From a virus, in IMG/VR virus record IMGVR_UViG_3300031565_000214, positions 1 to 32,173 of that record: a stretch of DNA of 32,173 nucleotides; one strand, 5' to 3'. The translations under genes were made by a program, and so were the position numbers. The notes beneath the pieces are model-generated. The model was given only the letters and a program-made list of their open reading frames with translations. It searched no databases and was not told the DNA's origin. Positions 1-32,173 of this stretch are shown here, piece by piece (the stretch's first letter is position 1; every line of letters begins with the position of its first letter).

Positions 1-627
1 ATCAAAGTTTGTCTTGCCGCTGTATGTGCCTTCGTCATCGTTGTCTACGACGCGGTCATTATCAAACGGTTCCGAAGTGCGAACACTAACATTACCTGAG
101 TTATCCCAGTGGCCGTCGTCGTCATCTTCGTAATGACCATCCTCTAAGTCCTTAGGTGGAACTAAGTAGTCTTCTTCGAAATCATCTTCGCGTACCATTG
201 CAACGTTGTCGTCAGCATGTGTAAATGGGCTGCATTCGCCATCGTCATTCTTGTCGTCTTCTGATTCGTCGCAATCTTCTTTAAACATGTCTGACTCGTC
301 CATATAATTAAACGATAATTCATTAAATCTATCGTAATTATGTAGCATAAGGTCTTTCTCGCCATCATTAAAAACAAGCGCCTTGTTCTTTACTTGCGGC
401 TCGCCATACATAGCAGTAAGCTTGTCTATAACTGTAGCAAGATGCTTTTGGTCTTTGCCGAACGACAAAAACGTGCGTCCACGCTCACTTGATGTTTCGC
501 CTGGACCGACAATACGCCGTAGTGTTGATGTTCTCTGTCCACTAGCTTCTTCAACTACTTCTTCGTCACAATCTTCGACAACTGGTAGGCCAGCTAGTTT
601 ACGTAGTTCTTCGAGTTCTTTAGTCAT
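1..627 (-). CDS. Acidic protein of unknown function, C-terminus outside window
   Basis: An open frame runs from an ATG at 627 to the window edge without a stop: 209 codons are visible and the 3' end is missing. A Shine-Dalgarno-like AAAGG lies just upstream of the ATG. The N-terminus begins MTKELEELRKLAGLPVVED; the remainder is rich in Asp and Glu, with runs such as YEDDDDGHWD. No catalytic motif was recognised. The start overlaps the end of the preceding gene by eight bases, so the two are probably translated together. It sits downstream of the gp16 and gp4 virion block, which suggests a late or structural role, but that is inference from position only. Confidence 0.7.
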   Translation of the reverse strand, partial: MTKELEELRKLAGLPVVEDCDEEVVEEASGQRTSTLRRIVGPGETSSERGRTFLSFGKDQKHLATVIDKLTAMYGEPQVKNKALVFNDGEKDLMLHNYDRFNELSFNYMDESDMFKEDCDESEDDKNDDGECSPFTHADDNVAMVREDDFEEDYLVPPKDLEDGHYEDDDDGHWDNSGNVSVRTSEPFDNDRVVDNDDEGTYSGKTNFD

Positions 628-1054
628 TTTTATACCTTTGGTATTCAAGCTCTTCTATTTTACGACTTTCATCTTTTGTTGGCCATCTGCCATTCTTTTT
701 ATGAAAATCTTTATACAATTCCCAAGCAAAGTCATCCATTGGTGCGTAGGGCGAACGGTCAATATATGTCCACTCCTCACCTGGCGACTTTACGTAGTGC
801 CAAATCTTGCTGTTATCTTCTTCGTAATCAACTTCTTCACGATATCGATAACCGTCATTCTCTTCTTCGGCAAGCGCCTCTTCGTCTGCTTCGGGTTCGT
901 TATCTGCCGAACCTACAAGCTTCTGCTCGCCGTCTTTACGGTAGAGATAGTCCTCAGGACCATCATCCATTGTAGCGTAGGGCTTGTCGTCTTCAAATAA
1001 TTCAGCAACAATCTTACGCCACTCGTATATAGTGTTCTTACTTCCCCGGGCCAT
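620..1054 (-). CDS. Acidic hypothetical protein (144 aa)
   Basis: Not recognised. The protein is acidic in its middle (a Glu-rich stretch around residues 50-80) and charged at its C-terminus. An imperfect internal repeat PYATMDD / PYAPMDD occurs near residues 25 and 102. The ATG at 1054 overlaps the stop of the upstream gene by 17 bases, and its own stop overlaps the next start, so it belongs to the same late transcription unit that begins at the promoter near 1700. There are no membrane segments and no cysteine motif. The reading frame is supported by tight packing with neighbours and by the absence of any better frame on either strand. Confidence 0.65.
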   Translation of the reverse strand: MARGSKNTIYEWRKIVAELFEDDKPYATMDDGPEDYLYRKDGEQKLVGSADNEPEADEEALAEEENDGYRYREEVDYEEDNSKIWHYVKSPGEEWTYIDRSPYAPMDDFAWELYKDFHKKNGRWPTKDESRKIEELEYQRYKND

Positions 1055-1661
1055 CAGTAGTCTCGCCGCCTAATGTTGACCAACCGCCGCGCTCACCGAC
1101 ATCGTCGGGCGCTACAGAAGTGTTGTCAACTTTTGTCTTTAGCGACAAAGGGTTTTCAAATTCTACTACGTCGCGATCATCGCGAACCTTCTTCATGTCT
1201 TTTAGAAATTCGTCGTTATATTCTTTACCGTATGCTGGCTTGTCTTCTACAGCATAATCGTTGCCTAGTGCTGTTTCGTAGTCGCCGTCAACGCCGTCGC
1301 GGATAACAATAGCTTCTTCGTTGTTCTTATCACGCGGATCGTATGCATTATATACAGCAATCTCTTGCTGATTGATGCCTACTTTGCCTGATAGGTAAAC
1401 ACGTAGCTCATCTACTGTGACAGGATAACCTAGTACAAACTCTGCAATGTACACTGTTGAATTGCGTACATTCGGGAAGTCTACAGGATGCTGCTGAATC
1501 GGCGTATTCTTAAACGCGCCAAACGAGCGAACGTCAAACTTTGCTAGTGCTGCTTCTAACGCATCTTTCTGGTCTTCAGTAAGGTCGTTTACAGCAAACT
1601 TAATTTTGTAGGCATAATCCTTTGTGGATTCAGCCAGCAAATAGTCTTTAAATGCTTTCAT
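1038..1661 (-). CDS. Probable internal head or virion protein with capsid-targeting-like N-terminus
   Basis: The ATG at 1661 is preferred over an upstream TTG at 1679 because a TGAGGA ribosome-binding site lies about 10 bases before it. The 207-residue product begins MKAFKDYLLAE, closely resembling the T4 internal-protein capsid-targeting tag (MKTYQEFIAE), which the gp21 prohead protease cuts after a [LI]-x-E motif; the equivalent cut here would follow residue 11. The following ~100 residues form a predicted mixed alpha/beta region (AYKIKFAVNDLTEDQKDAL onward) of unknown function, and the C-terminal ~60 residues look disordered. A late promoter motif ends about 30 bases before the start. Packaging in the head is inference from the tag. 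Confidence 0.72.
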   Translation of the reverse strand: MKAFKDYLLAESTKDYAYKIKFAVNDLTEDQKDALEAALAKFDVRSFGAFKNTPIQQHPVDFPNVRNSTVYIAEFVLGYPVTVDELRVYLSGKVGINQQEIAVYNAYDPRDKNNEEAIVIRDGVDGDYETALGNDYAVEDKPAYGKEYNDEFLKDMKKVRDDRDVVEFENPLSLKTKVDNTSVAPDDVGERGGWSTLGGETTDGPGK

Positions 1662-1690
1662 TTTGCAAAAATTCCTCAATGCTATTTCTT

Positions 1691-1700
1691 AGTATTTATC
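1691..1700 (-). promoter_or_regulatory. T4-type late promoter motif (GATAAATACT)
   Basis: Read on the minus strand this is GATAAATACT, one base from the T4 late consensus TATAAATACT. It lies about 30 bases before the ATG at 1661 with a ribosome-binding site in between. Confidence 0.7.
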
Positions 1701-1725
1701 ATAATCCAGGAATATAAGCCTCATA

Positions 1726-2265
1726 TTAATTAGGCTCGTCCTTTCTAATCTCTTTAAGCGACTTCAAAAGTACGTTTCGATCGAACGGCATACCGTCGTC
1801 GGGGCCTACTGCCTCGTCGCCGCCTGCTTTATCAATCTTCATCTTCTTTAACTGTAGATCAATTGTTTTTAGCTTACGATTTACTTTTGCGTCACGTGCC
1901 TCAAGTGCTGTTTTTAGCATAGTTGCGGCTACTTCCATAATACGTCCGCTATGGCTGTCAGCCATGTTCATGCCAAGCTCTTTCAGTTCCATGTATGATT
2001 CGAGTGCTTCTTTAGCAATCTCGTCCATTTCAGTGTCGTGCTCATTCAAGCCTGCCACTGTTGTTAGGGCGTGATCTACTTTTTCGGCTGCGGAAAGTGC
2101 TGTAACAATCTCAGTAGCGTGTTCAATTGCTTCCTTGGGTGTTACTGCGTTCTTTTGCGCTTCTTTCGCATCATCGGGATCTGTGTCGTCAAAATCGTCT
2201 GATTGGCTTTCTTCTGCTTCCTTAATCGGACGCAAATCAAAAGCTTCTTCTAGTTTCGTACCCAT
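1726..2265 (-). CDS. gp16: Small terminase subunit, T4 gp16-like
   Basis: DNA-packaging small subunit: in T4, gp16 forms a ring that recognises DNA and stimulates the gp17 packaging motor. The 179-residue product is close to the T4 length of 164. Residues about 90-150 form the family's helical core, with the signature of T4-like small terminases (SGRIMEVAATMLKTALEA, matching the SPRHMEVFATL region of T4 gp16), followed by a helix rich in Lys and Leu. The N-terminus is acidic. An AAAGGAAA ribosome-binding site and a late promoter precede the ATG at 2265. Unlike T4, gp17 does not follow; the next genes are unknown acidic proteins. Confidence 0.8.
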   Translation of the reverse strand: MGTKLEEAFDLRPIKEAEESQSDDFDDTDPDDAKEAQKNAVTPKEAIEHATEIVTALSAAEKVDHALTTVAGLNEHDTEMDEIAKEALESYMELKELGMNMADSHSGRIMEVAATMLKTALEARDAKVNRKLKTIDLQLKKMKIDKAGGDEAVGPDDGMPFDRNVLLKSLKEIRKDEPN

Positions 2266-2290
2266 ACGGATTTCCTTTTGTGATATACAG

Positions 2291-2300
2291 TGTATTTATC
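2291..2300 (-). promoter_or_regulatory. T4-type late promoter motif (GATAAATACA) for gp16
   Basis: Minus-strand GATAAATACA lies 26 bases upstream of the gp16 ATG. It falls between the end of the gp4 gene and gp16, so gp16 can be transcribed independently. Confidence 0.68.
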
Positions 2301-2311
2301 ACGAAACCAGA

Positions 2312-2752
2312 CTACTTTTTAGGTTTGTTGAATATCTCGTTCTCGTTTATGACGCGAAAGCTTATTCCGTGGTTGCGGCACCATGCTGCTGCCGATTTCC
2401 ACTTTGCTGCGTTAATTGCTAACGACACTTTCTCATAGCGAGACTTTGCTTCAGTAATATGTGTTTGTGCGGAGGGCTTTACTTCGATGAGCTCTTTGCG
2501 GCGATTGCCGTTCTTGTCTTCATAAACAACAAGAAAGTCTGGAATGTAATTAGCAACTTTCTTTGTGATAGGATTTAGGTAGGGAATTTTTATCGACTCC
2601 GATGCCCATGCGACAACATCGGGGTGTTTATCAAATACGCGCATAAGAGCAACTTCCCAACTAGAGCGCCAACGTATCGGATACGTGCCTTTATATTTGT
2701 CAGGATTGATCGGCGTATATTCGCCGCTCATAAATTTCTTTTTCTTAGCCAT
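2312..2752 (-). CDS. gp4: Head completion protein, T4 gp4 (gp50)-like
   Basis: In T4, gp4 acts in the last step of head maturation before tail joining and has a TnsA/restriction-endonuclease-like fold. The 146-residue product matches the T4 protein (about 150 residues) along its length: RSSWEVALMRVFDKHPDVVAWASE near residues 29-52 corresponds to the T4 RSNWEKFF...NPEIIAWGSE region. Putative nuclease-fold acidic residues are visible as E33, D72 in IPDF and E90-V-K92. The ATG at 2752 overlaps the upstream stop as TAATG, indicating translational coupling. It lies between a tail-structure block and gp16, as expected for a virion assembly gene. Confidence 0.85.
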   Translation of the reverse strand: MAKKKKFMSGEYTPINPDKYKGTYPIRWRSSWEVALMRVFDKHPDVVAWASESIKIPYLNPITKKVANYIPDFLVVYEDKNGNRRKELIEVKPSAQTHITEAKSRYEKVSLAINAAKWKSAAAWCRNHGISFRVINENEIFNKPKK

Positions 2753-3204
2753 TATGCTTGTATGCGTCTTGCAGGAACACTCGCTGTATTGTCGACGGGA
2801 CTCGAACTATTTAACTGGCTTGATAAATCGCGTAGTTGATTAATGCGATTGAATACTTGCGCATTAACTAGCGACAATGCATTAGCATTTGTTGATTCTA
2901 GCAAAGACATAACGCCGACACCTTCCGATTTTGCAGCGTCTACAAATACTGCTGCCATTGTTTTTGCTACAAGAGGATCAACGCCGCGCGCACCTAGATA
3001 GCCTAGTGCTGCTTGGTAGTCTGCAATTTTAATTGAGTCTTGCGTTAGTCCCGGTGTTGACAGGCGGCGTGCCGAAGGGTCGTTTCTTGTTACGCTGCCT
3101 TGCGTGTCTTGCGCTACGTTAGCAAGCGAACCGCTGCTACTGTTTGCCTTTACAGTGGCACCTAGGTAACGAACGAGTGAGGTACTGCTTCTATTAACCG
3201 CCAC
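2752..3204 (-). CDS. Hypothetical virion-associated protein (150 aa)
   Basis: Not recognised. The frame opens with GTG at 3204, eleven bases inside the end of the upstream tube-like gene, with GGAG about ten bases before it. The product is Ser- and Ala-rich, mostly helical in appearance, with a low-complexity N-terminus (SSSGSLANVAQDTQG) and a helical middle (residues 60-130). It shares the transcription unit of the tail tube genes and ends overlapping the gp4 start, so a structural or assembly role is likely but unproven. There are no transmembrane segments or metal motifs. Start choice is moderate because no ATG exists near the N-terminus. Confidence 0.65.
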   Translation of the reverse strand: MAVNRSSTSLVRYLGATVKANSSSGSLANVAQDTQGSVTRNDPSARRLSTPGLTQDSIKIADYQAALGYLGARGVDPLVAKTMAAVFVDAAKSEGVGVMSLLESTNANALSLVNAQVFNRINQLRDLSSQLNSSSPVDNTASVPARRIQA

Positions 3205-4429
3205 TGCCGAAGACTCCGCTTAGAATGTTTGCGCCTGTTTGCGCTACTGCTGCCGCAAAGTTTCCGCGCGCTCTATTAACAACGCTACGTCCTACTTGGT
3301 TGCCTGTGGTGCGCAATGATTGAAGCGGGTCAGGATTAAAACTAACTTCGCCGCCAAAGATGCTTGCACTAGCATACGCGCCAATAGCGCCGGGAATAGC
3401 ACCTACTACGCCACCAATACTATCGGTAATACGTGTTACGTTTCGATCACCAATGACGCCGCCGATTGCTTGGAAGAATGGACTTTGTGTAATACCTGCG
3501 CCGATAAGCGGAATTACACCACCACCGCACGTATCTACGCGAGGCTTAGGAATGCTTTCGATTTTGCGTCCGTTAACAGGAGTGCGAATAGTAATAAGAT
3601 TCGCCATCTCCCAAAAGTCGCCGTAACGATAGCGTTCTAGCTCTCGATCCGAAAGACGCTCATTAATGTTTGCGTAAACAACGCCCTCGTATACAAAACC
3701 GAAATTCATTTCTACCAAGCCAACATTGTCTTCGTAGCTTAATGTATCGTGTGCAAAGCTGGCGATGCGTGGATTAACAAGCGTCGTGCGCGAGAAGCGT
3801 CCGCCGTGTACCTGGAAAATATCTATGCTGTCGATAAGGTATTTGCTGTTTCCGACACGTGATAGGTTGTAACCGTAGTTGTCGTTAAACTTGTCGCGAA
3901 TAATATCATTTTCGTATTCGCGCTTATTAAGTTTAGGTGCTTCGGTTCCTGCAGGACCACGGATTAATGTTTCAAAAAATCCTCTGCTCTCTGTCGAGCC
4001 GCCCTCGCCAAGTTTCTCATAAGCAACGCCATCTTTAAAGTAATACTCGTAATACATTTCCCACAGGCGCATAGAACGTCCTTCAACAGTATCGTGTAAC
4101 GTAATGTTGACGGGTGAATAATCTATGCTTGTTTGTGAGATGCGTTTCTTGTTGTATTGATTTAAAACTTCCGTGCCCATTGTCATTCCGGGCATCGTAA
4201 CCGACTTGACTGCTGTCGTAATAACCTCTTGATCGGGTTCAGTAAGGAATTTTCTAACGTAAGTATCTAGGTCGCGGTTAAAATTAAACCGTAGGAAAAA
4301 CTCGAACTTGAGTCGAGGTGTTCCATTACTAAGATCCGATTTGTTGTAACCATATGCTTCAGCTGCATGTCTCGAATCTCGTAAGTGTACGTTTTGATCG
4401 AAGATACCTCCGAAGATTCCATCTGGCAC
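3194..4429 (-). CDS. Second tail-tube-like structural protein (gp19/gp54-type fold)
   Basis: A 411-residue protein directly downstream of gp19. Residues about 40-130 read like the tail-tube fold (LKFEFFLRFNF, VKSVTMPGMTMGTEVL, SPVNITLHDTVEGRSMRLW), and a later stretch (IDIFQVHGGRFSRTTL to YEDNVGLVEMNFGFVYEGV) looks like the closing strands of the same fold. The C-terminal ~100 residues are Gly/Ala-rich. Tube-initiator proteins such as T4 gp54 and gp48 are longer relatives of gp19 and cap the baseplate, so this is a candidate for that role; exact orthology is uncertain. The start is GTG at 4429 with AGGATAACAAC upstream. Confidence 0.65.
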   Translation of the reverse strand: MPDGIFGGIFDQNVHLRDSRHAAEAYGYNKSDLSNGTPRLKFEFFLRFNFNRDLDTYVRKFLTEPDQEVITTAVKSVTMPGMTMGTEVLNQYNKKRISQTSIDYSPVNITLHDTVEGRSMRLWEMYYEYYFKDGVAYEKLGEGGSTESRGFFETLIRGPAGTEAPKLNKREYENDIIRDKFNDNYGYNLSRVGNSKYLIDSIDIFQVHGGRFSRTTLVNPRIASFAHDTLSYEDNVGLVEMNFGFVYEGVVYANINERLSDRELERYRYGDFWEMANLITIRTPVNGRKIESIPKPRVDTCGGGVIPLIGAGITQSPFFQAIGGVIGDRNVTRITDSIGGVVGAIPGAIGAYASASIFGGEVSFNPDPLQSLRTTGNQVGRSVVNRARGNFAAAVAQTGANILSGVFGSGG

Positions 4430-4452
4430 GTTGTTATCCTATTAAAGTTCTA

Positions 4453-5073
4453 TTAACCGATGCTCGTACCACCAGTGTATCCATCCGACAAGTTAGGGAA
4501 TGGATCGCCACCGACAGTAGTACCATCGTTATCATTAGGACCGCTAAGTAGAGTTGCGTTATCATACTGGATCTGCATACTAATAAGCATGTGACCCGAA
4601 GTATCTGTGTAGTTGAATTCGTTGTTGGTAACTTGCTCTAAGAAGCATCCGTCTAGCTGCCAGCTTTCTGTCTCTTCAGCATTTGTGCCGTCAAGCGTAT
4701 GAATTTGCATACCAAACTTGTAGTTTGTTCCTGCTACAGGACCAATCTGTTCGTAGTGGTTTAGCTGACGCTGTACCTGCGAATGAACAGCCGAAGTAGT
4801 AGCATTTGTAATGTCATCACGTACCGTTAGTGTAATCGGTGCCCACGCATGTTTGCCCGAGTAGTATGCTACGGAATTATACGAATGCACTTCACCCTTG
4901 GCATATGTAATGTCTGGGCGTGTAACCGACTGAACGTTTGCAGTTAGCTCTCTGAGGTTGTTGTTGGTGCCAAAATTCTGAAACACGACGCGGAAACGGT
5001 ACATCAGCTTAGGCTGTAAAATGCCTTGCTTATCTCCGTCTAGCGGTACACCAAATTTGCTTAAATCTGCCAT
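4453..5073 (-). CDS. gp19: Tail tube protein, gp19-like
   Basis: Major subunit of the inner tube through which DNA leaves the head. The 206-residue product (T4 gp19 is about 163) sits immediately downstream of the sheath gene, the conserved T4 order. Typical features are the N-terminal strand LMYRFRVVFQNFG, the segment ELTANVQSVTRPDITYAKGE, the mid-segment WAPITLTVRDDITNAT and the C-terminal WQLDGCFLEQV followed by SMQIQYDNATLL, matching the closing beta strands of tube proteins. The ATG at 5073 is preceded by AGGAGAACTTTAA and by a late promoter with a 5' hairpin. A terminator separates it from the sheath gene, so it has its own transcript. Confidence 0.85.
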   Translation of the reverse strand: MADLSKFGVPLDGDKQGILQPKLMYRFRVVFQNFGTNNNLRELTANVQSVTRPDITYAKGEVHSYNSVAYYSGKHAWAPITLTVRDDITNATTSAVHSQVQRQLNHYEQIGPVAGTNYKFGMQIHTLDGTNAEETESWQLDGCFLEQVTNNEFNYTDTSGHMLISMQIQYDNATLLSGPNDNDGTTVGGDPFPNLSDGYTGGTSIG

Positions 5074-5093
5074 TTAAAGTTCTCCTGTTGAGC

Positions 5094-5108
5094 AGTAACT
5101 ATATCACT
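5094..5108 (-). promoter_or_regulatory. Short hairpin at the predicted 5' end of the gp19 mRNA
   Basis: The minus strand reads AGTGA-TATAG-TTACT, a five-pair stem including one G-U pair. It begins two bases after the late promoter octamer and ends upstream of the AGGAG ribosome-binding site. Confidence 0.45.
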
Positions 5109-5118
5109 ATTATTTATC
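5109..5118 (-). promoter_or_regulatory. T4-type late promoter motif (GATAAATAAT) for gp19
   Basis: Minus-strand GATAAATAAT lies 35 bases before the gp19 start, downstream of the gp18 terminator. Confidence 0.68.
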
Positions 5119-5147
5119 ACTTTTGTCTAAAAATATTTTCAAGCCGT

Positions 5148-5172
5148 AAAAAAGCCCCGCCGAAGCAGGGCT
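5148..5172 (-). terminator. Rho-independent terminator after the sheath gene
   Basis: On the minus strand AGCCCTGC-TTCG-GCGGGGCT forms an eight-pair stem (one T-G pair) closed by a C(UUCG)G tetraloop and followed by six Ts. It lies 22 bases after the gp18 stop. The UUCG loop is an exceptionally stable class, so this should be strong. Confidence 0.88.
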
Positions 5173-5193
5173 CTGTGTGGGTCCAACTAAGCC

Positions 5194-8007
5194 TTATAGG
5201 TTTAGATCGTCGCCGGTATTGCGTAGTCGAATTGGGATGAAGATAAACTCTACTGCCTTTGTAGGCTGTATAGCAATATCTACCCAAAGTTCGTTGCGAT
5301 CAATACGTGCTGGCGTGTTATTGCTCTCGTCTACAACAACCAGGAAGTCAGTTACGCCGCGTAGTGTAACAAGTTCTGCTAGGAACGAGTCAAACGCTTC
5401 TTTAACTGCATCTCGTGTTACTGTATCGTTAGGCTCAAACAAGAATGGCTGTGCCAACAGGTCTGATTGGTAACGAATGTAGTTAACAAGACGTGCAACA
5501 TTTACACGGTCTAGCGAACCTGCTACTGGGTTACGTGTCTTCTGTCCCCAAATAACAATGCCTCGTCCAGGAAGTGTTGCAATAGCGTTAACGTTGTTTG
5601 TGTATAGCGTGTCGCGCTGACCTGCGTTCAGCGCAACTGTTACAAACTCGTCCTCGCTATCCAAGTAACCAACTGCGGATGAATTGCTAATTGTGCCACG
5701 TGAGAAGCCTGCTGGTGCAAACCAAGGATAAGCAACCTGGTCGTTAAACGCCATTTGACGTAGTACCATGTGGCTTGCAGGAACAACTACTTCGCTGCCG
5801 TCTACGTTAGTAGATAGGCCTGATGGGTAGTAAACACCCAAGTAAGGACTTGTTGTTACTAGTCCGTCGTCGCCGTTGCCTGCTGCATTGTTAGCATTAG
5901 ATGACCATGCTTGCAAACTTGTCGTTGCATTAGATAGTCCGAATGGTGCGTCGCCAATTACAAACGCCTGTTCCTTACGATCAGTGTTTAGAGTTAGCAT
6001 TTCGTCCATTAGCTCAGTGAAGCCAGGTGCAGCAATTAGGTTGTAGAAGATTGTGTCATTGCGTACATCTTCATTTGCAGTGATTGTTGCTGCAATTGCG
6101 TTAATAACAACTTTCTTCTGTGCCGCTGCGCCAGTAATTAAGCTACCGTCTAGGTTGTTGCCGCTTGCGCTGACCCAACGATCAACGGAAACTAGTCCCG
6201 ATACATCTGTTGTAGCTGCGTCTTGCGTCCATACCTTAACGTTGCGTCCACTGTAGCGTGTATTCCATAGGAGTGTGCCTCCTGGATACAGTGCTGGATC
6301 TGGAGCATCGCTGTCTAGATCTGGATCACTGCCGCCGCCGTTGTTAACGCCGTTAGTTGCCGCTGATGAGTTAGTTGGTCGTGCATCGGCAAAGATAATA
6401 CCTAGTGGTGATGTTTGGTCAGTGTTGTCAACTAGTACCCATGCACCTGCTGTACGACGGTAAATTACCGGATACGATGTGCCTGAATCTGTTTCAACCC
6501 AAATGTCACCGTTCGATGGTGAAGTCGGAGCGTCTGCTTGCGTGGAAACTGTACCTGCAACTTCAATCCAACCTGTGCCAGCTGCATCTTTAACAAGTAG
6601 GTCTACGTTAAAGTTTGCGTCATACCAGTATGTACCGTATGCTGTATCGCCTGCAGGTGTTGTTAGTGATGCTGCGTATGTTACACCAGATACTGAGTCT
6701 AGGTCACTGAAGTTTGAATATGTGCCACCGGAACCGTAACCCATTTCTGCTAGTGGAGTATTAACGTTATTAGCAAGTGTTACGTCTGCTCCGTTAGTAG
6801 CAGTAATTACTAGTACTTCTGCGCCGCCCGTAAGTGTTGTGCTGCTTGCGACAATATTGCCGTTTGTAATAACGTCTGCATCAGTGTTAATTGTTGTTGC
6901 TAGTTCGTCCACTGTAGTTTCAGCACCCGTAAATGCAACCGTAACTGCCGCGCCTGCACCGAGCGTAATGTCGATCGAGTCTAGTGCTGCAATGTTAACA
7001 AATGTTGGTGTTGCTGTACCTGTTGCTGATGTTGTTGTTGCACCACTGTGGGACTGGAATACAACGTCTAGTACATCTTCGCCCGACACACTGTTGTCTG
7101 TCGAATCAACAAAACCTACTACTGTGCCTGCTGTTACTGCTGATGATGTAACACCCGACGATGCGTAATACGCCGTTGGATTCTGGAAGATTGGCGTTGT
7201 ACCTAAGTCAACAAACTGCGCTAGTGTTGCATCATAACGCTTAAGGTTGAGACTTAAACCACTGTTTGGTGTAGTTGTCTTCAACCAAAGGTCGCCAGCA
7301 GTACCGGTAGGTACTGTATAGTGCGGAGACTGGTATATCTCATTAGCTAGTGCGCCGCCGTCTAGTTTAGCCCAGGTGCCGCCCGATGTAAAGTTATAGT
7401 ATTCTAGGTGAACACCCGTCGTTGCATCTACGCTTGCTGGATAAAATACTGCAATTATGTCGCCTACTTGGCGTCCGCTTACATTGCTAGATGTATCAAA
7501 CGCTGTAGCACTAGGGTTAACTATTACGTCTACGTCTACTGCTGTCCAATTACTGGATGCATCCGATATAAACAAACCAGGCGTAAACTCGTTTAGATCA
7601 ACCCAATAAGTGCTGTCTACCGCATCGCCTGTTGGTGCAATTGATAGTGGATCTAGTTCTGCTAGATCAATGTCTGCGCGAATTACATACGCGCGGTTAG
7701 CAAGTCCTAGGTAGGAATATGCAGCAAGCAAACCGTATTCGTTTAGTGGGTAGCCGTTCTGTGCTGATCCACCGACTTCGTTAAAGTCCGGGTTACCAAA
7801 TGTCTGTAGTAGCTCACGCTGACTAGAGATTAGGTAAAGATTGTTTGCGTTGGCTGCTGTCGTACCTACTGCTGTCGCTGTACCGTCTGGTGTTGTCTTA
7901 TCCTGCTTAGTAGCAACAAAGACAAGCGGTACTGTACCTGGTCCTGCGCCAGTCGAGAAACTCTCGTCCGTCACGCTCACCTGCACGCCTGGGGATAATA
8001 GGGCCAT
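5194..8007 (-). CDS. gp18: Tail sheath protein, gp18-like, with large insertions
   Basis: Contractile sheath subunit. The ATG at 8007 (MALLSPGVQVSVTD) is chosen over an upstream in-frame extension because it has AAGGAG just before it and begins as sheath proteins do. The 937 residues exceed T4 gp18 (659). The N-terminal ~120 residues and the C-terminal ~250 (GIVIWGQKT, VNVARLVNYIRYQSDLLAQP, then DVAIQPTKAVEFIFIPI-like ending) are the conserved sheath core. Between them, about residues 130-600, repeated Trp-rich modules (near 133, 239, 458, 500 and 578) flank a segment at 335-415 resembling flagellin/hook IN motifs. These are probably surface-exposed domains. The gene ends at a strong terminator. 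Confidence 0.92.
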   Translation of the reverse strand: MALLSPGVQVSVTDESFSTGAGPGTVPLVFVATKQDKTTPDGTATAVGTTAANANNLYLISSQRELLQTFGNPDFNEVGGSAQNGYPLNEYGLLAAYSYLGLANRAYVIRADIDLAELDPLSIAPTGDAVDSTYWVDLNEFTPGLFISDASSNWTAVDVDVIVNPSATAFDTSSNVSGRQVGDIIAVFYPASVDATTGVHLEYYNFTSGGTWAKLDGGALANEIYQSPHYTVPTGTAGDLWLKTTTPNSGLSLNLKRYDATLAQFVDLGTTPIFQNPTAYYASSGVTSSAVTAGTVVGFVDSTDNSVSGEDVLDVVFQSHSGATTTSATGTATPTFVNIAALDSIDITLGAGAAVTVAFTGAETTVDELATTINTDADVITNGNIVASSTTLTGGAEVLVITATNGADVTLANNVNTPLAEMGYGSGGTYSNFSDLDSVSGVTYAASLTTPAGDTAYGTYWYDANFNVDLLVKDAAGTGWIEVAGTVSTQADAPTSPSNGDIWVETDSGTSYPVIYRRTAGAWVLVDNTDQTSPLGIIFADARPTNSSAATNGVNNGGGSDPDLDSDAPDPALYPGGTLLWNTRYSGRNVKVWTQDAATTDVSGLVSVDRWVSASGNNLDGSLITGAAAQKKVVINAIAATITANEDVRNDTIFYNLIAAPGFTELMDEMLTLNTDRKEQAFVIGDAPFGLSNATTSLQAWSSNANNAAGNGDDGLVTTSPYLGVYYPSGLSTNVDGSEVVVPASHMVLRQMAFNDQVAYPWFAPAGFSRGTISNSSAVGYLDSEDEFVTVALNAGQRDTLYTNNVNAIATLPGRGIVIWGQKTRNPVAGSLDRVNVARLVNYIRYQSDLLAQPFLFEPNDTVTRDAVKEAFDSFLAELVTLRGVTDFLVVVDESNNTPARIDRNELWVDIAIQPTKAVEFIFIPIRLRNTGDDLNL

Positions 8008-8021
8008 TCTTTTTCTCCTTA

Positions 8022-8031
8022 GATAAATAAT
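8022..8031 (+). promoter_or_regulatory. Plus-strand late-type promoter motif (GATAAATAAT)
   Basis: Plus-strand GATAAATAAT lies in the divergent gap between the sheath gene and the only plus-strand gene. It may drive that gene together with the next motif at 8035. Confidence 0.4.
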
Positions 8032-8034
8032 ATG

Positions 8035-8044
8035 TATAAATATG
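8035..8044 (+). promoter_or_regulatory. Plus-strand late-type promoter motif (TATAAATATG)
   Basis: It contains the full T4 late octamer TATAAATA on the plus strand, 42 bases before the ATG at 8086. That spacing supports 8086 as the start of the plus-strand gene. Confidence 0.5.
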
Positions 8045-8055
8045 TCCAATTGGAC
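8044..8055 (-). promoter_or_regulatory. Small hairpin in the sheath mRNA leader
   Basis: Perfect palindrome GTCC-AATT-GGAC, eight bases downstream of the sheath late promoter octamer. Confidence 0.35.
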
Positions 8056-8061
8056 TATAGT

Positions 8062-8071
8062 GATATTTATC
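8062..8071 (-). promoter_or_regulatory. T4-type late promoter motif (GATAAATATC) for gp18
   Basis: Minus-strand GATAAATATC gives a leader of about 55 bases to the sheath ATG at 8007. It lies between the plus-strand promoter motifs and the plus-strand start, so the two promoters face each other across about 20-40 bases. Confidence 0.65.
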
Positions 8072-8085
8072 ACATACAGGAATTT

Positions 8086-8487
8086 ATGAGCGGTTTAGAT
8101 AAAATAACATCTTTTAATGATATCGAGAACCTTGTTACAACCGATCCTGTGGAAGTCAGCCCGCATCATAGCACAAAATCACGCACAAAAGAGCATAACG
8201 AGAAGATTAGCGAGTCTTGCAAAAAGTTTTACAAGACAGACGAAGGTAAGGAAGTGCTTGAGAAACGTTCAAAGCGTATGCGTGACTTTTACGACACACG
8301 ACACGGACAAGCAATACGTAAAAAGTTAAGTGCTAAATGCGGAAGGCCTAAACCAAAGGCAATCGCAAAGGCTGTTAGGAAGCATATTGCTAATGAATAC
8401 AGCAATGGAAAAAAGATAAGCGAATTAGCAAAACACTATGAAGTGTCTCGCGCATCTATCTATCGTTATATAAAGGAATTTTGTTAG
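8086..8487 (+). CDS. HTH DNA-binding protein resembling the DNA-binding part of a homing endonuclease
   Basis: The only convincing plus-strand gene. A start at 8086 (MSGLDKITSF, 133 residues; GGA a few bases before) is preferred because TATAAATA sits 42 bases upstream; an ATG at 8032 would add 18 residues. Residues about 30-60 (TKEHNEKISESCKKFYKTDEG) resemble the NUMOD3-type DNA-binding repeat of phage homing endonucleases. The C-terminus (KISELAKHYEVSRASIYRYI) is a helix-turn-helix of the resolvase/Hin type. No GIY-YIG, HNH or LAGLIDADG catalytic motif is visible, so it may be a degraded endonuclease or a regulator. It ends overlapping the convergent gene by four bases. Confidence 0.75.
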   Translation: MSGLDKITSFNDIENLVTTDPVEVSPHHSTKSRTKEHNEKISESCKKFYKTDEGKEVLEKRSKRMRDFYDTRHGQAIRKKLSAKCGRPKPKAIAKAVRKHIANEYSNGKKISELAKHYEVSRASIYRYIKEFC

Positions 8488-9293
8488 TAGATATCGTCTG
8501 CTATATCAGCAATAAGGCCGCGGACGCCGCCGATGACATCCTTCTCAAGTCCTTTGTCTTCGATCTTTGAGCGTAATGTATTTTCTAAGTCATCACCGAA
8601 CTTATCTAATCGTTGCTTAATACGGGCAATATCTTCGTCTGATATAGTGCTTGTGTCTGTTGTACTTGCTTCGGTATCGTCTTTTTCGATTTTTGTTGCA
8701 AGTGCTTTAGGCTTCTCTTTGTGAACAGTGCCGATAATCTGCATAATTAGTTTGTTCACTTCTTTAGGGTTGAACGTAACTTCTTGCTCTTCGCCAGCTT
8801 CTGTTAGCATTGCTGCTAGGCGCGCTTCTAGCGATTCAGTATTGATGTTGACCTGTCCGTACCCCGGTACATTTTGCGAAGGACCTTTCTTTTTGTTCTT
8901 AGCTAACTGCGCATTAGCTTGATCCGTATAGTCTGTACCTGCTTTTGGTTCATCTTCCGATGGTTGCTCAACTTGCTTAGGTGCCTTCTTTTCTGCTGCG
9001 GCTTTGATAACTCGCTCAGCAGTCTTAGCATAGCCCTCTTCTTGAAAGAAATCCATAAGATTTGCAACGGTAAGTGCTTTAGGATTGACACCCGACGCCT
9101 TTGCTTTACCGAGCCACGTATTAAATGCACCTGCAACCTCATTAGCTGCCTGTTGCGTAATTTCCTCACCGGCGGCTCGGTCACGAGCAGCCTTATTGAA
9201 CGGCGTGTGCTTCTTTAGTTTGGTGCCCATGCGAGCAAGAATGCCTGCAGGTTGGGCTTCGGCTAGGTTTTCGTCGATATCAGTAAGTTTCAT
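8484..9293 (-). CDS. Probable virion protein with capsid-targeting-like N-terminus (269 aa)
   Basis: Not recognised by family. It begins MKLTDIDENLAEAQPAG, fitting the short tag with an L-x-E cleavage site (LAE at 10-12) shared with other genes here. Residues 35-95 and 150-269 appear helical and charged; residues 100-145 look like a disordered Lys/Glu/Pro linker. A late promoter octamer ends only five bases before the ATG at 9293, so the transcript would be nearly leaderless if that promoter is used. It lies just upstream of the sheath gene, which favours a head or tail assembly role. The stop overlaps the end of the plus-strand gene by four bases. Confidence 0.7.
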   Translation of the reverse strand: MKLTDIDENLAEAQPAGILARMGTKLKKHTPFNKAARDRAAGEEITQQAANEVAGAFNTWLGKAKASGVNPKALTVANLMDFFQEEGYAKTAERVIKAAAEKKAPKQVEQPSEDEPKAGTDYTDQANAQLAKNKKKGPSQNVPGYGQVNINTESLEARLAAMLTEAGEEQEVTFNPKEVNKLIMQIIGTVHKEKPKALATKIEKDDTEASTTDTSTISDEDIARIKQRLDKFGDDLENTLRSKIEDKGLEKDVIGGVRGLIADIADDIY

Positions 9294-9296
9294 ACT

Positions 9297-9306
9297 GTTA
9301 TTTATC
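9297..9306 (-). promoter_or_regulatory. T4-type late promoter motif (GATAAATAAC), immediately before an ATG
   Basis: The octamer GATAAATA occupies 9306 to 9299 and the ATG starts at 9293, leaving five bases. Transcription from such an element would begin at or next to the start codon. Confidence 0.55.
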
Positions 9307-9313
9307 TAGGAAA

Positions 9314-9940
9314 CTAAAATTGATACTTGTTATTCAGTAGTCCTACCATGCTGTATAGCTGTTCTAACGTGCCATCGTTGTGAATTAGCTCGTCGGGAGT
9401 TTCATTTGCCCATGCCCACTCACTTGCATGTATATTATAGTGGTCGTTCATTGCAACAATGCCGGGTTCGTGTCCTGCTGCTGCCTCTTTTGCTATAGGC
9501 CACCACTCAGGTTCTTCGCCGCGGTCCACTTGTATAATGTGTCCACCTAGACTGCGTATGATTTGCACTTCATTAGGAAAACGTGCATCGCTGATCACTA
9601 CATTCTCGCCTTCTTTATAGCGGCGCATTGCGCTGAGGACCCAAATGTCTGTGTGGAAATTATTGCGAAATACATCCGTACCGATCAACTGAAGTGCTAG
9701 GCGAGGAGTGAAGTTAGGCATGCCAAGCTGTTCTGCCCACCACTCATCTACTTCTTCGCGGAATGCACGACTCTCGACAGATCCGCCAGATAGCAATTCC
9801 CTGTCCCAACCAAATATTTGTGCTGTAATGTCTTTTAGTGTAGATGCAAAGCTGTCTTGCCTGAAGCCGTATGTCTCAACGAGTTCTCTCGCAACGGTAT
9901 CTTTACCAGAATTGATGCGTCCGAGTATTCCTATAAGCAT
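9314..9940 (-). CDS. gp1: Deoxynucleoside monophosphate kinase, T4 gp1-like
   Basis: Phosphorylates dNMPs to dNDPs using ATP, feeding phage DNA synthesis. The P-loop is clear near the N-terminus (GRINSGKDT, residues 7-15). Downstream, LQLIGTDVFRNNFHTDIWV (about 95-113) corresponds to the T4 gp1 segment LMQALGTDLIVNNFDRMYWV, and VVISDARFPNEVQIIRSLGG to its Walker-B-like region (PDTRQDHEMDAARAMG). The length is 208 residues versus 241 in T4. A near-perfect sigma70 promoter lies about 30 bases upstream, inside the end of the preceding gene, so this is an early-type gene within otherwise late surroundings. Confidence 0.82.
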   Translation of the reverse strand: MLIGILGRINSGKDTVARELVETYGFRQDSFASTLKDITAQIFGWDRELLSGGSVESRAFREEVDEWWAEQLGMPNFTPRLALQLIGTDVFRNNFHTDIWVLSAMRRYKEGENVVISDARFPNEVQIIRSLGGHIIQVDRGEEPEWWPIAKEAAAGHEPGIVAMNDHYNIHASEWAWANETPDELIHNDGTLEQLYSMVGLLNNKYQF

Positions 9941-9970
9941 GAAGAGAGTGTCCTAATAATTGTTTACGCA

Positions 9971-9999
9971 ATTATAGCAGGAATTTATGAAATTGTCAA
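9971..9999 (-). promoter_or_regulatory. Sigma70 promoter (TTGACA-17-TATAAT) for dNMP kinase
   Basis: Minus strand: TTGACA at 9999-9994, 17 bases, TATAAT at 9976-9971. Both boxes are perfect. The -35 box overlaps the last codons of the upstream nucleotidyltransferase gene. Confidence 0.88.
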
Positions 10000-11024
10000 G
10001 CGTAAACGAGTTCTTTAATTTGCGACATTGCGTCGTCAATTTGTTTGCGGATCTGTTCCACCTTTTCTTTCGCTTCAGGTGTTTGTGCTTTGTCGAATTT
10101 CTTAGCTGTCTTTGCTGCTTCTGTTTTAGCAGTCATATCTGCCATAAAGCGTTCAATGTATTCGTTATAGGAATTTATACCTTTTAGATTATACTTGCCA
10201 AACATGTCGTTTAGCTCAAAGCTTCTTCCTAATCCTCGCACGACAGAAATAAGTCGCGACATTTTAAGATTCTTTTTGTCAATGCCCGGATTCTGTTTTA
10301 GCTCTTTAGCAATCTGCATAGCGCCAGATGCGGTATATGGATATACACGATCAAACAATTCACGCAAAATGTCTATGCCGAAATTTTCTTGGTCCAATGA
10401 TAGCGTATCTACAGAATCTACCTTGCGACTGCGAGCAAAATTAACAGGCTCGCCGCCTTTTATCTTCATCTGTGCGCCGCTACTCTGTATGCTCATCTCT
10501 AATACGTTGCCTAGGCTGCTGTAAATGCTGCCGTATACAAGGCCTTTAATGCCACGCTCTGGCGTTGAGCGATAACGTGCCCAATCTGCCTCGGGTTCCG
10601 ATGCCCATAGCATATCAACTTGCACGAAGACGTCTTTGTTTAGTTTGAAAATCGGATGCCCTGCGAGGCTCTTGCCTTCGTAGTGAATATATGCAGGCTT
10701 AGTAGTTGCTACAAACTCGTCCATATGCTTGTTATACATGTTTGCGAGCTGGCTCGTAGTCGTGCCTTCCTGTGCAGGGGCAATCATTTGTAGATCGATA
10801 TCGCCATACACCTTGTCTTCGGTGTCTACTTTATAATACGCAGACGATCCAGTAGGGTGGCCCATCTTGACAGGATTGACACCTTGCGTTTTTAGGTATT
10901 TGTTGAAGTCGTTTGTGAATTGCTTAACGTGCTCAAGCACCGCCTTAACGGTTGATGGCGTAATCTTAGTGCTTTGCGTAGCTGTAGATTGCCAGCCGCC
11001 TTCATACAATTCACAGGCGCGCAT
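9996..11024 (-). CDS. Pol-beta-fold nucleotidyltransferase-like protein with capsid-targeting-like tag
   Basis: Residues 59-61 (GSS) and 74-78 (GDIDL), then D137 in VFVQVDMLW, form the pattern G-S...DxD...D of the polymerase-beta nucleotidyltransferase superfamily, which transfers NMP to a protein, RNA or small molecule using two metals held by the three Asp. The target is unknown. The N-terminus MRACELYE fits the short [LI]-x-E tag found on neighbouring genes and on T4 Alt, suggesting packaging in the head. Residues 200-342 are helical and Lys-rich at the end. The ATG at 11024 overlaps the upstream stop as TAATG. It is 342 residues long, with no obvious missing key residue. Confidence 0.68.
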   Translation of the reverse strand: MRACELYEGGWQSTATQSTKITPSTVKAVLEHVKQFTNDFNKYLKTQGVNPVKMGHPTGSSAYYKVDTEDKVYGDIDLQMIAPAQEGTTTSQLANMYNKHMDEFVATTKPAYIHYEGKSLAGHPIFKLNKDVFVQVDMLWASEPEADWARYRSTPERGIKGLVYGSIYSSLGNVLEMSIQSSGAQMKIKGGEPVNFARSRKVDSVDTLSLDQENFGIDILRELFDRVYPYTASGAMQIAKELKQNPGIDKKNLKMSRLISVVRGLGRSFELNDMFGKYNLKGINSYNEYIERFMADMTAKTEAAKTAKKFDKAQTPEAKEKVEQIRKQIDDAMSQIKELVYA

Positions 11025-11485
11025 TACTCGTCTCCGAAATCAGGAACCTTAAATGTGCCTGTCACATCAACAAGGCCTTGCTCACACCGTTCGCAACCAT
11101 CACCGAAACACTTAGGACATACTTCGTACTCGCCTGTTGGAATGTCATCGTCGTGCGAGAAAGTTTCTTCCTCAACTGGTGATAAGTGATATGGCGGGAA
11201 TTTTAGATCACGTGCAATTTCGTCTGCTTCTTCGGGAGATATTTCGCCTTGATCATGCATGAAGTCTTCGAGGTCGTCTGCGCTATAGCTATCTTGCGCG
11301 TCTCCCATCAGCTCATCAATGCGACGTAAAATATTGAGACGTCGTGCTTCTGCGTTTCGGTCATCCATAACAAACGCAATCATGTCATCCATCCGATCTT
11401 CGCCAGATTGTAACAGGGTTACAAACTCTGCTTCTCTTGCTACTGCTGGATGTCCTACGACATCGCCCATTTCACTAATCTTCAT
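11024..11485 (-). CDS. Acidic protein with C-terminal zinc-binding Cys4 motif
   Basis: The 153-residue product is acidic and helical for its first ~115 residues. Near the C-terminus it carries CPKCFGDGCERCEQG, a CxxC-x5-CxxC arrangement like half of a DnaJ zinc domain, likely binding one zinc. The N-terminus MKISEMGDVVG could be a short variant of the targeting tag (ISE at 3-5), though this is the weakest member of the set. Its start overlaps the end of the upstream small basic gene by eleven bases, and its stop overlaps the nucleotidyltransferase start, so the two are probably made together and may act together. Function unknown. Confidence 0.7.
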   Translation of the reverse strand: MKISEMGDVVGHPAVAREAEFVTLLQSGEDRMDDMIAFVMDDRNAEARRLNILRRIDELMGDAQDSYSADDLEDFMHDQGEISPEEADEIARDLKFPPYHLSPVEEETFSHDDDIPTGEYEVCPKCFGDGCERCEQGLVDVTGTFKVPDFGDE

Positions 11486-11714
11486 TCTCTACCGTAAGCT
11501 CCTTAATTTCTACTCCGCGCATGTGAAGAACTTGCTGAATCTTTTGCCTGTCCTTTGTCTTGCCTGGAGCGAAAAACTTCTTTAGCAACTCGTCACTTGA
11601 AAGTGATAGTGCTGATGTAGAGCTTTTACGGCCGCAGATTTTAAACTTAAAGCGAGCAGGATCAGACTTTGCTGAAGATCCGCCCCTCTTTTTTGTGTTT
11701 CTGGTCTTTGGCAT
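11475..11714 (-). CDS. Small basic hypothetical protein (79 aa)
   Basis: Not recognised. The N-terminal 30 residues are strongly basic (MPKTRNTKKRGGSSAK), suggesting nucleic-acid contact; the C-terminal half is helical (SSDELLKKFFAPGKTKDRQK). It is the first gene behind a perfect sigma70 promoter and begins an operon with the zinc-motif protein and the nucleotidyltransferase. The stop overlaps the next start by eleven bases. The product is short, but the frame is well supported by promoter, position and coupling. Confidence 0.65.
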   Translation of the reverse strand: MPKTRNTKKRGGSSAKSDPARFKFKICGRKSSTSALSLSSDELLKKFFAPGKTKDRQKIQQVLHMRGVEIKELTVENED

Positions 11715-11737
11715 TTCAGTATTCCTTGTAAAACTCT

Positions 11738-11766
11738 ATTATATAATCGTGTTACTCAAATGTCAA
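11738..11766 (-). promoter_or_regulatory. Sigma70 promoter (TTGACA-17-TATAAT)
   Basis: Minus strand: TTGACA at 11766-11761, 17 bases, TATAAT at 11743-11738. It precedes the 79-residue basic protein and the nucleotidyltransferase operon. The -35 box overlaps the last codons of the upstream gene. Confidence 0.88.
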
Positions 11767-12206
11767 GCATAATCTACTGGCTTGAAATTTGGATGCATAT
11801 TAGTAATTGTCTCTTTATCAAAATCGTCCATCTTAGACATGGAACGAATATTGGAACCGTGGTAGTCTAAGACATATCCTGATTTACCTTGCTTGCCGTA
11901 TACGTTCTTATCTTCAAAATTTCCACTATCGTAATCAGTGTCAAGCTTGTCAGCAATCTTTTGTGCTTGCGCAAACGTAGGCACGTTGATAGCTACAATG
12001 CGTCCGCCGTCGCCCTTAGGCTTATAGCGTCCTTGTCCATCTTCTGGATCGCCGTCACCATACCATTCCCATGATTGAGCGTTCCACTCTACGTAGTAGG
12101 GCGCGTCTTTCATATCTTGCTCTTTTTCGCTGCGCTCGCTATTGTAGTCTGCTAGTTCGGAGTCGTCGCGACGTAACGCAACTTCTGTAATCTCAAATAA
12201 TCTCAT
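11763..12206 (-). CDS. Hypothetical protein with Alt-like N-terminal tag (147 aa)
   Basis: It begins MRLFEITE, very close to the T4 Alt start MELITE, which the prohead protease removes after ITE. After a charged ~30-residue stretch, residues 35-115 have an alternating Tyr/Trp/Asp pattern (YYVEWNAQSWEWYGDGD, GGRIVAINVPTFAQAQKIAD) suggestive of a small alpha/beta domain. Function unknown. The ATG overlaps the upstream stop as ATGA. Together with the gp13-like gene and two small proteins it forms one coupled operon behind a late promoter, consistent with incorporation into the virion. Confidence 0.7.
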   Translation of the reverse strand: MRLFEITEVALRRDDSELADYNSERSEKEQDMKDAPYYVEWNAQSWEWYGDGDPEDGQGRYKPKGDGGRIVAINVPTFAQAQKIADKLDTDYDSGNFEDKNVYGKQGKSGYVLDYHGSNIRSMSKMDDFDKETITNMHPNFKPVDYA

Positions 12207-12514
12207 GGTCGTGTTTTAACAACTCCTTCAAATTCGTCTTCACTCACATACCAAAATGGACGCGCATCACTCATGTCGTGTCCATTATTTTCTAGTAAGT
12301 TGAGTTGGTCTTCTGTTAGGTAATACATTTTACCAAAATCTTCTGAATGTATAGTTACATGGCTAAGCAGGCGTAACCCGTTTGTCATGTTGCTATCATC
12401 CCAGCCATCGTTTCTCATCATCCTTACAACAATAAGAATCAATAGTGAAATAAATCCTGTAATAAACAAGCCTAAGCCTAAAAGGACCAATCCCGAAATA
12501 GTTAGTGCTTCCAT
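12203..12514 (-). CDS. Small membrane protein (103 aa)
   Basis: One long hydrophobic segment spans about residues 5-30 (ISGLVLLGLGLFITGFISLL), followed by basic RMMRN, then a ~70-residue soluble domain, probably facing the cytoplasm by the positive-inside rule. No lipobox or known enzyme motif. It is coupled on both sides by TAATG and ATGA overlaps within the gp13 operon. It could be a membrane-associated assembly or lysis-timing factor, but nothing in the sequence decides this. Confidence 0.68.
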   Translation of the reverse strand: MEALTISGLVLLGLGLFITGFISLLILIVVRMMRNDGWDDSNMTNGLRLLSHVTIHSEDFGKMYYLTEDQLNLLENNGHDMSDARPFWYVSEDEFEGVVKTRP

Positions 12515-12795
12515 TACTTCTTCCTTTGATCTTTACTAAACATGCTCATTGCTTTATCGGTATCTTTCTCGCCGTTCGGCAATTCTAATACGTCGATAAA
12601 ATCATCTACAAGTTCTACGCCGTACATATCTCGAACCTTTTTACGTGCTGCCTCGGAATCAAAGCCGTCAATAGCACCCTTATCTGCTCCATCGAAAGCA
12701 GCCGAGGCTTGCTTTGCTGTACGCGCAATTGTAGCCTTATCATTACCGACTTTAGTGGCATTCTTTCGTTCTATAATGATATCTCTAATCTTCAT
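12514..12795 (-). CDS. Small protein with capsid-targeting-like tag (93 aa)
   Basis: It begins MKIRDIIIE, then a basic segment RKNATKVGNDKATIARTAK. The tag has the K2, the hydrophobic run and the I-x-E site shared with T4 internal proteins; cleavage after residue 9 would leave a small, Lys-rich protein of about 84 residues, typical of T4 internal proteins in size and charge. Start and stop are both coupled by TAATG overlaps inside the gp13 operon. Function unknown; an injected or scaffold-associated role is inference. Confidence 0.7.
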   Translation of the reverse strand: MKIRDIIIERKNATKVGNDKATIARTAKQASAAFDGADKGAIDGFDSEAARKKVRDMYGVELVDDFIDVLELPNGEKDTDKAMSMFSKDQRKK

Positions 12796-13547
12796 TAGCC
12801 AATCCTAAACGGCATGCCGTCTCTGCTTGTTACAAAATTCTGTACTTCAGCTTCTAATCGTTCCATCTCTGCCGCAGCGTCTGCTTTTAGCTGATCGCCG
12901 TTTAGCTGAACTGCTCCGCCAGGACCAACAAGACCGCCAGGAAACTTGCTACGTGCTTCGCCTAAGATTTGCTTTGCTTTTGCAAGAGAATAATCACGCA
13001 CCCAAGGGCCTGTGTAATCATCTGTAATAATAATGTCTTCGGGCTTTCTCATCCAGCATTTTACAAGGACGTCTTCCGCTGCCGTTGGGCGACGAATGAT
13101 TTTAAGCTTGTGAGTGGATGGCTCCCAAATAAAGTTAATCTCCGAACCAAATACGCGACCGAGTGTCTCTTGATACTGCGCAAAGAAATCCCACGTAGCA
13201 AGTCCGCCTGTGCGGCCTGCTTGCAGTAGGTAAATGTTGGAGAATGCTGCCTCGAACGGATCGAAGTTAGTACCGCCTGTGCTGTTAGCACCAACGCCGC
13301 GACGGTATAGGCGTTCTACTTCCTGTACCTCTTCGGGCATCGTGTACTCGTCAACAAACGGCTCAAGGCTGAAAAAGATGTGGGACTCTTCGACACCGCC
13401 CGTTGTGCGCTGGCGTATGCGCTCGATAGCAAGATCGATCGCTGTATCGTAATCCTCGGGATCAAGCTCAACCTCAACCATGTTGCTTCCGAGCAAGACT
13501 CGGATTTGGCGGGTTAACTTTGTACGTGGTGTTTCTGTAGCTGACAT
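12795..13547 (-). CDS. gp13: Neck / head-completion protein, gp13-like
   Basis: In T4, gp13 with gp14 closes the filled head and makes the tail-joining site. The 250-residue product (T4 gp13 is 309) has the arrangement of gp13-like neck proteins from marine T4-like phages: an N-terminal segment with the helix DYDTAIDLAIERIRQ, a beta-rich middle (FIWEPSTHKLKIIRRP, then the Cys-Trp strand VLVKCWMRKPEDI), and the signature WVRDYSLAKAKQILGEARSK followed by Gly-rich GPGGAVQLNGDQLKADA. Assignment to gp13 rather than another neck or baseplate protein is probable, not certain. It is the first gene of a late operon with GAGG before the ATG. Confidence 0.65.
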   Translation of the reverse strand: MSATETPRTKLTRQIRVLLGSNMVEVELDPEDYDTAIDLAIERIRQRTTGGVEESHIFFSLEPFVDEYTMPEEVQEVERLYRRGVGANSTGGTNFDPFEAAFSNIYLLQAGRTGGLATWDFFAQYQETLGRVFGSEINFIWEPSTHKLKIIRRPTAAEDVLVKCWMRKPEDIIITDDYTGPWVRDYSLAKAKQILGEARSKFPGGLVGPGGAVQLNGDQLKADAAAEMERLEAEVQNFVTSRDGMPFRIG

Positions 13548-13556
13548 TCAAATACC

Positions 13557-13571
13557 TCTATGTGATATAGA
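13557..13571 (-). promoter_or_regulatory. Hairpin at the predicted 5' end of the gp13 mRNA
   Basis: The minus strand reads TCTAT-ATCAC-ATAGA and is followed directly by GG, completing the GAGG ribosome-binding site. The stem starts one base after the late promoter octamer and partly covers the ribosome-binding site. Confidence 0.5.
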
Positions 13572-13580
13572 GTATTTATC
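13571..13580 (-). promoter_or_regulatory. T4-type late promoter motif (GATAAATACT) for the gp13 operon
   Basis: Minus-strand GATAAATACT lies 24 bases upstream of the ATG at 13547. Confidence 0.72.
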
Positions 13581-13592
13581 AGCCTTTAGCTA

Positions 13593-14117
13593 TTAGTGGT
13601 GCTCTCTTTTTGGGTGATCGCGGTCTCTGCGGTCATCACGCCTATCATTGCGCCTATTATTGCCCCTATCATCGTCTCGTCGGTCGCGCCTGTCATGATT
13701 TCTGTTGCGATCATTGCGCGTATGACGCGGTGGCGTATGACGCGGTGGCGTATGACGCGGTGGCGTATGACGCGGTGGAGTGCGAACTACAACAGGCGGA
13801 GTGTGGTGATTACGTGGTCGATAGTTATGCTCACAGTATGAAGTATGAACGTGCTGATGTACAACTACTGGACGAGTAAAGTGCCTATGGTGGCGATAGT
13901 TGCGCGGGGCGTGATAATAGCGATGTCCGTGCGTACCATATACACGATAGCCATTGTAATAACTGTCGCTGTAGTAACCGAGCGTGTAGCTAATGTATCC
14001 TGCTGTATGGATCGACGGACCATAATTATATCCGTGATGGTAGTCTACGGCTGTAAACTCCATTGTCTCACAACCTGATAAAGTAAATAGTGCCATTAAT
14101 ACAAATAAAATACGCAT
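13593..14117 (-). CDS. His/Tyr-rich lipoprotein with TPPRH repeats
   Basis: The signal sequence MRILFVLMALFTLSGC carries a lipobox with the lipidated Cys at 16, predicting export and anchoring in the host envelope. The mature part is Tyr/His-rich (about 20-100), then has four TPPRH repeats coded by four identical 15-base units, then an Arg/Asp-rich tail. Asp-free retention signals cannot be judged. AAGGAGAAC precedes the ATG at 14117. Phage lipoproteins of this kind often block receptors or superinfection (for example T5 Llp), so that is a candidate role; histidine clusters may also bind metal. No homologue is recognised. Confidence 0.72.
   Translation of the reverse strand: MRILFVLMALFTLSGCETMEFTAVDYHHGYNYGPSIHTAGYISYTLGYYSDSYYNGYRVYGTHGHRYYHAPRNYRHHRHFTRPVVVHQHVHTSYCEHNYRPRNHHTPPVVVRTPPRHTPPRHTPPRHTPPRHTRNDRNRNHDRRDRRDDDRGNNRRNDRRDDRRDRDHPKREHH
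13718..13777 (+). repeat. Four tandem copies of a 15-base unit
   Basis: GCGTATGACGCGGTG occurs four times in direct succession with no mismatch, inside the lipoprotein gene. It encodes the TPPRH repeats. The lack of silent differences suggests recent expansion or slippage. Confidence 0.92.
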
Positions 14118-14137
14118 AATGTTCTCCTTGCTGTATT

Positions 14138-14147
14138 AGTATTTAGT
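14138..14147 (-). promoter_or_regulatory. Late-promoter-like motif (ACTAAATACT)
   Basis: Minus-strand ACTAAATACT lies 21 bases before the His-rich lipoprotein start. It differs from the stronger copies at the first two positions, so confidence is low. Confidence 0.35.
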
Positions 14148-14192
14148 ATTATAGTAGCATATTAAACCTTAACGTAAGCTGAACAAAATGGA

Positions 14193-14429
14193 CTACGGTA
14201 CAGAATTATGTTCACAATTTATAGAATGTTGGTGCGGGAATGGGGCCTTGCCAAACTTGCCAGTTACCATAAAGCCGACGTAATCATAATCGTCGTTATA
14301 TCCAAACGATTGTTTGGAGTTAGGTGTTTCGTGCAATTGCACATTGTACTTCTTTTCGCGGATAATTTCTCCGAGCGATTCACAGCCGCACAATAAAGTA
14401 AAAAGCATAAGGGCAAAGAGCATTTTCAT
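14193..14429 (-). CDS. Small lipoprotein (78 aa)
   Basis: It begins MKMLFALMLFTLLCGC with a lipobox and lipidated Cys at 16, then a short mature domain of about 60 residues (ESLGEIIREKKYNVQLHE onward) containing HQHSINCEH near the end. The ATG at 14429 is preferred to an in-frame GTG nine bases upstream because AGAGGTG sits six bases before the ATG. The lipidated Cys is followed by Glu, not Asp, which in enterobacteria would favour the outer membrane. It lies next to a second lipoprotein gene; the pair may act together in the envelope. Function unknown. Confidence 0.68.
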   Translation of the reverse strand: MKMLFALMLFTLLCGCESLGEIIREKKYNVQLHETPNSKQSFGYNDDYDYVGFMVTGKFGKAPFPHQHSINCEHNSVP

Positions 14430-14452
14430 AGTAGTCACCTCTTATAAACTAT

Positions 14453-14635
14453 TTAGTCCTGATCCTGCCATTTATTGATAGAAAAATTCTTAATTAGCTT
14501 CTTATCAACACGCCCACGCTCTTCAAATTCAATCCAACCGCTCCCTGTATCTAAAAACTTGTCTACAAAAACGGTACCGTCTTTCATCTTAATACGGACG
14601 CGCTTGCCTTTGTATGTAGATGAATGCGTACTCAT
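14453..14635 (-). CDS. Small basic beta-rich protein (60 aa)
   Basis: Not recognised. The sequence alternates charged and hydrophobic residues (GKRVRIKMKDGTVFVDKFLD, GSGWIEFEERGRVDKKLIKN), as expected for a small five-stranded SH3/Sm-like barrel. Such folds often bind RNA or protein, but that is inference. The ATG at 14635 overlaps the upstream stop as TAATG, so it is coupled to the preceding gene. Confidence 0.6.
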   Translation of the reverse strand: MSTHSSTYKGKRVRIKMKDGTVFVDKFLDTGSGWIEFEERGRVDKKLIKNFSINKWQDQD

Positions 14636-14949
14636 TAGTACTCTGCTATAATACAGTTATCTGTGCCTGCGCTTGTTACACGAGCCTGCGGGAATCGTTG
14701 CTTGACTATGCCGTGCGCGATGTTTCGGAACGGACCTCCCCACATATGAACGTGTTCGTTGTTGCTCATGTCGCCTTCAACATGAAAGAAGTACTTCTCG
14801 CCCGTTGCGAGTTTGCGACGCTGTACCCGAACCTTTAGTTTGAACGCACGGAGAGCCGCTTTGCATTCATTTGCTAATGCTACTCGGTCTTCGCCAGTTG
14901 TAAGTGTATCAAGCAAATCTTTAGGACGCGGTTTCATTGTCTTGCTCAT
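14635..14949 (-). CDS. Hypothetical protein (104 aa)
   Basis: Not recognised. The frame is open further upstream, but that stretch overlaps a coupled small gene; likely starts are the ATGs at 14949 (MSKTMKPRPKDLL) or 14937 (MKPRPKDLL). The product is basic, with strands around KVRVQRRKLATGEKYFFHVE and a C-terminal His/Trp region HVHMWGGPFRNIAHGIV. No membrane segment. It lies in a run of small genes downstream of the 365-residue protein and is coupled to the 60-residue gene below it. Function unknown. Confidence 0.6.
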   Translation of the reverse strand: MSKTMKPRPKDLLDTLTTGEDRVALANECKAALRAFKLKVRVQRRKLATGEKYFFHVEGDMSNNEHVHMWGGPFRNIAHGIVKQRFPQARVTSAGTDNCIIAEY

Positions 14950-15067
14950 CTTCGAGAAGTGCAATTGCATAGCGCACAGTAAGAAGCCAGGAACCGTATT
15001 CTTCCGAGACACCAGCTTCTACCATGCTTGCTTCAAGAAGCTTAAGGGTTTCTAATGCTTCGTTCAT
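14921..15067 (-). CDS. Small acidic helical protein (48 aa)
   Basis: A short frame begins MNEALETLKLLEASMVEAG and ends EDEQDNETAS. It is supported by a GAAGGTG ribosome-binding site seven bases before the ATG, by an ATGA overlap with the stop of the upstream 365-residue gene, and by filling what would otherwise be a gap. It overlaps the start of the next gene in another frame. The whole protein reads as two amphipathic helices. Function unknown. Confidence 0.6.
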   Translation of the reverse strand: MNEALETLKLLEASMVEAGVSEEYGSWLLTVRYAIALLEDEQDNETAS

Positions 15068-16161
15068 TTAAACACCTTCAGTATAACAATGTTTTCGTTC
15101 ATTCGACCGTTCATCTTAGCGTCGACTGCCTTAATGTCTTCGAGGAACTTGCGAAGTGCTACCTTGCCTGCCTTGTTAAACTCGGCGAGCTGCTCCTTGG
15201 GCTTGCGCAACGTCTTCTGTCGGCTCTCGTTCTCGTTGAAGTCCTTGATGCCTGTGCCCTTCACAGTAAGGCCTGCATCATCCTTAGCAACATACTTGCC
15301 AAGCTTGCGATACTTAGTGTTGTATACCCAAACTTCCTTAGCACCAATAATACCTGCGGGGCTCACGCTCGCAATACTAAGGTCGGGGAATGACTCGCAA
15401 TACTTGAGTTTGCCGATCAGCTTCTCCATTGACGGCGCTTTCTTCTTGCGCGTCTTGCGCTGAGCCTTTGCCATCGTCTGCAACATGCTCGCCGCACCGA
15501 CAATCGACTCAAGCAATTTCTGTGCGCGGAGTGCTGCGCTCTTTTGGATGTTGCTGTAGCCTTCCTTGACCTGCTCGTCCTTGCCTGCGACGACAGCCTT
15601 CATCTCTTTCAATTCCGGCTTGTAGAATGAGCTCACATAGCGAGCCTGTCCTGCTTTGAAACCTGCCAGCGTCATAGCCTTCGCAGGATCCATGTTCTTC
15701 GTAATCTTTTTGCCGTTGAGCAGCACATCGTCCAACCAACCATCAAACTCTTGGCAGACGTCCTCTGCTTGCATACGCATACGATCCTGCACCGTCAGTA
15801 CCGGACCAGCTGTTTCTTTGGCTTTAGCTTTTGCTGCTGCCTTGCGATCTTTTTGTACTGCCTTTGCCCTTACAAACGCCTCATCCAGCGAGCGAGCAAA
15901 GCCTGCTTGATAGCTGTCCGGCAGTTCGCCACCAGCAACTAAAATATAGGCGTACTTACCAAGGAACGCAAGCTCTTTATCATTGAGCACGTTCAGCAGT
16001 TTGTGATCCAGCTTCTCGTTCTTTGCGTAAGTGATCACAGCCTTCTTCAATGCTTTGTCTGTCATGTCATACTGCGCATAATGCAAAGCTTGAAACAGAG
16101 CGTGTGAGTTCTCTTTCGTAACAAGAAGTAAATTCGGTTTTGTACTAACGTATTTTGCCAC
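15064..16161 (-). CDS. Lys/Ala-rich hypothetical protein (365 aa)
   Basis: Not recognised. The first ~95 residues look like a compact helical domain (HALFQALHYAQYDMTDKALK, DKELAFLGKYAYILVAGG). The middle (100-240) is Lys/Ala-rich helix, including ARKTRKKK-like basic runs, and the C-terminal ~120 residues contain beta strands (VWVYNTKYRKLGKYVAKD), with an ending in ILKVFK. The basic character suggests a DNA- or RNA-binding role, which is inference. A sigma70-like promoter lies about 30 bases upstream. Base composition is more GC-rich than flanking small genes in places, without clear evidence of transfer. Confidence 0.68.
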   Translation of the reverse strand: MAKYVSTKPNLLLVTKENSHALFQALHYAQYDMTDKALKKAVITYAKNEKLDHKLLNVLNDKELAFLGKYAYILVAGGELPDSYQAGFARSLDEAFVRAKAVQKDRKAAAKAKAKETAGPVLTVQDRMRMQAEDVCQEFDGWLDDVLLNGKKITKNMDPAKAMTLAGFKAGQARYVSSFYKPELKEMKAVVAGKDEQVKEGYSNIQKSAALRAQKLLESIVGAASMLQTMAKAQRKTRKKKAPSMEKLIGKLKYCESFPDLSIASVSPAGIIGAKEVWVYNTKYRKLGKYVAKDDAGLTVKGTGIKDFNENESRQKTLRKPKEQLAEFNKAGKVALRKFLEDIKAVDAKMNGRMNENIVILKVFK

Positions 16162-16190
16162 TTTATGTATTCTCCATTTTAGGACTATTT

Positions 16191-16219
16191 AGTATAACAC
16201 CATTTTAGTGCTATTGCAA
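16191..16219 (-). promoter_or_regulatory. Sigma70-like promoter (TTGCAA-17-TATACT)
   Basis: Minus strand: TTGCAA at 16219-16214, 17 bases, TATACT at 16196-16191. The -35 box is weaker than in the other promoters of this window but the spacing is identical. It precedes the 365-residue protein. Confidence 0.6.
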
Positions 16220-16224
16220 TCGTC

Positions 16225-16521
16225 CTAATCGTTTATCAGTTCAAGCTCAAGGGCGTCGTCTTCTGGATTGCTGCCGATAACAAGCTCGTCAAGCAATTTG
16301 TCATCTTCAACCTGTTCCATCAAGTCTTCCAGTGAACGTGTAACTTGGTCTTCTGTTGATTGCGATTCGAGGATGAAGTGCGTAAACTTCTCACCAGTCG
16401 TTTCGTCGACTGACAGTTTTTCGGTAACAATTGTGTCCTCAAACGTCTCACCAACAAGAATGGTCAGTGTCTGCGTTGTATCATCAGTGCTGCGGACGTA
16501 TTTAATTTCTTGGCGTTTCAT
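16225..16521 (-). CDS. Acidic hypothetical protein (98 aa)
   Basis: Not recognised. The N-terminal half has beta character (TQTLTILVGETFEDTIVTEK) and the C-terminal half is a strongly acidic helix (EDLMEQVEDDKLLDELV). AGAGGAAC precedes the ATG at 16521. It follows the SprT-like gene with 12 bases between stop and start and is probably in the same transcript. Very acidic small phage proteins often mimic DNA or bind host proteins, but nothing specific supports that here. Confidence 0.65.
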   Translation of the reverse strand: MKRQEIKYVRSTDDTTQTLTILVGETFEDTIVTEKLSVDETTGEKFTHFILESQSTEDQVTRSLEDLMEQVEDDKLLDELVIGSNPEDDALELELIND

Positions 16522-16533
16522 TTTCTGTTCCTC

Positions 16534-17334
16534 TTAAAATGCTTTTGCAAGATTGTTGTTGAAGTAGGTCTTAGCAAGTCCTTTGCTCAGTCCGCAAACA
16601 TCTGCAATCTTAGCAATGATTTGGTCTTGCGTCAATTGATCCGGTCCTGCCGGGAAGTGAAGCTTGATCAGGTTACGCGCAATCTGTGCCTTCGTCAAGC
16701 CGCCGGCGCGCTTCGCTACCGTGCGCTTCTTCGGTGCTGCCTTCTGCTTCGGATTGTTAGCAATAATGCTGATCGGCTCAAAGCGCCATTTGCTGAACTC
16801 GTTTACCTTACCACCGTTGTCGCGGTACGTGAGCTGGTAACCACCACCAAGCCGCTGAATCTTCTTGTGGCGAATTTTTGTAATGCGGCGCTCAACACCC
16901 TTGCTATCGATATAAACATACGGACGACGAGCGTCACGTGCTGCCTTGCGCTCGTCTTTCGACGGTGCACCAAGGTCCATTGCATGACAGCGTTGACCGT
17001 TGCCGCCCAATGCCAAACAAACGCGCTTCCAGCCACGGTCGTGTCGATTACCAGTGCGGGGCATTGCGTAGTTTACAAGGTGTGCAACTTCATGCGGAAT
17101 TGTATTTTCGAGCGTGTCCTTCCAGTGCTGCTCGATTGCCGTCGGATGAAGACGGAGTTCAAAACTGTGGGCATTGCCAAAGATGTCACGCTTACAACGT
17201 GCTTCACCGGCAGTTCTAAAGCCGCGGATGTCGCAACGGATGTGAACATTACCACGAAGCTTCGTACCGTAAATACGATCAGCTTCTTCCAGGGATGCTT
17301 CTACCGCTTGGATTGCTTTGATAACGTTTGACAT
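16534..17334 (-). CDS. SprT-like zinc metallopeptidase-domain protein
   Basis: Residues 78-99 contain the zinc-binding HExxH (NTIPHEVAHLVNY; H81, E82, H85) with a third ligand H98 in NRHDRGWK, the SprT/Spartan arrangement. In eukaryotes the family cuts proteins crosslinked to DNA; the bacterial and phage members are poorly characterised. After the catalytic part come a short beta region (YVYIDSKGVERRITKIRHKK), a basic linker KQKAAPKKRTVAKR, and a helical C-terminus (KAQIARNLIKLHFPAG, LTQDQIIAKIADVCGLSKG) that may bind DNA. It is the first gene behind a perfect sigma70 promoter, so an early role in takeover or DNA processing is likely. Confidence 0.8.
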   Translation of the reverse strand: MSNVIKAIQAVEASLEEADRIYGTKLRGNVHIRCDIRGFRTAGEARCKRDIFGNAHSFELRLHPTAIEQHWKDTLENTIPHEVAHLVNYAMPRTGNRHDRGWKRVCLALGGNGQRCHAMDLGAPSKDERKAARDARRPYVYIDSKGVERRITKIRHKKIQRLGGGYQLTYRDNGGKVNEFSKWRFEPISIIANNPKQKAAPKKRTVAKRAGGLTKAQIARNLIKLHFPAGPDQLTQDQIIAKIADVCGLSKGLAKTYFNNNLAKAF

Positions 17335-17364
17335 GTTTTGCCCTTTCCCTAACTGTTAAATATA

Positions 17365-17393
17365 ATTATAGAGCCATATATTTCACATGTCAA
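17365..17393 (-). promoter_or_regulatory. Sigma70 promoter (TTGACA-17-TATAAT) for the SprT-like gene
   Basis: Minus strand: TTGACA at 17393-17388, 17 bases, TATAAT at 17370-17365. Both boxes match consensus exactly. Confidence 0.9.
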
Positions 17394-17417
17394 ATCTATA
17401 ATCCGTTAGAAAACAAG

Positions 17418-17515
17418 GACTTACAGGTATTTTTCAGGAAAAATCGGGCAGGGCTTGGTCAGTGTACTCCCGCGTCTATATACGGTCGATTTCCACAAAA
17501 TCAATGACTTACAGG
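17418..17515. repeat. Direct repeat GACTTACAGG, two copies 88 bases apart
   Basis: GACTTACAGG occurs at 17418-17427 and 17506-17515. On the minus strand the similarity continues past the 10-mer as [C/A]TTG[T/A]TTTT. Both copies lie upstream of the SprT promoter and could be binding sites of a regulator. Confidence 0.5.
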
Positions 17516-17572
17516 CGCCGCAAACCCTTATATATCAAGCACTTGCGCGTCCAGGAAAAAGCTCGTGGTCAT

Positions 17573-18493
17573 CTAGGCGCGCCAGTAGCCCTCAAGTCCC
17601 ATGCCGTGCGCGTTGATCGGGATGCCTTTCAGCTTCGGATAATTCTCGGACTCACGCATGAAGCCTTCGATCACAAAATACTCGTCGCTGATCGTGCCGT
17701 CCGTAAAGTAGTTGACGCTGTCAATATCAGTTTTGACCGTCTGCCAGAAGCATACCTCTTTTCCAGCGATGGCGTACACAGGAGCAGCATAGAACTCGCC
17801 AACTTGCTTGTGCGCTTGCTCCACTTGTTTTAGCAGCCCATCAAATGCTAGTGCATCTTCGATCAAATAGTCCTCGCGGCTGTCAGTGCAGATTCTGCGC
17901 ACCTGGACATATTGTACAGATGGGAATTTCCCTAACCACTCAAGCATCTCAGGGATTTCTTTGATGTTGTATTTGCTTGCAACAATCGACACGCGACAGT
18001 GATCGACTTCGGTCAAAATTTTCTCCCAATCTGGCATCGGTGATTTGCCCATCATCAATTGCTGCGTATCGAAATCTCGCGTATGAATCGAGAAGCCGGG
18101 GTTAGCAATACACTTGTCAATCGCTTCCATCTTCTTATGTGCAAGGAAGCCGTTTGTGCGCAGGCCCATTCTAAATCCTTTGCCTTGCACGTAGTCGAGT
18201 ATCTCAGGCAAGTAGCGATACATTAGTGCATCTGTGTTCTGCCCTGTGATATAGACATTCGGAATATTGCGTTCCTTACAAACATCGAGAAACTCGTCAA
18301 AGTTTTTCCAAGTGCTAAAGTGATCTCGCATTTGATTTTGATTTGAGAAAACGGGATCAATGTCTTTGCCGAGACAGAAATAACAATCTGCATTGCATTT
18401 GCCAAGGACGTTTATATTGGCGAAGCTTGGTGCAGAACGATTCCAATTCTTTTCAAACTCCGGTCGTAGAAGTTTATTTCGCCATTTACTCAT
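17573..18493 (-). CDS. Radical SAM enzyme
   Basis: The motif CNADCYFC (C33, C37, C40) is the CxxxCxxC signature that holds the 4Fe-4S cluster and S-adenosylmethionine in radical SAM enzymes. ITGQNTDAL stands where the usual GGEP-type SAM-contact motif is expected. The protein is 306 residues: a TIM-barrel part followed by a C-terminal region with single Cys residues but no second full cluster motif. The substrate is unknown; a modification of nucleotide, peptide or DNA base is possible. The ATG at 18493 (MSKWRNKLL) overlaps the upstream stop as TAATG; an alternative TTG seven codons upstream is less likely. It is the last gene of the NAD-salvage operon. Confidence 0.85.
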   Translation of the reverse strand: MSKWRNKLLRPEFEKNWNRSAPSFANINVLGKCNADCYFCLGKDIDPVFSNQNQMRDHFSTWKNFDEFLDVCKERNIPNVYITGQNTDALMYRYLPEILDYVQGKGFRMGLRTNGFLAHKKMEAIDKCIANPGFSIHTRDFDTQQLMMGKSPMPDWEKILTEVDHCRVSIVASKYNIKEIPEMLEWLGKFPSVQYVQVRRICTDSREDYLIEDALAFDGLLKQVEQAHKQVGEFYAAPVYAIAGKEVCFWQTVKTDIDSVNYFTDGTISDEYFVIEGFMRESENYPKLKGIPINAHGMGLEGYWRA

Positions 18494-18723
18494 TAGTACA
18501 CCTTTTCCTTCCAAATCGTATACATCACATGCCGAAGGTCGCCGCTCGAATAATGATTGCTACTTTTCTTCCAAGTGATCTTCTCGCCGAAGTCCTTTTC
18601 GGCGAGTTGTTTTGCTGTCTTAAGATCGCTTGCAAGCATCTCCCAATTAGTCTCGGTACCTGCTCCCATGTGTCCGAGGAACCTAAGGTCTTCGCTTACT
18701 ACTCTGTAAACGTAGTTCTTCAT
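18493..18723 (-). CDS. Hypothetical protein (76 aa)
   Basis: Not recognised. A short mixed alpha/beta protein (NYVYRVVSEDLRFLGHMGAG, then helix DLKTAKQLAEKDFGEKITW, then a C-terminal strand). Both ends are coupled: its ATG overlaps the NadV stop and its stop overlaps the radical SAM start (TAATG). Conservation of this position between NadV and the radical SAM gene in related phages would suggest a shared pathway. Confidence 0.65.
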   Translation of the reverse strand: MKNYVYRVVSEDLRFLGHMGAGTETNWEMLASDLKTAKQLAEKDFGEKITWKKSSNHYSSGDLRHVMYTIWKEKVY

Positions 18724-20249
18724 TAGTACACCTCTACCTCGAGATCATCTAGCGTTCCTACGTTAGCTTCTGCTCTGCGAATACGTTCTGCTGGAAGTTT
18801 TGCGTTCTCGCGAACCTCTGCCAGCGTCATGTCGCGTACCAGCTTGCCGCTGTCGTATACTGTCTCCAGCATTGGTGTGAAGCCCTCTGTTTCGTACCGT
18901 GCAACTTCTTCGATGCGAACTGTCAGGAATTCGTTGTTTCTGCGCATGAGCTCCAAACGTCCTGCCATCGACTTCTTGAAGCTTGAGCGTACTGGCTTCC
19001 AGGTTGTTGCGTCGTATATGGTAGGATCCTTGTAAATGTCATGCCAGCCATCTGCATCATGCCTTGCACATGCCTTCATTGCAAATTTCAGTGTGTCTCT
19101 GTTGTTCTTCTGCAGAAGACCACCACCCATTCCAAATGCAATGTTGCTGATGCTGAAGTTCTCTTCTTCCAGCTTCGCTACAATCTTGCGAACGTCGTCG
19201 ATGTCGATGCCGTCGCCCTGTATTACGCGGACGTTAGCAAGCACCTTGCAACCTTTTCCGTTATACGTGAATCCGAAGATTCGCGACAGTCTGCGAACAA
19301 GCTCAACCGGTGTCTCGACTGGGTCGCCACTGTCTGGACGGATAACCCAGGTAGCGCCCGACTTGAGTAGACGATCCTTGAACTTCGGTGCAATGTTCTC
19401 AACAAAGTTCATGATGTCGTAGCTGTCTGCTACCGTTGCGAAAATCGCGCCAGGCTTAGCCACCTTGTCAAATACTTGATCGAGGAACTTTTCTTCGCCG
19501 TCGGGACCAAATGCCGTTGTCGTGCTATGCTCCGTTGCAAAGATGCTGTAGCCTGCCATCTTCTCGTGATAGCCGATGTTAGCTGCCATAATGCCTACAG
19601 TCGTGTCGCTACCGAGGAAGTTAACAAGATGTGCTGCGCCGTTGAACGCCGCGCTCTCCATGCTGCTAACACCGCGGGAGCCGAAGTCGTGTAGCTTGAA
19701 GCCGATTTCTGCATCTGCGTCGTCTGCTGTCCTTACAAGAGCATCATAAATGATTTTCTTGATGTGATAGGACGTTGTTGCTACAGTAGTAGGTGCCCAA
19801 ACGCGCATTATCAACGTTTCCATATAGGTCGTCAATGCAATGATGCGTTCGTCTGCTACAGCGGATTCGACCGTTGCGAGCAACTGCTTCGTAGGAAGAA
19901 CTGTGCCTTCGGGGATTGCGCGAATCTTGAGCGGCATGTAGCCGTCGTAGTCGTCAACCACTGCGCGAAGTGCGATTTCGAGTTCCTCAATTTCGACACC
20001 AAAAAAGTGTTCTTTCTGAAACGCGATAATGTTGTCAACTTGCTTGTGCGTTAGCTGGCGAAGCAAATGCTCCTTGATAACCAACTGCAAGCCGAACCAC
20101 TGTAGCTCTTCGTAGTCTCCGCCGCGGCTAAAAATGTGGCTCATTAGCCTGTCAGTGCCTTTCGGATACTGTGCAGGGTGTGAGAATTTGTAGCTGTCTG
20201 TGTCGCCAGCTGCTCCGTATGTATTTCTAATTTCTTGTATAATGCTCAT
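18723..20249 (-). CDS. nadV: Nicotinamide phosphoribosyltransferase (NadV/NAMPT)
   Basis: Makes NMN from nicotinamide and PRPP, the first step of the two-step NAD salvage. The 508 residues match full-length NAMPT. Active-site stretches are intact: KLHDFGSRGVSSMESA (H187, D188, R192), the catalytic His in ATEHSTTTAFG (H241, matching human H247), and VIRPDSGDP (R304, D306, D309). The ATG at 20249 follows AAGGAG, which sits in the loop of an inverted repeat that may control translation. It lies in the same operon as the NMN adenylyltransferase that completes the pathway. Such pairs occur in vibriophage KVP40. Confidence 0.95.
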   Translation of the reverse strand: MSIIQEIRNTYGAAGDTDSYKFSHPAQYPKGTDRLMSHIFSRGGDYEELQWFGLQLVIKEHLLRQLTHKQVDNIIAFQKEHFFGVEIEELEIALRAVVDDYDGYMPLKIRAIPEGTVLPTKQLLATVESAVADERIIALTTYMETLIMRVWAPTTVATTSYHIKKIIYDALVRTADDADAEIGFKLHDFGSRGVSSMESAAFNGAAHLVNFLGSDTTVGIMAANIGYHEKMAGYSIFATEHSTTTAFGPDGEEKFLDQVFDKVAKPGAIFATVADSYDIMNFVENIAPKFKDRLLKSGATWVIRPDSGDPVETPVELVRRLSRIFGFTYNGKGCKVLANVRVIQGDGIDIDDVRKIVAKLEEENFSISNIAFGMGGGLLQKNNRDTLKFAMKACARHDADGWHDIYKDPTIYDATTWKPVRSSFKKSMAGRLELMRRNNEFLTVRIEEVARYETEGFTPMLETVYDSGKLVRDMTLAEVRENAKLPAERIRRAEANVGTLDDLEVEVY

Positions 20250-20267
20250 TGTAATACTCCTTACAAT
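20248..20267 (-). promoter_or_regulatory. Hairpin presenting the nadV ribosome-binding site in its loop
   Basis: The minus strand reads ATTGTAA-GGAGTA-TTACAAT: a perfect seven-pair inverted repeat with GGAG in the loop and the start codon overlapping the 3' arm. It could be a translational operator for nadV. Confidence 0.55.
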
Positions 20268-20291
20268 ATTGCCCGCTCCATTGCAGGACTT

Positions 20292-20510
20292 TTATCTCAT
20301 AAAACCGTCGCGGCCTTCATCGGCTACGGGTGCTGCACCTGTTGCTCGCCAGTCGCTGTTATCCATGTCTTTGTCGTACTTCGTAGATTCGACTGCGGCT
20401 CGCGCTGCTTCCAGTGCTACTTTGAATGGCATAGCAACTTTGATGCCATGCAGTTCGCGCATAACGCGCTCGTTATATTCAAGGTATGCAATAAATTCTT
20501 TGTTAGTCAT
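20292..20510 (-). CDS. Hypothetical protein (72 aa)
   Basis: Not recognised. Helical N-terminal half (NKEFIAYLEYNERVMRELHG, then VALEAARAAVES) and a short polar tail ending GRDGFMR. The ATG at 20510 overlaps the upstream stop (ATGA type), and nadV follows after 42 bases. It lies between the two NAD-salvage enzymes, so a connection with that pathway is possible but unsupported by motif. Confidence 0.62.
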   Translation of the reverse strand: MTNKEFIAYLEYNERVMRELHGIKVAMPFKVALEAARAAVESTKYDKDMDNSDWRATGAAPVADEGRDGFMR

Positions 20511-20764
20511 TTTATCTCTCCTTTCAGCTTCAACTGAAATAATGTTTTCTTTGCTTTTGTTTCGTCGTTAAACGTATGCTTGCGGTCAACTTCAAACATG
20601 TTGCTGTAGTTCATACCTTTTGTTCTTTCCGAGTCTTCTTCAACCATCGTATAAGAACTTACAAGTCCGCGAACATTAATGTGCGTGATTGAAATCTTTG
20701 CTGACACAACCATGCCGTTGCGAATAGCGAATTTTTGCATTCCGTAATGTCTGCGTGATTTCAT
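20507..20764 (-). CDS. Small basic beta-rich protein (85 aa)
   Basis: Not recognised. The ATG at 20764 (MKSRRHYGMQKFAIRNG) is chosen over an upstream TTG because GGAG lies a few bases before it and the upstream gene ends two bases away. The protein has alternating beta-type sequence (MVVSAKISITHINVRGLVSS) and a basic C-terminus. It is tightly coupled to the NadM-Nudix gene and to the 72-residue gene. No metal or nucleotide motif was seen. Confidence 0.62.
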   Translation of the reverse strand: MKSRRHYGMQKFAIRNGMVVSAKISITHINVRGLVSSYTMVEEDSERTKGMNYSNMFEVDRKHTFNDETKAKKTLFQLKLKGEIK

Positions 20765-20765
20765 C

Positions 20766-21836
20766 TTAGTTCTCCAGCTTCGCAACCATTGTTTGAATGA
20801 TTAGTTTATGGTCTTCGAAAAGTACGCTACCCATTGCATCAACTACGTCCAACGGAAACCAACGTGCTTCTTCTGCGTCGTCTGCGCCTTTCACCTTAGG
20901 CAGGCTGGGTTGGTCTTCGAGTGCGAACAGATATGCGTTTGTAATTGTGCGACCACGCAAGCTTCTGTTAGGTTCGTCAAAAACCTGAAAGTGTTTCATG
21001 CTGCCTCTAAGAACGCGAGACGGTACTTTCAGTTTTGTTTCTTCGCGTAGCTCGCGAATGACACCATCTTCCAAACGTTCTTGCTGATTTACAAATCCGC
21101 CCGGAAGTGCCCACAGCCCTTTGCCAGGTTGTGTGCGTCTTTTTACAAGCAGGATGTGCCCGCTCTGCACGACGACTGCATCTGTCGTTACGAATGTGAC
21201 TGCGTATGGTGCCTGCTCCCACATTTTGTGATAGCGACGAACGTATTCCTCTTCGTCAACAAGTATCTTGTATTCTTTCATCTTGTGAAACTTGTCGAGG
21301 AACGCAAGCACTTCTGCAGGCACGTCTGGCACAATCTGCTCAAACTCGCCGTCGAAGTAATGTTCGCGTATGATAGAGGCGTCAAGGATGCGTTCGCCGT
21401 TTGCGCGGACGCGATGACCGATTTCGATGAATTCCCAGGTAGGGAACTGGTTGAGGTAAAAGCTGGTGTGGTCCTTGTCGTGACCGAGGATAGCAATTTT
21501 GGCGTCGAAGATTTCGTAGCCTTGCTCGATTAGATGTTTGTGTGCTGCTGTCTGTACGTTCTTCAGCCACTCTGTGTTTGGGTAGTAATCTTCCACTCCA
21601 ATAACACCGACGCGATCTTCAGGAAAGATATCCTTGATCATGCGTTTGCGCTCATCTGCTGTGAACGGGTTTTTAGGAGTGCGGGGTTGGTTAGCTGAAC
21701 CGGCGATGACCAAAACGTGGTCTGCGATTTCTAATGCTGTTTTGATGTTGCGAACGTGCCCGTTGTGTAAGGGCTGCATTCTGCCGATGAACACGGCTAA
21801 GTCGTATTTTCTGTCTTTCATCTCGATATCATCCAT
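20766..21836 (-). CDS. Bifunctional NMN adenylyltransferase / Nudix hydrolase (NadM-Nudix)
   Basis: Two domains in one chain. Residues ~10-180 are a nucleotidylyltransferase: GRMQPLHNGH (HxGH at 24-27) joins NMN and ATP to NAD. Residues ~210-356 are a Nudix domain with the box G247-x5-E253-x7-RELREE (261-266), which in related proteins cleaves ADP-ribose or similar compounds. With NadV this restores NAD from nicotinamide. KVP40 and other T4-like phages carry the same fusion. The start is the ATG at 21836 or the one at 21821 (MKDRKYDLAVF). A sigma70-type promoter lies 80 bases upstream. First gene of the operon that ends with the radical SAM gene. Confidence 0.93.
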   Translation of the reverse strand: MDDIEMKDRKYDLAVFIGRMQPLHNGHVRNIKTALEIADHVLVIAGSANQPRTPKNPFTADERKRMIKDIFPEDRVGVIGVEDYYPNTEWLKNVQTAAHKHLIEQGYEIFDAKIAILGHDKDHTSFYLNQFPTWEFIEIGHRVRANGERILDASIIREHYFDGEFEQIVPDVPAEVLAFLDKFHKMKEYKILVDEEEYVRRYHKMWEQAPYAVTFVTTDAVVVQSGHILLVKRRTQPGKGLWALPGGFVNQQERLEDGVIRELREETKLKVPSRVLRGSMKHFQVFDEPNRSLRGRTITNAYLFALEDQPSLPKVKGADDAEEARWFPLDVVDAMGSVLFEDHKLIIQTMVAKLEN

Positions 21837-21896
21837 ATCGTCTGCGCTACAAGAATCCCTTGTAACTTAGGAAGGTCCACCCTTCCTTTATATGCT

Positions 21897-21906
21897 ATTA
21901 TTTAGC
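21897..21906 (-). promoter_or_regulatory. Late-promoter-like motif (GCTAAATAAT)
   Basis: Minus-strand GCTAAATAAT lies upstream of the NadM-Nudix gene and downstream of its sigma70 promoter. Two positions differ from the stronger copies, so it may be chance. Confidence 0.3.
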
Positions 21907-21916
21907 TAATATGTGT

Positions 21917-21945
21917 ATATTACGCTCTATTTCGGGTATTGTCAA
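21917..21945 (-). promoter_or_regulatory. Sigma70-type promoter (TTGACA-17-TAATAT) for the NAD operon
   Basis: Minus strand: TTGACA at 21945-21940, 17 bases, TAATAT at 21922-21917. The -35 box is perfect and the -10 box is imperfect (4 of 6). Confidence 0.68.
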
Positions 21946-21981
21946 GCTATTTGTGAAAGTTTATTTTCACTTGTTTTGCTT

Positions 21982-23001
21982 TTACTTATTATGGACAGCA
22001 AAGCCATTGGCAAAATAAGTCTGATTACCGCTTACAGATAGATTATAAATAGGCATATCATTTTGATACCCGCCATTACCCCTTATGCTTTTTATTTCTA
22101 CAGGTTCCCCATTCTTAGTAAGCACAAAATCGCCAACCTCTAATTTATGTATATTATCTTTAGAAAATTCCGAGCCCGTGTGTTCACGCAGAGTTTTTGT
22201 TGGGGAGATAGACTTCCAGCCGTCCGGTGTCATAAACGGATGTTCAGAAGTCACATAAAATGGACTACCGTTAATGGAGTAAAGTTTTTTATTACCGATA
22301 GGTCGTATCGGGTTTGATCGAACAACATTTGTGGTGCTGTCTAACGCCAAAACAACATCACCAGCAACAATATCTTCAATTGCTTTTTCTGAACCATTTG
22401 CCATTGTAACCATCGTTCCGGCAATAAAGCAACCGCCACCGCCGCCACCACCGCCACCCTTATAAGTCAATGTCGCCGAACCAGCGTAGTAACCTGTTGC
22501 AATAGTTATGCCGGGGGCCAATCCTGTTCCGTCGTCTCGTGCAATTTCTATCATAAGGGTACCTGCCGACTGTGCGCTAAACTTACCTTCAGCTTGCCAT
22601 TGCCAATCCGGTGCAGGCGTTGTACCCGGCGCCAAACTGTGCCACGTATTTAGAGCTTGTCCTACATCAGGAGCATCGCCGCTGTCGAGGGTTGCACGTA
22701 TCCAATATATACCTGTATATTCTTTATCACTAAGCCACGTCGTATCTTGTTGGTAATACGAATAAGCTCCTGCACCAAAATCAGAATCAAATCTCGTAAT
22801 CGATCCCTGTTCTGTAAAATAGCCGCCGCCGCTAACTGCATCAGCTGCTCCGAATATCCAAGAGCACACCGCGTAACCGGCTATCACGCCATCAGTGTTG
22901 TCAATGCTATATATTGTGTTAGGTGATTCTGATGTACCCGATAGTGATGGGACCGATACGCCTGCTGCGGCTGTATGTGCGTCAAAGTGCATAAATGACA
23001 T
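21982..23001 (-). CDS. Protein ending in an intein-like Hint domain
   Basis: Residues 1-180 look like a beta-rich, Gly/Thr/Ser-rich secreted or structural domain. Nine consecutive Gly (182-190) lead to Cys191, where a Hint (Hedgehog/intein) domain starts: CFIAGTMVTMANGSEKAIED, block B T251-S-E-H254, and a C-terminal H337-N338 followed by a single Lys. All self-cleavage residues of inteins are present, but the +1 residue is Lys, not Cys/Ser/Thr, and there is essentially no C-extein, so this resembles a bacterial-intein-like domain that cleaves rather than splices. GGAGAG precedes the ATG. It directly follows the serine protease gene, three bases apart. Confidence 0.85.
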   Translation of the reverse strand: MSFMHFDAHTAAAGVSVPSLSGTSESPNTIYSIDNTDGVIAGYAVCSWIFGAADAVSGGGYFTEQGSITRFDSDFGAGAYSYYQQDTTWLSDKEYTGIYWIRATLDSGDAPDVGQALNTWHSLAPGTTPAPDWQWQAEGKFSAQSAGTLMIEIARDDGTGLAPGITIATGYYAGSATLTYKGGGGGGGGGCFIAGTMVTMANGSEKAIEDIVAGDVVLALDSTTNVVRSNPIRPIGNKKLYSINGSPFYVTSEHPFMTPDGWKSISPTKTLREHTGSEFSKDNIHKLEVGDFVLTKNGEPVEIKSIRGNGGYQNDMPIYNLSVSGNQTYFANGFAVHNK

Positions 23002-23003
23002 TC

Positions 23004-24158
23004 TTACTCTCCGATAAACTTTGTGATGTTTAGATCTTGCATTACTGCATCAATTGGATTTGCAAAAGTAACAACGTCGTTACCTGCAAATAGCAAGCCT
23101 ACTGCATTGTCGTTGTTGTCCATAACAAGTGAGCCACTGTCACCACCTGCTGAGAACGGCGAACCATCTACGCCTGTCTCGATCCATAGCTGATCTTCAA
23201 AGCGGCAAATGCCGCCGTCATAACCTACGTCAACAATAACGTCTGTCTGTAAAATTGTGCCTGTTGTATGGCCTGTTGTGCGACCCAGCTTGTGTACGCT
23301 TGTGCCTACACCAGCAAGCTCATTCACGCCCTTTACACCTGTCGAAAATGTCAAGTAATTTGTTGCATATTCGATGCCGTCGTCAATCGTTGCTACAGCG
23401 CCGTCAACACGGTTTAGAATAATTTGCGCAATTGCGTATTCCTGCTTCGCTACCGTTGTCGATGGACGAACTGCTCTTAGGCGTGTGCTGCGTCCTGTTA
23501 GCTCTGCTACCTTGTTTAGCACCTTTGCAAAAATGTTAGCTACCTTACACTTGCTATCTTCCTCAGGCTCGGGTGTTGGGTCAGGTTCCGGTGTTGGGTC
23601 AGGCTCTGGTGTTGGATCTGGGTCAGGTGCTGGGCCTGGTGGAGGTGTCGGTTCGCTTTGGTTGGTGAAGGTAAGAGGCACGTAATTGTACAGAGTACCT
23701 ACGCGATCCGAAAGATCGCCGCCATCATAATCCCCTGGCTGAATAATGGCATCGCCTAACTGCGCATCGTTTTCGTTAGCAAATACGTGGTTGTTGCTTA
23801 GTATCATAACGTCGCCATCAACTTCTACTATAGCACCGATCGTACCTGCTGTGATTGCGTAATGCCCTACGCTAATGCCCGGCATGACAGGACGTTGCTT
23901 GTCGCGCCATGCTGGAAACTTACGTGGGCGGTCGCCGATCTCAACAATGTCAGTCGGAATGCCGTCAATACTTTGCGGGATCATTTCTTCTTGCGTTAGC
24001 TGCGCTACTGGTTTCTTTGCTTTGATTGAGCAGATAAGTGCTTTTCTACCTGTGCGCTTGCCGTGGGATATTTTCTCTCCAATACCTACAGCATATACGC
24101 CGGGTTTGCTCAGTAGTTCCTCTGCATGTTTACGCAGAGTATCGCGATGTTTGGTCAT
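23004..24158 (-). CDS. Chymotrypsin-fold serine protease with Pro-rich insert
   Basis: Triad candidates are H124 in ILSNNHVFA, an Asp in the VDGAVATIDD segment (252-260) and S341 in GGDSGSLV, the trypsin-type GDSG motif. Between His and Asp lies a ~30-residue insert of repeated PEPDPT units (170-199). The first ~90 residues may be a propeptide, with VGIGEKISHGKRTGRK resembling the N-terminus of related bacterial proteases. No signal peptide is visible, so the protein is either virion-borne or released at lysis. A clear late promoter precedes it, and the Hint protein follows in the same transcript. Substrate unknown; processing of a virion or host surface protein is a possibility. Confidence 0.82.
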   Translation of the reverse strand: MTKHRDTLRKHAEELLSKPGVYAVGIGEKISHGKRTGRKALICSIKAKKPVAQLTQEEMIPQSIDGIPTDIVEIGDRPRKFPAWRDKQRPVMPGISVGHYAITAGTIGAIVEVDGDVMILSNNHVFANENDAQLGDAIIQPGDYDGGDLSDRVGTLYNYVPLTFTNQSEPTPPPGPAPDPDPTPEPDPTPEPDPTPEPEEDSKCKVANIFAKVLNKVAELTGRSTRLRAVRPSTTVAKQEYAIAQIILNRVDGAVATIDDGIEYATNYLTFSTGVKGVNELAGVGTSVHKLGRTTGHTTGTILQTDVIVDVGYDGGICRFEDQLWIETGVDGSPFSAGGDSGSLVMDNNDNAVGLLFAGNDVVTFANPIDAVMQDLNITKFIGE

Positions 24159-24182
24159 TACAAGTCCTCTAGATTGTTATAT

Positions 24183-24192
24183 AGTATTTATC
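24183..24192 (-). promoter_or_regulatory. T4-type late promoter motif (GATAAATACT) for protease and Hint genes
   Basis: Minus-strand GATAAATACT lies 25 bases before the protease ATG, with AGAGGAC as ribosome-binding site in between. Confidence 0.72.
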
Positions 24193-24220
24193 GCAATACT
24201 AAGAATCTTCGGACTCGCTT

Positions 24221-24562
24221 TTACAATGTGCCGGACCAATCATCGTAATCGAAGTCGTCCCAATCATCTTCGGGTATGCCCTGCTTCTCGAGCCATTCCT
24301 CATATTCTTTGCGCATATCGGGGTCAAACTCTTTGCCAGCTAACTTAGCACGGAATTCCTTCTTTTTACGATTTTCGCCTTCCCACTCTTCTTCGGGGTC
24401 ATCACCAGCAAGATAATCATTGAGCTCATCTTGCCAATAGTCCTCGACTCGATCATACTTGGTACGATCGCGAAAAGTTTCTGCACGATTGAATTCGCCT
24501 GCGTGTTTTGCAACAAAGTTTCTACGCTTCGGTGCTTGCGGGCGCCGTTCCTTCTTACTCAT
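24221..24562 (-). CDS. Charged hypothetical protein (113 aa)
   Basis: Not recognised. The N-terminus is basic (MSKKERRPQAPKRRNF), the C-terminal third very acidic with aromatic residues (IPEDDWDDFDYDDWSGTL). The ATG at 24562 is preferred over an in-frame GTG four codons upstream because GGAAGGAA lies directly before it and it overlaps the previous stop as ATGA. Last gene of the small operon headed by the SLOG-like protein. Confidence 0.65.
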   Translation of the reverse strand: MSKKERRPQAPKRRNFVAKHAGEFNRAETFRDRTKYDRVEDYWQDELNDYLAGDDPEEEWEGENRKKKEFRAKLAGKEFDPDMRKEYEEWLEKQGIPEDDWDDFDYDDWSGTL

Positions 24563-24813
24563 TTCCTTCCCCACTTTAGCTGGAATGCAAAAGCGTCCTT
24601 TTCGTTCTCAAAAAAGTAGCAGTCCCAGTCTCTGGAATACTGCCCTATACATTTTCTATTGGCCCAGTCCAAAACTGCAACCCTATCAATGCTCGGTAAA
24701 TCTACTGGACATTTATGCCAGTCTTGTGTTATGTTATTACTGATCGTCACATACTTGCGACTTGGTTTCATAGCTCGAAGTTTATCGAGGCTTGTTTTGG
24801 CTTTTTCACGCAT
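24559..24813 (-). CDS. Hypothetical protein (84 aa)
   Basis: Not recognised. The frame is open upstream into the previous gene, but the ATG at 24813 (MREKAKTSLDKLRAMKP) avoids a large overlap. The C-terminal half (VDLPSIDRVAVLDWANRKCI, YFFENEKDAFAFQLKWG) looks like a small alpha/beta domain. A CATAAATA late-like octamer ends five bases before the ATG, so a leaderless transcript is possible. The stop overlaps the next ATG. Confidence 0.6.
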   Translation of the reverse strand: MREKAKTSLDKLRAMKPSRKYVTISNNITQDWHKCPVDLPSIDRVAVLDWANRKCIGQYSRDWDCYFFENEKDAFAFQLKWGRK

Positions 24814-24816
24814 AGT

Positions 24817-24826
24817 ACTATTTATG
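24817..24826 (-). promoter_or_regulatory. Late-promoter-like motif (CATAAATAGT), immediately before an ATG
   Basis: The octamer CATAAATA (24826-24819) matches the T4 late octamer at seven of eight positions and is followed after five bases by the ATG at 24813, the same spacing as at 9306. Confidence 0.4.
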
Positions 24827-25232
24827 CGGCCCACGTACCGTCGGGTTTGATTATGATAACAGTTTTGTCTTGATGCCGTGCATATCTTACCGTTGCCCAT
24901 GTTCCCGATCGTAAAATTTCCTTATCCTCTTTAGGACAAGCAATTAGATATTCTGTTTCATCAACAATGTCGTGATTGCGTTCTATGTATTCCTTCTCTT
25001 CACGCAATTCGTCGTATTCGAGAAATGCTCGTTTGCTTTTGTTGATTGGTGGATGACCAACTGTCTTTACGTCTGGTCGAATCTCTTTCACTAGCACAAT
25101 ACACTCCGCATCAAAGCCAATACAATCGCCGCCGTGTATTTTCTCAAACGGTGCGTGAGCTAAAAATGCTGACAGGGCATTGAACTGCGCTTCAGTCATT
25201 CCAGATTGTGTTCCTGTGATTCCTAGTTCCAT
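24822..25232 (-). CDS. SLOG/DprA-like Rossmann-fold protein (136 aa)
   Basis: The start GITGTQSG, then HGGDCIGFDAE (about 34-44), then GHPP, RNHDIVDETEYLIACP and GTWATVRYA form the series of motifs typical of SLOG-superfamily nucleotide-binding domains (relatives of DprA, LOG and bacterial sensors). Such domains bind nucleotides or nucleotide-derived ligands; the ThsA SLOG domain binds a cyclic ADP-ribose isomer. No second domain is present. The ATG at 25232 starts only six bases after a perfect -10 box, so the mRNA should be leaderless. Role unknown; ligand capture or sensing is inference. Confidence 0.72.
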   Translation of the reverse strand: MELGITGTQSGMTEAQFNALSAFLAHAPFEKIHGGDCIGFDAECIVLVKEIRPDVKTVGHPPINKSKRAFLEYDELREEKEYIERNHDIVDETEYLIACPKEDKEILRSGTWATVRYARHQDKTVIIIKPDGTWAA

Positions 25233-25238
25233 AGATAC

Positions 25239-25267
25239 ATTATAACAGGAAAGTAACGTTTTGTCAA
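25239..25267 (-). promoter_or_regulatory. Sigma70 promoter (TTGACA-17-TATAAT) for the SLOG-like gene
   Basis: Minus strand: TTGACA at 25267-25262, 17 bases, TATAAT at 25244-25239. Both boxes are perfect. The -10 box ends six bases before the ATG. Confidence 0.88.
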
Positions 25268-25270
25268 GCC

Positions 25271-25298
25271 AAAAAAATAGCGCCCGTAGGCGCTATTT
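25271..25298 (-). terminator. Rho-independent terminator after the lysis block
   Basis: Minus strand: AAATAGCGCC-TACG-GGCGCTATTT, a ten-pair perfect stem, followed by Ts to a run of seven. It lies 18 bases after the stop of the membrane-anchored coiled-coil gene and just upstream of the next promoter. Confidence 0.9.
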
Positions 25299-25315
25299 CC
25301 TGTATTCAGTGTTTG

Positions 25316-25705
25316 TTAATCGACATTTAGCTCTTGCAGTTTTTGGTTGAGTACATTTAATTCCGCTGCTTCGTGCGGGTTTAAATCACCTTGAGCAAGT
25401 AGTACATCGCGCCTAACAACCAGTGTGTAAACGGTGCCATCTTTGATGGCTTTCATAATCTCATTCTGGTCGCGTTCTCGGTCTTCTTCTATTGCTTCAA
25501 TTAGCCTAGCTGTCTTGTCTTCTAGTTCGTCGATGTCTTGTACCGTTCGTGTATTATCTCTTTCATAAATATCAGCACGTACATACGTGCTATCCAAATA
25601 TACAAAGATACTCGAAAGTGTCACTAGTAGAGCCAAAAGTGCTCCGCCTAGCTTTAATAAAGATCTAAGATCTATTGTTCTATTTTCCATGACATCATCA
25701 CCCAT
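25316..25705 (-). CDS. Membrane-anchored coiled-coil protein, possible inner-membrane spanin
   Basis: A single N-terminal membrane segment (about 15-37, LLKLGGALLALLVTLSSIFV) is followed by a long charged helix (TVQDIDELEDKTARLIEAIEE) and a short C-terminal domain. This is the layout of inner-membrane spanins (Rz type), which fuse the two host membranes at the end of lysis, and of some holin partners. No Rz1-like lipoprotein overlaps it. AGGA lies nine bases before the ATG at 25705. It is the last gene of the probable lysis block and ends at a strong terminator. Confidence 0.6.
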   Translation of the reverse strand: MGDDVMENRTIDLRSLLKLGGALLALLVTLSSIFVYLDSTYVRADIYERDNTRTVQDIDELEDKTARLIEAIEEDRERDQNEIMKAIKDGTVYTLVVRRDVLLAQGDLNPHEAAELNVLNQKLQELNVD

Positions 25706-25719
25706 TAGTTATTTTCCTA

Positions 25720-26295
25720 TTAATTGGTGCGTATCCGATCATCATGGGCTTCGTGTGCTATTTCAAACTGTTCCAGTAATTCTTCCAATGTAGGGAAGTC
25801 CTCAGGATTGGATGTGTCGAAGCCCAATAATTCAAGGTCGGCTTTCGCACCGTCCATGATTTTCTGTGCTTTTACGTGTGCTTCAACATTTTCTTCGGGA
25901 ATTACAGAATGCATAAATTCTGCTAAACGATATACACCTAGTGAGTATACTACATGCTGCATTAATCGTTGCTCTTCTGCGTCTTCTATTGATATACATT
26001 CGCCTGGCGTGGAAACTTTAGCAGAATGCCGTTGATCTTCAATATCGTCAATACGATTACGAAGATAAACATTTTCTTCTTTTAAAAGATCTCGTTCGAC
26101 TCTTATATCTATAAGCTCACTCTTTAAGCGACGAATTTGCTCATCCGCCGGAATTACTGACCCCGGCGCACGTTCTGTTCGTTTTTGCTGTATGTTGCTT
26201 AAAAGATTATCTAATGACGATTGTTGAGGTTCTTCTCCCGCATTAATAGGGAGAGATAAACACATCAACATCAGTCCAGTTAATATTACTTTCAT
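25720..26295 (-). CDS. Secreted coiled-coil protein in the lysis block
   Basis: A signal peptide is visible (MKVILTGLMLMCLSLPINAG), giving a periplasmic product of about 170 residues. Residues ~50-95 are a strong coiled coil (IRRLKSELIDIRVERDLLKE), and the C-terminal half is acidic and helical. No lipobox. A perfect T4 late octamer (TATAAATA) with a 5' hairpin precedes it. Between the endolysin and the membrane coiled-coil gene, it may take part in periplasmic steps of lysis; this is inference from position and topology only. Confidence 0.7.
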   Translation of the reverse strand: MKVILTGLMLMCLSLPINAGEEPQQSSLDNLLSNIQQKRTERAPGSVIPADEQIRRLKSELIDIRVERDLLKEENVYLRNRIDDIEDQRHSAKVSTPGECISIEDAEEQRLMQHVVYSLGVYRLAEFMHSVIPEENVEAHVKAQKIMDGAKADLELLGFDTSNPEDFPTLEELLEQFEIAHEAHDDRIRTN

Positions 26296-26315
26296 TGTAT
26301 GTCTTCCATGTTGCT

Positions 26316-26330
26316 GCTGAGTTATTCAGC
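26316..26330 (-). promoter_or_regulatory. Hairpin in the 5' leader of the secreted coiled-coil gene
   Basis: Minus strand GCTGA-ATAAC-TCAGC, a perfect five-pair stem starting four bases after the late octamer. Confidence 0.5.
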
Positions 26331-26332
26331 GT

Positions 26333-26342
26333 AGTATTTATA
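26333..26342 (-). promoter_or_regulatory. Perfect T4 late promoter motif (TATAAATACT)
   Basis: The only minus-strand copy in the window that matches the T4 late consensus TATAAATACT exactly. It is 38 bases before the secreted coiled-coil gene. Confidence 0.8.
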
Positions 26343-26371
26343 TATACTTGCTAGGGAATTATACCGCTGCT

Positions 26372-26986
26372 TTATGCCGCTGCTCTACGCAACCAGCCCT
26401 TGCGATACTTTTCAAACTTAGGTTTTGCTGCGATCAAATCAATGTAGAACTGTGCGTGTTCTTGGCGAATCTCTGCCATAAGCAACTCAGGGTTAGTGCA
26501 GTTGATTGCAGCAAAAGTATTCTTACCTATTGCACCGTCTACACCTACGTTCTGTCCGCAGTTGTTTAGTGCGCGCTGTACAATCTTGCCTGTCTGTTTA
26601 GGCCCCATGTTCACAGTCATATCAAATACTCTTGCTGCTACTGTAAAATCTACAATCTCATCATAGTCGTATTTGTCCCAAAAGTGAATGCGGTATAATT
26701 TACGTGCTTGCTCAACAGTCATGTTCTTAATGTCATCAACATCAATGTCGCCATCCTTGTCGAGGTCACCATCTAAGAATCCATCGCCATCCGAGTCACC
26801 AGCATCGTTTTTGAGGAAGCGAATAGACATGCCCCAATTTGTTGCGCCACCTGGATCGACAGGATCGTTTACAAATCCGCCTTCGTGTTTTAGTGTAATT
26901 AGTATTGCTTTGTCAAAGTGATCCGATGATTCACTGTCTTTTTCGTTCTCTTTGATTACAGAACCTAGAAATTCTTCCATGCCCAT
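26372..26986 (-). CDS. Endolysin, GH108 family, with calcium-binding loops
   Basis: Peptidoglycan hydrolase (muramidase-type). The family signature HEGGFVNDPVDPGGATNWG (34-52, catalytic Glu E35) is intact. The C-terminal part (MTVNMGPKQTGKIVQRALN, then VDGAIGKNTFAAI) matches the GH108 peptidoglycan-binding domain. Unusual is an insert at about 61-87 with two Asp-rich loops, DSDGDGFLDGDL and DKDGDIDVDDI, in the pattern of EF-hand or dockerin calcium sites. There is no signal peptide, so export needs a holin. A late promoter with a 5' hairpin lies just upstream of AGGAGA. Confidence 0.9.
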   Translation of the reverse strand: MGMEEFLGSVIKENEKDSESSDHFDKAILITLKHEGGFVNDPVDPGGATNWGMSIRFLKNDAGDSDGDGFLDGDLDKDGDIDVDDIKNMTVEQARKLYRIHFWDKYDYDEIVDFTVAARVFDMTVNMGPKQTGKIVQRALNNCGQNVGVDGAIGKNTFAAINCTNPELLMAEIRQEHAQFYIDLIAAKPKFEKYRKGWLRRAAA

Positions 26987-26998
26987 TTGATAAATCTC

Positions 26999-27016
26999 CT
27001 GTTATGATTATAACAG
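26999..27016 (-). promoter_or_regulatory. Hairpin at the 5' end of the endolysin mRNA
   Basis: Minus strand CTGTTAT-AATC-ATAACAG, a perfect seven-pair stem directly abutting the late promoter octamer and immediately followed by the GAGA ribosome-binding site. Confidence 0.6.
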
Positions 27017-27024
27017 TATTTATC
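27015..27024 (-). promoter_or_regulatory. T4-type late promoter motif (GATAAATACT) for endolysin
   Basis: Minus-strand GATAAATACT lies 29 bases before the endolysin ATG at 26986. Confidence 0.72.
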
Positions 27025-27047
27025 ATAAAAACAGGAAAATCAGAAGA

Positions 27048-27806
27048 TCAGGAAACGTCTTCGTCTAGGATGGCGCTTAGATAAGTTACAAGCAAATGAG
27101 GATGAATAAACTTTTTAGGGTTCCAATTCCAACCTACGTCCAATACCCGGCGAGTGCCTGAATGTGTATAAGGAAGAACGTACGGCAAGTTAGGCGGCAA
27201 CCAACGAACTAGATCCCATTTTGTAACAATGCGATTGTATTCGATGTTATCTAGATATTCAGCTAATTCGGGTCCAGCTACGCGCGGCGCGCCGAACGTG
27301 CATAGTTCGTCAGGCTTGTACTTAGCGCATAATAGCGTCGATAACGCTCCGCCTAACGAATGCCCTACAAATACTACGCGCTTATGGTCAGGCACGTTAC
27401 TGAGATCGACAAGAATGTTAGGCACTAGCTTTTCGATGGATTGTGCAAAACCTTTGTGTACTCTTATGTCGCCAAAGTCTTGCTTCCAAAATGTAAAACA
27501 GCTCTTCAAATCATCAGACTGATCTAACTGCGTTCCTCGAAAGGCAACAACAGCCATGTCATCAAGTTCTGCAAAGAAACCTTGTGTTCCGTTGTGATTA
27601 TATAGGGAAAGTTTTTGCGCTCCGAACTCATCCATCTTTTCACGGATCATATCAAAGCTAAAATATGCAAGTTGGGAAAGGTACAGGGCAGTGATGTGCT
27701 TGTTTTCTACAAGCTGGATTGAGAGTTTACTATGAGTTACATTTTCGCTTACAATATTTTGTATGCGAGTGAATAATGAAGCTTTGTGTATTTCCCATTC
27801 GGTCAT
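27048..27806 (-). CDS. Class-3 (alpha/beta hydrolase) lipase
   Basis: The nucleophile elbow GHSLGG (S150) is in a typical lipase-3 context (VVFVGHSLGGALSTLL), followed by CTFGAPRVAGPEL, the catalytic Asp in RIVTKWDLVRWLPP (D198) and a candidate catalytic His in FIHPHLLVTYL near residue 236. The oxyanion segment VAFRGTQ is at 87-93. The triad appears complete at 252 residues. There is no signal peptide, so it acts inside the cell or after lysis. It lies between the ClpP-like protease and endolysin genes. A role in membrane degradation at lysis or in lipid turnover is inference. Confidence 0.85.
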   Translation of the reverse strand: MTEWEIHKASLFTRIQNIVSENVTHSKLSIQLVENKHITALYLSQLAYFSFDMIREKMDEFGAQKLSLYNHNGTQGFFAELDDMAVVAFRGTQLDQSDDLKSCFTFWKQDFGDIRVHKGFAQSIEKLVPNILVDLSNVPDHKRVVFVGHSLGGALSTLLCAKYKPDELCTFGAPRVAGPELAEYLDNIEYNRIVTKWDLVRWLPPNLPYVLPYTHSGTRRVLDVGWNWNPKKFIHPHLLVTYLSAILDEDVS

Positions 27807-27810
27807 TAGT

Positions 27811-28509
27811 CTACTTCGTTAGCGTTGACCAATCATATTCGCCATCGCCGCCGAAAATAACATCAGCAAAGTTATGATCTAATGCTTCTTCTGCTGTAAA
27901 GTATACTTCTTCTTTTTCTTTCATCTTTTTGCGGAGCCAAGTATCAATCTGCTTGTCGCTTTTGCCTTTGAACTTTTCCGACCGGCGAAGTTTTCTAATA
28001 TAAATATCAAACATGATTTGATCAGCTTTGATCATCTCTTCATATTCGGTCATTACCTGTGTGCCTGTGCCGACAATACAATTCGTACCTGTGTGAACCA
28101 TGAACGTCGAGTGTGGCATCATTGCGCGCCAGTCTGCTGCGCAAAAGATAATTGAGCTCATGCTTCGTGCGCTTGCATAGTTTAGGATTGTTACATGATT
28201 GCGGCAGGCTCTGATTGCTTGATAGATAGCAAGGCCTTCTGTCCAATCGCCACCGCAAGATTTGAGGTGAATCAAAATAGGGTCATCTGTAATGTTTGAC
28301 AGTAGGCGAAGATTTTTGATGAACTGATTTGCCATTGTATAATCGACACCGGGTTCGCCGATTTCTTCGTGTGCGCTATAGGAGTATTCTTCTCGAGGAA
28401 ACAAAAATATTTCCCTGTGCTCAATATCAAGTCCGTAGTCATTAACGTGGGATATTATCCCACTTTCTAGTATCGACTTTTGTTTCTTGATATGTGCTGC
28501 TGCTGTCAT
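27811..28509 (-). CDS. ClpP-like serine protease
   Basis: ClpP fold: HLKSCGGDWTEGLAIYQAI (81-99) matches the ClpP SPGG strand-turn, ASARSMSS holds the catalytic Ser (S116), and MPHSTFMVH the catalytic His (H139). The segment FTAEEALDHNFADVIF matches the ClpP C-terminal helix. At the place of the third catalytic residue (Asp in ERDRF of ClpP) the sequence reads EEVYF, apparently Glu. Length is 232 residues with an N-terminal extension of about 40. AGGG lies before the ATG. It could replace or modulate host ClpP or act in head maturation; the normal T4 head protease gp21 is not in the window. Confidence 0.85.
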   Translation of the reverse strand: MTAAAHIKKQKSILESGIISHVNDYGLDIEHREIFLFPREEYSYSAHEEIGEPGVDYTMANQFIKNLRLLSNITDDPILIHLKSCGGDWTEGLAIYQAIRACRNHVTILNYASARSMSSIIFCAADWRAMMPHSTFMVHTGTNCIVGTGTQVMTEYEEMIKADQIMFDIYIRKLRRSEKFKGKSDKQIDTWLRKKMKEKEEVYFTAEEALDHNFADVIFGGDGEYDWSTLTK

Positions 28510-28561
28510 TTCATACCCTGTGTAATATGCGTCCTCGGATTCCTCCGCCCGAAGTCCCCGT

Positions 28562-28574
28562 CCTAGTTACTAAG
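28562..28574 (-). promoter_or_regulatory. Hairpin in the clpP-like leader
   Basis: Minus strand CTTAG-TAA-CTAGG, five pairs (one G-U), two bases after the late-like octamer. Confidence 0.35.
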
Positions 28575-28584
28575 TGTATTTAGC
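28575..28584 (-). promoter_or_regulatory. Late-promoter-like motif (GCTAAATACA) for the ClpP-like gene
   Basis: Minus-strand GCTAAATACA lies about 65 bases before the ClpP-like start. The first two positions differ from the stronger copies. Confidence 0.42.
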
Positions 28585-28830
28585 TATAAACACAAATAGC
28601 ATCCGCCGTAGTTCACCAATCCGCTATACCGAAAGGGGCTACTCGATTCTCGCAATGCCCGTATTCCCCGATTCATGAAATCGTTTGCTTTGCAGCGGGA
28701 ACAGTGGGTATTTTGTCAAACACTAGGTTCTCTACCGACCTGTATAGGGTCACGCAATAAGGAAGGGCGAACTCGGCGCTGAGAAGAAGCAAGGACCCAC
28801 ACACTGAGTTGCACCGAGCCGCCCGTTTTC

Positions 28831-29727
28831 TTAGTAATTCCTATCGTCTAAATAGTCAAGCCAATCATCGTATGCATCGCGGCTTGCGAACGTGCCGTCG
28901 TCTACAAAACGATACCCAAACGTATCACGTCGTACTTCACGCGGACTAGCTGGGCCTTGCGGCTTCTGAAAATCATCAACAACAACCTTGTCAAATGCTT
29001 CCACCTTATCTGCGTTTTCTGCGCCATGGATTCCGACAACTTCGTAACGGCAAGCTCGACCCTTAGCGTTGTTGTAATCGACCGGAATCGAAACAACGTC
29101 GCGCGGGTTGATCTTCACTATTACTACATTATTACCGTGGCTGCGACCGAAGTGCGGCAGGTAATCGAGTGAGCAAAAATGCAGACCGCTTGAACAGGTA
29201 TTTTGTGCGTTCTCGTCTACCTCATTGCGAGGCATGGTAACAACCTGTCCTACGCTGTTGTCCATTGTGCCGCTGTGAATGTCTTTGAAGTCGCTGCGAA
29301 CGCGCTTGTATGCTAGGAAATGTCCATCGGGCGTAATCGGCAGCATGTTCTTCTCAAGGAAGCCATAAAGCTCGTCAACGGCGCGCTTTGAAGGATTGTC
29401 CTTCAGGTTGCCCAGGAAGTTACAAAGCGGCTCAACTGGAAATCCTTGCTTGAGCATTTCCAGTAGCCTGTCTGCCAATGCGTTATGAAACGGACGACCG
29501 TCGTAATAAACGTCGCCGTCTACTACAGTGATCAAGCCGTTTGCGTATGCTTGGACTGCGCGAGTCACGTCTACCAAATCAGGAATGCTGTCCCAGTCGC
29601 TATTGCGAATAGCTTCGAGGATGCGATCATAATTCGGATGCGTTTCTCTGTTTAGGGTATGCTGGCGGCCATTGATAACAAGTACCAGGTTATCGCCTTG
29701 CATGATCCACGGGAGTGAGTTTGTCAT
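28831..29727 (-). CDS. rIIB: rIIB protein
   Basis: With rIIA, rIIB protects T4 from the RexAB exclusion system of phage lambda; the molecular role is still unclear and the proteins are membrane-associated. The 298 residues match T4 rIIB (312). Conserved segments include DGRPFHNALADRLLEML, FLAYKRVRSDFKDIHSG, VTMPRNEVDENAQNTCSSG, LHFCSLDYLPHFG and VVSIPVDYNNAKGRACRYEV. The ATG at 29727 follows GAGAGGTAAGG. A sigma70 promoter lies within the end of rIIA, so rIIB can be made alone or by read-through. Confidence 0.92.
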   Translation of the reverse strand: MTNSLPWIMQGDNLVLVINGRQHTLNRETHPNYDRILEAIRNSDWDSIPDLVDVTRAVQAYANGLITVVDGDVYYDGRPFHNALADRLLEMLKQGFPVEPLCNFLGNLKDNPSKRAVDELYGFLEKNMLPITPDGHFLAYKRVRSDFKDIHSGTMDNSVGQVVTMPRNEVDENAQNTCSSGLHFCSLDYLPHFGRSHGNNVVIVKINPRDVVSIPVDYNNAKGRACRYEVVGIHGAENADKVEAFDKVVVDDFQKPQGPASPREVRRDTFGYRFVDDGTFASRDAYDDWLDYLDDRNY

Positions 29728-29741
29728 TTTACCTTACCTCT

Positions 29742-29754
29742 CAATTAAAAATTG
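29742..29754 (-). promoter_or_regulatory. Small AT hairpin in the rIIB leader
   Basis: Minus strand CAATT-TTT-AATTG, between the promoter and the GAGAGG ribosome-binding site of rIIB. Confidence 0.35.
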
Positions 29755-29762
29755 CTTCAACT

Positions 29763-29791
29763 ATAATAACACCATTACAGGGTACTGTCAA
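29763..29791 (-). promoter_or_regulatory. Sigma70 promoter (TTGACA-17-TATTAT) for rIIB
   Basis: Minus strand: TTGACA at 29791-29786, 17 bases, TATTAT at 29768-29763. The -35 box lies in the last codons of rIIA. Confidence 0.82.
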
Positions 29792-32072
29792 CCAGTAAAA
29801 TGTAATCGTATGCGTCGTCCCAGTGTCTGTCCGAACGCCAACCATTCAGGTCAACGTGTTCCAGCATTGGGTATGTCTCTTTCACTTCCTTTAGAAGGGC
29901 ATCAATTTCAGTATCTGCCTCATCAATTTTCAAGCCTTTCAGAAGCTTGTCCATCTTTTTACGTTCAGCTTCGTGAGTAACTCCGTTTGGAATTAGTCGT
30001 GTTGCTCCGCGGATCAACCAATCATACTCTGTCTTGTCTTTAGCAGTCGTATCTTTGTTGTCCGCAAAGAACGTTGCCAGCTTGCCCATTGGTGATTTAG
30101 AGTTTCTCAGTCCGTCAAGCTTCTGCTTGTTTAGCTTGGTGAAATCATATTCGCTTTGATTTACAAGTGTTTGAATGTGCTTGCGAAGTGCTTCTTTCTT
30201 AGCCGCTGCCCAATCAATTTTTGCAAACTCGCTATTAAACAAGTCGAAAATATTCGCCCACTCTTTGTCTTTTTCGATCAGCTTCAGCGTTGTCTTGTTG
30301 ACACCGTAAACATGGTGTTGACGAATGCCGAGGAAATCAAGGATATGATGCCGTTCCAAAAAGTCCTGAAAAGCTGTCGGATCCAGTGTTTGATTTCCGA
30401 CAATTGCAGACTTGTGATTGAGCGGATAATAAACGTACTTCTTACCGTGTCCGTGTTCAAACAAGGTGTCGTCTGTTATCAGCTCTAACTTGTATCCGTC
30501 CCGATTATAACCGCCGCGCTTGTGAGCGAACTTGTATGCAGTCAAGCTCTTTTTGCTGGTATGCGCGTTTGACGTTTTTGGCAGCGTAGAGGACTTAATA
30601 ACAGTCGGATTGCCGAGAAGCCTGCGCACCTTCTTGTAAATTGCGTCCTTGTCGGCGTCCTTGTTCGTTATGCGGAATGCTAAGACCTGCCTATTTTTGA
30701 TATTGCCTTCGGAAACACCTTCCTTAATACGCGGCAACAGTCCGCCCTTATCGTCTTGTATGACAACCGAGGTATCTGCTTCGATCTGCCATGCTGCAAG
30801 ATGCTTGGGATTCGACTTCGTGCCTGCCTCGACTTGCGTGGTGCGTTCGCGATGTGCAATCATGTTGCTGTCAGCATATCGCTTTTCGACCTTGTAAAAC
30901 GAGACCTGCAAATCCTTGCTGATTGCATCGAAGTCTTGCAGCGCAAAATACGTCTTCAATCCGTACAAATTGAATCGCGTGTATTTAAAGAACTTGCGCG
31001 AATTGTTTTCGATGTAAGCGTTAATGGCAGGGGTAAACAAATCCTTGTTGCTCTTATGCAACCGATTCAATACTTCCATGCGCTCCCACTTCGTTTTCGC
31101 GCCGGAAAGCTCCTTGTCGATATACGTGCCAAGGTGTGCAATAATCTCCTCGCCGCGTCGATACAGTGATTCCATTGTATGCGGAATGTAGCTCAATTCT
31201 TCACGTGATGCTGCTACGTCCAAATCACCAATACCAAACTCAACAACTAATCCGCCCTGTTCGTACATTTTGCGAATTGCGTTGCGGCGCTTGCCGTCGT
31301 CGTCGCTGCTGTCTTGGTCTTCAAGTTTGATCGGATACGCTACGTTGCCCATAACAGCCCAGGACCGATCCTGATTGTAGCCGTGGCCACGATTGTTGTC
31401 TCGAACATGCACACCAGGAATAATATCTTTCTCAGCATACGTAATTTCGGGAATGTCAACTTCCTGTCCGGTGATTTCTGGCTTAACCTTAAACCACTTG
31501 TAAACGTTTGCTGCTTCAGTGCGGAACCGATGCATGTCGTTTCGATCGTTTACAGCGAACTTAACCTCAACGCCGTTGCCGTCGTCAGTGTCTTCCTCAT
31601 GCAAAAGTGCAATCGTCGGAACGCCCTGCTCGTTAATAAAAGCAGAATACAGCCGCTTTGTGCCGTCTTTGATCGCTGTGATAGAAAAGTTGTCTGTGTA
31701 GCTGAACGGCGACTTGGAACCAAGTCCCATACAACCAACATAATCGTTGCTGTCTTGCTTGGTTGACTCGAAATACGTAGTGTAGATGTTTACTACACCT
31801 TCGTGATCGAGGCCAATACCGTAATCTCGGACGATAAATTCCGGGTTCAGTTTGCTTGGCAAATGCACCGTGAACGGCACCTCTGCTTTGCCTGCTTCAA
31901 CGTGGCTGTCGTATGCGTTGCAACCAAGCTCACGCAAAATTGCTTGATGCTTGTTTGAATACAAGCCGCTTGACAGGATCGAAAACGCCTTGGCAGAATT
32001 CTTAATGCGGAATTCGCCTTCTTGCTTAATACCGCCGCTTTCTACAGGCTTTGAGGGTGTGTTAATTTTCAT
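29775..32072 (-). CDS. rIIA: rIIA protein, GHKL-type ATPase domain
   Basis: The 765 residues compare with 725 in T4 rIIA. The N-terminal ~200 residues hold a GHKL (gyrase/Hsp90/MutL) ATP-binding fold: N-box RELGCNAYDSHV (E48, N52), the D83-Y-G-I-G87 motif in FIVRDYGIGLDHEG, and the lid GCMGLGSKSPFSYTDNF (113-129). The remaining ~550 residues are the rIIA-specific part, with Lys-rich helices near the end (AERKKMDKLLKGLKIDEADT). The gene is followed directly by rIIB, the T4 order. GAGGTAAGC precedes the ATG at 32072, and a sigma70 promoter lies about 30 bases upstream. Confidence 0.93.
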   Translation of the reverse strand: MKINTPSKPVESGGIKQEGEFRIKNSAKAFSILSSGLYSNKHQAILRELGCNAYDSHVEAGKAEVPFTVHLPSKLNPEFIVRDYGIGLDHEGVVNIYTTYFESTKQDSNDYVGCMGLGSKSPFSYTDNFSITAIKDGTKRLYSAFINEQGVPTIALLHEEDTDDGNGVEVKFAVNDRNDMHRFRTEAANVYKWFKVKPEITGQEVDIPEITYAEKDIIPGVHVRDNNRGHGYNQDRSWAVMGNVAYPIKLEDQDSSDDDGKRRNAIRKMYEQGGLVVEFGIGDLDVAASREELSYIPHTMESLYRRGEEIIAHLGTYIDKELSGAKTKWERMEVLNRLHKSNKDLFTPAINAYIENNSRKFFKYTRFNLYGLKTYFALQDFDAISKDLQVSFYKVEKRYADSNMIAHRERTTQVEAGTKSNPKHLAAWQIEADTSVVIQDDKGGLLPRIKEGVSEGNIKNRQVLAFRITNKDADKDAIYKKVRRLLGNPTVIKSSTLPKTSNAHTSKKSLTAYKFAHKRGGYNRDGYKLELITDDTLFEHGHGKKYVYYPLNHKSAIVGNQTLDPTAFQDFLERHHILDFLGIRQHHVYGVNKTTLKLIEKDKEWANIFDLFNSEFAKIDWAAAKKEALRKHIQTLVNQSEYDFTKLNKQKLDGLRNSKSPMGKLATFFADNKDTTAKDKTEYDWLIRGATRLIPNGVTHEAERKKMDKLLKGLKIDEADTEIDALLKEVKETYPMLEHVDLNGWRSDRHWDDAYDYILLVDSTL

Positions 32073-32102
32073 TGCTTACCTCAGTTCTCAGTGTGTTTCA
32101 GT

Positions 32103-32131
32103 ACTATACAGCCTTCACTATACTGTGTCAA
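32103..32131 (-). promoter_or_regulatory. Sigma70 promoter (TTGACA-17-TATAGT) for rIIA
   Basis: Minus strand: TTGACA at 32131-32126, 17 bases, TATAGT at 32108-32103, about 30 bases upstream of the rIIA ATG. Confidence 0.82.
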
Positions 32132-32173
32132 GCTCTTTTTGAGTGACAGCAATAGGACGGCAATGCTTAAGGA
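32118..32173 (-). CDS. Possible C-terminal end of the gene upstream of rIIA
   Basis: A minus-strand frame entering from the window edge reads LKHCRPIAVTQKELDTV and then stops at 32118. As with two other genes in the window, the -35 box of the next promoter falls inside the last codons, which supports it. Only 17 codons are visible, so no family can be assigned. Confidence 0.35.
   Translation of the reverse strand, partial: LKHCRPIAVTQKELDTV

Follow-up and report, generated by a model that had tools for sequence, protein, structure and literature searches.

The NAD operon in the window

The window, by which we mean the whole stretch of 32,173 nucleotides analysed here, carries on its minus strand six consecutive genes: NadM-Nudix, two small genes, NadV, a third small gene and a radical SAM (rSAM) enzyme (Table 1). 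The first-pass annotation had described these as a NAD-salvage operon running on into the rSAM gene, and this gene arrangement was confirmed, with all genes found and the junctions tight. The distances between successive genes are 1, -4, 42, -1 and -1 bases; against the earlier wording of overlapping or very short junctions, one of them is thus short and not overlapping. The last two genes start in an identical 13-base context ending in TAATG, and 238 bases separate the rSAM gene from the next gene. The single sigma70-type promoter postulated ahead of the operon does have a fair match (10 of 12 positions) preceding the unit, but promoter-like sites in the region number 9 against 5.9 in shuffled sequences (sd 2.2), which is barely above background. 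The predicted end of the unit is marked by the perfect promoter of the following gene, and a weak stem past the rSAM stop also bounds it.

Table 1. Features of the NAD operon and its borders (positions in the window)
Feature	Position	Strand	Evidence and remarks
Sigma-70-like promoter TTGACA-17-TAATAT	21917..21945	-	10/12 matches; fair match, precedes unit
NadM-Nudix, NMN adenylyltransferase fused to Nudix domain	20766..21836	-	phrog_395 7e-77; 2qjo E 6.6e-83
Small gene after NadM-Nudix	20507..20764	-	ATG start, TTG at 20785 possible; alignment A4
Small gene, 72 aa, before NadV	20292..20510	-	tblastn conservation in L008/L009 and L014
NadV, nicotinamide phosphoribosyltransferase	18723..20249	-	phrog_448 1.1e-129; 7yqo E 8e-118
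Small gene, 76 aa, overlaps NadV stop	18493..18723	-	tblastn conservation in L008/L009 and L014
Radical SAM enzyme	17573..18493	-	ATG start, TTG at 18514 possible; PF04055 1.1e-8
Terminator-like stem past rSAM stop	17506..17526	-	9 pairs, 3 GC; weak, not above background
Perfect sigma-70 promoter TTGACA-17-TATAAT of next gene (SprT-like)	17365..17393	-	12/12 matches

NadM-Nudix, NadV and the small genes

NadV matches PF04095 (4.8e-42) and NAMPT_N (1.4e-16) in Pfam, and its nearest solved structure is 7yqo, followed by NAMPT entries. NadM-Nudix contains CTP_transf_like (2e-14) and NUDIX (4.4e-20) domains; its nearest solved structure, 2qjo, is a bifunctional NMN adenylyltransferase/Nudix protein, and its best NCBIfam equivalog score, 390 bits, is slightly below the cut-off of 397. 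The identification of NadV plus NMN adenylyltransferase as a NARP2-type pair is therefore right as judged by domains, phrog_448, 7yqo and 2qjo, and we regard the operon as a phage operon of the NARP2 type, predicted to replenish NAD.

A Pfam search with the three small genes gave no family. In relatives a gene weakly similar to the first of them (15-37% identity, alignment A4) follows NadM. By tblastn the 72-aa gene has counterparts in the phage L008/L009 and in L014 with 35-38% identity (E about 1e-8), and so has the 76-aa gene with 33-34% identity (E about 1e-10); with the 76-aa gene as query, one tblastn search of viral contigs returned no relative. Conservation of two of them in these phages shows that the small genes are real.

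The radical SAM family

The rSAM of the window matches Radical_SAM PF04055 in Pfam and carries the motifs CNADCYFCLGKD, TGQNTD and RRICTDSR. Its relatives form a tight family, present on 32 viral contigs besides the window and at 9 cellular loci (alignments A2 and A3). Among 50,697 phage and 72,556 plasmid records no member was found: tblastn with the window rSAM gave no phage match at E 1e-5 and weak matches only at E 10, and tblastn with an archaeal member gave none in phages or plasmids. The viral collection that holds the 32 contigs looks exhausted, since an extra scan with a divergent sub-alignment added no new contig. Of the four genomes in which whole-genome screens found the family (2 of 371, 1 of 398 and 1 of 379), three were those around which the screens had been centred. 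It is a small, well delimited and uncharacterised family of phages and DPANN.

Membership of the radical SAM superfamily follows from the CxxxCxxC motif, present in all 32 alignment rows covering that stretch (34 rows in total), and from matches to the rSAM barrel fold. The proteins are lone domains of about 270-306 aa, in which TGQ(N/T)(T/A)D and RR(I/V)xxDxR are also conserved, and in alignment A3 the only conserved cysteines are C33, C37, C40 and C72. The member at L051 has 4 cysteines within its aligned part. An AlphaFold2 model built from 29 sequences (pLDDT 88.4) replaced one built from 6 (pLDDT 65.8); the predicted fold resembles MoaA, viperin and BlsE, with 1tv7 and 7vob as best Foldseek matches. 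The match with the highest Z (20.3) is 7tom, which is a lipid enzyme and not a nucleotide enzyme. TYW1 structures appear among the weak profile matches. The modelled fold and the minimal make-up, a single domain with a single cluster, match nucleotide-acting rSAM enzymes.

Gene order next to nadV in phages

Apart from the window, a single other phage has the rSAM gene next to nadV. It was recovered twice (L008 and L009), each time with the same cassette, and it keeps the gene order of the window although an 86-aa gene has been inserted. In two close relatives nadV is retained and the slot that follows is filled differently: a 220-aa phrog_1843 protein in L014 and an RlmN-like rSAM of another family in L016/L017. 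Within 6 kb of three relatives of the RlmN-like gene no nadV is annotated. In a 317-kb sister phage (L003) rSAM and nadV are 110 kb apart. In Myxococcus phage Mx1 nadV is followed by an 876-bp gene, which was considered as an rSAM and rejected by eye. It had been stated beforehand that rSAM and small genes lying mostly away from nadV in relatives would count against an operon that extends into the rSAM gene; taken literally this is what we find for the rSAM, while the small genes stay with nadV in L014, which lacks this rSAM.

NAD genes and RNA ligases near the rSAM

Members of the family do occur beside other NAD genes. L046 has the order NrtR-like, rSAM (broken), PncB, NadD, NadE, and the archaeal chromosome L052 has NAPRT, a 72-aa gene, rSAM and NrtR. 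In a second genome (L063) rSAM and NrtR lie between genes judged by eye to be tRNA-synthetase and ribosomal genes. A frameshifted rSAM lies next to CinA/PncC in L053, an rSAM remnant between a PncA-like gene and NAPRT in L060, and in L059 NadE, PncA-like and PncB lie 2.3-5 kb upstream of the rSAM, PncB being at 2.3 kb. Three of the NAD-linked copies (L046, L053, L060) are thus broken. The NrtR proteins of L052 and L046 have a Nudix domain plus winged helix (PF00293 and PF21906), while that of L063, assigned by the NCBIfam test only, scores 194 bits with NF050029, below the cut-off of 400. Palindromes near the archaeal genes are not common to different genomes and carry no weight here. A tree of 34 rows, from which L060 is absent and in which L046 and L053 are partial, requires at least four changes of the NAD label.

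For the neighbour counts 26 of the 32 viral contigs were used. Left out were L008 (same cassette as L009), L031, L032 and L034 (phage already represented by L033), L058 (almost a copy of L057) and L002 (its contig begins inside the rSAM); L043 was retained though its flank repeats L025. Around these 26 loci 4 NAD clusters were found in 243 kb, whereas the control chunks, about 1,262 kb in all, contained 3 (P=0.016). The NadM fragment of control chunk L131 adjoins the rSAM of that phage and for this reason was kept out of the control count, and 14 kb was deducted from the control length. In a position test, from which the near copies G004, G026, G020 and G1185 were dropped, PF04095 (NAPRT) occurs no more than 2.5 kb from the rSAM on 3 of 7 viral contigs, where 0.37 would be expected (P=0.003), and the RNA ligase PF09414 on 4 of the 9 having one (expected 0.53, P=0.0009). 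RNA ligases are as enriched as NAD genes, so the link of the rSAM to NAD is not exclusive. Within 5 kb no NAD gene was found at 22 of the 26 loci, and 18 have neither a NAD gene nor an RNA ligase nearby.

These numbers should be read with two things in mind. The seeds for the NAD search were drawn partly from rSAM loci, which favours finding NAD genes there. Only adjacency is enriched, since the share of non-redundant rSAM contigs with a NAPRT gene anywhere (8 of 25) is no higher than the 22-33% rate of NadV in large phages given in the available text of PMC9503650. A strict tie of the rSAM to nadV is seen in two phages only. The wider proposal, that the rSAM extends NAD salvage, is supported by the occurrence of its family in or beside NAD operons made of other enzymes, both in other viruses and on archaeal chromosomes.

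Models for the function of the rSAM

The model we tentatively prefer, at somewhat less than even confidence, is a NARP2-type operon with an accessory rSAM altering a pyridine-nucleotide or ADP-ribose-type small molecule, substrate and product being predictions. By family identity NadV would convert nicotinamide to NMN and NadM would convert NMN to NAD, while the Nudix domain would probably remove compounds of the ADP-ribose type. The rSAM, using one [4Fe-4S] cluster and SAM, would alter nicotinamide, NMN, NAD or a NAD-derived signal by chemistry akin to the nucleotide changes made by viperin, MoaA and BlsE, and could in this way add repair, detoxification or modification to the refilling of NAD under host attack. 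A NAD-related nucleotide is the most likely substrate predicted. In the window the rSAM is translationally coupled to nadV, which speaks for the model, and the recurrence of rSAM relatives beside NAD genes suggests a missing step in viral NAD protection or alteration. The gene order kept in L008/L009, the label changes in the tree, the position test with PF04095, the excess of NAD clusters and the fold with its single-domain, single-cluster make-up speak for it too.

Several of the observations given above weigh on the other side: the 22 of 26 loci without a NAD gene, the three broken copies, the equal enrichment of RNA ligases, the unrelated genes in the slot of L014 and L016/L017, the bias of the seeds, the share of contigs with a NAPRT gene being no higher than in large phages, and the lipid enzyme as top Z match.

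RNA ligases mend cleaved tRNA. The rSAM could be an enzyme that acts on RNA or tRNA and belongs to a general island for repair and counter-defence, travelling with RNA ligases and NAD salvage because both undo damage from host defences. The ligase enrichment fits this model, the nearby ligases represent two or more families, Rnl2 and DRB0094 among them, L060 combines its NAD genes and rSAM remnant with an RNA ligase, the cellular locus L051 has one at 2.7 kb, TYW1 is among the weak matches, and KptA ties RNA repair to NAD in the part of PMC9503650 available. However, the rSAM is a lone domain in which Pfam and the alignment revealed no RNA-binding domain, NrtR beside it on archaeal chromosomes points to NAD metabolism, and no RNA ligase was matched near L009, the closest phage relative of the window rSAM. 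We consider this model unlikely.

To the same degree improbable is chance cargo, in which a variable slot after nadV takes up small enzymes of unrelated kinds, the rSAM being one of them and functionally unconnected with NAD. The other occupants of the slot in L014 and L016/L017, the RlmN-like relatives with no annotated nadV nearby and the distance in L003 speak for it, but the repeated independent adjacency to different NAD enzymes, some on chromosomes, and the position test with PF04095 speak against it.

A bolder form of the NAD model, to which we give still less credence, would make the family a new rSAM class altering NAD, NMN or a NAD-derived immune signal, by which viruses and a few DPANN archaea/bacteria make a NADase-proof NAD pool or destroy a NAD-based alarm. 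That the rSAM is a phage viperin making modified CTP or another chain-terminating nucleotide is very improbable: the pVip profile matches are steady but weak (24-57 bits in 8 members tested) and viperin folds match with Z 17-18, but NCBIfam viperin NF038283, whose cut-off is 180, gives only 26-48 bits in the 8 members tested, and MoaA and tungsten-maturase profiles do equally well or better in several members.

Refilling of NAD by phages has been described as a counter-defence only recently, and an accessory rSAM recurring with several non-orthologous NAD gene sets would point to a missing NAD reaction and also to a new route around NAD-depleting immunity.

Comparison with known systems

A GGE motif occurs in many rSAM enzymes. 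The family resembles viperin and pVip in fold, CxxxCxxC and a single cluster, and has weak profile matches to them; it differs in scoring far below the family cut-off, in having TGQ(N/T)(T/A)D in the place of GGE and in its own RR(I/V)xxDxR. MoaA and BlsE are the best Foldseek matches, but the scores are below their cut-offs (for MoaA, GTP 3',8-cyclase, at most 46.4 bits in 8 members tested against 231-325). In MoaA three further cysteines hold a second, C-terminal [4Fe-4S] cluster, and the conserved cysteines for it are absent from the family.

Literature searches found nothing linking radical SAM with phage NAD+ salvage, joining NrtR with radical SAM, or describing radical SAM as a NAD-related auxiliary metabolic gene of phage genomes; in a looser search on radical SAM, nadV and nampt, among the matches listed, radical SAM occurred only in animal-sirtuin work. 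A text search of the available portions of the NAD-reconstitution papers PMC12774641 and PMC13232231 gave no mention of radical SAM.

Like NARP2, the window has a NAMPT-family NadV and a NadM-Nudix in one coupled operon, to which it adds the small genes and the rSAM. According to the accessible part of a preprint (PMC13232231), RyDEP, a glycosidase cleaving cyclic ADP-ribose signals, is encoded inside a NARP1 operon. RyDEP is a glycosidase whereas the extra gene of the window encodes an rSAM, but there too, as far as that text goes, an extra enzyme gene lies within a phage NAD-reconstitution operon.

The operon and its NARP2 pair

On its 32,173-base record the phage encodes a tail sheath and a head-tail adaptor as well as rIIA/rIIB-like proteins, and the observation of a six-gene unit joining NAD genes to a radical SAM gene (rSAM) is solid. 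The junctions, in gene order, are 1, -4, 42, -1 and -1 bases. The start codons of the last two genes, the small gene after NadV and rSAM, overlap the preceding stop and share a common ribosome-binding context; judged from these features the operon is translationally coupled. The upstream promoter is a 10/12 match, and promoter-like sites in the region barely exceed background. rSAM is separated from the SprT-like next gene by a weak terminator-like stem and a perfect promoter. Directly upstream of the operon is a gene whose product combines a Hint (intein-like splicing) domain with a glycine-rich linker, and relatives have differing Hint proteins at the matching position. An endolysin and a head-maturation-protease-like gene are found near the rII-like genes of this sheath-tailed phage.

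The first-pass annotation read NadV and NadM as NARP2, the route by which phages refill NAD, and family and structure matches bear this out at the level of sequence. NadV scores 1e-129 against the family of phage nicotinamide phosphoribosyltransferases and has 7yqo and NAMPT entries as its nearest solved structures; NadM-Nudix gives a full-length match to the bifunctional enzyme 2qjo. The pair corresponds to the route as outlined in excerpts of PMC12028318 and PMC12043709. NadV matches were found by tblastn in 1,902 of 50,697 phage records, and the excerpted survey of viral NAD systems gives it for 22% of medium-sized and 33% of jumbo phages (PMC9503650); radical SAM is not mentioned in that excerpt.

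Coordinates of the features discussed (L-numbers are other viral contigs or cellular loci)
Feature	Locus	Position	Strand
NadM-Nudix, two small genes, NadV, small gene, rSAM enzyme	window	21945 to ~17506	minus
Hint domain protein	window	21982-23001	
rIIA-/rIIB-like genes	window	28831-32072	
phrog_1843 protein in slot after nadV and small gene	L014	7795-8457	
RlmN/Cfr-like radical SAM	L016	7503-8363	
GMP reductase/IMP dehydrogenase-like gene	L028	6821-7867	
MoaA-like radical SAM	L048	623-1543	
Broken or remnant rSAM	L046	5942-6805	
Broken or remnant rSAM	L053	7896-8828	
Broken or remnant rSAM	L060	5998-6114	
RNA ligase adjoining rSAM	L025	4354-5972	
RNA ligase adjoining rSAM	L027	6831-7784	
RNA ligase adjoining rSAM	L056	7135-8271	
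RNA ligase adjoining rSAM	L060	7898-9007	
RNA ligase adjoining rSAM	L051	11548-12711	

The radical SAM family

Scans of viral contigs gave 32 with an rSAM relative, and nine cellular loci were found (eight from genome contigs, one from a phylum screen); sequenced phages and plasmids contained no close match, the plasmid query being an archaeal member. Identity to the window protein is 41-89% in a 29-row alignment, with the near-invariant motifs CNxxCxFCLGKD, TGQ(N/T)(T/A)D and RR(I/V)xxDxR. With no more than four cysteines conserved, a second cluster is improbable, and by its sequence the protein is a single-cluster enzyme with a nucleotide-enzyme-like fold. Its structure model (pLDDT 88.4) matches MoaA, BlsE, SuiB and viperin in Foldseek; in VIA-align the Z scores are 20.3 for 7tom, an archaeal lipid enzyme, 18.6-19.0 for SuiB and MoaA, and 17-18 for viperin. 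Assignment to viperin or MoaA was rejected, profile scores being far under the cut-offs, and PADLOC pVip scores are weak. The family is separate and uncharacterised. In a Clostridia bin (L048) the family member is directly preceded by another radical SAM gene, which is MoaA-like and of a different kind.

The slot behind nadV

Close relatives of the window NadV were found on six contigs. The identical phage L008 and L009 runs from NadM and the small genes through NadV to a further small gene and rSAM, the last two parted by an extra 86-aa gene; this is the only place outside the window where rSAM was seen beside nadV. The small genes are kept in L014, where the slot is filled by an unrelated phrog_1843 protein of 220 aa; inspection by eye suggests an HxD...H pattern like that of iron/2-oxoglutarate oxygenases. 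L016 and L017 carry in the slot an RlmN/Cfr-like radical SAM gene of another family that overlaps the NadV stop, L017 being read through gene positions that match; in the sequenced phages D479, Arno18 and P778, nadV is not annotated within 6 kb of the homologues of this gene. A search with the family alignment found no member on the L014, L016, L017 and L018 contigs, and in L003, which has a sister member, rSAM is 110 kb from NadM/NadV. From the slots of L014 and L016/L017 and the distance in L003 it follows that rSAM is no constant companion of nadV. In L028 the rSAM stop lies within the start of the overlap with a gene resembling GMP reductase/IMP dehydrogenase, and NadM and NadV follow about 10 kb further on.

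NAD genes and RNA ligases as neighbours

Family members also occur beside other NAD genes. L046 has the run NrtR-like, broken rSAM, PncB, NadD, NadE; in L060 rSAM is reduced to a 38-residue remnant between a PncA-like gene and NAPRT; in L059 NadE, a PncA-like gene and PncB precede rSAM by 2.3-5 kb; and in L053 a frameshifted rSAM is followed by CinA/PncC. The order on a Pacearchaeota chromosome (L052) is NAPRT, a 72-aa gene, rSAM, NrtR; in another genome from that phylum (L063) rSAM is followed by NrtR, the flanking genes being housekeeping genes as judged by eye, and neither of two NAPRT probes found NAPRT there. The NAD label needs at least four changes on a 34-row tree. The three broken or remnant NAD-linked copies look as though rSAM is readily lost from NAD operons, or in L053 as though the assembly is in error.

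PF04095 genes (NadV/NAPRT-type) lie within 2.5 kb of rSAM on 3 of the 7 non-redundant viral contigs having both (expected 0.37, P=0.003); the same 3/7 lie within 5 kb (expected 0.58, P=0.012). NAD clusters number 4 in 243 kb around 26 viral rSAM loci versus 3 in control chunks cut from the same contigs, ~1,262 kb in all (P=0.016), a test biased by search seeds partly drawn from rSAM loci. Contig-level co-occurrence of rSAM with NAPRT (8/25 non-redundant) is not above published NadV rates in large phages, and the unusual feature is adjacency alone. At 22 of the 26 viral loci no NAD gene was seen within 5 kb.

A second signal, equal to that of NAD, comes from RNA ligases, which lie within 2.5 kb of rSAM on 4 of the 9 viral contigs having one (expected 0.53, P=0.0009). 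The linked ligases come from several unrelated viruses and one bacterial genome and are commoner than chance placement predicts. In L060, NAD genes and a ligase occur together. A shared repair and counter-defence island, instead of a step in NAD chemistry, could lie behind these neighbourhoods; at 18 of the 26 viral loci neither kind of neighbour is present.

Comparison with known systems

The suggestion that rSAM extends NAD salvage, in which it would act on an NAD-related small molecule, is plausible and, through the adjacency and the family's other NAD neighbours, better supported than sequence alone could show; it is not proven, and the RNA-repair link rivals it. Our literature search found no report linking radical SAM enzymes to phage NAD salvage. 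There is a precedent in RyDEP, an enzyme encoded in a NARP1 operon; the excerpt of a preprint describes it as cleaving cyclic ADP-ribose signals and feeding NARP1 (PMC13232231). As far as that excerpt goes, the window operon resembles the RyDEP case in having an additional enzyme gene within a phage NAD operon.
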